Shown here one piece after another: positions 1-64,000 of a stretch of 64,000 bases of DNA (the stretch's first letter is position 1; every line of letters starts with the position of its first letter). Location of the stretch: contig NZ_PYBV01000028.1 in NCBI RefSeq assembly GCF_003205615.1, positions 62,001-126,000 on the forward strand. The letters run 5' to 3'. A program made the translations under genes and the position numbers. The DNA is from Micromonospora arborensis. GTDB lineage: Bacteria > Actinomycetota > Actinomycetes > Mycobacteriales > Micromonosporaceae. Under the pieces are notes generated by a model, which was not told the origin of the DNA, made no database searches, and worked only from the letters and a program-made list of their open reading frames with translations.

Positions 1-522
1 CTTGTAGGAGCGGATGCTGGTTTCGGCCAATCCGAGGACGCGCGCGATGTCCTGGTTGGAGTATCCCTCGCGAGACAACTGGAACACTTCGGCGTGCCGC
101 GGCGGCAGGTGGTGCAACCAGGTCCTCAACGTCTCCTGGGCCTCCCATGCGTCGGCGATGTCCGTGTGCGGCGCCGGGGGCAGATCCTCCGGTGCTACTG
201 CGGCTTCGCGCTGACGTCGTTGCAGCTCCTTGAGAATCTTGTATCGAGCCGTGATGATCACCCAACCAGTCGGCTCCCTGTAAGTGCGGATCTTGAGCCA
301 CTGGACCCGCCCGTGCAGGTACGCCTCGTTGAGGGCGTCCTCAACGACCTCGCGGTCCCGGCACGCCGCTCGGAGAATCCGCTCCACAGTGTGGTAACTG
401 CCCTCGGCGAAAGCGGCGAACTCCTTGTCGTGCTCTGCTTTGAGGCGCGCGGCCTCCGCCCTGCGCGCCGCTTCACTGTCGACCGGCTGCGGTGTCAGGG
501 CCGCGGTGCCCTCCACCCCCAT
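1..522 (-). CDS. sigma-70 family RNA polymerase sigma factor (C-terminus off the left edge)
   Basis: 174 residues are visible and the frame runs open through the left edge, so the C-terminus is missing. The visible part has an ECF-like two-domain layout. A region-2-like segment at about 30-100 includes VERILRAACRDREVVEDALNE. A region-4 helix-turn-helix follows at the edge, with LPPRHAEVFQLSREGYSNQ and then DIARVLGLAE. The start ATG at 522-520 overlaps the stop of the upstream small membrane protein (TGATG) and has AGGAGG six bases before it, so the two are probably translationally coupled. The partner could be a membrane regulator of this sigma factor, but it carries no recognised anti-sigma domain. 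The family call is secure; the group and regulon are not. Confidence 0.85.
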   Translation of the reverse strand, partial: MGVEGTAALTPQPVDSEAARRAEAARLKAEHDKEFAAFAEGSYHTVERILRAACRDREVVEDALNEAYLHGRVQWLKIRTYREPTGWVIITARYKILKELQRRQREAAVAPEDLPPAPHTDIADAWEAQETLRTWLHHLPPRHAEVFQLSREGYSNQDIARVLGLAETSIRSYK

Positions 523-815
523 CACGCGGCCTCCTGAATGTCGTCGCGCCGTGCGGCGTCGCGGCTGCCGAGCTCCACCTCACGATGCCCGTCCCGATCA
601 CGCTCCACGATCCGCACGACGTCGTGATCAGCCTCCGCCAGCCTGATCAGCCAGGTCGCCCGGGCGGCGGTTCGTGTCGATGCCTCACGCTCTTCGTGCA
701 GACGTGTTCGGTGCGCAACGTATGCGCGTACCAACCCTGCCGCCGTTCCGGCGATGGCTAGAGCCAAGGCCAACGCTCCGTGATCGGAGACGGCCGTCGC
801 CAACGTTTCGTTCAT
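522..815 (-). CDS. small single-helix membrane protein coupled to the sigma factor
   Basis: A 97-residue protein. A short N-terminus is followed by one hydrophobic helix at about 13-35 (GALALALAIAGTAAGLVRAY), then a strongly charged C-terminal half rich in Arg, Glu and Asp that is probably cytosolic. Its stop overlaps the sigma factor start by one base, so both are made from one transcript. No family is recognised. The topology would fit a membrane-tethered modulator of the sigma factor, but that is inference from position only. The AT-richer stretch just upstream (838-860) probably holds the promoter. Confidence 0.65.
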   Translation of the reverse strand: MNETLATAVSDHGALALALAIAGTAAGLVRAYVAHRTRLHEEREASTRTAARATWLIRLAEADHDVVRIVERDRDGHREVELGSRDAARRDDIQEAA

Positions 816-958
816 CGTTTCCCCTCGTCATCCCCGGTTAGCTAATTACTATCCGTGGCGAGGGGTGAATGTGGATGCCTCACCGTCCACAATATTCCGC
901 TTGATCAATGATCAGGCGTTTGAACTGCTAATACTTCCGAAAGTCATGCTACTGGCAC

Positions 959-1012
959 GTCGAGCGAGCAAGGTCTGCTCTGCCCTCGTGCTCCACGATT
1001 CACTCGCTCGAC
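959..1012. repeat. 10-bp inverted repeat in an intergenic region
   Basis: Perfect arms GTCGAGCGAG (959-968) and CTCGCTCGAC (1003-1012) enclose 34 nt. The element lies between the hypothetical gene ending at 1077 and the small membrane protein beginning at 815, both on the minus strand. It could be a terminator for the upstream gene or a regulatory stem. There is no T-tract, so intrinsic termination is uncertain. Confidence 0.4.
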
Positions 1013-1076
1013 TACTGTGCGTGAAATTGGGATCACTTGGGGCGGGTGCTTGAGGGCGGACCCAGCAGGACCGGTT

Positions 1077-1550
1077 TCAGGACTGAGAGCTACCAGTGCG
1101 GTCCGCGTACTCGCCAAACGGCTCGATGGACCCATCCCAACCGTTCCAACCCTGTTGGGTGATCTGGCCGTCCGCGTAGGTGTATGACCAGCGGGCGCCG
1201 TCTTCGCCCTCGATCTGGACGATTCCCGAGCGAGCGAACGGCGCGATCGCGACGTAGAAGGCCGTCGCCCGGTCGGACCACTTGGGGTCACCCTCGTCGT
1301 CGTACCCGAACTCGATCCAGTCTCCGTCGCGGGCAATTGAGGCTCTGGCTGCCTCTGCCAGGTGGACCAGCGTGCCGTTCGAGGGAGCCGCAGCCGGCTC
1401 GTACCACTCACCTCGCCCAGCCAGGGCGGCTTGGACGGCGGCGGCCGCAGCGGCGTCCTCTGACTCCGGGAGGTTCAGGCGGCCAGAAGGAATCACCGTG
1501 TATCCCACGCCGGGCACCCTACAAGGGTCGATGCGGTTCCAGGCCCCCAT
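1077..1550 (-). CDS. hypothetical protein
   Basis: 157 residues, acidic and Trp-rich in the C-terminal half (WSYTYADG, GWNGWDGSIEPFGEY). There is no signal peptide, membrane segment or family signature that I recognise. An Ala-rich helix (about 33-45) precedes a region with alternating hydrophobic residues that looks like a beta-sheet fold. Codon use shows the expected third-position GC in this frame, which supports it as coding. No convincing Shine-Dalgarno lies before the chosen ATG, so the start could be internal. It is followed by the inverted repeat at 959-1012. Function unknown. Confidence 0.55.
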   Translation of the reverse strand: MGAWNRIDPCRVPGVGYTVIPSGRLNLPESEDAAAAAAVQAALAGRGEWYEPAAAPSNGTLVHLAEAARASIARDGDWIEFGYDDEGDPKWSDRATAFYVAIAPFARSGIVQIEGEDGARWSYTYADGQITQQGWNGWDGSIEPFGEYADRTGSSQS

Positions 1551-1604
1551 CCAGGATGCGGTGGGGCGGCTGTCGTGGAGGAGGAATGCCTGGAGAAGGT
1601 CGGG

Positions 1605-2309
1605 CTACAGGGCGCCGGGACTCTGCTCGCGGATGCGCCTGATGCTGGCGACCTCGCCATTGATTGGCCACCAGTAGAAGGGGACGAACGCGATGACCAC
1701 GACGAGGCCCACGACCGGATGAAGAGCGCCCAGAGCGGTTCCGGCGGCGATCCAAAACGGCGCGGGGCGGAAACGTCTGCTGATCGCCCTGGCGGTGTCG
1801 TTGTCGGTGGCGGAGTTCAGCAAGCGACGGCCATGTCTGGCGTACTCCCAGATCACATTGAAGAGGATGGCGGCCAGCTCGTAGGTGGCTCCGTAGAAGA
1901 TGAGTGCGGTTTGCTTGCCGTGGCCGGACTCGAAGGCGTGGGCCAGCAGGGATGAGGCGAACGGCAGGAACGCGATCACCATCAGCAGCAGGGTGTTGAG
2001 CAGGAGCAGTGGGCGGTCGGCCGAGCCGATGTGATCGAACATGACGTGGTGATTCACCCACATCTGCCCGATCAGTAGGAAGGTGATGGCGTAGGCCACG
2101 TATGAGGGCCACAGTTCGATGAGACCGCGAAGCAGGTGCTCGGTGTCCTCCGGCGGCTGGATCTCCAGGACCAGCAAGGTAACGGCGATGGCGATAACCG
2201 CGTCGCTGAAGGTGACCAACCTCTTCGGATCCCGTTCCGCGCCGATCGGGTTGCTGGATCGGGTTGTGTCCTTCGTGGAGCCGTCGCTGGCCGCACGGAA
2301 CCAGCGCAT
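1605..2309 (-). CDS. TMEM175-family (DUF1211) membrane protein, putative potassium channel
   Basis: About 234 residues. The signature of the family is clear: RLVTFSDAVIAIAVTLLVLE, the FSD motif at the start of the first pore helix. Several further hydrophobic helices follow (YVAYAITFLLIGQMWVNHHV, LLLLNTLLLMVIAFLPFAS, a C-terminal helix near VVGLVVVIAFVPFYWW). Bacterial TMEM175 proteins are K+-permeable channels with one FSD-bearing repeat per subunit, and the length fits. I chose the ATG at 2309, preceded by GGGGGAGG, rather than an ATG 22 codons upstream whose extension is Cys/Arg/Pro-rich and looks non-coding. Confidence 0.8.
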   Translation of the reverse strand: MRWFRAASDGSTKDTTRSSNPIGAERDPKRLVTFSDAVIAIAVTLLVLEIQPPEDTEHLLRGLIELWPSYVAYAITFLLIGQMWVNHHVMFDHIGSADRPLLLLNTLLLMVIAFLPFASSLLAHAFESGHGKQTALIFYGATYELAAILFNVIWEYARHGRRLLNSATDNDTARAISRRFRPAPFWIAAGTALGALHPVVGLVVVIAFVPFYWWPINGEVASIRRIREQSPGAL

Positions 2310-2498
2310 GAGCCTCCCCCAACGGTTGAGGGCACCTGGGCGCACGCACCCGCAGGCAGGGCTAACCGCCTGCATGTGCTAGTGGGCCGTTTCGGTATGA
2401 AAGGACCCGTTGCACCCCGACCTTCCGGTGCCGAGGGTTCCCGCCGTCGCATGAACCAAACCGGCCATCCGGCCACCGACCGAGGTGCTCGAATGCCT

Positions 2499-2957
2499 TC
2501 AGCCAATGTGCAGCAGCAACACCTGGTCATCGCGGAGTTCGGAGATGCTGTCGCGCAACAGCCTCAGCCCGTCAAGAGCGACCATGCCGCTCTCCTCGAA
2601 GTCCATCCCCATTTCATCGAAGTGAGCGGCCAACTCCTCCGCACGGTGACCAGTGGGGTCGAGCTGATCCAATAATCGCTCCGTGGCGGGAGTGATGAGT
2701 ACGGTCAGCCCGTAGGCGCTGTTGATGGCCTCCGACTCGGCATTGAACCCGGACCGCTCCAGGTCGATGCCGCGCTCCTCCAGATAGGTCAGGACGTTGA
2801 GCATGCAGTAGCCGGACCATTCGTACTCCTGCCGCGCCCTGCTCCCGTGTTCGGCCAGGTATGAATGGAGCGACGACGGCGATGTGCGGGCCAGGCGGGC
2901 CAACTCGGTGATGCTGTCCCTGGGGACCAGGGTCAAAGACGCGATCGCGGACACCAC
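2499..2957 (-). CDS. hypothetical acidic soluble protein
   Basis: 152 residues, acidic and mostly helical, with no signal peptide or membrane segment. Notable segments are a helical N-terminal half with YCMLNVLTYLEERGIDL and a C-terminal LRDDQVLLLHIG strand-like tail. The arrangement is vaguely like DUF1877/YfbM-type proteins, but I cannot support that from motifs. It stands alone on the minus strand, upstream of the TMEM175-like gene (about 190 bp gap). Reading-frame base bias supports coding; function unknown. Confidence 0.55.
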   Translation of the reverse strand: MVSAIASLTLVPRDSITELARLARTSPSSLHSYLAEHGSRARQEYEWSGYCMLNVLTYLEERGIDLERSGFNAESEAINSAYGLTVLITPATERLLDQLDPTGHRAEELAAHFDEMGMDFEESGMVALDGLRLLRDSISELRDDQVLLLHIG

Positions 2958-3199
2958 AAGCTCCCTCGTACGACTCTGCCGCCACGGTTTCCGGCCGGCT
3001 TGTCGGGCAGGCTACTGAGAGGGACTGACTCGGTTCAGGGCGGCACGCGATAGGGCACGTGCCGTACCGAACTCGCCGCCCGCGCCGTCACGTGTTCGAG
3101 TTTCAGCGGCGGGACGCCCTTAGGCGCTGGGGCGGCAGGACCCGGTCTGTCCACATTTGACTGGGCTGGAGACCTATCCCCGGGGGCCGACCGCAACCG

Positions 3200-3228
3200 T
3201 TGACACCAATGTGTCGGCGATGTTTCAA
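3200..3228 (+). promoter_or_regulatory. candidate promoter of the GH54 gene
   Basis: TTGACA at 3200-3205 is followed after 17 bp by a weak -10-like TTTCAA/TCAAT stretch near 3223-3229. The LacI-type palindrome lies about 15 bp downstream, where a repressor would block initiation or early elongation. The -35 match is exact; the -10 is poor, so this remains a candidate. Confidence 0.4.
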
Positions 3229-3243
3229 TCAATGTCCACCGAC

Positions 3244-3261
3244 GTTGTTAGCGCTAACAAC
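3244..3261. promoter_or_regulatory. LacI-family operator (perfect 18-bp palindrome)
   Basis: GTTGTTAGCGCTAACAAC is its own reverse complement and has the central CG and TTAGCGCTAA core typical of LacI/GalR-family operators in actinobacterial sugar-utilisation genes. It sits just downstream of the candidate promoter of the secreted arabinofuranosidase. No lacI-type regulator gene is present in the window, so the repressor must be encoded elsewhere. Confidence 0.75.
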
Positions 3262-3467
3262 CCTCACCATTGCGGCTATGCGGCAGTCCTCACGACCTGC
3301 ATGTTGTCGCTCACATCGGCATGTGGCACCCGTGCGCCACAACGGCGACCGAACAGTGCCGCCACATCGTGCGTGACCTTCCGGTGATCGCGCACCAGCA
3401 ACCCGGCCCGCCTCACGGCCACGCCAAAGCTCGGCTCGGTCAAGCAGGACGCAGTAGGAGCTGATCC

Positions 3468-6400
3468 ATGTTCAGACCCACCACCGCCCGCGCCCACCAC
3501 AGAAGACTCGCCACTCGTGCAGCGATCGCGTTATCGCTTGTCGGCACCTCACTTGCGTTGGCGCTGCCAGCGCAGGCGAGCGAGCCGGCGGCGCCAGCCA
3601 GACCGCAAGGCCCCTGTGACATCTATGCCGCCGATTCCACCCCGTGCGTGACCGCCCACAGCACCACGCGAGCGCTCTCCGCCTCGTATGACGGCCCGCT
3701 CTACCAGGTCCTGCGCACATCAGACCAGGCGGTCAAAGATATCGGCATCGTCGCACCATCCGCTGGGCCGGTTCCGGACGCGGGCGGATACGCCGACGCC
3801 GCCGCGCAGGACGCATTCTGTGCCAGCACGCTCTGTCTGATCACGGTCGTCTACGACCAGTCCGGCAAGGGCAACCACCTTTACCAGGCGCCACCGGGAA
3901 CGTTCCGGGGCCAGGAGGTGGGGGGTTACAACACGCTTTCGATCGCCGACATGGCGCCGGTGACTGTCAGCGGCCACAAAGCCTATGGCGTCTACATCAT
4001 GCCGGGCATGGGGTATCGCAACAACGACGCCTCCTACCTCGCGAAGGACGATGAGCCGCAGGGGATCTACATGGTCTTCGACGGCACGCACTTCGACAGC
4101 GGGTGCTGCTTCAACTACGGCAACACCTCGACCAACAGTCGTGCCGTGGGAACGGGCACCATGGACACCGTCTACTTCGGCACCGCCACCGCGTGGGGCA
4201 AGGGCCGAGGTCCGGGCCCCTGGATCATGTCCGACATGGAGGCCGGGCTGTTCTCCGGCTACAACGCTGGCGTGAACGAGGCGGATCCGACCATCGACTC
4301 GTGGCGGTTCGTGACCGGTTCGGTGAACGGCGGTGGCGGGAATCAATGGGATCTGCGAGGTGGCAACGCGCAGGACGGCACCCTCTCGACCTTCTACAGT
4401 GGACCTCGCCCCGGCTCGCTGACCAACAGCACCTACTTCCCGATGCACCGCAGGGGTGCTGTTCAGCTGGGCAATGGCGGCGACAACGGCAACGGCTCAG
4501 CCGGCACCTTCTACGAAGGCGTGATGACGGCCGGTTACCCGACGGACGCCAGCGTGCAGGCGGTTCAGGCCAACATCGTCGCGGCGAAGTACGAGGTACA
4601 GCGGCTGAGTCTCTCGCGGGCCACGACCTTCACGCCGGGCTCGACGCAGAGTGTCACCGAGACGTTCACGAACACCACCGGCTCACGTGCGACTGACGTC
4701 GAGCTGAGCCTCGCCACGCCCAACGGGTGGAAAGCCGTCGTCTCCGGCACCAGCAACACGTCGAAGACGATCTCCGCAGTTGAGCCCGGCGCAAGCGTGG
4801 AGGCGACCTTCACGGTCACCGCGGCGTCGACGACGGGTGCTGGCTACCTGAGCGGCAAGGCCGGGTGGACCAGTCCGACGCTTGGCGGGGGCCAGTCGAC
4901 GTCGATCGCTCAGGCCGTCCGCAACGTACTCCCTGTGAAGATCAACGAGGTCCGGTTCCGGACCAGTAGCAATGCCACCGACCAGTTCATCGAGCTCTAC
5001 AACCCCACGGGCGTCGATATCGACATCTCGAACTGGACTCTGACCAACACGCCGGGCCAGTCCGCTGCGACCCTGCTCGCGACGATCCCGGCCTCGACGA
5101 AGCTCGCGGCCGGCGGCACCTACCTGCTTGGTCTGTCCGGTTCGGGGCTGGCGGCCCCGGCGAACCCGGGCGCGACCACGATCAACGTCCGAAGCACCAC
5201 CGATTTCGCTGTCGGCCAGCAGATCGACATAGACAACGGCTCGGGCCGGGGGACCCGCGTTGTCCAAGCGGTCGGGACCGCGGCCACCACGCCGACGACG
5301 CTGTTCGTGCCCGTCACCACCGGGCCGTGGCTGACGATTCCCGCAGGCTCGACCAATGTGCCGGTCACGAGTGCGGCAGGCTTCGCGGTGGGACAGAAGA
5401 TCGCCATCGACTCGGCCGCCAACTACGAGTTGGCCACGGTGACCGAGGTCGGCAAGGCGTCCACGCAAACGACCCTGTCGGCAGCGGCGGCCGCGGGCGC
5501 GTCCAACATCAAGGTCGCGGCCAATGCCAACATGACGGTCGGTGACAAGCTGACGATCGACGCCGGAGAATACAAGGAGGTCGTCACGGTCGCCGAGATC
5601 GGCACCACCGGCGTGAACGGGACCGGCATCACTCTGACCGCCCCGCTTCGGTTCAACCACCGCTCCGCCGTCGACGTGTCCGATCGGGGCACCGGCATCA
5701 GCTTCTCGCCGGCCACGAGCCGAGCGCACTCGAGCGGAGTGTCGGTTCAGGCGCTCGGCAGTGGCATCACGCTCGACACCGCCGTGAACACCGGCCACCC
5801 GCTCGGCGCGGCCATCGTGAACCCGCAGGTCACCACGGCGGGATACCAGGGGTCGCCAAGGCCTGACCAGTGGTTCGGAGGCGCTCTGTCCGTCAGCGCC
5901 GGCTCGATCGCGCTGCGGGACGCCACCGGCGCGGTGGTCGTCGACGCGATGGTCTACGGCTCTCAGCAGAGCAGTTCGAGCGGGAACGGAACCATCACCA
6001 GCCCGGAGCTGGCGGTGCTGGAGGCCGACCAGGGCGGCGGGGGCTGCATCGTGGTGGTCGCCGGCTCCGCCGCCGGACCTGGGCGCAGCAACACCCGCGC
6101 CCCCGACGGCAAAGACGCCGACAGCCTTTGCCGCGACTTCGTCACCTCCACCGCGCCATCGCCGGGGGTGGCCAAGCCGGTGGTGACCGCGACGGCCGCC
6201 CCGGTGAACTGGGGCACCGCCGCGACGGTGACCGTGACCGTGAGTGCCGGCGGCAAGCCCGCCCTCGGCACGGTCGAACTGCGGGAGGGCGACACCGCCC
6301 GCGGCACGGCGACGCTCTCCGCCAACCGTGCGACGTTCACGCTCCCTGCCGGTCTGGCGGCCGGCAGCCACGAGCTCACCGCGCTCTACTCGGGCAGCGA

Positions 6401-6734
6401 CACGCTCAGCGCGGCCCAGGGCACCGTGACGCTGACGGTGAACCTGCCGCCCGCGTGGACCGCAACGAAGATTTACAACACGGGCGACAAGGTCAGCCTC
6501 GACGGCAAGGTGTACCTGGCGTCCTGGTGGACCCAGAACCAGAAGCCAGGTGACCCGAACGGTCCGTGGCAGGAACTGGCCCTCACCGAGGACGGCCGGA
6601 CGATCTGGACTGCGTCGCGCATCTTCAACGCCGGCGACCAGGTTTCGTACGCCGGTCATTCCTACGAGAGCAAGTGGTGGACGCGCAACCAGGCCCCCGG
6701 TGACCCCTCCGGACCCTGGAAGCTCCTGAGCTGA
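3468..6734 (+). CDS. secreted multidomain alpha-L-arabinofuranosidase, GH54
   Basis: 1088 residues. A signal peptide ends near AQA (residue 37). The GH54 arabinofuranosidase catalytic domain spans about 42-376. By comparison with the fungal AkAbfB sites, E258 (in WIMSDMEAGLFSG) is the likely nucleophile and D339 (in LGNGGDNGNG) the likely acid/base. Next come a NEW3-like beta domain (385-470), a lamin-tail domain beginning KINEVRF (about 490), and an insert of two or three related 'AVGQxIxID' modules. The lamin-tail sequence seems to resume near 805-860. An Ig-like domain (about 905-992) and two tandem CBM5/12 modules end the protein (WWTQNQKPGDP, WWTRNQAPGDP). Fungal GH54 enzymes usually carry CBM42 instead. 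The enzyme should release arabinose from plant-type arabinan or arabinoxylan outside the cell. Confidence 0.9.
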   Translation: MFRPTTARAHHRRLATRAAIALSLVGTSLALALPAQASEPAAPARPQGPCDIYAADSTPCVTAHSTTRALSASYDGPLYQVLRTSDQAVKDIGIVAPSAGPVPDAGGYADAAAQDAFCASTLCLITVVYDQSGKGNHLYQAPPGTFRGQEVGGYNTLSIADMAPVTVSGHKAYGVYIMPGMGYRNNDASYLAKDDEPQGIYMVFDGTHFDSGCCFNYGNTSTNSRAVGTGTMDTVYFGTATAWGKGRGPGPWIMSDMEAGLFSGYNAGVNEADPTIDSWRFVTGSVNGGGGNQWDLRGGNAQDGTLSTFYSGPRPGSLTNSTYFPMHRRGAVQLGNGGDNGNGSAGTFYEGVMTAGYPTDASVQAVQANIVAAKYEVQRLSLSRATTFTPGSTQSVTETFTNTTGSRATDVELSLATPNGWKAVVSGTSNTSKTISAVEPGASVEATFTVTAASTTGAGYLSGKAGWTSPTLGGGQSTSIAQAVRNVLPVKINEVRFRTSSNATDQFIELYNPTGVDIDISNWTLTNTPGQSAATLLATIPASTKLAAGGTYLLGLSGSGLAAPANPGATTINVRSTTDFAVGQQIDIDNGSGRGTRVVQAVGTAATTPTTLFVPVTTGPWLTIPAGSTNVPVTSAAGFAVGQKIAIDSAANYELATVTEVGKASTQTTLSAAAAAGASNIKVAANANMTVGDKLTIDAGEYKEVVTVAEIGTTGVNGTGITLTAPLRFNHRSAVDVSDRGTGISFSPATSRAHSSGVSVQALGSGITLDTAVNTGHPLGAAIVNPQVTTAGYQGSPRPDQWFGGALSVSAGSIALRDATGAVVVDAMVYGSQQSSSSGNGTITSPELAVLEADQGGGGCIVVVAGSAAGPGRSNTRAPDGKDADSLCRDFVTSTAPSPGVAKPVVTATAAPVNWGTAATVTVTVSAGGKPALGTVELREGDTARGTATLSANRATFTLPAGLAAGSHELTALYSGSDTLSAAQGTVTLTVNLPPAWTATKIYNTGDKVSLDGKVYLASWWTQNQKPGDPNGPWQELALTEDGRTIWTASRIFNAGDQVSYAGHSYESKWWTRNQAPGDPSGPWKLLS

Positions 6735-6765
6735 TCCGAGCTGGACCTCGTCCCTGATCCGGGTT

Positions 6766-6794
6766 GCGGACCCCCTGCCGAGCAGGGGGTCCGC
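6766..6794 (+). terminator. intrinsic-type hairpin after the GH54 gene
   Basis: Perfect 13-bp stem GCGGACCCCCTGC / GCAGGGGGTCCGC with a CGA loop, 31 bases after the stop codon. No long U-tract follows (TTCGTCGG), as is common in actinobacteria. Confidence 0.8.
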
Positions 6795-6915
6795 TTCGTC
6801 GGTGGCGCCAGGTCGATCAGGCGTGATCGACTCCATATCGCCGATGTGGGGGTATCTATCGCGGCGGATACCGCCATTTCGGCGAAGCGGTGTGGATCAC
6901 TAGCCGCTCTGGCGG

Positions 6916-7932
6916 TCAGACCAGCCGGCGTCGGATCCACCACAGAGAAAACAGGGACAGTACGGCAGTCAGCGCGAACAGCACGCCGAACTCCCGCCAC
7001 TGCAGGGTCCAGAACTTCGAGCCGGGCACGTAGGTCACCTCCTGCCTGAGGTTCTGCTTCTCCAACCATCTTGGGCACGTCTCGCGATGGCGGGGCGCAT
7101 CCGGGCCGCACTGGGTCATGTCCGCCGGACCATTGAACTCGGCTCCGGTCGAGGTGATCGTGGTGCTCGACACGACCCAGTCACCCCGGCGATCTTGCTC
7201 GACCTGGAGCGTCATCCGTCCGGTGTCGGGGCTCATCGAGATTCCGTACCTCCCGTCCACATCCAGCGGGCTGACCGTGACGACCGGCTGGGCCAACCAG
7301 GGGCGCACCACGAATGGCGCGGCGATCTGGAGGCCGACGATCACGAGCAGGGTCACCGCCATCGCGGCGAGGGTCCGTCGCAGCAGCAGCCCGGTGGTGA
7401 CACCGACCATGAAGGCCAGCGCCGCGTAGCCGACCGGCACGATCCCCCGGGCCGCGAACACCAGCGGGTTCATCCGGTCCGCCGAGGCTCCGTCGATCGG
7501 CTGCGCCCACCTGGTCAGCATCAGGCTGAGCAGGCCGGCGCCGAGCGCCGCGGCCCCACCGCCGACCGCCAGCTTGACCAGCAGCCAGCGGTCCCGGCTG
7601 ACGGACTGACTGAAGACCATTCGGTACGTGCCGGACTCCAGCTCTCGGGCCACCAGCGGCGCGCCCCAGAAGATGCCCACGAGGGCCGGCAGCAGGTACA
7701 GGGCCGCGATGGCGGCAAGGTGGAACTCGCTCGCCCAGCCCGGCTGCAGCGCTTGGAGGAACGCGTCGCCTGCGGCGAGGCAGGCATCGCCCTGGCAGCC
7801 GGTGTATCCGGTCTGCGTGGCCAGGTCCGTCACCTCCGCCCAGGTCAGCGCCAGGCCGCCCATCAGCGCCAGCAGCAGGGCGCCGGTGGTCAGGGCAGGG
7901 GTCCGGAACTGCCGCCAGGTCATCCAGATCAT
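6916..7932 (-). CDS. ABC-2 type transporter permease
   Basis: 338 residues with about six membrane helices: residues 12-34, then near 100 (ALYLLPALVGIFWGAPLVA), 140 (VGGGAAALGAGLLSLML), 175 (GYAALAFMVGVTTGLLL), 195 (MAVTLLVIVGLQIAAPF), and a C-terminal helix (VLFALTAVLSLFSLWWI). A large extracytoplasmic loop precedes the last helix. The start overlaps the stop of the ATPase gene by four bases (ATGA), so the two form one exporter operon with the GntR regulator at its head. Substrate unknown; the YtrA-type regulator suggests envelope stress or antibiotic response. Confidence 0.85.
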   Translation of the reverse strand: MIWMTWRQFRTPALTTGALLLALMGGLALTWAEVTDLATQTGYTGCQGDACLAAGDAFLQALQPGWASEFHLAAIAALYLLPALVGIFWGAPLVARELESGTYRMVFSQSVSRDRWLLVKLAVGGGAAALGAGLLSLMLTRWAQPIDGASADRMNPLVFAARGIVPVGYAALAFMVGVTTGLLLRRTLAAMAVTLLVIVGLQIAAPFVVRPWLAQPVVTVSPLDVDGRYGISMSPDTGRMTLQVEQDRRGDWVVSSTTITSTGAEFNGPADMTQCGPDAPRHRETCPRWLEKQNLRQEVTYVPGSKFWTLQWREFGVLFALTAVLSLFSLWWIRRRLV

Positions 7933-8810
7933 CGCTGTCCCTCCAGAACCCGGTCCGGCCCGTTGCCGGCGGCTCCGCTCATGTACGCCAGCACGATGTC
8001 CTCCAGGTCCAGCTGATCGACCTGCCAGGACGGGTCGACGATCGGAGCGGTGCTGCGTACCACCAGGGTCGACTGCACGTCGGTGTGGCTCTGCTCCACC
8101 AGGGCCCGCCCGGCGCCCAGGTCGACGGTGTCGCGCCGCTGCCCGACGAGGCGGTGGTGGGTGGCGAGCAGGTCGTCCACGTCACCGGCCACCCGTACCT
8201 GAGAGGCGACCAGCACGATCAGGTAGTCGCAGACCCGTTCCAGGTCGGCGACCAGGTGCGAGGACATCACGATGCTCATGCCCTGCTCGGCGGTCAGCTC
8301 CATCAGCCCCTGAAGGAAGGTGCGCCGGGCGAGCGGGTCGAGTGCGGCCACCGGCTCGTCGAGCAGCAGGAGATTGGGCCGCTTCGCCGCGGCGACGGTC
8401 AGGGCCAGTTGGGCGCGCTGACCGCCGGAGAGCTTGCCCGCCTTCTGGTTCGGGTCCAGGCCGACCTGGGCGATCCGCTGTTCGGCGAGCGCAGCGTCCC
8501 AGGACGGATTGAGGTGCGCGCCCATCCGCAGGTGGTCCGCAACGGTCAGGCCGGCATAGACCGGAGTGTCCTGCGCGACGAACCCGACCCGCGGCGACCC
8601 GCTGACCGGTCGCGTGCCGAGCACCTCGATCCGTCCCGCGGTCGGATCGAGCAGCCCACAGGCCAGTTGCAGCAGCGTGGACTTACCGGCGCCGTTCGGC
8701 CCGACCAGGCCCACGACGTGGCCGGCTGGGATGTCCAGAGTGCAGTCCTTGAGTGCGGTACGCCGCCCGTATCGCTTGGTCAGACTGTCGGCGACCAGCG
8801 CGCTAGTCAT
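7929..8810 (-). CDS. ABC transporter ATP-binding protein
   Basis: 293 residues. Walker A is GPNGAGKST near 38, the signature is LSGGQRAQLAL, Walker B is LLLLDEPVAALDP, and the switch histidine is in SSHLVADLERV. The C-terminal 80 residues form the accessory domain common in exporter ATPases. The ATG at 8810 overlaps the stop of the GntR gene (ATGA), which fixes this start; the frame upstream of it is only a shadow of that regulator. It pairs with the permease that follows. Confidence 0.92.
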   Translation of the reverse strand: MTSALVADSLTKRYGRRTALKDCTLDIPAGHVVGLVGPNGAGKSTLLQLACGLLDPTAGRIEVLGTRPVSGSPRVGFVAQDTPVYAGLTVADHLRMGAHLNPSWDAALAEQRIAQVGLDPNQKAGKLSGGQRAQLALTVAAAKRPNLLLLDEPVAALDPLARRTFLQGLMELTAEQGMSIVMSSHLVADLERVCDYLIVLVASQVRVAGDVDDLLATHHRLVGQRRDTVDLGAGRALVEQSHTDVQSTLVVRSTAPIVDPSWQVDQLDLEDIVLAYMSGAAGNGPDRVLEGQR

Positions 8811-9196
8811 GCTCGGGCCTCCGAAAACGCACGAAAACTGCTCAGGAAGAGCGCCTCGATGCTCTCGTCGTCCAGGCCCGCCTCCCGAGCCTCGGTCAGC
8901 CAGCGCGTCAGGGCCTGCCGCAGCGGTTCGTGCTTGCTCAGCGAGTCGCTGCCCAGCGTGCGGGTGACGAACGTGCCCAGCCCTGGCCGGGCCGTGACCA
9001 GGCCCTCGTACTCCAGCTCGCGGTATGCCTTGGAAACCGTGTTCGGGTTGATCGCGACCCGGGCCACGACCTCCTTGACCGTGGGCAGCTTGTCCCCTTC
9101 GTTCAGGACGCCGAGCCGGAGCGCGTGCCGCACCTGCCGGATGAGCTGCATGTACGGCGCGACCCCGGACCGTGAGTCCAGGTGAAACTCGATCAC
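8807..9196 (-). CDS. GntR-family (YtrA subfamily) transcriptional regulator
   Basis: 129 residues. The winged-helix DNA-binding domain occupies about the first 75 (LPTVKEVVARVAINPNTVSK then AYRELEYEGLV, ending TRPGLGTFVT-like). A short helical C-terminal dimerisation arm replaces the large effector domain, as in YtrA types. I prefer the GTG at 9196 (protein begins MIEFHLD, typical of the family). A GTG at 9214 is in frame but lies within the likely operator. It heads the operon regulator-ATPase-permease and probably represses it. Confidence 0.85.
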   Translation of the reverse strand: MIEFHLDSRSGVAPYMQLIRQVRHALRLGVLNEGDKLPTVKEVVARVAINPNTVSKAYRELEYEGLVTARPGLGTFVTRTLGSDSLSKHEPLRQALTRWLTEAREAGLDDESIEALFLSSFRAFSEARA

Positions 9197-9212
9197 CTCG
9201 CCACCCCATTTC

Positions 9213-9226
9213 ACTAGTTGGCTAGT
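9213..9226 (-). promoter_or_regulatory. candidate operator of the GntR/ABC operon
   Basis: ACTAG-TTGG-CTAGT is a perfect 5-bp inverted repeat with a 4-bp spacer. On the minus strand it follows directly after a TATTCT -10-like hexamer (9235-9230) and lies just before the preferred GTG start. A YtrA-type repressor bound here would block its own operon. Confidence 0.5.
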
Positions 9227-9296
9227 AGAATAGGGCTATCGATGGACTCTCCGCTACCCGAAGGCGGAAACCGTGCAGTTCGCGTCACCCACCCCG

Positions 9297-9316
9297 AGGT
9301 ACAATTTTCTGTACCT
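9297..9316 (+). promoter_or_regulatory. operator of the YefM-YoeB operon
   Basis: Inverted repeat AGGTACA (9297-9303) and TGTACCT (9310-9316) with a 6-bp spacer, ending 15 bases before the antitoxin ATG. YefM-YoeB operators in Enterobacteria also use TGTACA-type half-sites, so this fits autoregulation by the complex. Confidence 0.6.
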
Positions 9317-9331
9317 GCTCTGGAGGTGGTC

Positions 9332-9607
9332 ATGCGGACCGTCAATTTCACTCAGCTACGGCAAAACCTGGCCGCCGAACTCGACAGCGTCATCAACGAC
9401 GCCGAGGAGGTGGTGGTGACCCGTTCAGGCCATGAGCCAGTGGTGATCGTGCCGCTTGCGGAGTACGAGTCGATGAAGGAGACCGAATACCTCCTGCGTA
9501 ACCCGAGCAACGCCGCCGCTCTGCGGCGATCGATCGCGGAACTGGAGGAGGGTGACGCGGCCGAGCGGGAGTTGATCGATCCGGCCACCGTGCAGGACGT
9601 CGCATGA
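9332..9607 (+). CDS. yefM: type II antitoxin, Phd/YefM family
   Basis: 91 residues. The N-terminal DNA-binding/dimerisation domain is typical (VNFTQLRQNLAAELDSVIND, then VVVTRSGHEPVVIVPLAEYE), and an acidic C-terminal tail would wrap the toxin. The ATG at 9332 follows GGAGGTGGTC. The stop overlaps the toxin start (ATGA at 9604-9607). The pair has its own upstream inverted repeat for autoregulation. Confidence 0.9.
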   Translation: MRTVNFTQLRQNLAAELDSVINDAEEVVVTRSGHEPVVIVPLAEYESMKETEYLLRNPSNAAALRRSIAELEEGDAAERELIDPATVQDVA

Positions 9608-9861
9608 GGCTGGTCTTCACCGCAACGGCCTGGAGTCAATATCTCAGTCACACGGACCGCAAGTTGGTCAAGCGCATCAACGATCTTCTCGCGGACGTGC
9701 TGCGCAACGGTTATGAGGGCATCGGTAAGCCGGAACCTCTTCGGGGCGAGCTGTCCGGTTTCTGGTCCCGCCGCATCGATCGCGAACACCGGCTGGTGTA
9801 CCGGATCTCCAAGGACGACGTCGAGATCATCGCCTGCCGGTACCACTACGTGGACCGGTAG
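9604..9861 (+). CDS. yoeB: YoeB/Txe-family mRNA interferase toxin
   Basis: 85 residues, the usual length. It is a RelE-fold ribosome-dependent endoribonuclease. The diagnostic blocks are present: GIGKPEPL, LSGFWSRRIDREHRLVYRIS, and the C-terminal ACRYHY containing the catalytic histidine/tyrosine end. All conserved residues are intact, so the toxin is probably active and restrained by the preceding antitoxin. Confidence 0.92.
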   Translation: MRLVFTATAWSQYLSHTDRKLVKRINDLLADVLRNGYEGIGKPEPLRGELSGFWSRRIDREHRLVYRISKDDVEIIACRYHYVDR

Positions 9862-9899
9862 CGCGGGCTGGGGGATCGGTGAGCTCGCCGTAGGCGTAC

Positions 9900-11135
9900 T
9901 CAGCGACCGGTGCGTCGCCGCTGCCGACGCACCAGAGCCAGAACAGCGAACAGCAAGGGTACGGCGAGTACGGCGTACAACCACGGTGGCGCGGCGAATG
10001 GGGATGGACGCGGCTCCGGACCGCCGAACGCGGCCCGGTTCAGCAGGTCGCCGGGCACCTCAATGTCGCTGACGCCGTTCGGGGCGGTGAGCAGCACCCG
10101 CTCCTGGCCGCGAACGCCGATCGCCGCGAGATCGGTGCGCCGCTTCTCATGGTCCGCCTCCGGTGACTGCCGCTCGACGACCGGGTCGCCGTTCTGCCAG
10201 CCGATAAGCTCCACTGCCGAGCCGGGGACGGGGAGCGCGTCGCCGACCGGGTTGCCGGTGGCCGCGTCGAGGAACTCGATCCGCCACGAGCGCCGGAGCA
10301 GCTCGGCGGTGTCCGCGCAGCGCATGGTCGGGCACCCGTCGTAGGCGAGCAGGGCGATCCGTCGGCCGTCGGGGCTCCAGGCGCCGCGGCCCGCCAACAT
10401 CCGCCGCTCGCCCAGGTCGACCTGCCAGCGCACCCCACCGCCGGCTGGGTCGGCCACCACCAGCCGTTGCCGCTCGGCGATCTCGGCAGCCGGGTCCGGT
10501 GAGCCGACGACGGCAAGCAGCGAGCCGTCGGGGGACCAGGCACCCGAGGTGTGGCTGGCGAAGGTGCCGACCGGCAGCACCCGCTGCGTTCCGGCCCGTG
10601 GGTCGAATGTGAGTAGATCGTCCGGCTTCGACGGGTCGTTGAGCTGCTGGTTGTCCGGCCCGTACGTGATCACGTCGTCGTCGTTGCTCTTGCTCGCGAG
10701 GACCAGCTTCCCGTCCGGGGACCAGGCCAGCGGGTTCAAGCCTGGTTGGTGCGTACGCCGTTCGTCGCCGGTGCGTAGGTCGACAAGGCTGCCGACGCCG
10801 GGGCGCAAATACCACCGCCCGTCGGGCGAGAGCAGGCCGGGCGCCTCGGCCAGGTTGATGGGCAGCAACCGGTAGCCGCCGTCCCGCCCGACCACGACAC
10901 CGGTCGACTCGAAATAACGGGTGTGCGCGGTGAAGAAGAGCATCGAGGCCGGGCCGACCGGGTGCTGGCCCACCGTTGCCTGCCACAGCCACGGGTCCTG
11001 CACCCGGCTCGGGACGACGTCGGCGGGGGCCGTGTCACGCCGCCCGGCGAGCCATCCGGGCGTCTGCACGGCGACGAAGATGATGGCTGCCGCGGCGATG
11101 AAGGTCGCGATGGCCGGCGCTCGACGCATGGACAT
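9900..11135 (-). CDS. membrane-anchored TolB-like beta-propeller protein
   Basis: 411 residues. An N-terminal hydrophobic helix (about 8-24) anchors the protein. WD40-like/TolB repeats follow, each marked by 'SPDG' (LSPDGRWYL, WSPDGKLVL, WSPDGSLLA, WSPDGRRIA). A C-terminal helix (PPWLYAVLAVPLLFAVLALV) and a basic tail (RRQRRRTGR) end the protein. The propeller should therefore be outside the membrane, tethered at both ends. Substrate or partner unknown. It stands alone, convergent with the toxin-antitoxin pair. Confidence 0.75.
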   Translation of the reverse strand: MSMRRAPAIATFIAAAAIIFVAVQTPGWLAGRRDTAPADVVPSRVQDPWLWQATVGQHPVGPASMLFFTAHTRYFESTGVVVGRDGGYRLLPINLAEAPGLLSPDGRWYLRPGVGSLVDLRTGDERRTHQPGLNPLAWSPDGKLVLASKSNDDDVITYGPDNQQLNDPSKPDDLLTFDPRAGTQRVLPVGTFASHTSGAWSPDGSLLAVVGSPDPAAEIAERQRLVVADPAGGGVRWQVDLGERRMLAGRGAWSPDGRRIALLAYDGCPTMRCADTAELLRRSWRIEFLDAATGNPVGDALPVPGSAVELIGWQNGDPVVERQSPEADHEKRRTDLAAIGVRGQERVLLTAPNGVSDIEVPGDLLNRAAFGGPEPRPSPFAAPPWLYAVLAVPLLFAVLALVRRQRRRTGR

Positions 11136-11294
11136 CGCACCAGTAAATCCGACCCGGCAGGGCGGCGATGTTCCTCCTGGGCTTCCGCGCCGTCGCGAGT
11201 AGCAGCACTTCGGAGCCCGGCTCGGGTCCAGGGCAGACACCTCGATGCCGATATGGGGATGCGGGGCGGCCAACCTGCGGGTACCAATGCCGAT

Positions 11295-11849
11295 ATGGCG
11301 GAGCTGCGTGAGGAGGGGCGGGGCGGCGACGCCGGTCCCACTGATCAGGTTGTCCCCGTGGAAGCAGTCTTCGTGCTCCGCCAGATTGTCGCGGGGCTGC
11401 CTCACTGGGCGAAGGTTTCTGTTGAGGTTGAGCCGGCCGACCAGGACGAGGTGGCCGTTTCCCCGCAGGCGTTCGACTGGCTGCGGGACGTGTACGGACC
11501 ACGGGCGGTGGTCGACAGGCGGGTCAACCATCAGCTCGTCACCGAGGCGTCGGCGGGCGCGCGATATGCGCTCGCCCATGTGCGCGGCCGCATCGGTGCC
11601 AGCCGAGTGACGCTGACGATGATCAAGGATTCTCCGGTCGACACGTGCGACGGCGACGTCACGCTGGCGGCCGCTCACGCGGTAGCTGCCGCACTGGACG
11701 GCCAGCTGGAACCAGCGCCGTACCTTGCTGCCCACGGTGCCGTCTTCGATTGCCCGGCCCCCAGCGGTTGTCGCCTGCCGGCATCGAGCCGATGCTGTTG
11801 TGGTGGGTGCAGCGGAGAAGCGTCAGCCGATACACCGCGAACAGGCTGA
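11295..11849 (+). CDS. hypothetical protein, C-terminus possibly frameshifted
   Basis: 184 residues. The first ~135 look genuinely coding (VSVEVEPADQDEVAVSP, then VVDRRVNHQLVTEAS and GRIGASRVTLTMIKDSPVD). The tail turns Cys/Ser-rich (SSRCCCGGCSG), which looks like reading in a wrong frame. From about 11725 a +1 frame carries better coding sequence to 12003. A single-base error or mutation near 11700-11760 could join the two into one protein of about 230 residues. No family is recognised. Confidence 0.5.
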   Translation: MAELREEGRGGDAGPTDQVVPVEAVFVLRQIVAGLPHWAKVSVEVEPADQDEVAVSPQAFDWLRDVYGPRAVVDRRVNHQLVTEASAGARYALAHVRGRIGASRVTLTMIKDSPVDTCDGDVTLAAAHAVAAALDGQLEPAPYLAAHGAVFDCPAPSGCRLPASSRCCCGGCSGEASADTPRTG

Positions 11850-12003
11850 CCGCCTCACACTCATCGATCGATGGCGGCACTTCGTCCTGGACCAACCGGT
11901 CCTCGTGCACCCCGGCGAGACCATCTGGGTCGAGGACGACCATCTCCTGGTGCAGCGGAACACCGGGCTGGTCGATGCCTATCCCGGGTTCGTGAACCGA
12001 TGA
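11725..12003 (+). CDS. small hypothetical ORF, possibly the true 3' part of the preceding gene
   Basis: 92 codons in the +1 frame relative to the preceding ORF, overlapping its last 125 bases. The second half has protein-like sequence (LIDRWRHFVLDQPVLVHPGE, then TIWVEDDHLLVQRNTGLVDAY). There is no good ribosome-binding site before the ATG, which supports its being a displaced C-terminus rather than an independent gene. It ends 16 bases before a convergent gene. Confidence 0.4.
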   Translation: MLPTVPSSIARPPAVVACRHRADAVVVGAAEKRQPIHREQADRLTLIDRWRHFVLDQPVLVHPGETIWVEDDHLLVQRNTGLVDAYPGFVNR

Positions 12004-12019
12004 GCGCCGTCGCCGCGCC

Positions 12020-12367
12020 TCAGCCGGCGGGATAGAGGACGGCCCGGAGTCCCCACAACGCCGCCATGCCCAGCACGACGATCCCCACGGCGAACGGCCA
12101 CCAGCGCCCCCGGGGGCGGACCAGGGCAGCGGCGGCTGTCGCCAGGAGAAGCACCGCGACGATTGCCGTCCACCAGGTCGCGGTGGCCACCCGACCGGCA
12201 CCGCCGCAGCCCGCGGGAGCGGGCAGGACGGCCGGGCACACATCGAAGCGGGGCACGGCCAACCACCAGTAGCTCACCCAGGCGCCAACAGCGATGACGC
12301 TGGCTGCGGCGACCCCCAACCAGGACCGGCGGCGCGCTGGTATCGCTGCCTCAGCATCCCTGCGCAT
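12020..12367 (-). CDS. small three-helix membrane protein
   Basis: 115 residues with three hydrophobic helices: WLGVAAASVIAVGAWVSYWW, TAIVAVLLLATAAAALV and FAVGIVVLGMAALWGL. A short loop with two cysteines (DVCPAVLPAPAGCGGAG) lies between helices 1 and 2, probably outside. I chose ATG 12367, since the upstream extension overlaps a decayed gene fragment (12445-12539). Function unknown. Confidence 0.6.
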   Translation of the reverse strand: MRRDAEAAIPARRRSWLGVAAASVIAVGAWVSYWWLAVPRFDVCPAVLPAPAGCGGAGRVATATWWTAIVAVLLLATAAAALVRPRGRWWPFAVGIVVLGMAALWGLRAVLYPAG

Positions 12368-12801
12368 GCCGTCATCATATTGATCGGCGTCGCGCAGAGG
12401 CAGGGGCGCGGCCGGCCCAGGCAGGGGCGTCTCACGAAATGGCCCGCAGGGGCTTGCCGCCCGGCCCTTCGGCGAGTGCGGCGTCGCCAACGGCGTACAC
12501 CTCGGGGTGTGAGACCGACCGCATGGTGGCGCCGACGACCACGCTAGTTGCGAGAGGCACTGATCCCACAGCTTTTCTCAGGTGAGGTCATCGCCATGTG
12601 AGCGGGTGCGGACCTCAGCCATCACGAATAGCTAACGTGGTTCGCCGCCCGTAAGCCGGAGTCGGGCGACGCCGTGACCGTCAGCTACAGCAGCGCCGGC
12701 TGCGCTCTGCTGCGGTGACAGCGGGATGCGGCCGGTCCGAGGACCCCGCCCTCATCGGGCGGATCGAATCCAGGTAGCGCCTCGGAATGCATCCGCTTCC
12801 G
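12368..12801. other. 434-bp intergenic region with gene debris
   Basis: Holds the 95-bp oxidoreductase fragment (12445-12539) and otherwise no coding frame that I can support. Base 3-periodicity is weak and short frames are interrupted. It looks like degraded sequence between two small membrane-protein genes. Confidence 0.5.
12445..12539 (-). pseudogene. decayed partial copy of the NAD(P)/FAD oxidoreductase gene
   Basis: These 95 bases match 13736-13830 inside the downstream oxidoreductase gene, in the same orientation, with about seven substitutions and no gaps by eye. The copy covers the second FAD-contact segment (the region encoding EVYAVGDAGLAEGPG). It is not part of any long frame, so it is a relic of a partial duplication or of an earlier paralogue. 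Confidence 0.8.
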
Positions 12802-13320
12802 TCAGGCGTGGCGGCTCGGATCTTCGTCTGCCGCCAGCGCTTGGGTGGGTGGTGTCGGATGCGCTTCCCCGTGCGTGCCGGCAATCCCGGCCGCCTGTTC
12901 GTGCGCCCGGTTGAGGAGCGCCTCCGCCTCCCGTCGGGCGCCGGCCACGATGCCCTCTGCTTCGAGCCGCGCCGCGATGAGGATGTCGTTGGCCTGCTGT
13001 TCGGAGAGTTTGATGATCTGCTCGACATGGGGGCCCAGGCTGCTGAAAGTTGGCCGCCGCTGTAGGTCCCGCGATAGTTGGTCCGTGACGACCGGCGTTC
13101 CGGTGGTTGTCCCGTCGGCTGTCCCAGCAGCGGCCCCGTCGCGGTTGACCAGGCCGTCCTCAACGAGATGGGACTCCGTGGTGCCTATGAGGGAGAGCAC
13201 GACGCCGAGCGCGGCGATCGTGACGCCGGACCACGCGGCGGCCGGCCCGAGGGATGGGCCGACCGCGGCGCCGACACCGAGCCCGAAGAGAACGGCGGCA
13301 GTCTTGGCTGGCTTACGCAC
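12802..13320 (-). CDS. membrane protein with DivIVA/ATPase-b-like coiled-coil tail
   Basis: 172 residues. Two N-terminal hydrophobic helices (about 7-26 and 30-46) are followed by a linker. A charged amphipathic helix comes next (VEQIIKLSEQQANDILIAAR, then LEAEGIVAGARREAEALLNR). Its pattern resembles the coiled coils of actinobacterial DivIVA-like and wall-growth scaffold proteins and of ATP-synthase subunit b. This suggests a membrane-bound dimer. It stands upstream of the oxidoreductase/ECF41 genes but is read away from them, so no functional link is implied. Confidence 0.65.
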   Translation of the reverse strand: MRKPAKTAAVLFGLGVGAAVGPSLGPAAAWSGVTIAALGVVLSLIGTTESHLVEDGLVNRDGAAAGTADGTTTGTPVVTDQLSRDLQRRPTFSSLGPHVEQIIKLSEQQANDILIAARLEAEGIVAGARREAEALLNRAHEQAAGIAGTHGEAHPTPPTQALAADEDPSRHA

Positions 13321-13413
13321 GAGTCCTCCTCGGGTGGCAAGGGGGTAGGTTCCGGTTCCAGCATGACGAACGAGTCAAGCAGGTCGATACTCGTTCTACT
13401 GAGAGTCACCCGG

Positions 13414-14598
13414 TCACGGCATCGTCGCGAGGCTCTCCGACTGGATAGCCGTGATGTGGTGGCGGCGCACCGGGTACAGCGTCGGGTGGGCGACTCCCCA
13501 GGCCGCGCCCTTGCAGATGATCTCCTTGTAGCGGGCCGCCAGCCTCCCGGTGATCAGCGACGGCTTGGCGCGATCGTCGGCGGTCACGTACTGGATGATG
13601 CCGTCGCGGCGGCCGAGGCTGATGCACTGGTTGAAGTAGCGCAGCGGGGCCTTGGGGATCTTTCGACCGGTCAGACGGGCGGCGATGGCGTCGGCGGCCT
13701 GCCAGGCCATCGGGACCCCCGAGGCGCAGGACATCCGCAGGGGCTTGTCGCCCGGCCCTTCCGCGAGCCCGGCGTCGCCGACGGCGTACACCTCGGGGTG
13801 TGAGACCGACCGCATCGTGGCGTCGACGACGATCTGCCCGGTCGGTGCGACGGTCAGGCTCGTGGCGGCGGCGATGGGATGGACGGCGAAGCCGGTCGTC
13901 CATACGGTCACGTCGGCCGGGAGCACCCGGCCGTCGGCGGTGACCGCGCCGGTGGCCTCGACTCCCGCGATGTCGGTGTGCTCGTGCACGGTGATGCCGA
14001 GTCGGCCGCAGACTCCGCGCAGGTGCTGCTGCGCCTTCTCGTTCAGCCAGTCACCGAGGCCACCACGGGCGGCGATCGCCACGTCGAGGTCCGGCCGGGC
14101 CTCCGCGATCTCGGTGACCGCTTCGAGGCCGGTGAGACCCCCGCCGACGACGAGCACGGTCCCGCCGGCCGCGAGGCGGTCGAGGCGGTCGCGCAGCCGC
14201 AGCGCCGAGTGCCGGCCGGCAATGTCGTACGCGTGCTCGACGACGCCGGGGATGCCATAGTCGGCGGCCGCGCTGCCGAGTGCGTAGACGAGCGTGTCGT
14301 ACGCGATCTCGTCGGTGCCGTTCCCGGCGGCGAGCGCGACGGTCCTGCGGTCGACGTCGACGGCGGTGACCCGGGCCTGGCGGACCTCGACGCCGGTGCC
14401 CGCGTAGACATCGGTCAGTGGCCGGTGCTTGAGGTGCTGGCCGGTGGCGAGTTGGTGCATACGGACCCGCTCGACGAAATCGGTGTCGGCGTTGACGACG
14501 GTGATCTCCGTGTCGCCGGGGTGCAGCCGCTTGGCGAGACGCCCGGCGGCGATCGCTCCGGCGTATCCGGCCCCGAGGACGACGATCCGGTGCTTCAT
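13414..14598 (-). CDS. NAD(P)/FAD-dependent oxidoreductase (NDH-2-like)
   Basis: 394 residues. The FAD-binding GxGxxG is at the N-terminus (VVLGAGYAGAIAAGRLA), the NAD-binding motif is VLVVGGGLTGLEAVTEIAE, and the C-terminal FAD contact is EVYAVGDAG. It belongs to the pyridine-nucleotide disulfide oxidoreductase fold without a redox-active Cys pair, like type II NADH dehydrogenases. It lies 82 bp downstream of the ECF41 sigma factor on the same strand. ECF41 genes are characteristically next to carboxymuconolactone decarboxylase, oxidoreductase or epimerase genes, so this is the likely ECF41 target. I found no clear TGTCACA/CGTC promoter before it. Confidence 0.85.
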   Translation of the reverse strand: MKHRIVVLGAGYAGAIAAGRLAKRLHPGDTEITVVNADTDFVERVRMHQLATGQHLKHRPLTDVYAGTGVEVRQARVTAVDVDRRTVALAAGNGTDEIAYDTLVYALGSAAADYGIPGVVEHAYDIAGRHSALRLRDRLDRLAAGGTVLVVGGGLTGLEAVTEIAEARPDLDVAIAARGGLGDWLNEKAQQHLRGVCGRLGITVHEHTDIAGVEATGAVTADGRVLPADVTVWTTGFAVHPIAAATSLTVAPTGQIVVDATMRSVSHPEVYAVGDAGLAEGPGDKPLRMSCASGVPMAWQAADAIAARLTGRKIPKAPLRYFNQCISLGRRDGIIQYVTADDRAKPSLITGRLAARYKEIICKGAAWGVAHPTLYPVRRHHITAIQSESLATMP

Positions 14599-14680
14599 GG
14601 TGTCACTCCTGTCTCGGTGTTGGTCACCTCCTGAACCGGACAGCGACCCGATTCCTGACAGGGATCGGCTATGAGCTGGG

Positions 14681-15625
14681 TCACCAGACGACGAGGAGAG
14701 GCTCCCCGTGCTCGGAGGCGGCCCACTGGCGCGTGGCGCGTACGAGTTTGTCGGGGTTGACCTGGCTCTGGACTGCCGCGATGCCCTCCGGCGTCACCTC
14801 CAGGGACATGACGCCGAAGACCTGGCCGTCGGTCACGACCACCACGGCGGGAGCGCCGTTGACGACGTCGGCATAGAAGGCGAGGCTGCCGCCCACGAGG
14901 TTCCGCTTGGCGTCGGTGGGCTTGAACAGGCCCCGCAGGAACCTCGCCACCGCCGACGCGCCAACGATCGCCCCGGTCCGGGCCGGGATCTTGCCGCCAC
15001 CGTCGCCGGTGCTCGTCGCGTCGTCGGTCAACAACTCGACAAGCGGCTGGATCTCACCGCTGGCGGCCGCGGTGAGGAACTCCGCGACGATCTTCCGCGC
15101 GGTGGCCCCGTCCACCACCGCGCGGGGCCGGCCCGAGGCGACGTGCTGCTTGGCACGTCGGAAGATCTGCTGGCAGTTCGACTCGGTGATGTCGAGGATC
15201 TCGGCGATCTCGCCGTGCGAGTAGCCGAAGGCCTCGCGCAACACGTACACCGCACGCTCGTTGGTCGACAGCCGCTCCATGAGCGTGAGCACCGCCAGCG
15301 ACACTGATTCACGCTGCACGGCGGTGTCGACCGGGCCGAGCATCCGGTCTCCGGCGAGGACCGGCTCGGGCAGCCAGGTGCCCACATAGGTCTCCCGCCT
15401 GACCCGCGCCGAGGTGAGCTGGTTGAGGCACAGGTTGGTGAGCACCTTCGTCAACCACGCCTCGGGGGTCTCGACGCGCTCCCGGTCGGCGGCCTGCCAG
15501 CGCAGGAACGTGTCCTGGACGGCGTCCTCGGCGTCGCTCGCCGAGCCCAGCAGGCGATAGGCGATCGCCTCCAGGCGAGCTCTGGAGCGTTCGAACAGCT
15601 CGACCTCGTCCGGACTCAGCCGCAT
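14681..15625 (-). CDS. ECF41-family RNA polymerase sigma factor with SnoaL-like C-terminal domain
   Basis: 314 residues. Sigma region 2 is at about 10-75 (SASDAEDAVQDTFLRW) and region 4 at 115-170 (YSHGEIAEILDITESN). A C-terminal NTF2/SnoaL-like domain replaces an anti-sigma factor. All ECF41 hallmarks are present: YVGTWLPEPV in the linker, DGGGK in the extension and NPDKL near the C-terminus. In this group the C-terminal domain itself modulates activity. Start ATG 15625 begins MRLSPDEVELFERSRARLEA. The neighbouring oxidoreductase is the expected kind of partner, and a ruined SDR gene lies just upstream. Confidence 0.93.
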   Translation of the reverse strand: MRLSPDEVELFERSRARLEAIAYRLLGSASDAEDAVQDTFLRWQAADRERVETPEAWLTKVLTNLCLNQLTSARVRRETYVGTWLPEPVLAGDRMLGPVDTAVQRESVSLAVLTLMERLSTNERAVYVLREAFGYSHGEIAEILDITESNCQQIFRRAKQHVASGRPRAVVDGATARKIVAEFLTAAASGEIQPLVELLTDDATSTGDGGGKIPARTGAIVGASAVARFLRGLFKPTDAKRNLVGGSLAFYADVVNGAPAVVVVTDGQVFGVMSLEVTPEGIAAVQSQVNPDKLVRATRQWAASEHGEPLLVVW

Positions 15626-15736
15626 GGTGCGACAGTATCCACCCGTCGCGACGGGCACTCGCTCCCGTCGGCAACCGCACTCGACGCCGGCGCGGCAGCA
15701 CTCGGGGCGGTCGTACCCGGGCCCGGCGACCGGCAC

Positions 15737-16053
15737 TCACGCCGGGTCACCCTCCTGGCCCGGCGCCGCCTGCTCCGCCAGCCAGCGCCAGTCGTTCCAG
15801 GTGGCTGGCCGAACGTTTCCGCTGCCCGGGACACCGCGTCGAACACGGCCGAGCGGTCGGTCACGTCGAGGGTGAGTGGCAGAACCCGGTCCCCGTAGGC
15901 CTCGGTCAGATCCTGAAGCGCCCTGTGGTCGCGTGCGGTCGCGGCGACCCGATCTCCGCGTGTGAGCGCGGCTTCGGCCCAGATGCGGCCGAAGCCGCGG
16001 GCGCCGGCAGGGACCCGGTCGAGGGCCGCCACCTGGGAGGCAACCCGGAGCAC
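15737..16053 (-). pseudogene. short-chain dehydrogenase/reductase pseudogene with a large internal deletion
   Basis: Reading the minus strand, about 75 residues match the N-terminal half of an SDR of the 'RGFGRIWAEAALTRGD' type (NAD-binding glycine turn, then LPLTLDVTDRSAVFDAV). In another frame the sequence jumps straight to a C-terminal SDR tail (ATWNDWRWLAEQAAPGQEGD) ending at 15737. Roughly 180-200 residues, including the catalytic YxxxK, are missing. The extreme N-terminus is also degraded. It lies next to ECF41 and may once have been part of its regulon. Confidence 0.75.
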
Positions 16054-16152
16054 ACCGGGACGTGGATCTCAACAACAACCGTCGGCATGAGGGGTGATTC
16101 TGCATCACCGGAGGCTGTGCGGATCACGGGAGCAGGGGCGGGGCGGGGCGGT

Positions 16153-16202
16153 CGTACCCTTGCCGCCGTGACCGCCGACCCCCTGCGCCGCGCTCTCACC
16201 GC
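16153..16202 (+). repeat. 50-bp direct repeat, copy 1
   Basis: Matches 17407-17456 at 49 of 50 positions. This copy carries the ribosome-binding region and first ~11 codons of the HD-domain gene (GTG, then TADPLRRALTA), but the frame stops after 17 codons (ALASGS). It lies just before the epoxide hydrolase gene. Confidence 0.9.
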
Positions 16203-16229
16203 GCTGGCCTCTGGCAGCTGAGGAGCCGT

Positions 16230-17381
16230 ATGCCTGTCGAGGTTCAGCCCTACCGGGTGCACGTGCCGGATTCCGAGCTGGTTGATCTGCGCGACCGGTT
16301 GGCGCGTACGCGTTGGCCAGAGGCGGCGACCGCGCCCGGCTGGGCGCACGGCATACCCCTGCACGAGGTGCAGAGCCTCTGCGGCTACTGGGCCGAGGCG
16401 TACGACTGGCGAGCCGCCGAGGCGCGGCTCAACGCGGTCCCGCAGTATCTCGTCAACGTGAACGGGTTGACGATCCACGTGCTGCACGCCCGGTCGCCGC
16501 ACCCGGGTGCGATGCCGCTGGTACTCACCCACGGCTGGCCCGGCTCGGTGCTGGAACTGGTCGACCTGATCATGCCGCTCACCGACCCGCTGAGCTGTGG
16601 CGGCACCGCCGAGGACGCCTTCGACGTGGTGATCCCGTCGCTGCCCGGGTACGGCTTCAGCGCCAAACCCGTCCACCCTGGGTGGGGCATCGAACGGATA
16701 GCCGCCACGTGGGCGGAGATCATGGCGGCACTGGGCTACACCCGTTACGGAGCCGCTGGCAGCGACTGGGGCACCAGCATCTCCAGCACCATCGGTGTCC
16801 TGGACGGCGAGCACGTGGCGGGCATCCATCTGGTACCACCGCTGGTCGGCCCGGATCCGACCGCCCCCGACGACCTCACCGATGCCGAACGCGAAGCGCT
16901 GGCTCAGCTGCACGAACGCGGCAGATCCAGCTCGGCGTACTCCGAAGCCCACCGCACCGCGCCGCAGACCGTCGGGTACGCCCTGCTGGATTCTCCGGCC
17001 GGCCTGTGCGCGTGGATGGGCGAGAAGTTGCTCAGCTGGACCGACCCCAACGGCCACGGCCTCACCCGTGACCAGGTCCTTGACCAGGTCACGCTTTACT
17101 GGTTGACCGGGTCTGCGGCATCGTCGGCACGCCTGTACGCGGAGAGCATAGACCGGGTGTCCGGGTGGATCAGCGGTGAGAACGCCGCGCAGGTTCGCGT
17201 ACCCGTCGGTGCATCGATCTTTCCCGCCGAAGTGCCCCGACCGTCCCGACGGTGGACGACCCGTCGCTACCCGGACCTTCGGTACTGGAAGGAGCACGAC
17301 CGTGGCGGGCACTTTCCCGCGCTCGAGGTGCCGGAACTGCTGATCGCCGACCTGCGCGCCTTCTTTCGACTGGTGCGCTGA
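16230..17381 (+). CDS. epoxide hydrolase, EHN-domain type
   Basis: 383 residues. An N-terminal EHN domain (YRVHVPDSELVDLRDRLART) precedes an alpha/beta-hydrolase core. The oxyanion motif HGWPGS is at 101-106, the nucleophile Asp179 is in GSDWGTS, and the catalytic histidine is in GGHFPALEVPELL. It is the right length for microsomal/juvenile-hormone-type epoxide hydrolases, which convert epoxides to diols. The gene sits alone between two copies of a 50-bp sequence derived from the start of the downstream HD gene, indicating that it was inserted there. Confidence 0.9.
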   Translation: MPVEVQPYRVHVPDSELVDLRDRLARTRWPEAATAPGWAHGIPLHEVQSLCGYWAEAYDWRAAEARLNAVPQYLVNVNGLTIHVLHARSPHPGAMPLVLTHGWPGSVLELVDLIMPLTDPLSCGGTAEDAFDVVIPSLPGYGFSAKPVHPGWGIERIAATWAEIMAALGYTRYGAAGSDWGTSISSTIGVLDGEHVAGIHLVPPLVGPDPTAPDDLTDAEREALAQLHERGRSSSAYSEAHRTAPQTVGYALLDSPAGLCAWMGEKLLSWTDPNGHGLTRDQVLDQVTLYWLTGSAASSARLYAESIDRVSGWISGENAAQVRVPVGASIFPAEVPRPSRRWTTRRYPDLRYWKEHDRGGHFPALEVPELLIADLRAFFRLVR

Positions 17382-17406
17382 GCCCAGGGGGACCACCGGC
17401 GGTGGC

Positions 17407-17456
17407 CGTACCCTTGCCGCGGTGACCGCCGACCCCCTGCGCCGCGCTCTCACCGC
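17407..17456 (+). repeat. 50-bp direct repeat, copy 2
   Basis: Second copy of the 16153-16202 sequence, one mismatch. Here it forms the functional 5' end of the HD-domain gene. The two copies are 1254 bp apart and bracket exactly one gene. Confidence 0.9.
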
Positions 17457-18018
17457 CCCCGCGGACCCGCCGCTACGGTCCCTGCCCGACCAGGTCGTCG
17501 CCCTGTTGGAGACCCTGCATGCGCCGCCGCGTCTCGCCGCGCACCTGCGGGCCGTGCACGACGTCGCCGCGCAGCTGACCGATGCGATGGCGGAAAGGTT
17601 CCCGCAGCTTCCGTTCGATCGCGATGCGGTGCTCTTCGGGGCCGCCACCCACGACATCGGCAAGGTCCGGCACCCGGAGGAGTTGTCCGGGCCCGGATCC
17701 GCCCACGAGCCCGCCGGCTACGAGCTGCTGCTGGGGCATGGTGTCTCCGAGGCGCTGGCCCGGTTCGCGCGTGACCACGCGTCCTGGCAGCAGGACGGCA
17801 TCGGCGTCGACGACCTGCTGGTCAGCGTGGCCGACAGGGTGTGGAAGGGAAAGCGGGTCACCGACCTGGAAGGGTTGCTCGTGGACCGGCTGGCCGAGGC
17901 CACCGGCCGCGAGCGGTGGTCGGTGTTCCTGGACCTCGACGACATCCTCGACCACATCGCCGCCGACGCGGACCGCCGGCTGGCCTTCCAGGCAACCCAT
18001 CCGGTACGCGACCGGTGA
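17422..18018 (+). CDS. HD-domain phosphohydrolase
   Basis: 198 residues from a GTG start. The HD signature is THDIGKVRHPEEL (His77-Asp78) with a further metal ligand in AHEPAGYELL and a later D in SVADRVWKGKRV. This is the HDIG/HD family of metal-dependent phosphohydrolases; the substrate cannot be told from sequence. Its first 12 codons and upstream leader are duplicated 1254 bp upstream, on the far side of the epoxide hydrolase gene. Confidence 0.85.
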   Translation: MTADPLRRALTAPADPPLRSLPDQVVALLETLHAPPRLAAHLRAVHDVAAQLTDAMAERFPQLPFDRDAVLFGAATHDIGKVRHPEELSGPGSAHEPAGYELLLGHGVSEALARFARDHASWQQDGIGVDDLLVSVADRVWKGKRVTDLEGLLVDRLAEATGRERWSVFLDLDDILDHIAADADRRLAFQATHPVRDR

Positions 18019-18029
18019 CGCCCTGCCCG

Positions 18030-19226
18030 TCATCGGGTCGCGGGATCCCGGTCAGCCATCCGACGGGCGCTCCGGAGGGACTCTGGGCGGGGGTGCGTGA
18101 CAGCCACGGCCGTCAGGCAGATCACGACGGCGGCGACGAGCGGCGGGCGGGCGCCGAGGTGGACGGCCGCGGCGCCGAGGGGGATCGCCACCACGAGTGG
18201 CCCGAACATCGCGGTGTTGGCCGTCGCGGAGACCCGGCCCAGCAGCGCCGACGGTGTGTGTGTCTGCACGGCGGTCACCGCCGCGACCAGGGTCCAGGGC
18301 AGGCCGACGCCGGCGACCAGCGCACCGGCGATCGTGACCGGCCACCACGGCAGGCAACGCGCCAGGAGACCGAGCGCGAACAGCAGCGTCCCGGCGACGC
18401 CGACGGCAATGGGACCGCGTCGGGCGAGCAGCCGGCCGACAATCAGCCCGCCGATGATGGAACCGGCGCCCTGCGCGCTGGCCAGCACGCCCAGGAACGT
18501 CGTCGGTAGGCGCAGCTCCGTGATCACGACCGCGTAGACCGCCGCGGTCGTGAAGCCGGACATGGCGATCGACACGGCCGCGAGCGTGACCGGCACCCGG
18601 GTCACTCGCTGTCCGAACAGGACCGACAATCCGGTACGCAGGCCGTTTCGCCGTGGTGCGGGCTGGTCGTGCGGAGTCCTGTTTAGGCGTACCGCCGCGT
18701 ACAGGGTGGCGACCAGGACCGGCATGGCCGCGCTGAGTACGACGACCGCGTTCCCGCCGCGCCACGCGTAGAGGCCCGCCCCGGCGAGGGGAGCGATGAG
18801 CTTCATGCCCTCCTGCGCGCTGGAGCGCCACCCGTTGACGTCGCCGAGTTCGGTCGGTGACAGCGCGGACGGCAGCAACGCCGTCTCGCCCGCGTCGATG
18901 AGCACGTAACTGACGCCGTAGACGGACGAGACGGCGAAGATGAGCCACGTCTGCCCGGGCCCCCGCACCGCGAAGAGGGCCAGCAGGGCGGCGGCCAACG
19001 TGAGGTTGACCGCGATGACCAGCGGCCGCCGGGGGGCCCGGTCGAGCAGACCGCCCAGCCACGGGCCGGCGAGCACCGGGGCGTACACGCAGAGCCCGGC
19101 GAGGGCCGCGAGCCCGGTGGAGCCGGTGAGGTCCAGGATCCAGATGCCGGCCACCAGGGACATGGCACTGCTGCCGAAGCCGGACAGCAGCGAGATCGCC
19201 ACGAACAGTCCCGCGTTGCGACGCAT
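18030..19226 (-). CDS. MFS transporter (putative exporter)
   Basis: 398 residues and about 12 hydrophobic helices. It begins MRRNAGLFVAISLLSGFGSS with a GGAGG site before the ATG. The MFS loop 2-3 basic motif is GGLLDRAPRRPLVIAVN. It resembles actinobacterial enterobactin/macrolide-type exporters, but the substrate is unknown. The promoter side carries TGTCAA-N7-TTGACA (19301-19319), the same inverted repeat found before the adjacent HTH gene. The exporter is therefore probably controlled by that regulator. Confidence 0.85.
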   Translation of the reverse strand: MRRNAGLFVAISLLSGFGSSAMSLVAGIWILDLTGSTGLAALAGLCVYAPVLAGPWLGGLLDRAPRRPLVIAVNLTLAAALLALFAVRGPGQTWLIFAVSSVYGVSYVLIDAGETALLPSALSPTELGDVNGWRSSAQEGMKLIAPLAGAGLYAWRGGNAVVVLSAAMPVLVATLYAAVRLNRTPHDQPAPRRNGLRTGLSVLFGQRVTRVPVTLAAVSIAMSGFTTAAVYAVVITELRLPTTFLGVLASAQGAGSIIGGLIVGRLLARRGPIAVGVAGTLLFALGLLARCLPWWPVTIAGALVAGVGLPWTLVAAVTAVQTHTPSALLGRVSATANTAMFGPLVVAIPLGAAAVHLGARPPLVAAVVICLTAVAVTHPRPESLRSARRMADRDPATR

Positions 19227-19300
19227 GTGCCCTCCAGGATTGAGCCGAGACGACTCACATCCTGATTCTTGAGCCCTGACGGGGCAATGCTGTCGACCGG

Positions 19301-19319
19301 TGTCAACGTGTCATTGACA
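19301..19319. promoter_or_regulatory. operator copy in front of the MFS gene
   Basis: TGTCAA-CGTGTCA-TTGACA. It overlaps the stop codon of the HTH gene and lies about 75 bp before the MFS start. Its architecture and most spacer bases match the copy at 19784-19802. The arm TTGACA read on the minus strand could double as a -35 element. Confidence 0.7.
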
Positions 19320-19782
19320 GCGCCGCGTCGACCTTCGCTGCGGCGGCGCGCACGGGCACCGGCAGTCGTTCGCCCGCCTCGGCCAGGTCGGCCATGAGAT
19401 GCAGGGCCAACGCGTACAGCGAGCCCGGGACGGCATCCAGCGCCGCGTCAACCGTGCTTCGCACGAGCGCCGCCCGAGTGAACCGGGCGTCCCATCGTCG
19501 GTCCGCGGCGATCCACCGCCCGACGTCGGCCACGGCGGTTCGCAGCGCCGCGATCCGCGCCGAGTAACCGCTGTCGAGGTGCTGCCGTCGCGACCACCGC
19601 GCCGCCACCAGGCGCTGCCGGCGCTGCTCCGCGGCCTGCCGGCTGCCGAGGCCCAACGCCTCGGCGATCTGCGCCCACGTCGCGCCGTCGTGACGCGCCC
19701 GGTCGATGAGCTCCAACTCCTGCTCGTCCAGTCGGGCGCGGGCGGCGCGAACGTCCGCCAACTGGGCCAGCTCCACGGTCAC
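19303..19782 (-). CDS. small HTH DNA-binding protein, likely regulator of the MFS exporter
   Basis: 159 residues, GTG start. The first half holds a helix-turn-helix (RARHDGATWAQIAEALGLGS, then RQAAEQRRQRLV), as in small actinobacterial proteins with a sigma-region-4/MerR-like HTH. The rest is Ala-rich helix. Two copies of TGTCAA-N7-TTGACA flank the gene: one two bases before its start codon, the other over its stop and ahead of the MFS gene. Autoregulation plus control of the exporter is the natural reading. Confidence 0.7.
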   Translation of the reverse strand: MTVELAQLADVRAARARLDEQELELIDRARHDGATWAQIAEALGLGSRQAAEQRRQRLVAARWSRRQHLDSGYSARIAALRTAVADVGRWIAADRRWDARFTRAALVRSTVDAALDAVPGSLYALALHLMADLAEAGERLPVPVRAAAAKVDAALSMTR

Positions 19783-19783
19783 G

Positions 19784-19802
19784 TGTCAACGCTACATTGA
19801 CA
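19784..19802. promoter_or_regulatory. operator copy at the HTH gene start
   Basis: TGTCAA-CGCTACA-TTGACA, ending two bases from the GTG start. The message would be leaderless or have a very short leader, and bound protein would cover the initiation site. Confidence 0.7.
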
Positions 19803-19811
19803 CCCTGGGTT

Positions 19812-20258
19812 CTAGAGCGAGGTTTGCTCGCGCACCATGAACACGTCCACCGGATCCTCGGTTTCGAGGGTGAATCCGTGCCGCTCGTACAACCGCCGGG
19901 CCGGACTGCCCTGCAGCACGTTCAGCCGGACCCGGGCGCCATCGCGGTCGCACTGCTCCAGCAGTTCGCGCAGCACCGCCGTACCGATGCCACTGCCCTG
20001 CAGATGCGGGGCCAGGTAGAAGTGCTCCAGCCAGTGGGCGTCGTCCGCCCGGCGCAGCGCCACGCAGCCGGCGAACGCGCCGTCCACCTCGACAACCCAG
20101 GTGTACGCCGGCGCGAACCCGTCCCGCAGGCGCTGCCGTACCCGCTGCTCGTCGTACCGCCCGAGCCGCTCCAGATCGGCCCGCAGCACCACGGCCCGCA
20201 GTTCGGCCACCGCGTCGACGTCCGTTGCCAAGGCCCGCCGAAGTTTCCAGTCGCCCAT
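19812..20258 (-). CDS. GNAT-family N-acetyltransferase
   Basis: 148 residues. The acetyl-CoA-binding motif A is intact (HFYLAPHLQGSGIGTAVLRE, with the Q/RxxGxG/A turn), followed by LNVLQGSPARRLYERHGF, the usual C-terminal motif B. Start ATG 20258 (MGDWKLRRA) is preferred over a TTG seven codons upstream. The substrate is unknown. Confidence 0.88.
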   Translation of the reverse strand: MGDWKLRRALATDVDAVAELRAVVLRADLERLGRYDEQRVRQRLRDGFAPAYTWVVEVDGAFAGCVALRRADDAHWLEHFYLAPHLQGSGIGTAVLRELLEQCDRDGARVRLNVLQGSPARRLYERHGFTLETEDPVDVFMVREQTSL

Positions 20259-20332
20259 GATCACCACGCTATTGTCCAAACGCGTTCCTGTGCTGCCGGA
20301 GTCGGTGCGACTGGTCGCTTAGGATGAGGCTC

Positions 20333-20887
20333 ATGAGCGCTGAGGCAGTTGGCATGCACATGCCTGCCGTCGTGACGCTCGACGACGTGGCGGCGATGAA
20401 CGCCGCAGATCCGAACGGTCACCGTTACGAGGCCAGTCCCGAGGGGGTCCTGTCGGTCATGCCGCCCCCCGATTCGGACCACGCCATGATCGCCAGTCGC
20501 CTCTTCGCCTGGCTGATCATCGCCGGTTGGCCCGCCGAACAGGTGCTTCAGGCGGCCGGTCTGCGGATCGCGGGACCGGACGGCGACGGTGGTCGCATCC
20601 CCGACCTCAGTGTGTGGCGCAAGCCGCCGACCCGCAGCGTCTGGGCCGCGGTCGACGATGTCGTACTCGTTGTCGAGATCGTCTCGCCGGGCTCGGAGGC
20701 GATGGACTCGGTGACGAAGGTCCGCGAGTACGCGTCGGCGGGGATTCCGCAGTACTGGGTGGTGGACCGGGACAGCGCGCAGACTGTCGCCCTGCATCGG
20801 CTGGGCGGGGCCGGCACCTACGAAGAGCGGGCACGGATGCCGCTGGCGTGGTTGCTCCAGACGGCCCCCGCCGACCACCTCGACTGA
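20333..20887 (+). CDS. Uma2-family (DUF820) putative restriction-like endonuclease
   Basis: 184 residues. It has the PD-(D/E)xK nuclease fold of DUF820: PDLSVWRKP with the active-site Asp, VLVVEIVSPGSEAMD with the Glu, and the downstream lysine in TKVREYASAGIPQYWVVD. Cyanobacterial and actinobacterial genomes hold many copies of unknown role, some mobile. An ATG three codons upstream (20324) is also possible. It has no evident operon partner. Confidence 0.88.
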   Translation: MSAEAVGMHMPAVVTLDDVAAMNAADPNGHRYEASPEGVLSVMPPPDSDHAMIASRLFAWLIIAGWPAEQVLQAAGLRIAGPDGDGGRIPDLSVWRKPPTRSVWAAVDDVVLVVEIVSPGSEAMDSVTKVREYASAGIPQYWVVDRDSAQTVALHRLGGAGTYEERARMPLAWLLQTAPADHLD

Positions 20888-21234
20888 ATATCCAGCGCCG
20901 CTGATCGTCTTCCTGCTCGGGTTGGGCGTCCCGCTGGCGTCCAGATAGCCGCCCGGTTTCGCGTTTTCCCAGGTCAGAGCGTGCCCCTGTCGTACACCTG
21001 ACAAGACGGTGGAGCCTCTGACGGGGCACTGTTGCGGCAGGTACCGACACCGCTGGGGGCGCCCGCAGCGGTGTCATCCTCACCGGGACAAGGACGTCAT
21101 CATCGCCGACGCCGCCCCATGGCCACGTCGCCCGCGCCGGTGTCCCGCCCTTCTTTCCGCCCCCCGTGCAGGATGCCGGTCCAGCGTCGGTCACTCGCTC
21201 CGCCCGGACCGCGACCAATCAGAGAGGGCCTGAC
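20888..21234. other. 347-bp intergenic region
   Basis: No coding frame that I can support. A perfect 10-bp hairpin, GACACCGCTG (21046-21055) with CAGCGGTGTC (21066-21075) and a GC-rich 10-nt loop, may terminate transcription from the Uma2 gene. The last 20 bases hold GAGAGGG as ribosome-binding site for the next gene. Confidence 0.45.
21046..21075 (+). terminator. 10-bp stem hairpin, possible terminator
   Basis: Perfect 10-bp stem with a 10-nt loop, 160 bases past the Uma2 stop. No T-tract follows. The distance makes the assignment uncertain. Confidence 0.4.
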
Positions 21235-21504
21235 ATGGCCACTCCCACCGCGATCGCAGCCCTGAGCGCACCGGCCTACTCGCCGGGCGACCAGATGCTG
21301 CTGACCGTCAACTACTCCGACGCCGACAACAAACCGCTCACCGTCACCATCGTGGTCACCGACGCGCGCGGAAACAGCAGCGCACCGGTCACCACCAGCG
21401 TCGTCATCGACCCGCTCACCGTGAGCGTCACCGACGACTCCGGCCGTACCTGGGCCCGGGTCTCCGACAACGGCGCGGTCGCCGTGTACCGAGCGGTGGC
21501 GTGA
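21235..21504 (+). CDS. small Ig-like domain protein
   Basis: 89 residues with beta-sandwich character: SAPAYSPGDQMLLTVNYSDA, LTVTIVVTDARGNSSAPVTT and VSVTDDSGRTWARVSDNG. There is no signal peptide. The Shine-Dalgarno GAGAGGG lies 7 bases before the ATG. Its stop overlaps the start of the next gene (TGATG), so the two are coupled. This style (Ig-like segment, then a barrel protein) is common in phage or contractile-system virion genes, but nothing else here supports a prophage. Confidence 0.65.
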   Translation: MATPTAIAALSAPAYSPGDQMLLTVNYSDADNKPLTVTIVVTDARGNSSAPVTTSVVIDPLTVSVTDDSGRTWARVSDNGAVAVYRAVA

Positions 21505-22541
21505 TGCCCCGCGTCACCGTCCAGGTCCGCGACGCCGCCGGCAACACCGCGACGGCCACCGCCGACTACGCCGTGGGAAGCCGACCCGTTCTCGGCGGCT
21601 ACTACCTCGCCGGTAATGCCGACCCGACCGCCGACATGGCCGGTGGCAACTTCCGCTCGCTCACCCAGTACCGCAGCTTCGCCGACGGCTTCATCTTCCC
21701 CGGCTACAACCGGCCCTGGCTGATCACCCTGGGTCGGGCCGGGATACAGCTGAACATGGTCCTGGAGTTCAAGCACTACGGTGCCCCGGACGGGCCGCAG
21801 ACCTTCACCGTGGACGGCACCACCTACACCGTGCCGGCACCGTCGATGACCATCCAGCAGCGCCCCGGCACGACCTGGCCGAAGGCGTACGGGTACAGCC
21901 AGGTGCTCGACGGCCAGTGCGACGGGTTGTTCCACCGCGCTCTGGCGCAGTACCGGACGCTCGGCTTCGGCGTGAACATCCAACTCGCCTCCGAGTTCGA
22001 CACCGACCACGAGTTCGGCACCACCGACGCCGGTGTGGCGTACACCTGGGCACAGTCCGACGCCCGCGCGGTGCAGGCGGTCAACTACGTCCTCACCTGG
22101 TTCAAGGCGCGGACGCTGCCCGGCGGCACGACCTTCTCGGTCGGGATCGCCGGTTTCGACCGGGCCTGCTTTCAGCGCATCCACCTGGAACCGCTGATGA
22201 CCCGCCTGGATTTCCTGCAGTGGAACGTCTACGCCACCAACGCCAGCCACACCGCGCTGGCCCGGTTCCGCCGCACCAAGGACTGGGCGGTGGCCGACCT
22301 CGGGCCGGTGGCGCTGTCCCGTCCGGTGCTCATCGCCGAGTGGGGGGTGCGGGTGGCGGAAATCCCCAACCAAGCCGCCTGGATCGCGACCGTGCCGGCG
22401 GCCATCGCCCAGCTCAACGCGGAGCGTGGGCCGCGAATCGCGCGCACCAACTACTTCAACTCCGGATGGGGCACGCTCACCCCGAAGGCGACCGGGCTGG
22501 CCGCGCTGCGGGCGGCGTACGCCACGGCGCCGTTCATCTGA
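21504..22541 (+). CDS. putative TIM-barrel glycosidase-like protein
   Basis: 345 residues. A short Ig-like N-terminal strand set (VTVQVRDAAGNTATATADYA) precedes a domain with glycosidase-barrel features: GYYLAGNADP, a strand ending ASEFDTDHEFG (acidic), WNVYATN and VLIAEWGVR, where the last Glu could be catalytic. There is no signal peptide, yet the N-terminal domain is of a surface type, so non-classical delivery or a virion role is possible. It is translationally coupled to the preceding small Ig-like gene. The family is not firmly recognised; GH26/GH5-like is a guess. Confidence 0.6.
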   Translation: MPRVTVQVRDAAGNTATATADYAVGSRPVLGGYYLAGNADPTADMAGGNFRSLTQYRSFADGFIFPGYNRPWLITLGRAGIQLNMVLEFKHYGAPDGPQTFTVDGTTYTVPAPSMTIQQRPGTTWPKAYGYSQVLDGQCDGLFHRALAQYRTLGFGVNIQLASEFDTDHEFGTTDAGVAYTWAQSDARAVQAVNYVLTWFKARTLPGGTTFSVGIAGFDRACFQRIHLEPLMTRLDFLQWNVYATNASHTALARFRRTKDWAVADLGPVALSRPVLIAEWGVRVAEIPNQAAWIATVPAAIAQLNAERGPRIARTNYFNSGWGTLTPKATGLAALRAAYATAPFI

Positions 22542-22549
22542 ACGGCCGG

Positions 22550-22987
22550 TCAGGCGTCGCGGTGGACGCCGCTGCCCGTTCCGGCGGCGTGCGGGTCGCG
22601 CAGCACCGTGTCCAGCCGCCCGTCCCGATCACTGTCCACATAGGTGATGTCCGGGATCCCGTCGCCGTCCACGTCGATCTGGACGACGTCGGCGACGCCG
22701 TCGCCATCCAGGTCGGTGACCACCTCCACCGACCCGTCCAGGTGCCGGGTCACGATCGACTGTGCCCCGGCACCGGGCCCGCGCGGCGGCGGCCCGGGCG
22801 CCGGCACCGGTGTCGGTGCCGGGGCGGGCGCCGGAGTGGGGCGGGGGCCGGGCGTGGGCGCCGGATGGCTCGCCAACCCGGCGGACGGCGGCGCGCTGGC
22901 CTGCTCGACCCCCATGCCGGTCGGGTCCATCTCCTCCTCGGAGGGGAAGACGTCGCCTCGTAGGGCCGGATCTCGGTAGCTGCTCAT
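22550..22987 (-). CDS. protein with Asp-rich calcium-binding repeats
   Basis: 145 residues. The N-terminal half is a Pro/Ala low-complexity linker (PAPAPAPTPVPAPGPPPRG). The C-terminal part has EF-hand-like/thrombospondin-type-3 loops: DLDGDGVAD, DVDGDGIPD, DSDRDGRLD. These DxDxDG loops bind Ca2+ in other proteins. No signal peptide is evident. It begins with a GC-skewed acidic stretch (FPSEEEMDPTG). Function unknown. Confidence 0.7.
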   Translation of the reverse strand: MSSYRDPALRGDVFPSEEEMDPTGMGVEQASAPPSAGLASHPAPTPGPRPTPAPAPAPTPVPAPGPPPRGPGAGAQSIVTRHLDGSVEVVTDLDGDGVADVVQIDVDGDGIPDITYVDSDRDGRLDTVLRDPHAAGTGSGVHRDA

Positions 22988-23007
22988 GAGCGTAGGGTTC
23001 CCCAACG

Positions 23008-23859
23008 ATGACGAGAACAACCGTGCCCGATCGACCGGTGTCCCCGGTGCCCGGTTTGGCGGAAGATGCTGGGACCGACGCCACGGTCATGAACGGGGGT
23101 CCGAGCGTGGAACTGCGCCGGAATCGGGGGGCCCGTGCGCTCGCCCTGGTGTGCGTACTCGGTGGGGTGCTCCTGTTGGTCTATCCCAGCGACGGCGCCC
23201 TACTCCGGACGATCATCGCGGGGGGTGCCGTCGCGCTCGGCGTAGTTGCGCTGGTCAGCGCGCTGCGACCGTTCCGGTTCGGGATCGGGGCCGAGGGGCT
23301 CACCATCCGACGGCCCGGCCTCCGTCGGATGATCCGGTGGGCCGAGGTCGACGCGGTGGTCCTCGACGAGCCGCCCCGACGCGACGGCTACCCGAAATCG
23401 CCGCGGCTGCTGCTGGTGCCCGCGCCGGGGGTGCCGATCGAGCCGGCGACCGCCCGCCACCCACTCGACGGTCGCCCCGCCATCGAGTTGCTCGTCCTCG
23501 ACCAGGTCCGTGAGCAGCCCGAGCAGGTGTCCGCCGCGCTCACCCACTACGCCGGCGATCGTTTCGTCGACCTGCCGGCTCTGCGTCGCGCCGCCTTCGC
23601 CGACCCGGACCTCCCGGTGGGCCTGCGGGGTTACCAGATGGACCGGGTCGACCGCTTGATCCGACGAGGCCAGGACGCCCTGGTGTCCGGGGACGCGCCC
23701 ACCCGGCAGGCGGCCCGGGGGGAGATCGAACGCGCCAGCGCGGCCGGTCTGCCGATCGCCCAGCGTGGCTACCACACGCTCCAGACGGATACGGTTCTGG
23801 ACGCCCTCGTCGCCGCGTTGGCCGAGAACCAGTCCACCGATCGGGAGACCGCAACATGA
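23008..23859 (+). CDS. membrane protein with PH-like and DivIVA-like segments
   Basis: 283 residues. Two helices at about 42-60 and 66-84 are followed by a PH/YcxB-like beta segment (FGIGAEGLTIRRPGLRRMIR, then WAEVDAVVLDEPP). The C-terminal region carries two 'RGYxxxxxDxxL' motifs (RGYQMDRVDRLI and RGYHTLQTDTVLDAL) like those of actinobacterial DivIVA-domain proteins. Its stop overlaps the start of the alditol oxidase gene (ATGA), so they are co-expressed, though no joint function is obvious. Confidence 0.65.
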   Translation: MTRTTVPDRPVSPVPGLAEDAGTDATVMNGGPSVELRRNRGARALALVCVLGGVLLLVYPSDGALLRTIIAGGAVALGVVALVSALRPFRFGIGAEGLTIRRPGLRRMIRWAEVDAVVLDEPPRRDGYPKSPRLLLVPAPGVPIEPATARHPLDGRPAIELLVLDQVREQPEQVSAALTHYAGDRFVDLPALRRAAFADPDLPVGLRGYQMDRVDRLIRRGQDALVSGDAPTRQAARGEIERASAAGLPIAQRGYHTLQTDTVLDALVAALAENQSTDRETAT

Positions 23860-25139
23860 TCGTGCAGGGACAGAACGCCACATCGGCCGCCGCGACTGAC
23901 GTTCCGCGCCGCAACTGGGCCGGCAACGTGCGGTACGCCGCTCGGGCGTTCCACCGACCGACCTCCACCGACGAGCTGCGCCGACTGGTCGCCGGCAGCA
24001 CCCGGATCCGGGCGGTGGGCAGCGGACACTCCTTCAACCGCTTCGGAGACACCGACGGCGACCTGGTCACCCTCGCCGGGCTGCCCCAGGCCGTCGACGT
24101 GGACCACGAGCGGAGGCAGGTCACCGTGAGCGGCGCGATGCGCTACGGCGACGTCGCCCGACAACTGCACACCCAGGGGTACGCGCTGGCGAACCTCGCC
24201 TCGCTGCCGCACATCTCGGTAGCCGGCGCCACCGCCACCGCCACCCACGGCTCCGGCCAGGCCCACGGCAACCTGGCCACCGCGGTCGCCGGCCTGGAGT
24301 TGGTCACCGCCGATGGTGACCTGCTGCGGGTCGACCGCGACGCCGACGGGGACACGTTCGCCGGCATGGTGGTCGGGCTCGGTGCGCTGGGCCTGGTCAC
24401 CCGGGTCACCCTGGACGTGGTGCCGGCCTTCGAGCTGCGCCAGTACGTGTCGCTCGACCTGGACCGGGAGGCGCTGGACGAGGCTCTCGGCTCGGCGTAC
24501 AGCGTGAGTGTCTTCACCGACTGGCGTACGCCCCGGCTGCGTGAGGTGTGGCGCAAGCAGGTGGCGGACCAGGCGCCGCCCCCGGCGGACTGGCTCGGCA
24601 CCACCGCCGCCGACGCGCCACGGCACCCCGTGCTCGGGATGCCGCCGGAGAACTGCACCCCGCAGCTCGGCGAGCCGGGCCCGTGGCACGAGCGGCTGCC
24701 GCACTTCAAGCTCGGCTTCACCCCGAGCAGCGGCGACGAGCTGCAGTCCGAATACCACGTGCCGCGTACGGCGGCAGCCGACGCGCTCGCCGCGCTGGAC
24801 GACGTGGCGCACCTGATCGCACCGGTGCTGCTGGTGAGCGAACTGCGGACCGTGGCGGCGGACGAACTGTGGCTCAGCCCGAACCACCAGCGGGACAGCT
24901 TCGTCGTGCACTTCACCTGGATCGACGACACCGCGGCCGTGCTGCCGGTGGTGGCCGCGGTGGAGGAACGGCTGGCACCGTTCGCACCCCGCCCACACTG
25001 GGGCAAGGTCTTCGTCACCGACCCAGCCGAGCTGGCCACCCGCTACCCGAGGTACGCCGACTTCGCCGCCCAACTCACCCACCTGGACCCGACCGGCAAG
25101 TTCCGCACCGACCTACTGGACCGGTACTTCCCCCGTTAA
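23856..25139 (+). CDS. alditol (xylitol) oxidase, covalent-FAD oxidoreductase
   Basis: 427 residues. The FAD-binding PCMH domain has GSGHSFN at 55-61, where His58 corresponds to the histidine covalently linked to FAD in Streptomyces coelicolor AldO. The second FAD segment is SLPHISVAGATATATHGSGQ. The C-terminal ALO-type domain carries the substrate site (HFTWIDDTAAV, HWGKVFVTD). Its length and order match AldO, which oxidises alditols at C1 to aldoses with O2, releasing H2O2. It shares its terminal bases with the convergent protease gene: the two stop codons overlap. Confidence 0.9.
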   Translation: MIVQGQNATSAAATDVPRRNWAGNVRYAARAFHRPTSTDELRRLVAGSTRIRAVGSGHSFNRFGDTDGDLVTLAGLPQAVDVDHERRQVTVSGAMRYGDVARQLHTQGYALANLASLPHISVAGATATATHGSGQAHGNLATAVAGLELVTADGDLLRVDRDADGDTFAGMVVGLGALGLVTRVTLDVVPAFELRQYVSLDLDREALDEALGSAYSVSVFTDWRTPRLREVWRKQVADQAPPPADWLGTTAADAPRHPVLGMPPENCTPQLGEPGPWHERLPHFKLGFTPSSGDELQSEYHVPRTAAADALAALDDVAHLIAPVLLVSELRTVAADELWLSPNHQRDSFVVHFTWIDDTAAVLPVVAAVEERLAPFAPRPHWGKVFVTDPAELATRYPRYADFAAQLTHLDPTGKFRTDLLDRYFPR

Positions 25140-26257
25140 GCCCGCAGGGTGCTGTGCTGGACGGCGCGGCTGATGTCGCTGGGGGAGACGATGCCGACCA
25201 GTTGGCCGTCCGTCACCACCAGGGCGCGGCCGTCGGCGCACTCACTGAGCCGGGGGAGCAGGTCGTTGAGCTGCTCACCCGTCTGGGCGAGGACGAGTTG
25301 GTCGGCCCGGCAGGCCACCTCGGCCAGCGTGGTCGATGCCCGCCGCTCGGCCGGCACGCCACGCACCCGGTCGACGGTGACCAGGCCCGTCGGCCGGCCC
25401 TCCTCGGTCAGCGGCAGCGCCGAATGCCGGTACGCGAAGAGGTAGTGGTCGACGAAGTCGGCGACCGTCATCTCCGCGGAGGCGGTCTGCGGCTGCGGGG
25501 TCATCACGTCGCCCACCCGTACCCCGCGTAGCGCACTGCCGGTGCGAGCCTGCCGCTCCTCCGCTCCGGCGGCGCCGATCAGGAACCAGCCGATCAGGGC
25601 CAGCCAGAGCCCACCGAAACCGACCCCGGACAGGAACTGCCACAGCCCGAGACCGATCAGCAGCACGCCCAGCACCCAGCCGGCCCGGGCGGCGACCACG
25701 GACGCCCGGGCCCGGTCCCCGGTGGCTTTCCACACCGCGGCGCGCAGCAACCGGCCGCCGTCCAGGGGTGCGGCCGGCAGGATGTTGAAGATGGCCAGCA
25801 GCACGTTGATGCCGGCCAGCCACGCCACCGCGCCGAAGAGCAGCCCGTCCTGCCCGGCCAGCGCGAGCAGCGCGGCGATCGCGCCGAAGAACGCCCCGAG
25901 CAGCAGACTGACCAGCGGGCCGACTCCCGCGATCCGTAGCTCCGCGCCCGGGTCGCGCGGCTCGCCCCGCAACTCGGCCACACCGCCGAACAGCCACAGC
26001 GTGATGCCGTCGACCGTCAACCCGTTGCGCTTGGCCAGCACCGCGTGCGACACCTCGTGGGCGAGCAGGCCGACGAAGAAGACCACCGCCGCCGCCAGCC
26101 CGGCGAGGGCGTACCCCACTGGCGAGCGGTCGGGGTACGAGCGGGGGAACTGGTTGGCGGCCAACCCCCACGCGATCAACGCGAAGATGACCAGAACGCT
26201 CCAGTTGACCCCGACCGGTACCCCCGCGACCCGGCCAAGCCGGAAACTCGCCCTCAT
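25136..26257 (-). CDS. site-2-protease-family zinc metalloprotease with CBS domains (M50B)
   Basis: 373 residues. The zinc motif HEVSH is at 67-71 in the third helix and NILPAAPLDGGRLLRA holds the third ligand Asp. About six membrane helices extend to residue 225. Two CBS domains follow (VMTPQPQTASAEMTV and the C-terminal ALVVTDGQLVGIVSPSDISR). This is the Rip3-like actinobacterial M50 type. Intramembrane cleavage of an anti-sigma or similar membrane protein is the family role; the CBS pair probably senses an adenylate ligand. No substrate gene is adjacent. Confidence 0.9.
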   Translation of the reverse strand: MRASFRLGRVAGVPVGVNWSVLVIFALIAWGLAANQFPRSYPDRSPVGYALAGLAAAVVFFVGLLAHEVSHAVLAKRNGLTVDGITLWLFGGVAELRGEPRDPGAELRIAGVGPLVSLLLGAFFGAIAALLALAGQDGLLFGAVAWLAGINVLLAIFNILPAAPLDGGRLLRAAVWKATGDRARASVVAARAGWVLGVLLIGLGLWQFLSGVGFGGLWLALIGWFLIGAAGAEERQARTGSALRGVRVGDVMTPQPQTASAEMTVADFVDHYLFAYRHSALPLTEEGRPTGLVTVDRVRGVPAERRASTTLAEVACRADQLVLAQTGEQLNDLLPRLSECADGRALVVTDGQLVGIVSPSDISRAVQHSTLRA

Positions 26258-26315
26258 CCCACCGAGATACCCCGCCAGGCCGTCGGCATGCCGAAGAACC
26301 AGGCAAACCGTGTGA

Positions 26316-26735
26316 TCAGTCGGCGGTGCCGGGCGGGACGACCCAGGCGCTGGGTTGCCCGGTGATCGCGCTGATGAGATCGAAGTCGCCGTCGTAATGC
26401 AGGACGGTGACCCCGTGTCGCTCGGCGGTGGCGGCGATCAGCAGATCCGCCATGGAAAGCGCGCGGTGGTTGCCCTTGTGTAGGGCCTGCACCTGCACGT
26501 CGATCGCTCGATCCCAGACTTCGTCAGGCATTGGGAGCCACTGGAAGCCGCCCATCAACCACCGGGCACGCTGCGCATCTTTGGCAGTTCGGGCACTGTG
26601 AATGACTTCGATCTCGACAGCCCCGCACACCGCGAGCAACCCTCGGTCGGAGAGCTCACCGAGTACCGGAGCCACGTGGCGTTTCGGCCAGCGGGCAAGA
26701 GCCGATTTGTCGAGCAGGTATTGCTCGTGCTTCAC
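26316..26735 (-). CDS. PIN-domain toxin (VapC-type)
   Basis: 139 residues, GTG start overlapping the antitoxin stop. PIN-domain acidic residues are present: D9 in LLDKSALAR, a Glu in AVEIEVIHSA, D in LSMADLLIAAT, and D in YDGDFDLIS. This fits a VapC-like ribonuclease. All four positions are intact, so it is probably functional. Confidence 0.85.
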   Translation of the reverse strand: MKHEQYLLDKSALARWPKRHVAPVLGELSDRGLLAVCGAVEIEVIHSARTAKDAQRARWLMGGFQWLPMPDEVWDRAIDVQVQALHKGNHRALSMADLLIAATAERHGVTVLHYDGDFDLISAITGQPSAWVVPPGTAD

Positions 26736-26941
26736 GCCGCGTCCGGCTCAGCGGTCCCGACGGGGCCGGTCAGATCGGGCAGCCCGCCGCTCTTGAGCCA
26801 GTCGGCGAACTGCCGTCGTTTCTCCCGATCGACGACCGCCTTGAGAGCGGCGTTGACGGTGGCCTTCTTCGTCGTGGTGCCGAGAATCTTGCCGGCTTCG
26901 GCGAGGAGTTCGTCATCGACGTCGAGGATCGTCCGGCTCAC
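26732..26941 (-). CDS. VapB-type antitoxin
   Basis: 69 residues from a GTG at 26941, preceded by GGGAGG at a good distance. The in-frame ATG 13 codons upstream is not supported by a ribosome-binding site. The ribbon-helix-helix-like N-terminus is SRTILDVDDELLAEAGKILG, then TTTKKATVNAALKAVVDREK, typical of VapB antitoxins of the DUF2191 kind. It overlaps the toxin start by four bases. Confidence 0.82.
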   Translation of the reverse strand: MSRTILDVDDELLAEAGKILGTTTKKATVNAALKAVVDREKRRQFADWLKSGGLPDLTGPVGTAEPDAA

Positions 26942-26972
26942 GGTGCCTCCCAGGTAGGCGATCAGCGTCGAT

Positions 26973-27000
26973 GATATCAATTTGCCGCGCTTTCGATATC
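26973..27000. promoter_or_regulatory. candidate operator of the VapBC-type pair
   Basis: Two GATATC palindromes (26973-26978 and 26995-27000), 22 bp apart centre to centre, lie in an AT-rich patch directly upstream of the antitoxin gene. Two half-sites one to two helical turns apart suit the VapBC complex, which autoregulates. Confidence 0.45.
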
Positions 27001-27072
27001 ACGCCTCGCTGAAGCGTCGCCCACGCCGTGACGACCGCCGTCCTGGGCCTGATGGCTATTCGTACCAGCGGG

Positions 27073-27927
27073 TCAGCGGCGCGGGCTTTCGCTGGCGATC
27101 GTTGCTTCCCGGGGCAGGGCCGCCGCGCGGAGTGCCCAGTCCAGCGCGTAGTCGGCGATCTTCTCCCAGCCGTCCTGCCCGACGGTGAAGTGCGACCGGC
27201 CGGGGAACTCCTCGTACGCGGTGAGCGCCCTGGACTTCTGGTAGAGCCCCGCGTTGGCGCGGACCACCGACGCCGGCACCACGTGGTCGTGTTCGCCGGC
27301 CATCAGCAGCAGCGGCGCGCGGTCGTCGCGTCCGACGTCGACCCGGGCGGGTGAGCGCGGGTCGACGTTGGCGAACGCGCCCTCGAAGAACACCCGGCCG
27401 GCACCGGGGACGGCATAGCGCTGCCAGGCACGGTCGGAGTCTTCGCGGCTCATCGTGTTGCCGAAGTTGTAGGCGAAGTCGTCCGAGGTGAACGGGACGG
27501 CCCTGCTCCGGTTGGCGGGGCTGCGCAGGATCGGGAAGCCGGAGCGTAGCTGGCTCAGCGGCACCTTGAGCACACCCTTCACCGCCGCGGGGTGCACCCC
27601 CACCGCGGCCGCGCCGAGGCCCCGGTCGACAAGGACCTGCGCGAACAGGCCGCCGAACGAGTGCCCCATGATGATCGGCGGTCGGGGCAGCGCCCGGATG
27701 ATCCGGTCGTAGTGCGCGACGATCGTGGCGATGCTCTGCTCGGCGATCGGGCTGGGATCGTCGCGCAGTTGCTCCACGGACCGGTCCATGCCGGGCCAGG
27801 CGGGGGCGATGACGTGCATTCCGCGCTCGGTGTACCGCTCGGCCCACCCCTCCCAACTGCGCGGAGTCATCCAGAGCCCGTGGATCAGCACGACCGTGTC
27901 GACCCGGCCCTGCGGCGTGGCACCCAT
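27073..27927 (-). CDS. alpha/beta hydrolase
   Basis: 284 residues from ATG 27927 with GGGAGGATGCG before it. The oxyanion/HG strand is VVLIHGLWMTPRSW, the nucleophile Ser90 is in GHSFGG, the acid is probably in AGEHDHVVP, and the histidine is in PGRSHFTVG. The extra upstream frame is intergenic and contains the GATATACCTC elements. It is divergent from the ABC/two-component operon, across the array of operator-like repeats. Confidence 0.88.
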   Translation of the reverse strand: MGATPQGRVDTVVLIHGLWMTPRSWEGWAERYTERGMHVIAPAWPGMDRSVEQLRDDPSPIAEQSIATIVAHYDRIIRALPRPPIIMGHSFGGLFAQVLVDRGLGAAAVGVHPAAVKGVLKVPLSQLRSGFPILRSPANRSRAVPFTSDDFAYNFGNTMSREDSDRAWQRYAVPGAGRVFFEGAFANVDPRSPARVDVGRDDRAPLLLMAGEHDHVVPASVVRANAGLYQKSRALTAYEEFPGRSHFTVGQDGWEKIADYALDWALRAAALPREATIASESPRR

Positions 27928-28023
27928 CGCATCCTCCCGGTGTCGCGGCGTTCGGCCCGGCGGATACCCGTTGCGGTGCGCGAAAATCCTCCGCCGTCCG
28001 TGGGGCCGGACGTGCTGGTGAGC

Positions 28024-28063
28024 GATATACCTCAGAGGTATATCTATGACTCTGAGGTATATC
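28024..28063. promoter_or_regulatory. GATATACCTC operator array between divergent genes
   Basis: GATATACCTC (28024-28033) and GAGGTATATC (28035-28044) form a perfect palindrome with one central base. A third half-site GAGGTATATC occurs at 28054-28063. The wider AGCGATATACCTCA / TGAGGTATATCGCT arms pair from 28021 to 28066. It lies between the hydrolase gene and the exporter operon and could bind a dimeric repressor such as a TetR or PadR type. No such gene is in the neighbourhood. Confidence 0.6.
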
Positions 28064-28183
28064 GCTCCGCGCGGCGTCCGCTCCGCGCCGCCGCGGCTCG
28101 GGGACGGCCCCTGACAAATGTCACGGTCGGGGCGTGACGGCCGCTCCAGGCATCGGAGTACGCAACGCCGGAACATCTACACC

Positions 28184-29083
28184 ATGACCAGTACGAATCC
28201 GGCCGTGGAGTTGGACGGCCTCACCAAGACCTTCGGCGCGGTCACCGCGGTCGACGGGCTGAGCCTGCGGGTGCAGCCTGGCGAGGTGGTGGCGTTCCTC
28301 GGCCCGAACGGCGCGGGCAAGACCACCACCATCGACATGCTGCTCGGGTTGGCCCGCCCGGACGCCGGCACCGTCCGCGTCCTCGGCAGCACCCCGGACA
28401 ACGCGGTGGCCCGGGGTCGGGTCGCCGCCGTCCTGCAGACCGGTGGGTTGCTCAAGGACCTCACCGTCGGCGAGACGGTCGAGATGACCTCGCACTTCTA
28501 CCGGCACACCCGCCCGGCCGTCGAGGTGCTGGAGCGGGCGGGCATCGCCGACATCGCCAATCGGGTGGTCGGGCGTTGCTCCGGCGGCCAGCAGCAGCGG
28601 CTGCGCTTCGCGCTGGCCCTGTTGCCCGACCCGGACCTGATGGTGCTCGACGAGCCGACCACCGGCATGGACGTCGAGGGTCGGCGGGACTTCTGGCAGG
28701 CCCTGCGCCGGGACGCCCGGGCCGGACGGACCGTCATCTTCGCCACCCACTACCTGGACGAGGCGGACGCGTACGCCGACCGGATCGTGCTGGTCCGGCA
28801 GGGGCGCATCGTCGCCGACGGCACCACCGCGGAGATCAAGAACCTGGCCGCCGGTCGTACGGTGCGGGCCACCCTGCCCGGCGCCGACCAGGCCACGCTG
28901 GCCGCGCTGTCCGGCGTGGACGCCGTGGAGGTACGCGGCGACAGCGTGCTGGTGCGTACCAGCGACTCGGACGCGATCGCCCGGTACCTGCTCACCCGGA
29001 CCGACGCCCGGGACGTGGAGATCACCTCCCGCAACCTCGAGGATGCCTTCCTCGCCCTGACCACCGCGCACACCGGAGCCTGA
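28184..29083 (+). CDS. ABC transporter ATP-binding protein, DrrA-like
   Basis: 299 residues. Walker A is LGPNGAGKTTT, the signature is CSGGQQQRLRFAL (Cys-Ser in place of Leu-Ser), Walker B is LMVLDEPTTGMD, and the H-loop is in FATHYLDEAD. It starts an operon with the permease, sensor kinase and response regulator, with one-base to few-base gaps. Such four-gene sets export drugs or peptides under the control of the linked LiaSR-like pair. Confidence 0.92.
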   Translation: MTSTNPAVELDGLTKTFGAVTAVDGLSLRVQPGEVVAFLGPNGAGKTTTIDMLLGLARPDAGTVRVLGSTPDNAVARGRVAAVLQTGGLLKDLTVGETVEMTSHFYRHTRPAVEVLERAGIADIANRVVGRCSGGQQQRLRFALALLPDPDLMVLDEPTTGMDVEGRRDFWQALRRDARAGRTVIFATHYLDEADAYADRIVLVRQGRIVADGTTAEIKNLAAGRTVRATLPGADQATLAALSGVDAVEVRGDSVLVRTSDSDAIARYLLTRTDARDVEITSRNLEDAFLALTTAHTGA

Positions 29084-29084
29084 G

Positions 29085-29891
29085 ATGACCACCTCCACCC
29101 CCACCTCCACCCACACCCGTGCCGGTGAGCCGGACCGTCGGCTGCCCGCACTGGGCGGGTTCGCCCCGGGCGCCCTGCGCATCGAGCTGCGCCGGGTGCT
29201 GCGCAACCGCCGCACCCTCGCCTTCACGCTGATCATGCCGGGCGTCTTCTTCCTCATCTTCGGCCTGCCACAGGGCGGGCAGTCGCTGGACAACGGCCGC
29301 CCGGTGACGGCGTACGTCATGATCAGCCTGGCCGTGTACGCGGCCATGGTGGCGACCACCAGTGTCGGTGGCGCGGTGGCCACCGAGCGAGCGCTGGGCT
29401 GGAGCCGGCAGTTGCGGCTCACCCCGCTGCGCCCGGCGGCGTACGTGGCGACCAAGCTGATCACCGCGATGAGCCTCGGTCTGCTCGCGATCGTCGTCGA
29501 GTTCGTCGTCGGTGCCGCGGCCGGCGTTCGCATCCCGCTGTACGTCTGGCTGTTGTCCGGCCTCGCCGCCTGGGTCGGCTCGTTGGTCTTCGCCGCGTTC
29601 GGTCTCTTCATCGGCTACCTGGCGCCGGCCGAGAACGTCATGCAGATCATCGGCCCGGTCCTGGCCGTGCTGGCCATGTTCGGTGGGCTGTTCGTCCCGG
29701 TCGAGGTGCTGCCGGACGTGCTTCAGCAGGTCGCGAAGTTCACCCCGGTGTACGGCGTGGGTGTGCTGGCCCGCGCCCCACTGACCGGCGACGGACTGAA
29801 CATGGCGGCGGTGGCCAATATCGTCGCCTGGGCGCTGGTCTTCGGCTTCGGTGCGGCGCGGCTGTTCCGGCGGGACACCGCGCGGGTCTGA
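29085..29891 (+). CDS. ABC-2 type transporter permease
   Basis: 268 residues with six hydrophobic helices, beginning after a long charged N-terminus (RNRRTLAFTLIMPGVFFLIF). The signature-like pattern of the ABC-2 family (FGGLFVPVEVLPDVLQQVAK) precedes the last helix. One base separates its start from the ATPase stop. Together with that ATPase it makes a two-gene exporter. Confidence 0.9.
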   Translation: MTTSTPTSTHTRAGEPDRRLPALGGFAPGALRIELRRVLRNRRTLAFTLIMPGVFFLIFGLPQGGQSLDNGRPVTAYVMISLAVYAAMVATTSVGGAVATERALGWSRQLRLTPLRPAAYVATKLITAMSLGLLAIVVEFVVGAAAGVRIPLYVWLLSGLAAWVGSLVFAAFGLFIGYLAPAENVMQIIGPVLAVLAMFGGLFVPVEVLPDVLQQVAKFTPVYGVGVLARAPLTGDGLNMAAVANIVAWALVFGFGAARLFRRDTARV

Positions 29892-29908
29892 CCGCCGCGA
29901 CGGCTAGC

Positions 29909-31048
29909 GTGAACCCGATGGACCTTTCGACGGGGCAGTCCCGGTCGGCGAGCCGCCACTGGCGGTTCACCGGCTGGCTGCTGGCAGCCGTGTGGTTGTT
30001 CTTCCTGAACGTGCCGCTCGCCACCGCGTGGCACCAGCCACAGCCCTGGCGGCGGGTGCTCGGCGTGGCGGCACTTGTCGCTTTCGCTCTCGGTTACGTG
30101 CTGCTGTTCCAGTGGGCCCGCCGGCTGCGGGAGTCGCTGCTGCCGATCCCGGCGGGTCGGGCGCGGGTCGGGCTGTTGCTGCTGCTCGCGGTGGGCCTGG
30201 CCAGCATCCCGGGCGCTGGCGGGGACTGGCTGGCCGCCCTGGTCTACGTCGCGGCGGCCGCGGTGTTCCTGCTGCCGCCGCGGGAGGCGTTGGCCTGCGT
30301 GGTGGTCTGCGCGCTGACCCCCGCGCTGGCGTCCTGGCTGGTGCCGGGATGGGAGGCGGAGAGCGGCATCTTCTTCGCGGTGCTGCTCGCCTCGTTCGCC
30401 ATGTTCGGGGTGTCGCGGCTGGCCCAGCGCAACAGCGAGCTGCAGGCCGCCCAGCAGGAGATCGGCCGGCTCGCGGTGGCCGAGGAGCGCGCCCGCGCCG
30501 CCCGCGACCTGCACGACATCCTGGGGCACTCGCTGACCGTGGTAGCGATCAAGGCGGAGTTGGCCGGACGGCTGATCGAGGTGGACACCGAGCGTGCCGC
30601 CGTCGAGGTGGCCGAGGTGGAGGCGCTGGCGCGGGCCGCGTTGTCCGACGTGCGGCAGACGGTTGGGGCGTACCGCGAGGTCAGCCTCGCCGCGGAGCTG
30701 GCCGGCGCCCGCTCCGCGCTGGCCGCGGCGGGCATCGCGGCGGATCTGCCGGCCGAGGTGCCGGAGCTGCCGGACGAGTGGGACCGGTTGTTCGGCTGGG
30801 CGGTACGGGAAGGGGTGACGAACGTGGTCCGGCACAGCGGGGCGCGGTGCTGCACGGTCCGGGTGCACCCGGACCGGGTCGAGGTGAGCGACGACGGTCG
30901 GGGCCCGTCCACTCCCGACTCCACCGGGCACGGGCTCGTCGGCCTGCGGGAGCGGGCCCGGGAGTTGGACGCCTCGCTGACCGTCGGGCGCCGGCCCGAC
31001 GGGAGTGGCTTCCTGCTCCGGGTGCACGTCCCGGCGGAGGCCCGGTGA
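29909..31048 (+). CDS. sensor histidine kinase (HisKA_3 / DesK-LiaS type)
   Basis: 379 residues. About six N-terminal membrane helices (20-170) serve as sensor. The phospho-acceptor His202 is in ARDLHDILGHSLTVVAI, and the HATPase_c domain has NVVRHSGARCC, SDDGRG and GHGLVGLRERA. The start is a GTG; an ATG three codons on is an alternative. The stop overlaps the regulator start (GTGA). Confidence 0.92.
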   Translation: MNPMDLSTGQSRSASRHWRFTGWLLAAVWLFFLNVPLATAWHQPQPWRRVLGVAALVAFALGYVLLFQWARRLRESLLPIPAGRARVGLLLLLAVGLASIPGAGGDWLAALVYVAAAAVFLLPPREALACVVVCALTPALASWLVPGWEAESGIFFAVLLASFAMFGVSRLAQRNSELQAAQQEIGRLAVAEERARAARDLHDILGHSLTVVAIKAELAGRLIEVDTERAAVEVAEVEALARAALSDVRQTVGAYREVSLAAELAGARSALAAAGIAADLPAEVPELPDEWDRLFGWAVREGVTNVVRHSGARCCTVRVHPDRVEVSDDGRGPSTPDSTGHGLVGLRERARELDASLTVGRRPDGSGFLLRVHVPAEAR

Positions 31049-31689
31049 GCGGCCTCGGCGATGAGCAGCCCAACCCGATCCGCCTGCTGCTCGCCGACGA
31101 CCAGGCGCTGGTCCGGGGCGCGCTGGCGGCGCTGCTCGCGTTGGAGGAGGACCTGACCGTGGTGGCCGAGGTCGGCCGCGGCGACGAGGTGGTGCCCGAG
31201 GCCCGTCGCACCGCCCCCGACGTCGCCCTGCTGGACGTGGAGATGCCCGGCCTGGACGGGATCGCCGCTGCCGCCGCGTTACGGGCCGCGCTGCCGGCCT
31301 GCCGGGTGCTGATGGTGACCACCTTCGGCCGGCCCGGGTACCTGCGCCGGGCGATGGAGGCCGGGGCGAGCGGCTTCGTGGTGAAGGACACCCCGGCCCG
31401 GCAGCTCGCCGACGCGGTCCGCCGGGTGCACGCCGGCCTGCGGGTGGTCGACCCGACGCTGGCCGCCGAAACCCTGGCCGCCGGGGTGAGCCCGCTGACC
31501 GAGCGGGAGACCGAGGTGCTGCGGACGGCTCGCAGCGGCGGCACGGTGGCCGACCTGGCCGGGGCGCTGCACCTGTCCGAGGGGACGATCCGTAACCACC
31601 TCTCGGCGGCGATCGGCAAGACCGGTGCGCGCAACCGGGCCGAGGCGATCCGGGTCGCCGAGCAGAACGGTTGGCTGCTCGGCGAGTGA
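31045..31689 (+). CDS. NarL/FixJ-family response regulator
   Basis: 214 residues. The receiver domain has the acidic pair ADD at 17-19, phospho-acceptor D64 in ALLDVEMPG and the conserved Lys in VVKDTP. The LuxR-type HTH is SPLTERETEVLRTARSGGTV, then DLAGALHLSEGTIRNHLSAA. GTG start. It is the cognate regulator of the adjoining kinase and probably activates the preceding exporter genes. Confidence 0.93.
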   Translation: MSGLGDEQPNPIRLLLADDQALVRGALAALLALEEDLTVVAEVGRGDEVVPEARRTAPDVALLDVEMPGLDGIAAAAALRAALPACRVLMVTTFGRPGYLRRAMEAGASGFVVKDTPARQLADAVRRVHAGLRVVDPTLAAETLAAGVSPLTERETEVLRTARSGGTVADLAGALHLSEGTIRNHLSAAIGKTGARNRAEAIRVAEQNGWLLGE

Positions 31690-31699
31690 CGGCTTCCGC

Positions 31700-32593
31700 T
31701 CAGGCGGTCGGCGGCGGGGTGGGCAGCTTGTCGACAACCACCACGCTGCTGCCGGGACGGACCTCGGCCAGCAACTCCCGCTGACCGCTGCGGGTCAGCC
31801 GGATGCACCCGTTCGTAGTGTTCTCACCCAGCTCGTCGTCGTTGTGCCAGGTGTGCACCCCGATGTGCGCGCCGCGCAGGCTGTCCGGCACCGACTCCGG
31901 GTCGTCGGGCACCGCGCCGAGGGCGTAGACGTCCACTCCGCCGTAGACCTCCTCGGGTGGCGGGGTGCGGCCCAGGATGAAGGTCCGCCCGAGCGGAGTG
32001 TCCTGCCCCGACTGGCCGAGGCTCACCTCCCAGGAGCGCACCGCCTTGCCGGCCCGGTACCAGGTGAGTCGGTGGACCTTGCGTTCCACCACGATCTGGT
32101 CGCGCAGCGGCACGGTGTCGAACCCGCCGGGAGGCAGCCAGGCGAGCCGCCGGTTGGCGGAGGGCAGCAGGACCGCCGTCCAGCCGGCGCGCCGGTCGGC
32201 GATCGGCATGGTCAGGTCGACACCGCTGATCGTCGGTTCGAGGAAGGCTCGCGGTCGGCCGCCGGGTGCGTCGTACGCGGCGAGCCGTTTGGTCGGGTGC
32301 GCGCCCTCGGTCAGCGGTGTGGTGTCCATGCTGGCCGGATCGACGGGGAACCCTCCGGGCGCGGGGTCGTAGTCGACCACCGGTAGCCCGGCTGGGGCGG
32401 GCGCGGCCGCGGGGATCGACTCCTCCGGGCTCTGCTCGACACTGCTCGGCGTGGGGGCGGACGCCGCAGTCGGCCGGTCGGGGTCCGTCGACTGCGGCGT
32501 CAGGGCCTGGCCCACCAGCAGCGCGGCCACCAGCAGCGCGGGTACGGCGATGGCGGCGCCAACCCAGACGCCACGGCGGCGGTACGGGGACAT
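31700..32593 (-). CDS. L,D-transpeptidase (YkuD) with N-terminal membrane anchor
   Basis: 297 residues. An uncleaved signal anchor at about 12-32 is followed by a Pro/Ser/Thr linker and then the YkuD domain: HIGVHTWH (histidine) and NTTNGCIRL, with the catalytic cysteine in GC. These enzymes make 3-3 cross-links in peptidoglycan or attach proteins. The start is ATG 32593; a GTG five codons upstream (32608) is an alternative. Convergent with the response regulator. Confidence 0.88.
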   Translation of the reverse strand: MSPYRRRGVWVGAAIAVPALLVAALLVGQALTPQSTDPDRPTAASAPTPSSVEQSPEESIPAAAPAPAGLPVVDYDPAPGGFPVDPASMDTTPLTEGAHPTKRLAAYDAPGGRPRAFLEPTISGVDLTMPIADRRAGWTAVLLPSANRRLAWLPPGGFDTVPLRDQIVVERKVHRLTWYRAGKAVRSWEVSLGQSGQDTPLGRTFILGRTPPPEEVYGGVDVYALGAVPDDPESVPDSLRGAHIGVHTWHNDDELGENTTNGCIRLTRSGQRELLAEVRPGSSVVVVDKLPTPPPTA

Positions 32594-32843
32594 TCGGTCA
32601 AAGCGCACGAATCCACTGTATCCGACTTGTGTTGCCAGGAAAGCGTCCCTGCCGGACGAAATGCGACAGCAGGGGTGCCTTCCTGGCTCGGTGGGGGCGG
32701 CACAACGCACGCCGCCGCCACTCGGTTCGATTTCGGCCCAGAAATTTCTGGCTACGGGTGATCCGCACGCCCCGCCGGTCCGTACTGGATGGGGGAGCAG
32801 GGGTCGGCCGGTGGTACGCCGCCGCGAGACGATCGAGGAGCAC

Positions 32844-34448
32844 ATGGCCCGGGCACAGCAGAACCAGAAGGCGGCCACCGTCCGGACCAGCGCCAGCAGT
32901 CGGGGGGTGCGCGCCCCGTCCCGGTCGGCGACCACCCTGCTGATCGCGTCGGTGCTCGCCGCGCTCTGGGCAGCGATCATGCTGACTGGCGCCGGCCAGA
33001 CGGCGTACGCGTACGGCTTCTTCTTCACCGAGTTCTTCGCCGGGGTGGTCTCCCTGGTGGCGTTGAGCCTCACCGTGATGCTCGGTCTGCTCGCCACCGA
33101 CCGGCTGGTGCTGCGCATCTCGCACCGGGTGCTGATGCAGTCGGCGCACCGGGCCACCGGCGTGCTGGGCGTGGCCGGGCTCGGCTTCCACGTCCTCACC
33201 AAGATCGCCACCGGGCGGGCGGCGGCGACCGACGCGCTGGTGCCGTTCGTCGGCGGCCGAGGGCTCTACGTCGGGCTCGGCACGGTGGCCGCCCTGCTGA
33301 TGGTCAGCGTGATCTGGACCGGCATCATCCGGGCCCGCTTCGCCGGCGTCGGTCCGAAGTGGCTGTGGCGAACGCTGCACTCCACCGCGTACCTGGCCTG
33401 GCCGTTCGCTGTCTTTCACGGCCTCAACGCCGGTCGGGCCGCAGCGCCCTGGGTGATTTTCAGCTACCTCGGCTGCATCCTGCTGGTGATCCTGGCACTG
33501 CTGGTCCGGCTCTCGGTCACCATCGGACGCCGTAGCCGCGAGCAGCACCAGGCCGCGGTGCACAACGCGGCACTGGCCGGCCGGGACGGTGCGGCGGCCC
33601 GTGGCCGATCGCTGCTGAGCCGACGCCGCGGCGCCGACGCGGACAAGCGGCCCGCCTGGGCGGAGAGCACCACCGCCACCTGGGCCGCGCCGGCCGCGCG
33701 GCGCGACCCCGAACGGTTCACCGTTCCGGTGGTGCCCGAGCCCGGCTCGCTCGCCGAGCCGACCCGACCCAGTCGACGCCGCCGCGAGGAAGAACCGGCG
33801 GCCCGCCGCGACACCGAACGGCCCTCGCGCGGCCGACGCGACGAGGTGGAACCCGCGACCCGCCGGTCGACGCGGCGCAGCGTGGAGCAGACCGTCACCC
33901 GGCGGCGCGACGAGGAGGAGTTGGAGCCGGTGACCCGGCGGCGCTCGCGTACCCGGGACGAGGCTGCTCCGAGCGGGCGACGACGCGCCGAGGAACCGGT
34001 CACCGAGCGTTCCAGCCGCCGGTCCCGCAGCGAGGACGACGGCAGCCGGTACTCCGCGCCGCCGCAGCCGGTCGAGCCCGAGGAGCCGTGGGACAGCCCG
34101 CGCCGGTGGCAGGCCGCCGAGCCGATCTCGGCCGGCCCGGTCTCCGCCGAGCCGATCTCCACCGGCCCGATCTCGGCCAGCCCGATCTCGGCGACGCCGC
34201 GCAGCGGCAGCGGCCGGCACAGCGTCGAGGACGACGTGCCGGAGGAGCCGGACTACTGGCGTCCGCCGGCCCGGTACGTGCCCGAAGACGTGCCGCCGCC
34301 CGTCGACGACACCCCGACCCTTGTCGACCTGGCGTCCCGGCGCGCTCGACGGGCCGCCGGCGAGGGCCGGTCCGCCAAGCGTCGCAAGGCCAGCGCCGAC
34401 GCGGTGGACGGGGCGTACTGGGCCGGGCTGCGGGGTGAGGCGAAATGA
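32844..34448 (+). CDS. ferric-reductase/NOX-like bis-heme membrane protein with long charged tail
   Basis: 534 residues from ATG 32844, preceded by GAGGAG. Six or so helices span 28-230. Four histidines have NADPH-oxidase/ferric-reductase spacing: H102 and H116 (14 apart) and H179 and H192 (13 apart), as in the two bis-His hemes of gp91phox. The FAD/NAD domain of those proteins is absent. In its place is a ~300-residue Arg/Glu/Pro-rich tail with short repeats (EPISAGPVSAEPISTGPISA), probably cytosolic. The stop overlaps the next gene, a NuoF-like NADH dehydrogenase. I infer that electrons from NADH reach the hemes through that partner. Confidence 0.75.
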   Translation: MARAQQNQKAATVRTSASSRGVRAPSRSATTLLIASVLAALWAAIMLTGAGQTAYAYGFFFTEFFAGVVSLVALSLTVMLGLLATDRLVLRISHRVLMQSAHRATGVLGVAGLGFHVLTKIATGRAAATDALVPFVGGRGLYVGLGTVAALLMVSVIWTGIIRARFAGVGPKWLWRTLHSTAYLAWPFAVFHGLNAGRAAAPWVIFSYLGCILLVILALLVRLSVTIGRRSREQHQAAVHNAALAGRDGAAARGRSLLSRRRGADADKRPAWAESTTATWAAPAARRDPERFTVPVVPEPGSLAEPTRPSRRRREEEPAARRDTERPSRGRRDEVEPATRRSTRRSVEQTVTRRRDEEELEPVTRRRSRTRDEAAPSGRRRAEEPVTERSSRRSRSEDDGSRYSAPPQPVEPEEPWDSPRRWQAAEPISAGPVSAEPISTGPISASPISATPRSGSGRHSVEDDVPEEPDYWRPPARYVPEDVPPPVDDTPTLVDLASRRARRAAGEGRSAKRRKASADAVDGAYWAGLRGEAK

Positions 34449-35911
34449 TGCGGACAGCCGTGCCACCGGTCGCCTGCGTGGGCGAGCCCCGGCTCACCGC
34501 CGGCTTCGCCGAGTACGGCCGGCTCGACCTGGCCGCGCACGAGGAGGTGCACGGCCCGATCGGTCCGATGGAGCCGGCTCAGCTGCTCCGGCTCGCCGAG
34601 GGCATGCAGCTCAAGGGCAAGGGCGGGGCGGGTTTCCCGTTCGCCCGCAAGCTGCGCGCCGTGCTGGAGTCCTGCGAACGGCAGGACCTCGCAGCCGTGG
34701 TGGTGGTCAACGCCAGCGAGGGGGAGCCGGCCAGTTGGAAGGACAAGGTGCTGCTGACCCGCGCACCGCACCTGATCCTGGACGGCGCGGCGTTGGCCGC
34801 GTACGCGCTGGACGCCGACGAGATCGTCATCGGTGTGGCCGACGACGGGGTCGGCCGGGACTCGTTGATGGAGGCCCTCGAAGAGCGCCGGATGCCGGTG
34901 CTGACCACCATCGTCACCGTGCCGCACCGGTTCATCTCCGGCGAGGGCGGCGCACTGGTCAACGGAATCAACGGGCTGCCGCACATTCCGCCCGGCACCA
35001 AGAAGCGCTCCAGCGACTCCGGGGTCAGCGGCCTGCCCACCCTGCTGTCCAATGCCGAGACGTACGCCCAGCTCGCCGTCGGGGCGCGACTCGGCCCGTA
35101 CGAGTACGCGGCGCTCGGCACCGACGACGAGCCGGGCACCGTGCTGCTCACCGTGACCGGCGCGGCGGGCCGACCGGCCGTGGTGGAGTGCACCGCCGGG
35201 ATGCCGCTGCGCGACGTCCTCGACCTGTGCGAGGTCCCGGAGACCCAGGGCATCCTGATGGGCGGCTACCACGGCAAGTGGATCACGCCGGAGGCGGCGG
35301 AGAAGGCCGAGGTCTCCCGCAAGGGCCTGGCCGCGGTGGGTGGCACGCTCGGCGCGGGCATCATCGTCCCGCTCGGTGTCGACACCTGCCCGCTCGGTGA
35401 GGCCGCCCAGGTGGTGCGCTACCTCGCCGGTGAGTCCGCCGGCCAGTGCGGGCCGTGCAAGATGGGCCTGCCCGACCTGGCCCGCGCCCTCGACCTGGCC
35501 GTCGCCGGCAGTCAACCGGCCGACGTGGTGCGGGCCGCCGCCGGCGAGGTGAAGGGCCGGGGCGCGTGCAGCCACCCGGACGGCACCGCCCGGTTCGCGC
35601 TCTCCGCGATCGAGGTCTTCACCGAGGACCTGCGGATGCACAGCACCGGTGACGGCTGCGGCCGGCGGGTCAAGGGCGTGATGGGGTTGCCCGGCGCACC
35701 CGATGCCAACCCGCAGAAGCTCACCCTGGACTGGTCGCGCTGCGACGGGCACGGGCTCTGCGCGCACGTCGTACCGGACTTCATCCGGCTCGACGCGAAC
35801 GGCTTTCCCGCCTTCCCGCCCACCCCCGTGCCGACCTGGCTGCGGGAGGGCGCGCTGAAGGCGGTCAAGGTGTGCCCGGAGCTGGCCCTGCGACTCGCCA
35901 AGGCCGAGTAG
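34445..35911 (+). CDS. NuoF-like NADH dehydrogenase fused to a [3Fe-4S]-type ferredoxin
   Basis: 488 residues. FMN/NADH-binding NuoF core: LKGKGGAGFPFARK at 57-69, NASEGEPASWKDK at 89-101, FISGEGGALVNGI near 163-175. An SLBB-like segment and an Fe-S region follow, with C335, C338 and C375. The first cysteine of the usual SCGxCxPC motif is Ala332, so cluster N3 would lack a ligand unless another Cys substitutes. The C-terminal 60 residues form an actinobacterial ferredoxin (C433-x5-C439 and C477-P). It overlaps the heme-protein gene by 4 bp, so the two are co-translated. Confidence 0.85.
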   Translation: MMRTAVPPVACVGEPRLTAGFAEYGRLDLAAHEEVHGPIGPMEPAQLLRLAEGMQLKGKGGAGFPFARKLRAVLESCERQDLAAVVVVNASEGEPASWKDKVLLTRAPHLILDGAALAAYALDADEIVIGVADDGVGRDSLMEALEERRMPVLTTIVTVPHRFISGEGGALVNGINGLPHIPPGTKKRSSDSGVSGLPTLLSNAETYAQLAVGARLGPYEYAALGTDDEPGTVLLTVTGAAGRPAVVECTAGMPLRDVLDLCEVPETQGILMGGYHGKWITPEAAEKAEVSRKGLAAVGGTLGAGIIVPLGVDTCPLGEAAQVVRYLAGESAGQCGPCKMGLPDLARALDLAVAGSQPADVVRAAAGEVKGRGACSHPDGTARFALSAIEVFTEDLRMHSTGDGCGRRVKGVMGLPGAPDANPQKLTLDWSRCDGHGLCAHVVPDFIRLDANGFPAFPPTPVPTWLREGALKAVKVCPELALRLAKAE

Positions 35912-35951
35912 GGAAGGGCACCTTCCGCACGACTGTCGAACGGAGACGCGG

Positions 35952-36572
35952 ATGCGCAGCTGGCACGCACGGGGATGGCGGTCCAGGGTTGGTGTGGCCC
36001 GCCGGGTCGGCACCGCTGCGGCGCTGACCGCCGCCCTGCTCGGTGCGGTCTCCTGCACCGGCACGGCCGACCCGGCACCGGCGGTCGCCGGTACCGCACC
36101 GGCGGCCACCGGCACCGCACCGGCCGGCACCGGCACCGGCTCGCCGAGCGTCGCCCCGGCACCGGTGCCGGACGTCCTGCGCTTCACCGGGACCACCCTC
36201 ACCGGTACCGCGTTCGACGCGGCGCAGTTCGCCGGCAAGCCGGTGGTGCTGTGGTTCTGGGCGCCGTGGTGCGCCACCTGCGCCAGCCAGGCGTGGACGG
36301 TGGCGGAGATCGCGCCGAAGTACCGGGACACCGTGCCGATCGTCGGCGTCGCCGGGCTCGGTGAGCAGCGGGCCATGAAGGAGTTCGTCACCGAGTTCGA
36401 CCTGGCCGGGACGACCCAGGTGGACGACCGCAAGGGCGCGCTCTGGAAGCGGTTCAAGGTGACCGAACAGAGCATCTTCGTGATCATCGACCGGACCGGC
36501 ACCGTGGTCCACCAGGGTTTCCTGGACGGTGAGGCGCTCAGCGCCCGGGTCGCCGCGCTGGCCGGGGCGTGA
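35952..36572 (+). CDS. TlpA/DsbE-like thioredoxin lipoprotein
   Basis: 206 residues. The signal ends in a lipobox-like LLGAVSC (Cys35), a Thr/Pro/Ala linker follows, and a thioredoxin fold begins near 85. The active site WCATC (C107, C110) lies in WFWAPWCATC. This matches extracytoplasmic reductases/oxidases like mycobacterial DsbE/Mpt53. CcdA directly downstream (GTGA overlap) could supply electrons from the cytosol. Membership in the redox cluster is by position. Confidence 0.88.
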   Translation: MRSWHARGWRSRVGVARRVGTAAALTAALLGAVSCTGTADPAPAVAGTAPAATGTAPAGTGTGSPSVAPAPVPDVLRFTGTTLTGTAFDAAQFAGKPVVLWFWAPWCATCASQAWTVAEIAPKYRDTVPIVGVAGLGEQRAMKEFVTEFDLAGTTQVDDRKGALWKRFKVTEQSIFVIIDRTGTVVHQGFLDGEALSARVAALAGA

Positions 36573-37492
36573 CCGGCCCGCTGCTGCTCGCGCTGACCGC
36601 GGGCATGCTCGGCGCGGTCAACCCGTGCGGCTTCGCGTTGCTGCCCGCGTACCTCTCGCTGTTGGTCGCCGGGGCGTCGGACACCCGCGGCGCGGTCGGT
36701 CGCGCGCTCACCGCGGCGGCCGGGCTGACCCTGGGGTACGTGCTGGTCTTCGGCGCGTTCGGCCTGGCGCTCGCGCCGCTCGCCGGTTGGCTGCGACCCC
36801 GCCTGCCATGGCTGACCGTGACGCTCGGCGCGCTGCTGGTGCTGGCCGGTTGTTGGCTGCTCGCCGGACGGCGACTGCCCACCCCCGGCTGGTCGGCCCG
36901 AGCGCCCCGGCTGACCCGTTCCTGGCCGTCGATGGCCCTGTTCGGCGCGGCGTACGCGTTGGCGTCGCTCGGCTGTGCCATCGCCCCGTTCCTGGCCATC
37001 GTGGTGACCAGCCTGCAGGCCGGCTCGACCGGCCATGGGCTGGCGCTGTTCGGGGCGTACGCCCTGGGGATGGGTCTGGTGGTCGCGGTCGCCGCGCTCG
37101 GGGTGGCGCTGTTGCGCGACGGTCTGGTGGCCCGGCTGCGTGTCGCCGGCGCGTTGGTGCCCCGCCTCAGCGGCCTGGTGCTGCTGCTCGCCGGAGGTTA
37201 TGTCGCCTGGTACGGCCGGTACGAGTTGCGGCTGGCCGCCGGCCGCCGAGACGCGCTGCACGACCCGGTCATCCGAGCAGCTTCCCAGCTGCAACACGCC
37301 CTGGCCGACACCCTGAACCCAACGGCACTGCTAGCCGCCCTAGCAACCCTCCTACTGACAGCAGCCCTAATCCGCCGCTCCCGCCCCACCCCGCCGCCGC
37401 GTCACCCTCCCCGCGATCTTGCACTTACTGTCGCGGCAAAAGCCGCGGAGGGTCCTATTTCGGGGACCGAAAGTGCAAGATCGACGGGATGA
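36569..37492 (+). CDS. CcdA-type thiol-disulfide electron carrier membrane protein
   Basis: 307 residues and six helices. Conserved Cys20 lies in AVNPCGFALLP and the second cysteine in LASLGCAIAPF, as in CcdA/DsbD-alpha. These pass reducing equivalents from cytosolic thioredoxin to external thiol proteins. GTG start overlapping the thioredoxin gene. The last ~26 residues are encoded by the palindromic repeat at 37414-37483 and look like an accidental extension. Confidence 0.88.
   Translation: MTGPLLLALTAGMLGAVNPCGFALLPAYLSLLVAGASDTRGAVGRALTAAAGLTLGYVLVFGAFGLALAPLAGWLRPRLPWLTVTLGALLVLAGCWLLAGRRLPTPGWSARAPRLTRSWPSMALFGAAYALASLGCAIAPFLAIVVTSLQAGSTGHGLALFGAYALGMGLVVAVAALGVALLRDGLVARLRVAGALVPRLSGLVLLLAGGYVAWYGRYELRLAAGRRDALHDPVIRAASQLQHALADTLNPTALLAALATLLLTAALIRRSRPTPPPRHPPRDLALTVAAKAAEGPISGTESARSTG
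37414..37483. repeat. 70-bp palindromic element with two internal hairpins, over the ccdA 3' end
   Basis: Outer arms CGATCTTGCACTT (37414-37426) and AAGTGCAAGATCG (37471-37483) pair perfectly (13 bp). Inside are CGCGGC-AAAA-GCCGCG and GGTCC...GGACC, so the strand could fold into a three-arm shape. It lies within the last codons of ccdA and next to the convergent serS end. The form suggests a REP-like or miniature mobile element. Confidence 0.75.
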
Positions 37493-37505
37493 GGGGGCGT
37501 CGGGT

Positions 37506-38789
37506 TTAGCGCGGGGTTAGGCGGTCCGTGCCTAGGCGGTCTTGGAGGACCTTGGGGATCAGGACACTGCCGTCGGCCTGCTGGTTCTGCTCCAGGATCG
37601 CCGGGAAGAGCCGGCTCGTGGCCAGCGCCGAACCGTTGAGCGTGTGCACGAAGCGGGTCTGCTTGCCGCCCGGCTCGCGGTAGCGGATGGCCGCCCGGCG
37701 TGCCTGGTAGTCGCCGCCCCAGGAGACCGACGACACCTCCTTGTACTTGTCCATGCTCGGCATCCACACCTCGATGTCGAGGGTCTTGCGCATGGCGGCG
37801 CTGGCGTCGCCGGCCGACAGCAGGCTGCGCTGGTAGTGCAGCCCCAGCTTCTCCACCAGGCTCTCGGCGTGGGTGACCATCTCCTCCAGCGCCGCTTCCG
37901 CCTGCTCGGGCAACGTGAACTGGAAGATCTCCACCTTGTTGAACTGGTGGCCCCGCACAGTGCCGCGCTCGTCCGAATGTGAGCCGGCCGCCTCCCGGCG
38001 GTAGCACGGCGTGTACGCGAAACGCTTCAGCGGCAGCTTCGGGGTCTCCAGGATCTCGTCCTGGTACGCCCCGAGGATCGCCGTCTCCGAGGTGGGCAGC
38101 AGGAACTGCCCGCGCGGGGCGGACTCCGAGTCCAGGTGGTAGACGTCGTCGTAGAACTTCGGGAACTGCCCGGCGGCGAAGCCGGCCGTGTCGAGCAGCA
38201 GGTGTGGCGGCAGCAGAAACTCGTAGCCGGCCTTGACGTTCTCGTCGATGAGGAAGTTGAGCAGCGCCCACTCCAGCCGGGCACCCATCCCCGTGTACAT
38301 CCAGAAGCCGGAGCCGCCGAGCTTCACACCGCGCTCGTGGTCGACGAGACCGAGCATCCGCGACAGCTCCACGTGGTCGCGGACCTTCTCGATCACCGGC
38401 GGTTCACCGAAGGTCTTGACGACCCGGTTGGCTTCCTTGCCGCCGGCGACGACATCCTCGGCGGGCAGGTTGGGCAGCTCGCTCATCGCGGTGCGCAGCC
38501 GGGACTGCACCTCGTTCAGCTCGAACTCCAGCTCGGAGAGCTGCTTGCGGCCGGCCTCGGGCGCGACGACGTCCGGCTCCCGGCCGGCGCGCTTCGCCTC
38601 CGCGTACGCCCGCGCCTCCGCCTTGCGGCGCTGCCGATCGGCGTCGATCTCCGTGATCAGGGCGCGTCGTTCCTGGTCGAGCCGCTGGATCTCGTCCAGG
38701 GCACGGGTGACCTCGGCGGGATCCAGGCGCTTCGCCAGCGCGGTCGCCACCGCCTCGCGATCCTTCCGGATCAACTCCATGTCGAGCAT
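37506..38789 (-). CDS. serS: seryl-tRNA synthetase, divergent type
   Basis: 427 residues. The N-terminal tRNA-binding coiled coil (MLDMELIRKDREAV...) is followed by the class II catalytic core. Motif 2 is YRREAAGSHSDERGTVRGHQ, lacking the usual GSAGRDTRG. Motif 3 is TLNGSALATSRLFPAILEQN. These differ from the canonical bacterial housekeeping enzyme and recall second seryl-tRNA synthetases linked to antibiotic resistance or to pathways using seryl-tRNA. Whether this is the only SerS of the organism cannot be told here. GGAG lies before the ATG. It follows the MerR-clamp gene on the same strand. Confidence 0.85.
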   Translation of the reverse strand: MLDMELIRKDREAVATALAKRLDPAEVTRALDEIQRLDQERRALITEIDADRQRRKAEARAYAEAKRAGREPDVVAPEAGRKQLSELEFELNEVQSRLRTAMSELPNLPAEDVVAGGKEANRVVKTFGEPPVIEKVRDHVELSRMLGLVDHERGVKLGGSGFWMYTGMGARLEWALLNFLIDENVKAGYEFLLPPHLLLDTAGFAAGQFPKFYDDVYHLDSESAPRGQFLLPTSETAILGAYQDEILETPKLPLKRFAYTPCYRREAAGSHSDERGTVRGHQFNKVEIFQFTLPEQAEAALEEMVTHAESLVEKLGLHYQRSLLSAGDASAAMRKTLDIEVWMPSMDKYKEVSSVSWGGDYQARRAAIRYREPGGKQTRFVHTLNGSALATSRLFPAILEQNQQADGSVLIPKVLQDRLGTDRLTPR

Positions 38790-38885
38790 GCTGCTCCGTA
38801 CGCCTCCGTCCGGGGTCACAGGTGGACCACCCGATGCTACCGTCGCGGGCTTTTCGTCCCGGGACGGGGAGTGCTGGCCGCCGGC

Positions 38886-39968
38886 TCAGAGCCGGATCGG
38901 CATGAGCACCGAGTAGGTGTCCGCGTCGTCTGGGCGGCGTACGGCCAGCGGGGCGATCGGCCCGTCCAGCTCCAACACCAGCTGCGGCGCGCCGGCCGCG
39001 TTCAACGCGTCCAGCAGATAGCCACCGTCGACCCCGACCCGCAGCTCGTCGGTGCTCAGGTCGGTGGCGGGGAGCAGGCACAGGCCGCCCTGGTCGTCGA
39101 GGCCGAGCACGGTGACCGCCAGCGGCCTGCCACCGTGGTCACGGGCGACCGTGGGAGCCGCCGGGTCGGCCAGTGCTGCGCTCAGCGCGGCCACGTCCAC
39201 CGGGATCCGGCGAGCGTCCGGCCGCTCGCCGACGGCGTCGCGCAGCAGCCGACGGTAGTCCGGGAAGTCGTACGGCAGGGCGGTGCCGGTCAGCGTCCGG
39301 CCGGCCACCAGCACCCGCAGGTCCGTACCCGCCACGGTCAGCCGCACCGGCCGGGGGTCGGTGGTGTGCAGCGACGCACGGAGTTCATCGACGAGGGCCA
39401 CCGGGACGAACACCCGTACCGGCGGGCCGTCGACGTCCGCCTCGGCCCGAGCCAGCGCGAGCCGGTGCCGGTCGGTGGCGACGAGCCGGACGCCGTCGGG
39501 CTCCACGTCGAGCAGCACGCCGGAGAGCATCGGCAGCTCCGGGTCGGTGCCGACGGCGAACCGCACCGCGTCCAACGCGGCGGCCAGGCCGGCGGGGGAG
39601 AGCAGCAGCATGGTGGTGACGGGCTGGGCCGGGTCCACCAGGGCCCGAAGCCGGGCAACCTCGCGGCGGGCGTCGGCGAGCCCGTCCACCAGCCGACGCA
39701 GCTGCGTGTCGAGGAGTTGGTGCACCGCCGCCGGTTCGGCGCGTACCGCGGCGGCGATCTCCGGCACCGGCATGCCGATCCGGCGTAGCCCGGCCACCAA
39801 CCGGGCCGGAGTGATCTGCTCCTCGGTGTACCAGCGGTAACCGGTCACCGGGTCGACCAGGGCCGGCTCCAGCACCCCCGCCGAGTCGTAGAAGCGCAGT
39901 GCGCTGACGGTCAGGCCGCTGGCGCGGGCCAGCTCGCCGATGCTGTGCAGGTCGCTCACGCTGGGCAT
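38886..39968 (-). CDS. MerR-type regulator fused to a DNA-polymerase-III beta-clamp-like domain
   Basis: 360 residues. Residues 8-75 are a MerR winged helix (SIGELARASGLTVSALRFYD, then GYRWYTEEQITPARLVAGLR), then a coiled coil to 115. Residues 120-360 resemble DnaN domains 2-3: LSGVLLDVEPDGVRLVATDR, later a YLLDAL strand and the C-terminal PDDADTYSVLMPIRL. The first clamp domain is absent. A related annotation, 'MerR family/DNA pol III beta family', exists in actinobacteria; the role is unknown. An in-frame GTG three codons on is an alternative start. It lies between a saccharopine-dehydrogenase-like gene and serS on the same strand. Confidence 0.85.
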   Translation of the reverse strand: MPSVSDLHSIGELARASGLTVSALRFYDSAGVLEPALVDPVTGYRWYTEEQITPARLVAGLRRIGMPVPEIAAAVRAEPAAVHQLLDTQLRRLVDGLADARREVARLRALVDPAQPVTTMLLLSPAGLAAALDAVRFAVGTDPELPMLSGVLLDVEPDGVRLVATDRHRLALARAEADVDGPPVRVFVPVALVDELRASLHTTDPRPVRLTVAGTDLRVLVAGRTLTGTALPYDFPDYRRLLRDAVGERPDARRIPVDVAALSAALADPAAPTVARDHGGRPLAVTVLGLDDQGGLCLLPATDLSTDELRVGVDGGYLLDALNAAGAPQLVLELDGPIAPLAVRRPDDADTYSVLMPIRL

Positions 39969-39993
39969 CCTGCCCCCTCGACCCGGTCGAGGG

Positions 39994-41178
39994 TCAAGCC
40001 GTGCCCTGCTTCAGCACCCGGAAGGTGAGGCCGGCCCGGACGAGCCGGTCGAGCAGCGCGTCACCCATCGCGGCGACCGGGGTGAGCTGCCCGGCGGTCG
40101 GCGGCAGCTCGTCGAGCGCCAGGCAGAGCGCCGACTCGCCGAGCATCTTCGCCGTCTCGTCGTAACCCGGGTCACCGCCGGCGACCTCGGTGACCACCCG
40201 TCGCCCACCGCCGGTGCCGACGAACCGGACCCGGAACCAGGACGCCGCCCGCTGCTGAGCGCTGGGCCCCTGCCCGGAAGCGAGTCGACCGAGCAGCCAG
40301 CGTCGGCTGGGCGGCAGCTTCACCAGCCCGATCAGCGCGCCGAGCCCGACCGCGCCGACCACCACGGTGGGCAGCCGCTGCACGGCGGCGAAGTGTCGGT
40401 AACGGAAGTCCGGGCCGTACTCCGGGCGGGCCGCCGCCGAACGACGGATCACCTGCGGATCGATGGTCGGCAGTGGCACGGTCCAGATGCCCAGCTCCGC
40501 CGAGCGGGCCAGCCGCCCGGGCACCGCCCGGACCCGACGGTCGGTGGGGCGCGGTTCGACAGCCCGGCGGTCCCGGGCGGCCTGGCTGGCCTGCCCGGTG
40601 CGGGAGAACGCGGTGAGCGCCGAATGGTAGGTGCCGGCGGAGACCCGGCCACCGGCGCGCACGTAACCGTCCACGGTGATCGGGACGTCGGCGGGCAGTT
40701 GCTTGATGGTGAACCAGACGCCCAGGTCGTGCGGGACGGAGTCGAATCCGCAGGCGTGCACCAGCCGAGCGCCGGTGCGGGTCGCCTCGGCGTGGTGACG
40801 CACGTACATCAGGTCGACGAACTCCGGCTCGCCGGTGATGTCCAGATAGTCGGTGCCGGCCGCCGCGCAGGCCGCGACGAGCGGCTCACCGTGGTGGATG
40901 TACGGGCCGACCGTGCTGGCCACCACCCGGGCGGACTCCGCCACCGCGTGCAGCGAATCGGCGTCGGTCATGTCGGCGGTGAGCAGCGGCAGGTCGGCCA
41001 ACGTCGGGTCGATCGCGGCGAGCCGATCCCGTGCGGCGGCGAGGCGGTCCGGGTTGCGGCCGGCCAGCGCCCAGCGCAACCTGGCCGGGGCGTGTCGGGC
41101 CAGGTACTCGGCGGTCAGACCTCCGGTGAACCCGGTCGCTCCGAACAGCACCACGTCGTACGTTCGCTCCCCAGCCAT
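39994..41178 (-). CDS. saccharopine-dehydrogenase-like NADP-binding protein
   Basis: 394 residues. The Rossmann start is VVLFGATGFTGGLTAEYLAR, followed by ALAGRNPDRL, STVGPYIHHGEPLVAAC and TDYLDITGEPEF, typical of saccharopine-dehydrogenase-like proteins and mycobacterial trans-acting enoyl reductases. A hydrophobic segment near 275 (VVVGAVGLGALIGLVKL) may lie on the membrane. The substrate is unknown; lipid metabolism is the family's usual theme. It may be co-transcribed with the MerR-clamp gene 25 bp downstream. Confidence 0.85.
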   Translation of the reverse strand: MAGERTYDVVLFGATGFTGGLTAEYLARHAPARLRWALAGRNPDRLAAARDRLAAIDPTLADLPLLTADMTDADSLHAVAESARVVASTVGPYIHHGEPLVAACAAAGTDYLDITGEPEFVDLMYVRHHAEATRTGARLVHACGFDSVPHDLGVWFTIKQLPADVPITVDGYVRAGGRVSAGTYHSALTAFSRTGQASQAARDRRAVEPRPTDRRVRAVPGRLARSAELGIWTVPLPTIDPQVIRRSAAARPEYGPDFRYRHFAAVQRLPTVVVGAVGLGALIGLVKLPPSRRWLLGRLASGQGPSAQQRAASWFRVRFVGTGGGRRVVTEVAGGDPGYDETAKMLGESALCLALDELPPTAGQLTPVAAMGDALLDRLVRAGLTFRVLKQGTA

Positions 41179-41228
41179 CTCCGAAGTCTGCCATCCGGGT
41201 ACGCCGATGAGTGATCACGAGTGGGGCG

Positions 41229-42365
41229 TCAGGGCGTGAACACGGCTCGTACACAGCCGTCGGCCCGGTCCCGGAACAGCTCGTACCCCTGCGGACCGTG
41301 CTCCAACGGCAGCCGGTGGGTGGCCAGGTGTTCGGTGCGCAGCTCGTCGCGGGCCATCCGGTCCAGCAGCATCGGTACGTCCCGCAGGTCCGGCCGACGG
41401 GCCCCGCGCAGCGTGAGTCGCCGGTCGGTCACCGCGCCCAGCGGGAACGCGTCGACGAACCCGTCGGTCGCGCCGAGCACCACCACCACACCGCCCTTGC
41501 GGCAGGCGTGCACGGCCTCGCGGCTCGCGTCCGGGCGGTCGACGGATCGGCCACCGAACCGGTCTGGCGGCGGGGCGCCGACCGCGACCACGCACACGTC
41601 CGGCCCACGTCCACCGCTGCGGTCGCGCAGTTCGGCCGCGACGTCGGTACGGCGGTAGTCCAACGGTTCCGCGCCGGAGTGCCGCTCGGCCATCCGCAAC
41701 CGGTCCTCGTGCCGGTCCACCACCAGCACCCGGGCGGCACCGTGCAGCACCGCCGCCCGGGCGGTCAACTGGCCCACCGCACCGGCGCCCCAGATCGCCA
41801 CCACGTCACCGGGCCGCACGGCACCCAACTCCGCGGCCAGCCACCCGGTCGGCGCGGCGTCGGCGGCGAACAGTGCCCGGTCGTCGTCGACCGCGTCCGG
41901 CACCCGGAACGCGCCCACGTCGGCGTACGGCACCCGCACGTACTCGGCGTGACCGCCCGCGAAGCCGCCCGCCGCTCGGGGGCGGCCGAAGCAGCCGGCG
42001 TCCGAGCGTCCCCAGTCCGGGTCGACGCTCGCCGGGTCGGCATGGGCGTTGTCGCAGCAGGAGTGCAGGCCCTGGCGGCAGTACCAGCACCCACCGCAGG
42101 CGACGCTCGCACCGACGACCACCCGGTCGCCGGTCCGGTGCCGGCGAACCCCGGGGCCGACCTCGACCACCTCGCCGAGGAACTCGGCCCCGAGCACGTC
42201 GCCGGCCCGCAGCAGCGGATCCCGGCCGGCCAGCAACGGCAGGTCCCCGCCGCAGGTCGCACTGCGGCGTACCCGGACGATCACGTCACGCTCGTTGCGC
42301 AGCTCCGGGTCGGGGACCTCGCGTACCGCCAGCTCGTCGGCGGCCACCCAGCACAGCGCCCTCAC
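41229..42365 (-). CDS. zinc-dependent alcohol dehydrogenase family protein (MDR)
   Basis: 378 residues. The N-terminal GroES-like domain has GAEFLGEVVEVGPGVRRHRT, and the structural zinc site uses four cysteines in ACGGCWYCRQGLHSCC. The Rossmann motif is VVAIWGAGAVGQLTARAA. The substrate is not predictable. The GTG start overlaps the stop of the upstream small gene (GTGA). Confidence 0.88.
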   Translation of the reverse strand: MRALCWVAADELAVREVPDPELRNERDVIVRVRRSATCGGDLPLLAGRDPLLRAGDVLGAEFLGEVVEVGPGVRRHRTGDRVVVGASVACGGCWYCRQGLHSCCDNAHADPASVDPDWGRSDAGCFGRPRAAGGFAGGHAEYVRVPYADVGAFRVPDAVDDDRALFAADAAPTGWLAAELGAVRPGDVVAIWGAGAVGQLTARAAVLHGAARVLVVDRHEDRLRMAERHSGAEPLDYRRTDVAAELRDRSGGRGPDVCVVAVGAPPPDRFGGRSVDRPDASREAVHACRKGGVVVVLGATDGFVDAFPLGAVTDRRLTLRGARRPDLRDVPMLLDRMARDELRTEHLATHRLPLEHGPQGYELFRDRADGCVRAVFTP

Positions 42366-42850
42366 CCGCGGACCTCGGGGCGGTCCAGCGCGGACCGGTC
42401 CGCGCGCAGCACCTCGCCGGCCTCCACCCGCTGCTTGACCTGGCGCAACGTCCGGCGGACCAGCAGGTGAGGGTCGTCGCCGACCAGGTGCGCGGCCAGC
42501 CCGGTGGGCGGGGTGGCACCGGCCATCGGCCGGGCGGCCAGCTCGGTGCCCCGGTCCCCGGGCGCCGCCCGCACCCGCACCTCGACCGCGCCGTCCAGGC
42601 GGCGCAGCGGTTCGGGCCAGCGGCCGTCGGGGAGCACCTGCTCCGGCGGCCGGTCGACCGTCACCACCTCCCACCGGGCCGGCGCGGCCGGGTCGCGGTC
42701 CGCGCCGGTCCGGCCGCGCCACCGGGGTACGCGCCACAACCGCACCACCCCGGTCAGCGCCGCGCTGCCGAGGGCGGGTCCCGCCCGCGCCAGCCGTCCC
42801 ATCGGTCCCACCCGTCCCACCCGTCCTCCCGGTTCACGTCCCTCGATCAT
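42362..42850 (-). CDS. SRPBCC-like small protein
   Basis: 162 residues. A basic hydrophobic N-terminus (about 20-42) precedes a segment with SRPBCC/cyclase character: WEVVTVDRPPEQV, a shortened middle, then LDGAVEVRVRAAPGDRGTEL and a C-terminal helix VRRTLRQVKQRVEAGEVL, which is the usual end of coenzyme-Q-binding-like SRPBCC proteins. Part of the fold seems missing, so it may be degenerate. It overlaps the dehydrogenase start and is divergent from the LAL regulator. Confidence 0.55.
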   Translation of the reverse strand: MIEGREPGGRVGRVGPMGRLARAGPALGSAALTGVVRLWRVPRWRGRTGADRDPAAPARWEVVTVDRPPEQVLPDGRWPEPLRRLDGAVEVRVRAAPGDRGTELAARPMAGATPPTGLAAHLVGDDPHLLVRRTLRQVKQRVEAGEVLRADRSALDRPEVRG

Positions 42851-42955
42851 CGGTCGCGGTCGGGTGAAGCGTGCTCGCCCGGAAGGGGTGAACCGGCCCG
42901 CGTCGGGTAACCGCTCGCCGACCGGGGGCGGAACGCGTGATGGGGGTGGGGCTGA

Positions 42956-45889
42956 GTGCCAGCACAGCAGAATCGTGTACGGGTCGACACGGCGCGTGAG
43001 CGCCCGGCGGACACAGCCCCGGAGCGCCCGGTGGAGTCACCGCTGCTGGCGTCCCGGCTGACTCCGGCCGTGCCGGCGGAGCCGGTGGTGGCCCGGCCCC
43101 GACTGCTGCGTCGCCTGGACGAGGCCAGTGCCGGGCCGGTCACCCTGGTCGCCGCCCCCGCTGGCTGGGGCAAGACCACGTTGCTCGCCACCTGGGCGCG
43201 GCTGGCCGGCGCTTCGCCCGAGGTCGACCCCGGGGCGATCGTGCCCGACTCCGGCCAGGTGTCGGTCGAGCCCGAGGCCGGTCCGGTCTCGGCCTGGGTG
43301 TCGGTGGAGGTCGGCGACGACGGGGACCGGCTCTGGGCGTACCTCGCGGCAGCGCTGCGTTCGGCGACCGGGTCAATGGAGGGTGGCCCGGTGCCGGACC
43401 GGCTGCCGCGCCCCGACCAGCTGGAACGGCTGGCCGCCACGCTCGCCGACGCGGACCAGCCGGTGCTGCTGATCCTGGACGACCTGCACCGGGTCGCCGA
43501 CCCGGCGGCGCTGACCGGCTTGGAGTTCCTGCTGCGGCATGCCGGTCGGCGGCTACGCCTGGTGGTCGGGGCGCGGGCCGGGTTGCACCTGCCGCTGCAC
43601 CGGCTCCGCCTCGCCGGCGAGCTGACCGAGATCGGCCCGGACGATCTGGCGTTCACCGACGACGAGGTGGCAGATCTGCTCACCGCGCACGGCGCGGCCC
43701 TGCCGGCGGTCGCCGTGCACCGGCTGCGCGAGCGCACCGGCGGCTGGCCGGCCGCGCTGCGCATCGCCGCCCTGGCGGTGCGTGGGCAGCCCGACCCGGA
43801 GCGCTGGGTGGGGCAGTTCGGTGGTGACCAACCGGAGATCGCGGGATACCTGCACGAGGAGGTTCTCGCGACGCTCGACCCGGCCGAGGTGGACCTGCTG
43901 CGCCGTACCGCCCTCGTCGAGCACGTCTGCGCCGACCTGGCCGAGGCGCTGACCGGCCGCGCCGACGCCGGGCAGGCGCTGGCCGACCTGGCCGGGACCG
44001 GTGGCCTGCTGCACCGGGAGGACACCCGCCCGCCCTGGTACCGCTGCGAGCCCCTGCTCGCCGACCTGCTCCGCGCCGACCTGGCCCGGCTGCCCGGTCA
44101 CGAGCTGCGTGAGCTGCACGTACGGGCCGCCGACTGGTACGCGGGCGACGGCCGGCCCGCCGACGGTCTGCGGCACGCGCTCGCCGCCGGCCGGTGGGAC
44201 CTGGCCGGTGACCTGTTCGTCGCGCACTGGCCGGAACTGACCCGGTACGACCCCGACCCGGTGCACGCCCCGACACCCGTGTCGCCGCCGACGGAGGTGA
44301 TCCGCGCGGATCCGGAGGTGGCGTTGGCGTTCGCCGCCGAACGTGCGTACGCCGGTGATCTCCCGGCCGCCACCAGCCACCTCCGTGCCGCCGCCGGGCA
44401 CGCCGCGGGCCTGCCGGTGCCGCGGCGGGACCGGTTCCTGCGGTTGGTCACCGCGCTGGAGCTGACCGTGGCCCGGCTCGCCGACGACCCGGCGGAGGCC
44501 CGCGCCGCCGCCGCCCGGCTGCTGCGGACCCGACCGGCGGGCGCCACGCCGACCCGAGTGCCGGACTCCGCGCCGCCCGGGGTGACCAGTTCCGCTCCGA
44601 CGGCCGGTGGGGGCGGCGCCGCCGACGACGCGGACCTGCGGGCGTTCACGGGCACCGCGCTCGGGCTTGTCGAGTTGACCGAGGGCGCGCTACCGACCGC
44701 CCGGTTCGTCCGGGCCCGGGCGGCGGCCCGGGAAGCCGGCCGGCCGCGTACGGAGTTGGTCGACACCAGCCGGGCCGCGCTGCTACTGGCAGTACGTGGT
44801 GAGCTGCGAGCGGCAGAGCAGGCGGCCCGCGACGCACTGGGCATGCCACCCTGTCGGGGCTGGTCCTGTCGGCTCGACTGCGCCTACGCGTACCTGGCGT
44901 TGGCCCTGGTGGCGTTGCTGCGTGACCAGCCCGAGGAGGCCGGGGCGAACCTCGCCCTCGCCGGCCCCGCGCTCGGTGTCGCCAGTGGGTGGGTCGGTGC
45001 GTCCGAGGCGACCACCGGCGACGGGTGGTTTGCCGCTGCCTCCGGCACCGGCGACGGGTGGCTTGCCGCTGCCTCCGGTGAACCGGTCGCGGCGGCGGTG
45101 GCCGCACTGTGCCGGTCGCAACTGCACCGCGACTCCGGTGACCCGGCGGCCGGCCAACGCCTGCTCGTCCGGGCCCGGGAAGCGCTGGCCGTCCGGACGT
45201 CCGCCGCCGAACTGGCCGGGCTGCTGCGGGCCGCCGAGGCCGAACTGCGTGCTGAGCGGGGTGACCTGAACGCCGCCCGCGAGCTGCTGGGCGACGCCGC
45301 CGCCGACGGGACCCAGCCGGCGCTCGCGGTGGCGCTGGCCAAGGTGGAACTGCTGGCTGGCGATGCCGCTGCCGCCGGGCGGACCCTGCCGGCCTGGCAG
45401 GCGCCAGTGGCCACCGCCTGGCCCCTGCCGGTACGCCTGGACGCGGGCCTGCTCGACGCGGTGCTGGCCGAGCAGGCCGGCGACGGGCGTCGGGCAGGTC
45501 GGATCCTGGAGCAGGTGCTGGATCTGGCTGGCCCACAGGGTTGTCGGCGGGTCTTCACCCGCGCCGAACCGGCCGTCCGGGCTCTGCTGGCCGCACACCT
45601 GGACGCGGGGACCGCGCACTTCGCGCTGGTGAGTGACCTGGTGCGGGGGGCCGGAAAGAGCACCCGGCCGGCCGCCGAGCCCGCAGGCACGCTCGACGAG
45701 CCGCTCACCGAGCGGGAGCTGACCATCCTGCGCTACCTGCAGAGCATCCTGTCCAACGTGGAGATCGCCAGCGAGTTGTCCCTCTCGGTCAACACGGTGA
45801 AGACCCACGTTCGCAACATCTACCGCAAACTCGACGCGACCCGCCGGCGCGAGGCGGTCCGGCGGGCGCGCGAGTTGCGGCTGATCTGA
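42956..45889 (+). CDS. LAL/MalT-type LuxR-family transcriptional regulator
   Basis: 977 residues. An N-terminal STAND-type NTPase has Walker A APAGWGKTT (Lys73) and LLILDDLHRV as Walker B. The central part has helical TPR-like repeats. The C-terminal LuxR HTH is PLTERELTILRYLQSILSNV, then EIASELSLSVNTVKTHVRNI. GTG start. Such ATP-dependent regulators respond to a small inducer (maltotriose in MalT). A 33-bp tandem duplication lies near codon 690. It is divergent from the SRPBCC/dehydrogenase operon, a possible target. Confidence 0.9.
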   Translation: MPAQQNRVRVDTARERPADTAPERPVESPLLASRLTPAVPAEPVVARPRLLRRLDEASAGPVTLVAAPAGWGKTTLLATWARLAGASPEVDPGAIVPDSGQVSVEPEAGPVSAWVSVEVGDDGDRLWAYLAAALRSATGSMEGGPVPDRLPRPDQLERLAATLADADQPVLLILDDLHRVADPAALTGLEFLLRHAGRRLRLVVGARAGLHLPLHRLRLAGELTEIGPDDLAFTDDEVADLLTAHGAALPAVAVHRLRERTGGWPAALRIAALAVRGQPDPERWVGQFGGDQPEIAGYLHEEVLATLDPAEVDLLRRTALVEHVCADLAEALTGRADAGQALADLAGTGGLLHREDTRPPWYRCEPLLADLLRADLARLPGHELRELHVRAADWYAGDGRPADGLRHALAAGRWDLAGDLFVAHWPELTRYDPDPVHAPTPVSPPTEVIRADPEVALAFAAERAYAGDLPAATSHLRAAAGHAAGLPVPRRDRFLRLVTALELTVARLADDPAEARAAAARLLRTRPAGATPTRVPDSAPPGVTSSAPTAGGGGAADDADLRAFTGTALGLVELTEGALPTARFVRARAAAREAGRPRTELVDTSRAALLLAVRGELRAAEQAARDALGMPPCRGWSCRLDCAYAYLALALVALLRDQPEEAGANLALAGPALGVASGWVGASEATTGDGWFAAASGTGDGWLAAASGEPVAAAVAALCRSQLHRDSGDPAAGQRLLVRAREALAVRTSAAELAGLLRAAEAELRAERGDLNAARELLGDAAADGTQPALAVALAKVELLAGDAAAAGRTLPAWQAPVATAWPLPVRLDAGLLDAVLAEQAGDGRRAGRILEQVLDLAGPQGCRRVFTRAEPAVRALLAAHLDAGTAHFALVSDLVRGAGKSTRPAAEPAGTLDEPLTERELTILRYLQSILSNVEIASELSLSVNTVKTHVRNIYRKLDATRRREAVRRARELRLI
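45014..45079 (+). repeat. 33-bp tandem duplication inside the LAL regulator
   Basis: Two in-frame copies of an 11-residue unit (TGDGWFAAASG, TGDGWLAAASG) that differ in one or two bases, in the helical repeat region. It is a recent slippage event that keeps the frame. Confidence 0.85.
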
Positions 45890-45907
45890 GCGGGAGCGGG
45901 ATCGTGG

Positions 45908-46456
45908 TCAGGCGTTGCTCGCCCCGTCCACGGCCGCCAGGAGATCCGGCAGGTCGTATCCGCCCTCGTGCCGGACACCGTTGACGAACAGGGTGGGGGT
46001 GCCGTTCACCCCGCTGCGAATGCCGCCCACGAAGTCCCGGCGTACCCGGTCCGCGTGCGCTCGGCTCTCCACCTCGGCGTTCAACTCGTCCGGCGGCAGC
46101 CCGACCTGCTCGACACCGAGCGAGAGGTGCACCGGGTCGAGTTGGTCCTGGTGCTCGTAGAGCCAGTCGTGCATCTCCCAGAACCGGCCCCGGACCGCCG
46201 CGGCCTCGGCCGTCTCGGCGGCGCGTTCGGCGTACGGGTGGACGTTGGCGATCGGGAAGTACCGGTAGACCAACCGCACGGTGTCGGCCCGCTGCCGCAG
46301 CACCTCGTGCAGGTTCGGGTAGGCAGCACCACAGAACTGGCACTGGAAGTCGCCGTACTCGACGATGGTCACCGACGCGTCGGCCGGCCCCCGGATGTGG
46401 TCCGCGGTGGTCACCGGGTCCCGGAGTCGGGCGGTGACCTGCAGTGGCGTGGTCAT
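45908..46456 (-). CDS. DsbA-family protein (cytosolic thioredoxin-fold oxidoreductase)
   Basis: 182 residues. CxxC active site C39-Q-F-C42 in FQCQFCGAAYPN and cis-Pro in NGTPTLFVNG. No signal peptide, so it is a cytosolic member of the DSBA/thioredoxin family (like mycobacterial FrnE-type or DsbA homologs without export). Its start overlaps the stop of the peroxiredoxin gene (ATGA), linking them in thiol-peroxide defence. Confidence 0.9.
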   Translation of the reverse strand: MTTPLQVTARLRDPVTTADHIRGPADASVTIVEYGDFQCQFCGAAYPNLHEVLRQRADTVRLVYRYFPIANVHPYAERAAETAEAAAVRGRFWEMHDWLYEHQDQLDPVHLSLGVEQVGLPPDELNAEVESRAHADRVRRDFVGGIRSGVNGTPTLFVNGVRHEGGYDLPDLLAAVDGASNA

Positions 46457-46950
46457 CCGGCCATCACCTTCCGATCGGCGGCGAGTTGGTCGAGCGCGTC
46501 GAAGATGCCGTCGGCGCCCGGGTTGACGTCGGGCGGGGAGCGGTAGCTCCAGGTCACCTTGCCCGTCGGGTCGAGCACCACCAGCGCGCGGTCCGCCTCA
46601 CCCTGCGCGTTGTACGCGCCGTAGCGGCGGGCAACCGCACCCTTCGGCTCGAAGTCGGCCAGCAGAGGGAACTCGATGCCCCGGCTCTCCGCGAAAGCCC
46701 GGTGCGACCAGATGCTGTCCACCGAGACGCCGAGCACCACCGCCTTGTACTGCGCGAAGACGGGTGCCGCCGACTGGTAGAGCGACATCTGGTCACCGCA
46801 GACCGGGCTCCAGTCGGCGGGATAGAAGGCGAGCACGACCGGCCGGCCACGGAACTGCTCGGGCCCAACCAGGCCCCCGTCCGGGGTGGCCGGCAGGGTG
46901 AAACCGGGCGCGGGACGCCCCGGTTGGATCAGCCCGTTCGGATCACTCAT
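46453..46950 (-). CDS. peroxiredoxin (AhpC/TSA, AhpE-like)
   Basis: 165 residues. Peroxidatic Cys51 lies in FYPADWSPVCGDQM. Thr of the PxxxTxxC motif is Ser, as is common. The length and single conserved Cys fit a one-Cys or AhpE-type enzyme. ATG 46950 (MSDPNGL). It is first in a two-gene operon with the DsbA-fold protein, which may reduce it. Confidence 0.88.
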   Translation of the reverse strand: MSDPNGLIQPGRPAPGFTLPATPDGGLVGPEQFRGRPVVLAFYPADWSPVCGDQMSLYQSAAPVFAQYKAVVLGVSVDSIWSHRAFAESRGIEFPLLADFEPKGAVARRYGAYNAQGEADRALVVLDPTGKVTWSYRSPPDVNPGADGIFDALDQLAADRKVMAG

Positions 46951-47014
46951 GCCACCAGCCTGCTCCCGGGGTGGGTGAGGTCGGCTCACCCGCCCCGGGT
47001 GGTTTCGCGCTCGC

Positions 47015-47701
47015 TCAGCGCAGCACCGGAGCGACCGCGATGTGGTTCTGCACCTCCCGGATGCCGGGTGCGGACCAGGCCACCTGCTCCACCTCGGCCC
47101 GTTCGGGCATCGAGTGCACCAGACCGGCGAGCACCGCGGTGTCGCCGTGCACCCGGACGCTGATCCGTTCGGCCTCGGTCGCTCCGGCCCGGGTGAGGGC
47201 GTCGACGATCCGATTGGCCAGGTTCTGGCCGTCCGGCGCGGCGGCCGGCTGGACGGCGATGCCGTTGCTCACCCCGCGTACGCCGGTCAGCCGCCCGACC
47301 GCCCGTTCGGCGGCGCGGCGCTGGTATTCCCACTCGACCTCACCGTGCAGGGTCACCCAACCGGCCGAGACGGTCACCTGGAGCTTCTCGATGGGTACGA
47401 ACGCGTCCCATTCCAGCGCGTGGCTGGCCGCGGCGGCCAGGTCGGGGTCGGCGCGCTCAGCACCGCTGTCCAGTTGGACGGCCAGGTCATTGGCGACCGC
47501 CCGGACCCGGGCGACCCGGTGCGCGGCCCGCTCGGCGGCCCATTTCTTGGCGTAGCTGTCCACTCGGCCGTTCAGCGTGACGACGCCCTCGGCGACGGTA
47601 ACGCCGATCTCGTGTGGCTGCACCCGCGGTTCCCAGGTCAGCTCGTCGAGTACGGCGGACTGGATGTCCTGGTCGGTGCGGCCGATCTCCGCGATCGCCA
47701 T
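47015..47701 (-). CDS. BON-domain protein (three repeats)
   Basis: 228 residues with three BON domains at about 5-75, 80-150 and 155-225: PHEIGVTVAEGVVTLNGRVD, LQVTVSAGWVTLHGEVEWEY and ISVRVHGDTAVLAGLVHSMP. No signal peptide. BON domains bind phospholipid or potassium (Kbp/OsmY families). Actinobacteria have several soluble three-BON proteins; the role here is unproven. Confidence 0.85.
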   Translation of the reverse strand: MAIAEIGRTDQDIQSAVLDELTWEPRVQPHEIGVTVAEGVVTLNGRVDSYAKKWAAERAAHRVARVRAVANDLAVQLDSGAERADPDLAAAASHALEWDAFVPIEKLQVTVSAGWVTLHGEVEWEYQRRAAERAVGRLTGVRGVSNGIAVQPAAAPDGQNLANRIVDALTRAGATEAERISVRVHGDTAVLAGLVHSMPERAEVEQVAWSAPGIREVQNHIAVAPVLR

Positions 47702-48361
47702 CTGGCCCTCCCTCGGTGCGTGGGTGGCGGACTCGGGTGGCGGCTGCGGCCGAAGGTCCGCCGGTGTCCGAGGCTGCCGCCGCCCCGGGTGAAGCGTCCT
47801 CGCCCGAACCGGGTGACGGCACCGTCGGGCTTCTTCGCCAGGGCCACGAACATCGATGATGGGAGCGCTTCCAAAGCGAGCGCATTTCGGTTACGGTAAT
47901 CGCGTTCCTCGATCGCGGGAGCCGTCGCGTCGGGTGGCGGGAGCCAGGGCAGCTCCGCCCGTCCCGTCGTCGTGCTCGTCCCCCGGGCCACGGCGGCATC
48001 CACTCCGGTCGACCCCGTCCCCCGAGGCCCGGTCCGGAGAGGAAGCACCGACGGGCCGGAGTCTCGCCCGGACGGTCCTGCCCGTGCCCGGGATCACGAG
48101 TCGCCGGCCACCCCCACCCGTGCGAGTCGCTGACCTGGTGATCCGGGCGCCCCGGACCGCCACCTGAGCACCGGTCCGCCGGGCTGCCTGAGGGGTCCGG
48201 CACCCGGCGGGCCGGCCCGGCTCCTTGGCTCATGCGTCGATCCTGCTCGTTCTCACCACTGTCGTCCCACCAGCAGAACTCCATGATCGACTGTGCCGGC
48301 GCAGACGCGGCGGAGCCCCGCTCCACCGTGGTTGAGCGGGGCTCGGCGGATTGCCTGTCGT
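47702..48361. other. 660-bp region without a supported gene
   Basis: The frames are short or highly Arg/Pro-rich and look like shadows. A possible 70-codon frame on the minus strand (ATG near 47855, MFVALAKKPDGAVTRFGRG) runs into the BON gene start in another frame and lacks a ribosome-binding site. The region also has a GGTTACGGTAATCGCG patch of lower GC near 47888-47905 that may be the BON gene promoter, and the terminator at 48313-48344. Confidence 0.4.
48313..48344 (-). terminator. hairpin after the small DUF883-like membrane protein gene
   Basis: Perfect 11-bp stem GAGCCCCGCTC / GAGCGGGGCTC with a 10-nt loop, 18 bases past the stop at 48362. Confidence 0.8.
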
Positions 48362-48760
48362 TCAGACCGCGGGGGAGTTGGGGCGGTCCACGTCGACGAA
48401 CTCCACATCGTCGATGGCGTGGTCGTCCCGGCTGCCGGCGGCCCGCGCGGCGGAACCGACGGCCCAGCCGACCGCCGCGCCGACCAGCGCGGCACCGATC
48501 AGCAGCGTCCAGGGCAGAGCCGGCTGCCGGCCGGCGAGCGCGTCGAAGGCCAGCGAGGCACGGCGCCGCGCCTCGTCGGCGGCGGAGCCCACCAGGTCAC
48601 CGGCTCCGTCGGCGAGGTCACTGCTGTTGCGGCGCGCGGAGCGGGCGGTGTCCCGGACACTGTCTCCGGCGGAGCTGACGGCGGAGAGCAGGTGCTCCCA
48701 GGCCTGGTCCGCGATCCGCTCCGGCCTGGAACGGCGGTCCAGCAGGTTCGTTCCGAACAT
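48362..48760 (-). CDS. small membrane protein, DUF883-like
   Basis: 132 residues. An amphipathic N-terminal half of Asp/Ser/Arg heptads (VSSAGDSVRDTARSARRNSS, then DLADGAGDLVG) is followed by one helix (LPWTLLIGAALVGAAVGWAV) and a short acidic tail (DDVEFVDVDRP). The layout resembles DUF883/ElaB-like proteins, which are stress-associated in other bacteria. ATG 48760 has GAGG just before it. Confidence 0.65.
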   Translation of the reverse strand: MFGTNLLDRRSRPERIADQAWEHLLSAVSSAGDSVRDTARSARRNSSDLADGAGDLVGSAADEARRRASLAFDALAGRQPALPWTLLIGAALVGAAVGWAVGSAARAAGSRDDHAIDDVEFVDVDRPNSPAV

Positions 48761-48901
48761 CGTGGTTACCTCCTCGGGTGCCGAAGCCGCCGGCCACTTC
48801 GGACTTCGGCGTCTGTTCAGCGCGTCACGGTTCGCCTACCCCGCCAGTGCCCAGGGCCGCCCGGGCGCAAACCCGGCCGGGGTCGGCCCGCCGCCAGGAA
48901 G

Positions 48902-49039
48902 TCAGCGCACCACTGCCACGGCGACGCCGCGGGCGAAGTCGTCGTCATCGTCATCGTCGTCTCCGCCGCCGAAACCGCAGGCCAGTACGAGGGCGAGCAG
49001 TACGCCGACGCCGGCCAGCCCCGCAAGTCGCTTGATCAT
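48902..49039 (-). CDS. tiny lipoprotein with an octa-aspartate run
   Basis: 45 residues from ATG 49039, preceded by GAGAGGA. Signal and lipobox: LAGVGVLLALVLACGFGGG, with the lipidated Cys in LVLAC. Then follow eight Asp and a short hydrophobic end (ARGVAVAVVR). The poly-Asp stretch could bind Ca2+ or other cations at the outer face. No homologue is recognised. Confidence 0.6.
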   Translation of the reverse strand: MIKRLAGLAGVGVLLALVLACGFGGGDDDDDDDDFARGVAVAVVR

Positions 49040-49425
49040 CGAAGGTCCTCTCCGTAACGGTGGGTGTCCCGGCCCGATGCTAGGCGGCGTCGGCAACCGT
49101 GGGCGGGGTTCCGGCGGGGTGTCCGCAGGCGACACGCCGGTCGCGCGGGGGCGGCGTCGGTAGTGGGCCGGCTGTCGGGCGCGTCGGGCCCGAACCGCTA
49201 CCCTGGTTCGGCGGCGCGTCGGTCACGACCGATCGTCGCGGACCAGATAACGAAAAGTCTTGACTAATCAGATACTCAAAAGTGCGGATATGGGCGGCTT
49301 TGTGGGTCCGGATCCGCGAATTGCTCATCCCGAGGGGTGGCGACCGAGGCCGTCAGAGGAATACTCTCGGTCGCGGCCCGCGTACTGATGAGGCGCCCGG
49401 GGGACGGGCGGGTGGAGGTGCTCGC
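49040..49425. other. 386-bp intergenic region upstream of the STAS gene
   Basis: No supported gene. A lower-GC patch at 49240-49310 (GATAACGAAAAGTCTTGACT, then further AT) has a TTGACT hexamer and probably holds the STAS gene promoter. No strong hairpin was seen. Confidence 0.4.
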
Positions 49426-49788
49426 GTGAGCCTGTCGATCGTGAAGTCGGTTTTGTCTGGTGGTGTCGTGGAGATCGCCCCGCGTGGCGAGATCGACGTC
49501 GACACAGCGTACGAGGTGCGCGAGGCGATCGCGGAGGTGCTGGCCAAGAGCCGGCCGCTCCGCATCGAGCTCAACATGAGGCTGGTCACCTTCATCGACT
49601 CCGTCGGCATCAGTGCCATGGTTGCCGGCTTCCAGACGGCCGAGGTGAGCGACGTCAAGCTGGTGGTCACCGAGCCGAGCCGGTTCGTGCACCGGCAGCT
49701 CTGGGTGACCGGCCTGCTCGGCCTGTTCGGTGCCCCGGAGCCCTACTTCGCCGGCGCCGGCACCCCCGAGGTGCTGCCCGGCGCCTGA
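49426..49788 (+). CDS. STAS-domain protein (anti-anti-sigma factor type)
   Basis: 120 residues from a GTG with GGTGGAGG upstream. SpoIIAA-like fold: VVEIAPRGEIDVDTAYEVRE, the phosphorylatable serine region FIDSVGISAMV (DS-G-x-S as in DSTGLG) and a final helix. It would be regulated by phosphorylation by an anti-sigma kinase; no kinase gene is adjacent. Convergent with surE. Confidence 0.9.
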   Translation: MSLSIVKSVLSGGVVEIAPRGEIDVDTAYEVREAIAEVLAKSRPLRIELNMRLVTFIDSVGISAMVAGFQTAEVSDVKLVVTEPSRFVHRQLWVTGLLGLFGAPEPYFAGAGTPEVLPGA

Positions 49789-49805
49789 GCGCGCCGGCAT
49801 CCCTG

Positions 49806-50633
49806 TCAGGGCTGGTCGTCCAGTCCGGTCAGGTCGACGTCCGTGGCCTCGGTGACTGCCCGGATGGCCGTCACCGAGGCGTAGCCGGCGGCCAGTAGCG
49901 CCACGTCCGTGCCGGGCTGCGCGGCCTGCCCCGGCTCCTCCAGCGACGTCCGGACGAAGCCGTGGCCGGATTCGGCGACCGTCATCTGCACCTGGCCGAA
50001 GCTGGCCAGTGTGCCCCGGCGTACCCCGCGCAGCCGCCCGTGCGGCAGGTCCGGGGCGTTCACGTTGAGCACGCTCTCGATCGGCGCGGAGGTCAACCGG
50101 GGGAGCAGGTCCAGGGCGACCCGCGCGGCGGTGCTCCAGTGCCGCTCGGCGTCGCGTACCCGGGCGGCGGCGTCCACGGCGGCCCCACCGCTCGCGGCCG
50201 TCGCCTCGCCCGCGGAGAGCACGTCGAGTGAGACCGCCATCGCCCGGCAGCCGTTCGTGGCGGCGGTGAACGCGGCACCCACCGTCCCGGAGTGCAGCAC
50301 GGCCCGGCCGGCGTTGGCGCCCCGGTTGATACCGGACAGCACCACCGACGGCGGTGGGCCGAACGCGCCGTGCAGGGCGATCAGCGTGATGAAGCCGGGG
50401 GAGCCACCAACTCCGTACGCCGGCACACCCGCCAGGTCGGGCAGCGGGTGGTCGTTCACGACGACCCGCCCGTCCCGCTCCATGGCGCTCATCGCGGCGC
50501 TGGTGCCGCTCGCCTCCTCCAGCGGCGCGGCGACCACCACGTCCAGGCCCCGCTGCGCCGCCGCCCAGGCCAACGCCTGGATGCCGGGCGCGGCGATCCC
50601 GTCGTCGTTGGTGATCAGCACCCGCAGCGTCAT
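49806..50633 (-). CDS. surE: SurE family 5'(3')-nucleotidase/phosphatase
   Basis: 275 residues. SurE signature: LITNDDGIAAPGIQAL (metal-binding Asp-Asp), PLEEASGTSAAMS and VLSGINRGANAGRAVLHSGT, with conserved Ser and Asn of the active site. Its ATG overlaps the stop of the PfkB-kinase gene (ATGA). SurE dephosphorylates nucleoside monophosphates or polyphosphates. Confidence 0.92.
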   Translation of the reverse strand: MTLRVLITNDDGIAAPGIQALAWAAAQRGLDVVVAAPLEEASGTSAAMSAMERDGRVVVNDHPLPDLAGVPAYGVGGSPGFITLIALHGAFGPPPSVVLSGINRGANAGRAVLHSGTVGAAFTAATNGCRAMAVSLDVLSAGEATAASGGAAVDAAARVRDAERHWSTAARVALDLLPRLTSAPIESVLNVNAPDLPHGRLRGVRRGTLASFGQVQMTVAESGHGFVRTSLEEPGQAAQPGTDVALLAAGYASVTAIRAVTEATDVDLTGLDDQP

Positions 50634-51607
50634 CGCTCGACCACCCGGTCGGCCAGCTCGTCCGGGGTGGTCCGCTCCTGTGGCCGGCTGTCCGCCGGCA
50701 CCAGCCGAACCCGGTCGACCAGGCCGGTGATCGAGTCCAACCGGCCGGTGCCCAGGCCGTGTCGGGTCACGTTCAGCGCGCCGGCGGCAGCGCCGGTCCG
50801 GATGGCGGTCCGGATGTCCCCGCCTCTGGCCACGACGGCGGCCACCCCGGCGGTCATCGAGTCGCCCGCGCCGCGCGGGTCGGCGGCTTCCAGCCGGGGC
50901 ATCTCGACCTCGAACAGCTCCCCGTCGATGAGCGCCAGCGCCGGCTGGTCGGCCCGGCTCACCACCACCGTCTCGGCGCCGGCGGCGTGCAGTTCGTACA
51001 TGGCCCGGGTCAGCTCCAGGCTGTCGTCGCTGCGGGCGCGGCCGTCGCGGATCAGCTCCTCGTGACTCACCTTGAGGAAGAACACGCCGCTCTCCAGCAC
51101 CGAGCCGAGATGATCGCCGGAGAGGTCGACCACCACCCGGCCGCCGTTTGCGCCCAGGTCGGCGGCGAAGCGCCGGTACAGGTCGGCCGGGACGAGCCAC
51201 GGCTCGTTCGGCCCACTGAGCACGCTCACCGAGGCCCGCAGGCCCTCGCCGAGGGCCAGGTTGTACAGCTCGTCGATCTCGTGCCGGCTCAGCGGCTGCC
51301 CGGGTACGTCGGCGATCTCCTGCCGGGAGCCGTTGCGGCGGTCGTGCACGTACCCGCCGCTGCCGGAGTCACGTACCACCACCTTGAGGTCCACGCCCTC
51401 GCTGACCAGTAGCGGCTCCAACACCTGGCCGATCTCCCCGCCGAGGGCGGCGCAGAGCACCACGTCGACGCCGAGCGACATCACCATCCGGGCCTGCCAG
51501 ACGCCCTGCCCGCCGGGGTGCAGGTGCAGCTCGGGATGGTCGTTCGGCTGGTCCACGGTCACCGTGAGCTGCGGAGTCGGCGCGAAGACCATGACGTGCC
51601 CGCTCAC
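50630..51607 (-). CDS. PfkB-family carbohydrate kinase (1-phosphofructokinase-like)
   Basis: 325 residues. The sugar-binding GGQGVWQARM replaces the usual GGKGxN, and the ATP/anion-hole motif is DPRGAGDSMTAGVAA, with the catalytic Asp. It resembles 1-phosphofructokinase/hexose-phosphate kinases but the exact substrate cannot be set. I use the GTG at 51607 (begins MSGHVMVFAP); an ATG five codons downstream is also possible. Coupled to surE. Confidence 0.82.
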   Translation of the reverse strand: MSGHVMVFAPTPQLTVTVDQPNDHPELHLHPGGQGVWQARMVMSLGVDVVLCAALGGEIGQVLEPLLVSEGVDLKVVVRDSGSGGYVHDRRNGSRQEIADVPGQPLSRHEIDELYNLALGEGLRASVSVLSGPNEPWLVPADLYRRFAADLGANGGRVVVDLSGDHLGSVLESGVFFLKVSHEELIRDGRARSDDSLELTRAMYELHAAGAETVVVSRADQPALALIDGELFEVEMPRLEAADPRGAGDSMTAGVAAVVARGGDIRTAIRTGAAAGALNVTRHGLGTGRLDSITGLVDRVRLVPADSRPQERTTPDELADRVVER

Positions 51608-51787
51608 CGGTCGTCGCCGTTCATGATGTCGTCGATTGGGTGATTCATCATCAACCGACCTTAATGGGACAGGCCGTGGCACGGCATCCCATCCGGTGGG
51701 GTTCGTCCTGGGGTTGGCCGCCGTCGGGCGTTGCCAGCCAGACATCGGTACGGGACGATCGTGCGACAAACGACGGCGGGAGACGGT

Positions 51788-52255
51788 GTGCTCAGCAGCG
51801 ATACCTTCAGCTACACCGTCCAGGCCCGGTGCTCGCCGGCCGAGGCGGCGGCGATGCTCAGCGACCTGACCCGACAGGGTGAGTTGCATCCGCTGATCGT
51901 TCGGGTCCGCCGACTGCCGCCCCGGCCGGGCGCCCGGGCCAGCTACACGATCAACGACCGGCTGGCCGCCGGCCCACTACGCTTCCGGACCACCTACCAC
52001 GCGGACGTGCTGATCAGCGAGGACGACGAGATCGTCACGGTGGCTCGGCAGTGGCCGGCCACCACCGTGCGCAACCACACCCGACTGCGCGCCGAACCGG
52101 ACGGCCTGGTCCGGATCGACGTCGAGATCACCCTGACCGCGCCGGCCCCGCTGTTCCGGTACGCCTTCCGCCAGGCCCGGGCCGCTCACCTCGCCCTCGC
52201 CACCCGGCTCGGCGCGGCGCTCGACCGCACCGGCAACCCACCGCCCACCGCCTGA
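51788..52255 (+). CDS. SRPBCC-family protein (polyketide-cyclase/dehydrase-like)
   Basis: 155 residues, GTG start with GGGAGA before it. Strand-helix pattern of the START-like fold: FSYTVQARCSPAEAAAMLSD, LHPLIVRVRRLP, VRIDVEITLTAPAPLFRYAF, and a C-terminal helix. Likely binds a small hydrophobic ligand; no function known. Confidence 0.75.
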   Translation: MLSSDTFSYTVQARCSPAEAAAMLSDLTRQGELHPLIVRVRRLPPRPGARASYTINDRLAAGPLRFRTTYHADVLISEDDEIVTVARQWPATTVRNHTRLRAEPDGLVRIDVEITLTAPAPLFRYAFRQARAAHLALATRLGAALDRTGNPPPTA

Positions 52256-52270
52256 CCACCCCACGCCGCC

Positions 52271-52315
52271 CCGCGCCCACGCAGCCCGCGCCCACACAGC
52301 CCGCGCCCACGCAGC
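52271..52315. repeat. 15-bp tandem repeat, three copies
   Basis: Unit CCGCGCCCACGCAGC at 52271, 52286 and 52301 (one mismatch in the middle copy), plus a partial fourth. It lies in the short intergenic stretch after the SRPBCC gene and before the palindromic element. Confidence 0.85.
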
Positions 52316-52337
52316 CTGCGCCCCGCGCGCCTCGGGT

Positions 52338-52415
52338 CATGATCGTGCTCGATCCGGGATGTAGTGGTGTGTGGGCGCGAGGAGGCCACTACATCCTGGT
52401 TGCAGCGCGATCATG
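52338..52415. repeat. 78-bp palindromic element over the 3' end of a membrane-protein gene
   Basis: Outer arms CATGATCG (52338-52345) and CGATCATG (52408-52415). Inner arms GGATGTAGTGG (52357-52367) and CCACTACATCC (52386-52396) are perfect, 11 bp. It encodes the last ~9 residues (SHDRAATRM) of the minus-strand gene ending at 52389. REP-like element. Confidence 0.75.
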
Positions 52416-52898
52416 GCTCGCGAGGGTGGGTCGCGCGGCGGGACGCCGGCCCCAGGGCTTGTAGGTGGACAGCACCGTCGCGATGATCATCAGGCTGGTC
52501 GACACCGCGGGTGCGATCACCAGGTCGGCGCGATCACGCGCGGGCAGGGCGGCGCCCACCGCGCCGGCGTGCCGCAGGTTCGGGGTGAGCAGGAACAGCA
52601 CCAGCCCGACCATCACGGTGGTGAGCACGAGCTTGACCAGCACCCAGCGGTAGCGCAGCAGGCCCCACGGAGTGAGTAGCGCGCTGGCGACACCGATCAG
52701 CCAGGCCAGGACGCTCAGCGGCGCGAACAGCACGGTGCCGACCAGCGCCGTGATCGGATAGACCGCCGCCGGATCGGCGCCACGCTGCACGGCGATGCCG
52801 AGGGTGAGCAGCACCAGGTCGGCACCGAGCCAGCCGAGCGAGGTGACCAGGTGCAGGGTGAGGAGCCCCTTGCGGGCGGTGGGTGGGATCCGAGGCAT
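52389..52898 (-). CDS. four-helix membrane protein (DUF2269-like)
   Basis: 169 residues, four hydrophobic helices: GLLTLHLVTSLGWLGADLVL, FAPLSVLAWLIGVASALL, VLVKLVLTTVMVGLVLFLL and LVIAPAVSTSLMIIATVLS. The His in the first helix (TLHLVTSLGWLGA) could ligate heme, as in DUF2269/cytochrome-b561-like small proteins, but this is uncertain. The C-terminus runs into the palindromic element. Confidence 0.7.
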   Translation of the reverse strand: MPRIPPTARKGLLTLHLVTSLGWLGADLVLLTLGIAVQRGADPAAVYPITALVGTVLFAPLSVLAWLIGVASALLTPWGLLRYRWVLVKLVLTTVMVGLVLFLLTPNLRHAGAVGAALPARDRADLVIAPAVSTSLMIIATVLSTYKPWGRRPAARPTLASHDRAATRM

Positions 52899-53010
52899 AC
52901 CGCGATGCTGCCCGCCGGTGACCGCCGGCGCGTCCGACCGCCGACGACATCAGGGGTACGCCCGGCAACGTAGCCGATCCGTGGCGGCGAGATCGCCACC
53001 CGACACCAGG

Positions 53011-53058
53011 TCGCCGAGGTTGGGGTTTCCCGTCGCCCGGATACCCCAACCTCGGCGA
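53011..53058 (-). terminator. 16-bp inverted repeat after the RipA-like peptidase gene
   Basis: Arms TCGCCGAGGTTGGGGT (53011-53026) and ACCCCAACCTCGGCGA (53043-53058) are perfect, with a 16-nt loop, ending 11 bases from the stop at 53070. It could serve as terminator for the minus-strand gene, or be a third REP-like element. Confidence 0.6.
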
Positions 53059-53069
53059 AGGTGAGTGGG

Positions 53070-54125
53070 TCAGTAGACCGACAGGTGCACGTGGTTGGTG
53101 TGGGCGCTGGAGGGGTCGCCACCCGCTCCGCTGTACGCCTTCCATCCGCTGCTGGGCAGCCAGATCTGCCGGTACCAGATCACGTACAGGACGCCGAGTC
53201 GGTCGGCGTTGCGGATGAAGTACGCGGCCAGGTTGTTGCCGTACGTCTTGTCGCCGCCGGTGGCGTTCCCGCCGAAGCCGTTCTTCTGCGCGGCGAAGTC
53301 GCAGGCCCGGCCCTTCGGGTGTTCACCGGAGCCGCTGGGGCGGTGGCAGGAGACGTACCGGGTGAAGCCCGCGGCCTTGGCCTGGTTGAGCGCGTGCAGG
53401 GTGCGCGGGGTGATGCAGCCGTTGGCGGGCGTGGGGTCGTTGACGCTGCACGACTCCGACGGCCAGGAGCCGTCGGGGTTGCGCGGCGCGGGCTTCGCGT
53501 TGGCGGCGGAGGTGCCGCGGTTGGAGTCGGTGTCGGCGGTGGTCTGCGTGGTGGCCACGGTCAGGGCCCGTTCGGCCTGCTCCTTGCGTTTGGCCATCAC
53601 CGCGACCTGCTTGCGCTGCTCGGTGACCTCCCCGTTCAGAGCGACCCGGGTGCGGTTGGCCTGGGCCTTGCTGGCGAGCAGGTCGCGCAGCACCTTGTCC
53701 TCGTTGGCGGCCACCGCGCCCAGGGTGGCGGCCCGGTCCATGAAACCGTCCGGGGTGCCGCTGTTGAGCAACGCCGCCATCGTGCCGAGCTTGCCGGTGC
53801 GGTACGCCACGCCGGCGATCTCGCCAACCTTGCCGTTGCGGTGGGCGAGTTCGACCTCGATGGTCTTCAGTTGGGTGGTGAGCTGCTGCTGCCGCTGCAC
53901 GGAGGTGTCCAGGGCGCGCTTCGCGTCCAGGTAGCCCTTGCTGGCGGCTTCCAGTTGGGCTCGCAGCGCCGGGGTGCCGCCCTCTTCGTCGGAGTCGGGT
54001 GCGGCGGCCTGCAGGCCGGTCGGGGGAGCGGCCGAGGCGGTGCCGGCCGGGAGTGCGACGCCGAGGGCGAACATCGCGACGATCAGGGCCGCGAGTCGGG
54101 CGGCGGGTGGTCGTGCTGGTGCCAC
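53070..54125 (-). CDS. secreted coiled-coil protein with a peptidase M15-like (ARB_07466) C-terminal domain
   Basis: 351 residues. The signal peptide ends near GTASA (30). Residues 55-205 are a long coiled coil, as in NlpC/P60-type RipA proteins. The C-terminal 125 residues are the D-Ala-D-Ala carboxypeptidase-like fold, with GEHPKGRACDFA (zinc ligands His, Asp) and HTNHVHLSVY (final His). It probably hydrolyses peptidoglycan or another peptide bond in the wall. GTG start, GGAAGGA before it. A c-di-AMP riboswitch precedes the gene, as before many actinobacterial wall-remodelling genes. Confidence 0.88.
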   Translation of the reverse strand: MAPARPPAARLAALIVAMFALGVALPAGTASAAPPTGLQAAAPDSDEEGGTPALRAQLEAASKGYLDAKRALDTSVQRQQQLTTQLKTIEVELAHRNGKVGEIAGVAYRTGKLGTMAALLNSGTPDGFMDRAATLGAVAANEDKVLRDLLASKAQANRTRVALNGEVTEQRKQVAVMAKRKEQAERALTVATTQTTADTDSNRGTSAANAKPAPRNPDGSWPSESCSVNDPTPANGCITPRTLHALNQAKAAGFTRYVSCHRPSGSGEHPKGRACDFAAQKNGFGGNATGGDKTYGNNLAAYFIRNADRLGVLYVIWYRQIWLPSSGWKAYSGAGGDPSSAHTNHVHLSVY

Positions 54126-54133
54126 TGCGCATG

Positions 54134-54260
54134 TCCTTCCGTCAGCCGCCGACCGGGTTAGCTGACGGGTTCGGGACGGAAGATCCCTACCGCTGACGCG
54201 GATGCACCCCAGGAACGTGGTTCCCCGGTTCGCCTACGTGGCAATTAGGCGGCGACCGCC
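54134..54260 (-). promoter_or_regulatory. ydaO/yuaA-type cyclic-di-AMP riboswitch
   Basis: Read on the minus strand, the leader contains the conserved blocks in the right order: AGGCGAACCGGGGAACC, GGGGTGCATCCGCG, TAGGG, CCCGAACCCGTCAGCTAACC and GGCGGCTGACGGAAGGA, the last including the ribosome-binding site. These match the ydaO consensus of actinobacteria. c-di-AMP binding normally turns such genes off. The 5' boundary is approximate. Confidence 0.82.
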
Positions 54261-54372
54261 ACCGGCGCCGGGAGGGCGCCGCCTGGTGGAGGCCGGGACC
54301 GAGCTTACCGGTGCCGGTGGGGCGCTTGCAGCGAATGTGACGGACGGTGCGTGCGTCGTCACCAGAAAGCCG

Positions 54373-55290
54373 CTACCACTCGATCGAGCCGCAGGCCCCG
54401 GAGGTGGCACCGGGCTCGATCTGCAGCGTCGCGTGCTCGATCCGGAAGTCGTCGTGCAGGGCGGTACGTGCGGCGCTGAGCACTGCGCCGACCTCGGCGC
54501 CGGGTGCCATGGTCAGGTGCGCGGAGGCCACCTCCATGCCCGAGGTGAGCGTCCAGACGTGCAGGTCGTGGACCTCGACCACACCGGGGACCGCGGCCAG
54601 TCGGTCGTGCACGGCGGTCACCTGGAGGTGCTCCGGGGCGGCCTGCACCAGGATGCGGACGGCGGCGCGTGCCAGCCGCCAGGTGCGCGGCAGGATGAAC
54701 ACGCCGATGGCGACCGCGACGAGTGGGTCGGCCCACCACCAGTCGGTGACGGAGATGAGCAGCGCCGCGCCGATCACGCCGAGCGAGCCGAGCAGGTCGC
54801 CGAGCACCTCCAGGTAGGCGCCCTGAAGGTTGATGCTCTCCCGGGCACCGGAGCGGAGCAGCGCGAAGGCGCCGACGTTCGCGAGCAGGCCGAGCACGGC
54901 CACCGCGAGCATCGGGCCGGCGACGACCTCGTGTGGGTCACCGAAGCGGCCGATCGACTCGATCACCACGTAGACCGCGACGGCGGAGAGCAGGACGGCG
55001 TTGGCGAGCGCGGCGAGCACCTCGAGTCGGTAGAGCCCGAAGGTGCGCTGCGGGTCGCCGGTGGCCCGGCGGGTGGCGGTGATCGCGGCGAGCGCCATGC
55101 CGATGCCGAGCACGTCGGTGAACATGTGCCCGGCGTCGGAGAGCAGGGCGAGTGAGCCGGTGTGCAGGGCGGCCACCGCCTCGACCACCATCAGGGTGGC
55201 GAGGAGCCCGAACGCGGCCCAGAGCCGGCCCCTGTGCTGGTGTGCGGCATTGGCGACCGACCCATGGTGGTGGTCATGACCTGCGCCCAC
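54373..55290 (-). CDS. cation diffusion facilitator (CzcD-like) metal exporter
   Basis: 305 residues and six helices. Metal-site pairs in helices 2 and 5: SDAGHMFTDVLG (HxxxD) and LEVLGDLLGSLGV (the second position is D with Gly rather than His). The N-terminus is His-rich (GHDHHHGS, NAAHQHRG) and the cytosolic C-terminal domain has VHDLHVWTLTSG. It exports Zn2+ or related ions in exchange for protons. I prefer the GTG at 55290 with GGAAGGTGG before it; one at 55299 also exists. Confidence 0.9.
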   Translation of the reverse strand: MGAGHDHHHGSVANAAHQHRGRLWAAFGLLATLMVVEAVAALHTGSLALLSDAGHMFTDVLGIGMALAAITATRRATGDPQRTFGLYRLEVLAALANAVLLSAVAVYVVIESIGRFGDPHEVVAGPMLAVAVLGLLANVGAFALLRSGARESINLQGAYLEVLGDLLGSLGVIGAALLISVTDWWWADPLVAVAIGVFILPRTWRLARAAVRILVQAAPEHLQVTAVHDRLAAVPGVVEVHDLHVWTLTSGMEVASAHLTMAPGAEVGAVLSAARTALHDDFRIEHATLQIEPGATSGACGSIEW

Positions 55291-55327
55291 GAGATCCACC
55301 TTCCGCCGCCAGTCGGGACCCGGTCAA

Positions 55328-55353
55328 ATGTATGCTCACATCGCTATGTATGC
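55328..55353. promoter_or_regulatory. direct repeat upstream of the CDF gene
   Basis: ATGTATGC occurs at 55328-55335 and 55346-55353, 18 bp apart, in an AT-rich patch 40-60 bp before the start. Metal-responsive ArsR/SmtB-type regulators bind AT-rich repeats of this style, but no such regulator gene is nearby. Confidence 0.4.
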
Positions 55354-55397
55354 AAGTGTAAGGCCGACCCCTCTCCGGTCCGGTCAGCCGGCACGGA

Positions 55398-57515
55398 TCA
55401 GTCGGTCGGGTCGATGGTGGTGAGTCGCTGAGTGGCCCGGGAGAGCGCCACGTACAGGGTGCGTACGCCGGCACCCGGATCCGCCCGGATCTCGCTCGGG
55501 GCGACCAGCACCACCCCGTCGTACTCCATGCCCTTGGCCTCCAGGCTGGTCACCACCTGCAGGCGCGGCGCGGCGAGTGCGGCGAGCCAGCCGGCGACCT
55601 CGTCGCGGCGGGGGACCGGCGTGATCACCCCGACCGTGCCCTCCACCTCGGCCAGCAGACCGGCCGCCGCCTGCACGGTGGCGGTCTCCAACTCCGTCGC
55701 GGGCACCACCAGCTCGACCGGGTCGACCCCGGTGGAGCGGACGGCGGTCGGCAGCGGCAGGTCAGGGTAGAGCCGGCGGATCTCCGCCGCCGCCACCGCG
55801 AAGATCTCCGCCGAGTTGCGGTAGTTGGTGGTGAGCGTGAAGTCGTGCCGCTTGCGCCGGCCCAGCGCCTGGTCGCGGGCCCGGGTCAGCTCCTCCGGAT
55901 CGCCGGTCCACGCGGTCTGTGCGGGATCGCCCACCACCGTCCAGGACGCCAGGTGGCCGCGCCGACCGACCATCCGCCACTGCATCGGCGAGACGTCCTG
56001 TGCCTCGTCCACCACCACGTGCGCGTAGTCCCGGTAGTCCTCCGGACGTTCCCGGGCCGCCGCCCGGGCCGCCCGCTGCCGGTCGCTCGCGGTGGTCAGC
56101 TCGCGTACGCCGCCCGCCAACTGGAACGGGTCGCGCCGGGCCCGGGCCGGCTTCGCCGGCTTACCGAGCAGCGCGTCCAACTCGTCCAACAACGCGATGT
56201 CGGCAATGGTCAGCCCGTCGGTGTCCAGGCTCCGGTACGCGGCGCTGAGCAGCCGGATCTCCGCGTTGGAGAGGATCCCGCTCGCGTACCGGCGCAGCCG
56301 GTCCGGCCGGGCCAGCCAGCCGAGCACGTGCCGAGGGTGCAGCCGAGGCCACCACGCCTTCAGGAACTCCCGGAACTCGGCCCGCTCGGCGATCTCGCCC
56401 TCGAAGGTCCGCTGCTCCGGCAGCCGGATGCCGACCTCCCGGGCCTGCGCCCAGAGCGCGGCGAACACCCCGTCGAAGCCGGCCCGGCGCACCTCGTTGC
56501 GCCGGGCGCCCCGGTGCAGCGCGCGATCCCGGATCCGGTCCAGCTCGGCCCGGTCCAGCCGCAGCAGTGTGCCCCGGTAGAGCAGCCGCAGCTCACCCGG
56601 GCCGCCGGGCACCGCGTCGCGGGCCGCCCGCTCCAGCACCCGGCGCATCCGCAGCGAGCCCTTCACCGCCGCGACCTCCGGCGGGTCGGGGCGGGTGGCG
56701 GTCATCCCCGGAAAGAGAGTGCCCAGCGAGTGCAGGGTCGCGGTGTCCTCACCGAGCGACGGCAGCACCGACGCGATGTACTCGACGAAGACCCCCGACG
56801 GGCCGACCACCAGGATGCCGCCGCCGGCGTACCGGCTGCGGTCGGAATAGAGCAGGAACGCGGCCCGGTGCAGAGCGACCGCGGTCTTGCCGGTGCCGGG
56901 GCCGCCCGCGACGATCGTCACCCCGGAGCCAGGCGAGCGGATCGCCTCGTCCTGCTCCCGCTGGATCGTCGCCACGATGTCCCGCATGCCCCGGCCGGTG
57001 GCCTTGGACAGGGTGGCCAGCAACGCACCGTCACCGACGACCGTCATCCCCTCCGGGGCGGCCGTCGGGTCGAGCAGGTCGTCCTCGATCCGGGTGACCC
57101 GCTCGGCGCGGGACTGGATCGTGCGGCGCCGCACCACGTCCAGCGGCTGCGCCGGGGTCGCCTGGTAGAAGGCGGCAGCGGCCGGCGCTCGCCAGTCGAC
57201 GACCAGCGTGGTGGCGTCCTCGTCGCGGATCCCGAGTCGCCCGACGTGCAGCACCTGACGGTCGCGCAGGTCCAGCCGGCCGAAGACCAGCCCCTCGTAC
57301 TCGGCGTCCAGGGCGTGCCGCCGCTGCGCCGCGTGGAAGACCATCGCGTCACGCTCGACCAGCGCGCCGAACGTGCCCACCCGGGCCATCCGGTAGCCGT
57401 CGCGCTCGGCGCGGACCGCCGAGCGCCGCAGTTCGGCCAGTCGTGCGTACACCCGGTCGAGGTGTCGTTGCTCGACGGCAATCTCCTGCTCCAGGCCGGT
57501 CTGGTCGGTCAACAC
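55398..57515 (-). CDS. HelD-type SF1 ATPase (UvrD-like), RNA-polymerase-associated
   Basis: 705 residues. The N-terminal coiled coil (LEQEIAVEQRHLDRVYARLA) that enters RNA polymerase is followed by Walker A AGGPGTGKTAVALHRAAF, motif II VVVDEAQDVSPMQW, motif III VVGDPAQTAW, and the C-terminal SF1 motif (SLEAKGMEYDGVVLV, TLYVALSRATQRL). Such proteins remove stalled RNA polymerase and, in Streptomyces HelR, give rifamycin tolerance. The start is GTG 57515 with AAGGAG before it. Confidence 0.87.
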   Translation of the reverse strand: MLTDQTGLEQEIAVEQRHLDRVYARLAELRRSAVRAERDGYRMARVGTFGALVERDAMVFHAAQRRHALDAEYEGLVFGRLDLRDRQVLHVGRLGIRDEDATTLVVDWRAPAAAAFYQATPAQPLDVVRRRTIQSRAERVTRIEDDLLDPTAAPEGMTVVGDGALLATLSKATGRGMRDIVATIQREQDEAIRSPGSGVTIVAGGPGTGKTAVALHRAAFLLYSDRSRYAGGGILVVGPSGVFVEYIASVLPSLGEDTATLHSLGTLFPGMTATRPDPPEVAAVKGSLRMRRVLERAARDAVPGGPGELRLLYRGTLLRLDRAELDRIRDRALHRGARRNEVRRAGFDGVFAALWAQAREVGIRLPEQRTFEGEIAERAEFREFLKAWWPRLHPRHVLGWLARPDRLRRYASGILSNAEIRLLSAAYRSLDTDGLTIADIALLDELDALLGKPAKPARARRDPFQLAGGVRELTTASDRQRAARAAARERPEDYRDYAHVVVDEAQDVSPMQWRMVGRRGHLASWTVVGDPAQTAWTGDPEELTRARDQALGRRKRHDFTLTTNYRNSAEIFAVAAAEIRRLYPDLPLPTAVRSTGVDPVELVVPATELETATVQAAAGLLAEVEGTVGVITPVPRRDEVAGWLAALAAPRLQVVTSLEAKGMEYDGVVLVAPSEIRADPGAGVRTLYVALSRATQRLTTIDPTD

Positions 57516-57620
57516 ACGCTCCTTCGAAGGTCGCCGGCAGGCGGCGGGAACCGCGCAAGCCAACCGCAGAAGGGTACGGCCCCCGGCCCAGCCCGCGCCG
57601 GCCGAGGTGCGGGAACGTGC

Positions 57621-58568
57621 TCAGGCACCCGCTCCGGCGGGTGTCGTGCCGCCGATGCGGGGCGGCAGTTCGGCGAGCACCCGGCGCAGGACACCGGTGA
57701 GCGCGGCGTTGACCACGTCCGGGCGTTCCAGCATCAGCATGTGCCCGGCACCCGGGCAGACGGTCAGCTCGGTGGCCGGCAGGGCCGCCGCGATCGACTC
57801 GGCGCACGGCGGTGGGGTCAGCCGGTCCCGATCGCCGACCAGGGCCGCAGCCGGCAGATGCGCCAACGCGGCGAGGGTGTCCAGTCGGTGTTGAGTGCCG
57901 AAGGAGGCCCGGAACCCGCCGATCGACCGCAGCGCGGCACGAGCCACCGCCGACGTCACCAGGCGGATGTCGGCCGGCTCGCAGCGGTCACCGAAGAGCA
58001 TCCACCGGATGCTCGGCTGCAGCGCGTTCAGCAGTGCTCGCGGCGCTCGCCACGAGCCGCAGCGGGCCAGCACGCCGGCACCGGTCGTCTCGGCCAGCCG
58101 GATCAGGCGGGCGATCCGCGGGGAGAGCCCGTAGACGGTGTGCGTGTGCCCCTCGGCGGTGGTCGAGACGAAGACCAGCCCGGCCGTACGGGCGGCGAAG
58201 TGCGTGGGGTGGCGGTGCGCGTACTCCATGATCGTCATGCCGCCCATCGAGTGCCCGACCAGGACCACCGGCCCGCTGGGCGCCACCGCGTCGAGCACCG
58301 TGGCCAGGTCGTCGCCGAGCTGGGCCAGGGTGGCCGTGGGCAGCGCCATGCAGCTCGACCGGCCGTGCCCCCGCGCGTCGTAGGTGACCACCCGCACCGC
58401 CCCACCGGCCGGTGCCGAGGTGAGCGCGTCGACCTGCCGGTGCCAGGCGCGGCCATCCAGCGTCCAGCCATGCAACAGGATGGCGGTGACCGGGGCGTCC
58501 GTCGGCCCCGTCGCCTCGACGTTGAGCCGCACGCCGTCCGGCAGAGCGACCTCGAACCGCTCCGGCAT
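57621..58568 (-). CDS. alpha/beta hydrolase
   Basis: 315 residues from ATG 58568 with GGGGAGG before it. HGWTLDG oxyanion segment, nucleophile Ser107 in GHSMGG, Asp in LVGDRDRLTPP, His in CPGAGHMLMLERP. It begins with MPERFEVALPDGVRLNVEAT, a typical esterase/thioesterase-like start. Divergent from carbonic anhydrase. Confidence 0.9.
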   Translation of the reverse strand: MPERFEVALPDGVRLNVEATGPTDAPVTAILLHGWTLDGRAWHRQVDALTSAPAGGAVRVVTYDARGHGRSSCMALPTATLAQLGDDLATVLDAVAPSGPVVLVGHSMGGMTIMEYAHRHPTHFAARTAGLVFVSTTAEGHTHTVYGLSPRIARLIRLAETTGAGVLARCGSWRAPRALLNALQPSIRWMLFGDRCEPADIRLVTSAVARAALRSIGGFRASFGTQHRLDTLAALAHLPAAALVGDRDRLTPPPCAESIAAALPATELTVCPGAGHMLMLERPDVVNAALTGVLRRVLAELPPRIGGTTPAGAGA

Positions 58569-58738
58569 CGCCACCTCCCCAGGGCCGCCCGGCACCACCA
58601 GCACCTCCGATACCCGGTGGTAACACCGGCTACCCGCCATGACACCACGCCAATCGCGCCGTGGCTAACATTCCCGACCTCGCCCCTGGTCGCCGGCGGC
58701 GGGCCAAGCTGAACGGCATGGGGTCGTCGGGAGCGCCC

Positions 58739-59365
58739 ATGGGCGACACGTCGGGGCAGGGCCGGCAGGCCGGCGGCACACCACGCGCCGCACTGGCCGA
58801 CCTGCTCGCCGGTAATCGACGGTTCGTCAGCGGCCAGCCGGTGCACGGGCACGACGTCACGGCCGCCGCGGCCGCCGCCTCGGGCGACCAGCAGCCGTAC
58901 GCGGTGGTGCTCGGCTGCATCGACTCACGGGTGCCGCTGGAGGCGATCTTCGACCAGACCTTCGGCGCGATCTGCGTGATCCGTACCGGTGGGCACGTGC
59001 TCGATCGCGCGGTGTGCGGGTCGATCGAGTACGTGGTCGGCCAGCTCGGCGTACCGCTGGTGCTGGTCCTCGGTCACGAGCGGTGCGGCGCGGTGGGCGC
59101 CACCGTGGACGCGCTGCGCAGCGGGGTGCGGCCCGGAGGCTCGCTGGCGCACCTGGTGGACGAGATCGCCCCGGCGGTGACCGAGGCGGGGCTCGACGAC
59201 CCGGCGGTACAGCCGCTCGCGATCCGCCGGCACGTCCGGCGAACCGTGCACACCCTGCGCGCGGACGACCTGTTGGCCGGGCCGGTCGCCGCCGGTCGGG
59301 TGGCCGTGGTCGGCGGCCTCTACGACCTCGCCACCGGCGAGGTCGTCCTGCTCGACGCGGGCTGA
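58739..59365 (+). CDS. beta-carbonic anhydrase
   Basis: 208 residues. Zinc ligands and dyad: Cys60-x-Asp62-x-Arg64 in LGCIDSRV, His113 and Cys116 in LGHERCGAV. It hydrates CO2 to bicarbonate in the cytosol. I choose ATG 58739, preceded by GGGAG at a proper distance; ATGs at 58718 and 58661 are also in frame. Confidence 0.93.
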
Positions 59366-59400
59366 GCCTGCCGGGACGCGGGCCGAGCCTGCCGGGACGC

Positions 59401-59436
59401 GAAACCGCCCGCCGGGAAGTCCCGGCGGGCGGTTTC
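59401..59436. terminator. bidirectional terminator between convergent genes
   Basis: Perfect 17-bp stem GAAACCGCCCGCCGGGA / TCCCGGCGGGCGGTTTC with only two bases between the arms. AAA and TTT ends allow function in both directions, for the carbonic anhydrase (plus) and the small conserved gene (minus). Confidence 0.88.
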
Positions 59437-59457
59437 GATGATGCGGTGGGGAAGGGC

Positions 59458-59787
59458 TCAGCCCTCGAAGACGCCGGCCGCGACCAGGCGCTTCTCGGTG
59501 GCCTCCCAGCCGTCACCCGGGTGGGTGGCAGCCAGGTTGTTGATCTCCGCCCGGATCTTGGCGGCGTGGCCGGCGGCGGCCAGTACGCGGATCTCCTCGA
59601 CGAAGGCGTCGGAGTCCGTGCGCAGGTGCGCGGTCTTGCCGTTGGTCAGGTTCCGCACGTAGGCGTGCTTGCCGCCGTTGAGCGGGATGAGGTACTTGAA
59701 CTCGCCCAGCACGCTGAGGGCGCCACCCTGGCCAGCCTGGCCGGCCCGGACGGACGCGCGCGCGGTCTTAGAGGTGTTGCTCGCCAC
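59458..59787 (-). CDS. conserved small hypothetical protein
   Basis: 109 residues from GTG 59787 with AAGGAG seven bases before. An N-terminal disordered Ser/Ala/Gly stretch is followed by [20 protein letters not shown], then [20 protein letters not shown] and a helical C-terminus with [20 protein letters not shown]. No domain is recognised. The clear coding bias, strong ribosome-binding site and isolated position suggest a real conserved actinobacterial gene. Confidence 0.75.
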
Positions 59788-60095
59788 GGAGGTACTCCTT
59801 GCAAGACGTACGGGAGGACTGGACGTCCGGGGGCTGTGTGCGGGCCGCACTGCACTCGGCCCGCGAAGGTGTAACGCGGCATAAGCCGCCGGTGGAACTG
59901 TACAGGACCACGACATCATGCTGGTCGTCGCGGTGTCCTGAGAGGCAACGGCGGCCACCCGTCCGGCTATTCCACCCGGCGTTTTTTCCGATTCCCTGGC
60001 GCACCACGCGTCACACCAGTCATCATGTGTTGCAGCAACCACCTGGGTGGACGAGGTCGTAGGGGAAGACGCACCTCGCTCTCCGGGAGGTCACC
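59788..60095. other. 308-bp divergent intergenic region
   Basis: Separates the small gene (minus) from the DUF3145 gene (plus). AT-rich blocks at 59897-59930 and 59980-60035 (GTTTTTTCCGATTCCC) are probably promoters. No operator palindrome stands out. Confidence 0.45.
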
Positions 60096-60587
60096 GTGCC
60101 AACGCGTGGCGTCGTATACGTCCACTCGACCCCGCTCGCCGTGTGCTCGCACGTCGAGTGGGCGATCGCGCGCGTCCTAGCCGCGCCGGTCAACCTGCAG
60201 TGGACGGCTCAGCCCGTCGACCCCGGCGCACGCCGGGCCGAGTGCGGGTGGACCGGTCGTCCGGGGACGGGCGCCGAGCTGGCTGCTGCCCTACGGCAGT
60301 GGCCCATGATCCGTTTCGAGGTCACCGAAGAACCGAGTCCCGGTGTCGACGGTGAGCGTTTCATGTACGTGCCGGCCCGTGGTCTGTTCCGGGCCACCGT
60401 CGGCGTGGCGGGGGACATCCAGCTCGGCGAGGACCGACTACGGGCGCTGATGGCCGCCTCCCGGGCTCCGGAGGCGCTGGCGCACGCACTGGACAAGGCG
60501 CTCGGCACCGCGTGGGACGCTGACCTGGAGCCGTACCGGTACGCCGGCGACGGCGCCCCGGTGACCTTGCTCACCCGGGTCGGCTGA
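60096..60587 (+). CDS. DUF3145 family protein
   Basis: 163 residues, GTG start with GGGAGG upstream. The conserved start of DUF3145, TRGVVYVHSTPLAVCSHVEW, is present, together with MIRFEVTEEPSPGVDGERFM and a C-terminal helix. DUF3145 is an actinobacteria-wide single-copy family of unknown function. Confidence 0.9.
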   Translation: MPTRGVVYVHSTPLAVCSHVEWAIARVLAAPVNLQWTAQPVDPGARRAECGWTGRPGTGAELAAALRQWPMIRFEVTEEPSPGVDGERFMYVPARGLFRATVGVAGDIQLGEDRLRALMAASRAPEALAHALDKALGTAWDADLEPYRYAGDGAPVTLLTRVG

Positions 60588-60693
60588 CCCGCGCGCCCTG
60601 CGAGTCGGGCCACCTGCGCGCACGCCGTTGTCGGCGCGTGCGGGCGGTAAGGTCAAGTTGCCCCGATAAGGGGGAACTGGTGGGATAGGCGGC

Positions 60694-62418
60694 GTGTCGA
60701 ATCGCCCGTGGCGCGCTCGTGTCGCTGTCGCCACCCTGACCGTCCTGCTCGTCTCCGGCTGCTCGGGTGCACCGGACCGTCCCGCCCCGACGCCCGCTCC
60801 GACCGGCACCTCCGCCGGCCCGAGCGCCCCCGCCGCACCGCCGGCCAGCGACCCCGCCGGCCGCGCCGCCGCGCTCGTCGCCACGCTGTCCGACGAAGAC
60901 CTGGTCGGCCAGGTGCTGATGCCCTACGCGTACGGCGACTCGGCGACGAAGGTCTCGGCCGGGTCGGCGGCGGGTAACCAGGCCCTCGCCGGGGTCGACA
61001 CCCCGGCCGACATGATCGCCAAGTACCGGCTGGGCGGTCTGATCCTGGTCGGCTTCAGCGCCGACGACCCGACCAAGGGCAACCAGGAGACCACGAACGT
61101 CGACAACCCGAAGCAGGTGCACGCGCTCACCACCGGGCTGCGTGCCGCCGCCGGCCGGCTCGCCGCCGGCTCCGCGCCGCTGCTGATCGGCACCGACCAG
61201 GAGTACGGCGTCGTGACCCGGGTGACCGACGGGGTCACCGTGCTGCCCAGCGCCCTCGCCGCGGGCGCCGCCGGCGACCCGAAGCTCACCGAGGCCGCCT
61301 GGCGGGCCGCCGGTTCCGAGTTGGCCGCGATGGGGATCAACGTCGACTTCGCCCCGGTGGCCGACGTGCTGGCCACCCGCAGCACCGTGATCGGCTCCCG
61401 TTCCTTCGGCGCCGACCCGAAGCAGGCCGCGGCGCAGGTCGGCGGGGCCGTCCGTGGCCTGCAGGCGGAGGGTGTCGCGGCCACCCTGAAGCACTTCCCC
61501 GGGCACGGCCACAGCGCCGACGACTCGCACCAGGATCTGCCGGTGCTCACCCAGTCCGCCGCGGCGTTGCAGAGCGGCGCCTGGCCACCGTTCACCGCGG
61601 GGTTCGACGCCGGGGCGATGGCGGTGATGTCCGGGCACCTGGACGCCCGTGCGATCGACCCGGGAACCCCGGCGACCTTCTCGCACAAGCTGCTCACCGA
61701 CGTGCTGCGCGGTCAGCTCGGCTTCAAGGGCGTGGTGATCACCGACGGCATGAACATGCCGCCCGCGAAGCGCTGGGCTCCGGGCGAGGCGGCGGTCCGG
61801 GCGCTGAACGCCGGAAACGACCTCATCCTGATGACCCCGAACGTCGGTCAGGCGTACGACGGGTTGCTCGCCGCGCTGCGCGGCGGGTCACTGCCCCGGA
61901 CCCGGCTGGTCGAGGCGGTCACCCGGGTACTGACCATGAAGTTCCGGCTCGCGGAACTCCCCACCGCGCAGATGTCCACGCTCGCCACCCCGGCTCACCG
62001 GGCGGCGGCCGACGCGCTGGCCGCCGCCGCCGTCACCGTGCTGCGGGGCACCTGCGGGGGCGCGGTGCGCGGGCCGGTCACCGTCACCTCCTCCAGTGGT
62101 CGGGACGGCACCCGGGCCACGCTCACCGCCGCGCTGACCGCCGCCGGGGTGCCGGTCAAGGCCAGCGGTGGCACGATCGTGCACCTGGTGGGCTACGGCG
62201 ACGCCGCCAAGGACCTGCGCCCCGACGCGGCGGTCACCGTCGCCATGGACACCCCGTACGTGCTGGCCGACGCGAAGTCACCGACGCTGCTGGCGACCTA
62301 CTCCTCCAGCCGGGCGTCGATGACCGCACTGGCCGCCGTGCTGGCCGGCAAGGCCCGGCCGGGAGGCCGGTCCCCGGTGGCCGTGCCCGGCCTGCCGGCC
62401 ACCGCCTGCGCGAGCTGA
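60694..62418 (+). CDS. GH3 glycoside hydrolase lipoprotein (NagZ-like)
   Basis: 574 residues from a GTG. Signal and lipobox LLVSGC (Cys23). GH3 barrel with LIGTDQEYGVVTR, KHFPGHGHSADDSH (NagZ-like acid/base loop with Asp-His) and VVITDGMNM, where the Asp is the likely nucleophile. The family cleaves beta-N-acetylglucosamine from wall fragments. As an exported lipoprotein it probably acts on released muropeptides or chitin-like sugars. A C-terminal 150-residue domain (GH3_C-like) follows. Confidence 0.88.
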   Translation: MSNRPWRARVAVATLTVLLVSGCSGAPDRPAPTPAPTGTSAGPSAPAAPPASDPAGRAAALVATLSDEDLVGQVLMPYAYGDSATKVSAGSAAGNQALAGVDTPADMIAKYRLGGLILVGFSADDPTKGNQETTNVDNPKQVHALTTGLRAAAGRLAAGSAPLLIGTDQEYGVVTRVTDGVTVLPSALAAGAAGDPKLTEAAWRAAGSELAAMGINVDFAPVADVLATRSTVIGSRSFGADPKQAAAQVGGAVRGLQAEGVAATLKHFPGHGHSADDSHQDLPVLTQSAAALQSGAWPPFTAGFDAGAMAVMSGHLDARAIDPGTPATFSHKLLTDVLRGQLGFKGVVITDGMNMPPAKRWAPGEAAVRALNAGNDLILMTPNVGQAYDGLLAALRGGSLPRTRLVEAVTRVLTMKFRLAELPTAQMSTLATPAHRAAADALAAAAVTVLRGTCGGAVRGPVTVTSSSGRDGTRATLTAALTAAGVPVKASGGTIVHLVGYGDAAKDLRPDAAVTVAMDTPYVLADAKSPTLLATYSSSRASMTALAAVLAGKARPGGRSPVAVPGLPATACAS

Positions 62419-62436
62419 CCCGTCGCCGCGAACGGG

Positions 62437-64000
62437 TCAGCGCCCGCCCTCGGCCGTCGGCCGGTCGGTGGCGTCCCCGGCGGCCGGCGGCGGGTCGTCC
62501 TCGCCGGGCCGGGCGGGCGGCTGGCGGGTCGCCGGTGGGCGCAACAGCCGTAGCGGCGTCCCGCCGAGCGTGGCCGGCGACATCGGTGGCGGGTCGACGC
62601 TGGGCACCGTGCGGGCGAGCAGCGCCGCCAACCCGGCCCGCGTGGCGACGACCAGCAGCCGATCGGTGCGTACCAGGGGCCGCCGTTGCGGCAGAGACCA
62701 GATGGTCTGCCCGGCCCGCCCGGTCCGCATCGCGATCACCCGGGCCTCGCGCGGGCGGCTGACCTGTGGACAGGAGCGGCCTTCCAGGTCCGAGCCGGCA
62801 CCAACCGGCAACTCGGCGACCAACAGGACCCGCCGCCCCACCGAGATCGTGTCGATCACCTCTCGGCCCATCATGGCCGCGGCGAACGCCGGCGCGGCCA
62901 GGTACGAGACGCTTCGCGAGTGGTTGATCCCGAAGGCGCGCTGCACCCGAGACGCGAACCCCTCGTCGAACAGCCGCAGCACCACCCGCAGCGGAGCCGC
63001 CACCGCACCATTTGCTGCCCTGTGCAGCGAACGACCGAGCAGTGCGGTCTCCAGGTTGGTCACGTCGTCGGCGCAGAGCACCACCAGCGCTCGGCAGGTC
63101 GAGACGGACGCCGCCCGCAAGGTCTCCGGGCTGGTCGCGTCTCCGATCAGGTACGGCACGCCCAGCTCGCGGGCCACCGCCACGCCACGGGCGGTCGGCG
63201 CCCGGTCCACCGCCACCACGGTCAAGCCGAACGAGTGCAGTTCCTGCACCACTCGGGTGCCGACGTTGCCCAGCCCGACCACGATCACGTGACCGTCGAG
63301 TGGGTCGGTGAGCCGACCGGCCGCGACCGCCAGCCGGGCCCGTACCACCGAATCGACCACCAGGGCGGTCACCGTGGGGACCAGGGCCACCCCGGTGATC
63401 ACCAGCAGCAGCGCGGTGAGCTTCTCCACCAGCGACCCGGCGGGGTCCGCTTCCGCGCTGCCCAGCGCGGTGAGCAGCGTCAGGTAGCCGGCCTGCACCG
63501 GGTCCAGGTCCCGGGCCTGTCCGAGCATCACACTACCGACGACGAGCAGCGCCGCCGAGGCACCCAGCGCCCAGCGCAGGCGTCGGCCGAGGATCAGCCG
63601 GGCGGTCCGCAGCAGACGGCGCCGAGGTCGGGCCCGGACCGTTCGCCGCCGACCGTACGCCCGCACCAGCACCAGATCGGCGGAATCCTCGTCCTCCGGC
63701 AGAGTGATCGGCTCGGGGCCGCTGGTGTCGGCCAGCGCGCAGACCACGTCCGTGGTGGCCGGGTCGAGGGCGTCCCGGCTCGCCGTCCGCAACAGTTCGT
63801 CGTCGGGCAGCCGCAGGAAGGTCGGCGTGTCGTCGCCAAGTGTGGCCGCGACGAACGCGGGCGCGGCGATCTCCGACCCGGACAACACCGCGCAGTCGCC
63901 GAGCATGGTGGCCACGCCCTCGCCGAGCACCGGATTGAACAGGCGAACCACGATCCGAACGTCCGGATCGAACTCCCGGATGATCAACGCGGCGTCCACG
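62437..64000 (-). CDS. ion-channel-like protein with two RCK/TrkA-N domains (N-terminus off the right edge)
   Basis: 520 residues visible; the true start lies beyond the edge. The first, partial RCK-like domain (IIREFDPDVRIVVRLFNPVL) is followed by a membrane part near 150-235 (LRWALGASAALLVVGSVML, LLTALGSAEADPAGSLVEKL, LVITGVALVPTVTALVV), then a full TrkA-N domain (VIVVGLGNVGTRVVQELHSF). The loop between the helices has TALGS in place of a K+-selective TVGYG filter, so selectivity is uncertain. A Pro-rich tail ends the protein. The type is a regulated cation channel. Confidence 0.78.
   Translation of the reverse strand, partial: VDAALIIREFDPDVRIVVRLFNPVLGEGVATMLGDCAVLSGSEIAAPAFVAATLGDDTPTFLRLPDDELLRTASRDALDPATTDVVCALADTSGPEPITLPEDEDSADLVLVRAYGRRRTVRARPRRRLLRTARLILGRRLRWALGASAALLVVGSVMLGQARDLDPVQAGYLTLLTALGSAEADPAGSLVEKLTALLLVITGVALVPTVTALVVDSVVRARLAVAAGRLTDPLDGHVIVVGLGNVGTRVVQELHSFGLTVVAVDRAPTARGVAVARELGVPYLIGDATSPETLRAASVSTCRALVVLCADDVTNLETALLGRSLHRAANGAVAAPLRVVLRLFDEGFASRVQRAFGINHSRSVSYLAAPAFAAAMMGREVIDTISVGRRVLLVAELPVGAGSDLEGRSCPQVSRPREARVIAMRTGRAGQTIWSLPQRRPLVRTDRLLVVATRAGLAALLARTVPSVDPPPMSPATLGGTPLRLLRPPATRQPPARPGEDDPPPAAGDATDRPTAEGGR

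Follow-up and report, generated by a model that had tools for sequence, protein, structure and literature searches.

Organization of the locus

The window analyzed here, a stretch of 64,000 nucleotides from Micromonospora arborensis (contig NZ_PYBV01000028.1, positions 62,001 to 126,000), contains a run of genes whose products are a membrane protein that we call MEM, a NuoF-like protein, a TlpA-like lipoprotein and a CcdA-like membrane protein. Their features, in window coordinates, are as follows:

32844..34448, + strand: MEM, predicted bis-heme ferric-reductase-domain (FRD) membrane protein, 534 aa (open reading frame; alignment, fold)
32922..33560, + strand: six-helix heme domain of MEM, residues 27–239 (helices from the AlphaFold model)
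33147..33191, + strand: His102 (putative inner-heme ligand) to His116 (putative outer-heme ligand), helix 3 (invariant, 72/72; SpNOX helix-3 His pair)
33378..33419, + strand: His179 (putative inner-heme ligand) to His192 (putative outer-heme ligand), helix 5 (invariant, 72/72; SpNOX helix-5 His pair)
33561..34445, + strand: low-complexity Arg/Ala/Pro/Glu-rich cytosolic arm of MEM, ~295 aa (composition)
34416..34442, + strand: C-terminal arm peptide YWxxLRGEA, predicted docking motif (conservation)
34445..35911, + strand: NuoF-like protein with fused ferredoxin, 488 aa (Pfam; AlphaFold model, pLDDT 90; site table)
34607..35074, + strand: FMN-binding (Complex1_51K) domain, residues 55–210 (PF01512, 3.9e-27)
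35402..35659, + strand: iron–sulfur region, residues 320–405 (Pfam, site table)
35723..35893, + strand: C-terminal ferredoxin CxxHxxC...CP, predicted [3Fe-4S] (PF13459; motif class of PMC6237146)
35952..36572, + strand: DsbF/MPT53-like thioredoxin-fold lipoprotein (TlpA-like), optional accessory (3ios, 1.8e-28; 1lu4, 1.3e-24)
36569..37492, + strand: CcdA-like thiol transmembrane protein, optional accessory (DsbD_TM, 24.6 bits; cut-off 27.1)

The MEM stop codon (34446–34448) lies in a 4-bp overlap with the NuoF-like gene, whose ATG begins at 34445, and the NuoF-like protein ends in a ferredoxin (Fer4_15), both as stated in the preliminary description of this DNA. That description also had the TlpA and CcdA genes coupled by overlap. 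The TlpA-like and CcdA-like genes do share 4 bp (36569–36572), but the TlpA-like start lies 40 bp beyond the NuoF stop, so that the overlap of the thiol genes is the one between TlpA and CcdA and not one between NuoF and TlpA. Genes were called with a home-made program that misplaces some starts and that missed a divergent YkuD gene, which the window also holds.

A predicted bis-heme core in MEM

The histidines of MEM occupy positions 94, 102, 116, 179, 192, 235, 240 and 459; among them, His102/His116 and His179/His192 show the 14- and 13-residue spacings pointed out in the preliminary description. In the AlphaFold model of MEM (pLDDT 89), the helices of the heme domain span residues 27–47, 49–84, 92–122, 141–165, 172–195 and 202–239, so placing the two pairs in helices 3 and 5, as expected of an FRD protein, and both ends of the domain are predicted to be cytosolic (positive-inside rule, applied by eye). 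All four histidines are invariant in the 72 relatives aligned, with identities down to 21%, a degree of conservation that exceeds chance. Judged by alignment and fold, both pairs match the heme-ligand pairs of SpNOX, in which H69/H129 bind the inner heme and H82/H142 the outer one (PMC11031084). The best structural matches of the MEM model are SpNOX (Z 13.2 over 152 residues), STEAP2 (12.9), b561 (12.2) and NOX5 (11.5), scores to be read with the caveat that unrelated helical bundles can reach Z ~13–14. The b6f/bc1 cytochrome b also scores (Z up to 11.2), and a Foldseek search returned nothing below E 0.001 (best, 0.027).

At E ≤ 1, no Pfam or NCBIfam model matches the window copy of MEM and, as previously described, no FAD/NAD domain is therefore seen. 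Specifically, neither library places a NOX-type FAD/NAD(P)H (FNR) domain on the MEM chain, which carries the low-complexity arm there instead. PF01794, which does not match the window copy, is matched by 47 of the 72 relatives (best, 2.7e-12), DUF4405 by 16 and Ni_hydr_CYTB by 7, counting E values up to 0.1. Altogether, the invariant histidines, the NOX/STEAP/b561-type fold and the PF01794 matches of the relatives support the earlier prediction that MEM is a bis-heme core of the NOX/ferric-reductase type.

Conservation of the MEM–NuoF pair and its two classes

The first two genes form a conserved pair in actinomycetes. MEM lies directly upstream of a NuoF-like gene in 78 of the 80 named actinomycete loci kept, the two misses being at most 521 nt from a contig end, and the 12 MEM matches found outside the genus all adjoin a NuoF-like match. 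A recount by tblastn gave 73/80, five of its seven misses being found by HMM; conversely, in L112 and L144, which have no called NuoF, the pair was found by tblastn alone. A lack of co-occurrence in other genomes, one of the two outcomes that had been named as speaking against the preliminary description, was thus looked for and not found; the other, on histidine placement, was judged by the alignment and fold given above.

Two classes of the pair are compared here. Class II, the common one, also has ApbE and a tail of low complexity that lacks annotation, is anchored in the membrane and bears an ApbE-type motif at its end. Class I, to which the window belongs, has no ApbE or tail; its ferredoxin is fused to NuoF, and its MEM bears a cytosolic arm ending in YWxxLRGEA. 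ApbE adjoins the pair in 27 of 30 class II rows, against none of the 49 class I rows (window included). The tail is missing from all 37 testable class I loci, 11 more lying at the edge of the stretch examined, and a tail hidden upstream of MEM in class I was rejected on this count. A count with a narrow pattern had classified 82 loci as 48 strict, 19 relaxed and 15 without a tail, with 3 at an edge; in two of the relaxed matches, L023 and L026, the motif is followed by two further residues. A later count relied on a composition rule together with a control. FMN_bind has no match in the window, and an FMN_bind/ApbE partner there was likewise discarded, since the nearest candidates on the same contig (C128:172485-173427) are ~75 kb away from the NuoF gene, past the end of the window. 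Class I thus shows neither hallmark of the flavinylated MsrQ-like systems, namely ApbE in the cluster and an FMN_bind or tail carrier.

The tree places class I within class II (SH-aLRT 100 at the base of class I, 99 at the fork next to it), suggesting that class I descends from class II with loss of ApbE and the tail. The tree comes from a quick search in which the nearest class II rows, L013 and L014, are long branches, and the starred branches there are less trustworthy. From its sequence, the class II tail is predicted to be a minimal FMN carrier; among the titles and abstracts listed, we found no report of a disordered or C-terminal ApbE substrate.

The class I arm, judged by composition, is disordered (mean share of the commonest residue, 0.30). 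Its terminal peptide YWxxLRGEA is present in 36 of 42 class I rows, in none of the 30 class II rows and in 1 of 1122 other genes, and a search of the window's own genome gave no second match below E 0.02. Four of the six class I rows lacking it (L046, L049, L086 and L087) end in a diverged YWT, and its absence from the other two, L036 and L047, perhaps reflects mis-called gene ends. The peptide probably holds the NuoF–ferredoxin protein at the membrane.

The NuoF-like protein and its fused ferredoxin

The NuoF-like protein comprises Complex1_51K, NADH_4Fe-4S and, at its C-terminus, Fer4_15 domains. In complex I NuoF, a CxxCxxC...C set provides the ligands of cluster N3. This set is incomplete here: the first cysteine is replaced by Ala332, whereas Cys335, Cys338 and Cys375 are kept and an extra conserved cysteine, Cys405, is present. 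Across classes I, II and III, with the window among them, 160 of the 164 rows have Ala at the first position, and 162 of the 164, whose first N3 cysteine is mostly gone, have Cys405. The score against the NCBIfam nuoF equivalog, 144.2 for a cut-off of 558.65, likewise sets the protein apart from the NuoF of complex I. The FMN-site residues are kept. Residues of the nicotinamide pocket are changed in class I: 47 of its 49 rows carry Gly in place of the second GEE Glu, and KPPFP is missing, which makes NADH uncertain as the donor; about half of the class II rows also lack the second GEE Glu. The route put forward in the preliminary description, from NADH via FMN and Fe–S to the hemes and out, is hence supported in its heme core and NuoF-like partner and weakened in its donor. 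As for the ferredoxin, all CxxHxxC...CP ferredoxins examined in PMC6237146 carry a [3Fe-4S] cluster.

The thiol genes are optional

On inspection by eye, Cys35 of the TlpA-like protein sits in a plausible lipobox; the protein also has a CxxC site, WCATC, and sequence similarity to DsbF/MPT53 (3ios, 1lu4). The CcdA-like protein, which scores just under the DsbD_TM gathering threshold, combines NPCGF with a second cysteine in a later helix; the same NPCGF and later SL(G/S)C cysteine recur in the CcdA-like proteins of L032, L040 and L042. Of the 77 class I genomes sampled in the family, 30 have TlpA next to the pair, loci within one genus may lack TlpA, CcdA or both, and no single extracytoplasmic partner is common to all class I loci. 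The thiol branch, which the preliminary description had made part of the system, is thus outside its core, and the idea of the four genes as an obligate unit was dropped in view of this patchiness. The best reading is that the thiol branch is an add-on to the electron chain.

Proposed electron route and alternatives

Taking the gene pairing, invariant histidines, fold, tree and presence/absence patterns as a starting point, we consider it fairly likely that MEM and the NuoF-like protein make up a split, NOX-like chain carrying electrons outward across the membrane, to which a thiol branch has been added. Its cofactors, direction and acceptor, like the roles of arm and tail and any connection of the hemes with the thiols, are inferred. 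A reduced donor in the cytosol (NADH probably, a different pyridine nucleotide less surely) would reduce FMN in the NuoF-like domain; electrons would then pass to a [4Fe-4S] cluster held by Cys335, Cys338, Cys375 and probably the relocated Cys405 and to the fused [3Fe-4S] ferredoxin. From there they would reach the inner heme (His102/His179), next the outer heme (His116/His192) and finally an acceptor outside, while the ~295-residue arm with its YWxxLRGEA end probably keeps the NuoF–ferredoxin at the membrane.

On the fate of the electrons outside, the chances are about even that the class II chain ends in a tail-borne covalent flavin and that class I dropped this carrier, gaining a cytosolic tether and, in several genera, a thiol carrier. 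The class II (apparently older) form probably passes electrons to FMN placed by ApbE at the end of a flexible, membrane-anchored tail. The carrier, a natural "flavin tag", would consist of one helix and a low-complexity tail rich in Ser, Thr and Pro. The covalent FMN would sit on the final residue of this tail, the serine of the ApbE-type motif, so that the flavin, devoid of a folded FMN-binding domain, may swing as if on a tether from the outer heme to the acceptors and back. In class I, ApbE and tail would have been lost, with the arm holding the NuoF–ferredoxin donor; a DsbF/MPT53-like protein, often accompanied by CcdA, would have been added as a second extracytoplasmic reducing branch in five genera of the family, the window's own among them, taking the flavin's former place.

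A possible but less likely alternative is a ferric/cupric reductase serving metal uptake, the outer heme reducing the metal outside. It would suit the membership of MEM in the FRD superfamily, the VIT1-type gene that, in the class II loci L019 and L020, comes directly after the gene for the ferredoxin, and the 153 MsrQ-like clusters with VIT1 recorded in PMC8238504. However, no metal-transporter-like gene recurs downstream of class I loci (by eye), and the VIT1 profile matched only 2 genes when run on the window plus the first 91 loci, and 2 when run on the 80 named ones. That the protein is instead a superoxide-producing, NADPH-oxidase-like enzyme with O2 as acceptor seems unlikely: the closest solved fold is indeed a bacterial NOX, but the acceptor is not given by the fold, and in class II ApbE and the predicted flavin tail make a redox-carrier acceptor likelier. 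We are equally doubtful that the MEM heme reduces the DsbF/TlpA-like lipoprotein directly, the four genes forming one joined thiol-reducing chain. TlpA does lie beside NuoF in 13 of the 16 sampled genomes of the window's genus and in four other genera, and TlpA stands without CcdA in three of the 49 fused rows, CcdA without TlpA in one, so that TlpA is slightly more tied to the pair than CcdA. Against this, TlpA is not next to the pair in 46 of the 77 class I genomes (one more being undecided), CcdA is an ordinary electron source of TlpA-type proteins, and we know of no precedent for one-electron transfer from heme to disulfide. Least likely is an inward chain, from a reduced donor outside or in the membrane through the hemes to ferredoxin or NAD, since, despite the altered nicotinamide pocket and the rather positive potentials that His-type [3Fe-4S] ferredoxins can have (−31 mV in M. 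tuberculosis; PMC6237146), ApbE, which accompanies class II, is known from systems working outward (PMC8238504), and FRD proteins such as NOX, MsrQ and STEAP send electrons outward (PMC11031084).

Significance and comparison with known systems

The proposed outward chain, with its parts defined, makes a widespread, little-studied actinobacterial electron-export system testable and offers a natural contrast between versions of one heme/NuoF core: those bearing a predicted flavin tail, those joined by a thiol partner and those having neither. If the tail is flavinylated, ApbE would have in it a very small natural substrate that lacks a folded flavin domain and is invisible to domain-based surveys. 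The arm peptide is a simple starting point for asking how a flavoprotein on its own chain may attach to a NOX-like heme core.

MEM shares a predicted six-helix bis-heme fold and the NOX-type His spacing with SpNOX, other NOX/DUOX, STEAP and cytochrome b561. Unlike MEM, STEAP carries its own flavin/NAD(P)H domain, and NOX also has one on its own chain (PMC11031084). Like the NuoF/HydB/RnfC family, the NuoF-like protein has an FMN domain, an iron–sulfur region and Cys335/338/375; it differs in the lost first N3 cysteine, the gained Cys405, a score far below the equivalog cut-off and the C-terminal ferredoxin. Among thiol proteins of the DsbF/MPT53 kind that go with a CcdA-like membrane protein, the TlpA-like protein has close relatives; here it is coupled to a heme/NuoF pair.

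The preliminary description knew of no described system of this form, yet two related ones are in print. MsrQ with Fre (MsrPQ), described as mimicking a two-part NOX (PMC5676040), likewise combines an FRD heme protein devoid of its own flavin domain with a flavoprotein on a separate chain and works outward (PMC5676040, PMC11031084); its partner, however, is Fre and its acceptor the molybdopterin protein MsrP, whereas the partner of MEM is a NuoF–ferredoxin, and no MsrP gene was noticed nearby. The flavinylation-associated clusters of Meheust et al. 2021 (PMC8238504) show the same gene pairing, MsrQ-like with NuoF-like, reported in one sentence for 31 clusters, and the pair was therefore not retained as undescribed; a literature search in other wording found no further paper. 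These clusters probably correspond to class II. Class I differs from them in having no ApbE or adjoining flavinylated partner and in its fused ferredoxin, cytosolic arm and optional thiol genes. The account of the pairing in PMC8238504 mentions neither ferredoxin, tail nor class I; new here are the ApbE and tail of class II, the nested class I branch and the optional character of the thiol genes.

Organization of the operon and of its membrane protein

The four genes of the operon lie at the positions given in the preliminary description and are preceded by a divergent gene:

31700–32593 (minus strand), YkuD L,D-transpeptidase
32844–34448, MEM, the predicted bis-heme FRD membrane protein
34445–35911, NuoF-like protein with a fused ferredoxin
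35952–36572, TlpA-like lipoprotein
36569–37492, CcdA-like protein

The sequence also contains, as claimed, the MEM histidines 102/116 and 179/192 and the 4-bp overlap between the MEM and NuoF-like genes. The proposed coupling of the thiol genes by overlap holds for the TlpA–CcdA junction (4 bp) and not for the NuoF–TlpA junction, which is a 40-bp gap. The ATG at 32844 is favoured as the MEM start because the resulting MARxxQ N-terminus recurs in L033, L037 and L042, among seven relatives compared with the window. The YkuD gene adjoins MEM at three other loci (L032, L034, L077) and lies one gene off in L076.

All four histidines are invariant in an alignment of 72 MEM sequences, of which the window is the first row and whose identity to it ranges from 21 to 93%. 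PF01794 (Ferric_reduct) was matched by 47 of these 72 members, DUF4405 by 16 and cytochrome b561 by seven; the window copy had no match in the same family scan. The MEM profile aligned the helix-3 and helix-5 histidine pairs with those of SpNOX, weakly (E = 0.018), the helix-3 stretch on its own not being significant. In SpNOX, these pairs are described as holding the inner and outer hemes (PMC11031084). The AlphaFold model of MEM (pLDDT 89) displays six long helices; its VIA-align scores were 13.2 with SpNOX, 12.9 with STEAP2, 12.6 with STEAP4, 12.2 with b561 and 11.5 with NOX5, but b6f cytochrome b reached 11.2 too, and a Foldseek search with MEM returned nothing below 0.001 (best match, 0.027). 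Basic segments, located by eye, occupy the N-terminus and the loops following helices 2, 4 and 6, so that both ends appear to be cytosolic. We infer that His102 and His179 bind the inner heme, and His116 and His192 the outer heme.

In class I, the branch of the window in which NuoF and ferredoxin are fused, MEM ends in a low-complexity cytosolic arm of very variable length (whole proteins of 228 to 700 residues according to home-made gene calls) and poor conservation (0.30). The arm terminates in YWxxLRGEA in 36 of 42 class I rows (six near copies removed), in none of 30 class II rows, and in one of 1122 other genes; in the window's own genome, the second-best match to this end has an E-value of 0.02. 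A second arm motif, TPTLV(D/N)L, occurs in 27 of the 42 rows.

The NuoF-like partner

Pfam recognizes FMN, iron–sulfur, SLBB (below the cut-off) and ferredoxin domains in the NuoF-like protein, whose AlphaFold model (pLDDT 90) has a weak hinge at residues 418–420. We compared its sites in 164 rows (49 class I, 30 class II, 78 named class II and seven class III), with the NuoF of the same genome (L073) as a reference. The first N3 cysteine is replaced by alanine in 47/49 class I, 30/30 class II, 77/78 named class II and 6/7 class III rows. All 164 rows keep Cys335 and Cys338, and 162 of them have Cys405, which NuoF lacks. Given this loss and this gain, the cluster probably still holds on to four cysteines, one of them relocated.

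The second glutamate of the GEE motif is a glycine in 47 of the 49 class I rows; it is retained in 15/30 class II, 38/78 named class II and 7/7 class III rows. The KPPFP stretch is absent from the class I rows inspected for it. Both places bind NADH in complex I, where E185, K202 and F205 belong to the site. E95, E97, D103 and E184 are also part of it (PMC6560083). The fused ferredoxin carries the motif CxxHxxC...CP, typical of a class found as [3Fe-4S] (PMC6237146). His377 (window 35573–35575), part of CxHPDG, occurs in 154 of the 157 rows of class I, class II and the named set but in none of the seven class III rows; it is possibly a contact or a ligand linked to the heme partner.

Classes, distribution and loss

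Among the 89 NuoF-type rows compared, 49 belong to class I (the window and L001 being one locus), with MEM upstream in 48 and ApbE in none. Class II, in which MEM accompanies a separate NuoF, accounts for 30 rows, 27 of them with ApbE. The ten rows without MEM are seven of class III, the NuoF-like L030 and L031, and the true NuoF L073. Class III loci (L025, L028, L068–L072) comprise NuoF-like and ferredoxin genes, the heme gene not being adjacent; all seven proteins have lost the first N3 cysteine and possess Cys405. Once seven near copies had been removed, a tree of the remaining 82 rows (quick method, long branches) showed class I as a single clade with a support of 100, and its next of kin as class II (support 99, then 86); given the NuoF root, class II would therefore be the older state. 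Class I is probably an FRD/NuoF electron exporter that has lost its flavinylation parts.

In the genus sample (37 genomes, including the window's own), a NuoF-like ortholog was found in 31 genomes and a MEM match in 32, that of G025 being only a fragment. Co-occurrence of the two genes is borne out further afield: in 24 genomes from other families of the order, a single-sequence search, which missed some copies that a profile found later (G052; L014, L026), gave 12 MEM matches in ten genomes, all 12 adjoining a NuoF-like match. Among the best 80 of at least 581 named relatives, with titles including Streptomyces, Mycobacterium, Arthrobacter, Nocardia, Rhodococcus, Frankia, Actinoplanes and Subtercola, MEM lies directly upstream in 78 and ApbE is present in 66. 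G025 contains an operon remnant (L074, contig C12, about 7661–8286) that consists of 83 codons from the 5′ end of MEM and 28 from the 3′ end of NuoF; it is flanked by the retained YkuD gene and by a 427-residue gene similar in size to the one that comes next in the window. The system can thus be lost, and has been lost naturally within the genus.

The TlpA-like protein groups with DsbF and MPT53. Its gene adjoins NuoF in 30 of 77 class I genomes of a 150-genome family sample (counted by eye; G185, with a contig break, scored as not adjacent): 13/16 in the window's genus, 14/14 in g51, 1/1 in g42, 1/1 in g50, 1/7 in g56, and none in 14 other genera. Among the 49 fused rows, TlpA is found in 20 and CcdA in 18; TlpA occurs without CcdA in three, among them L010, whose stretch is short, and a partial CcdA occurs without TlpA in L009 alone. 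This patchy presence makes the thiol genes accessory; the electron chain put forward initially stands in outline, with the thiol branch as an option. At L048, L051 and L052 (class I, two genera), the place of TlpA, directly downstream or one gene on, is taken by secreted proteins of small size, namely DUF305-like ones, judged by eye, and a lipoprotein.

A predicted flavin carrier in class II

The most surprising element, a predicted flavin tail, is located in the relatives of class I, not in the window. Class II loci contain an ORF whose end is rich in Ser, Thr, Pro and Glu and which terminates at the ApbE start; in 49 of 67 cases, its stop codon lies at +1 or −4 relative to the start called for ApbE. 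Of the 102 class II MEM loci that could be tested, 83 have such a tail according to a composition rule (four further loci lie at a stretch edge; L062 and L092 are one locus): 72/82 with ApbE next to MEM and 11/20 without. Examples are:

L062, 10476–10775 (minus strand)
L129, 3964–4359
L100, 3850–4173
L126, 3939–4250

Like those at 79 further class II loci, these are unannotated low-complexity proteins, mostly with one hydrophobic helix; they end in a motif of ApbE type and lie directly upstream of ApbE or the heme gene. In five loci (L018, L099, L101, L103, L119; the last four titled Mycobacterium or Mycolicibacterium), the tail directly precedes the heme gene, ApbE is not adjacent, and the end is SRGS or ARGS.

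The motif (S/T)x(G/A)(S/T) ends 74 of the 83 tails; applied to 1710 other gene starts, the test gave 124 low-complexity ORFs, 11 of them with the motif. The strict motif ends 2 of 1869 other called genes and occupies 89 of 5509 positions within tails. A hydrophobic 19-mer is present in 55 of 67 tails, and a Pfam and NCBIfam scan of eight tails gave no family above the cut-off. The ApbE motif is reported as D-x-x-[S/T]-G-A-[S/T], seven residues sufficing; substitution of the Asp has little effect, the best tags sit at either terminus, Ser is less efficient than Thr, and Gly/Ala changes cut the yield (PMC12052999). In the 67 tails, the last residue is nearly always Ser, Gly replaces Ala in 52, Ser replaces Gly in 17, and the Asp position holds His (21), Gln (16) or Asp (16). 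Because of these departures, flavinylation is a prediction, and the tails are predicted minimal flavin carriers.

Comparison with known systems

The preliminary description knew of no comparable system; this does not hold as worded, since a survey of flavinylation clusters lists 1797 of MsrQ-like type, broad in Actinobacteria, 31 of them with a NuoF-like protein (PMC8238504). NuoF, MsrQ and flavinylation are mentioned together there and in the Brucella flavoproteome paper (PMC9045290); "NuoF" is absent from the accessible text of an FRD survey (PMC3591440). A search for new ApbE substrates is reported to have yielded Flavodoxin_4 and FMN_red (PMC11334425). A description of class I, the tail or the arm peptide was not found in the open-licence literature searched. 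Within that literature, class I, the tail and the arm peptide appear new, and the pairing of MsrQ-like and NuoF-like proteins is known.
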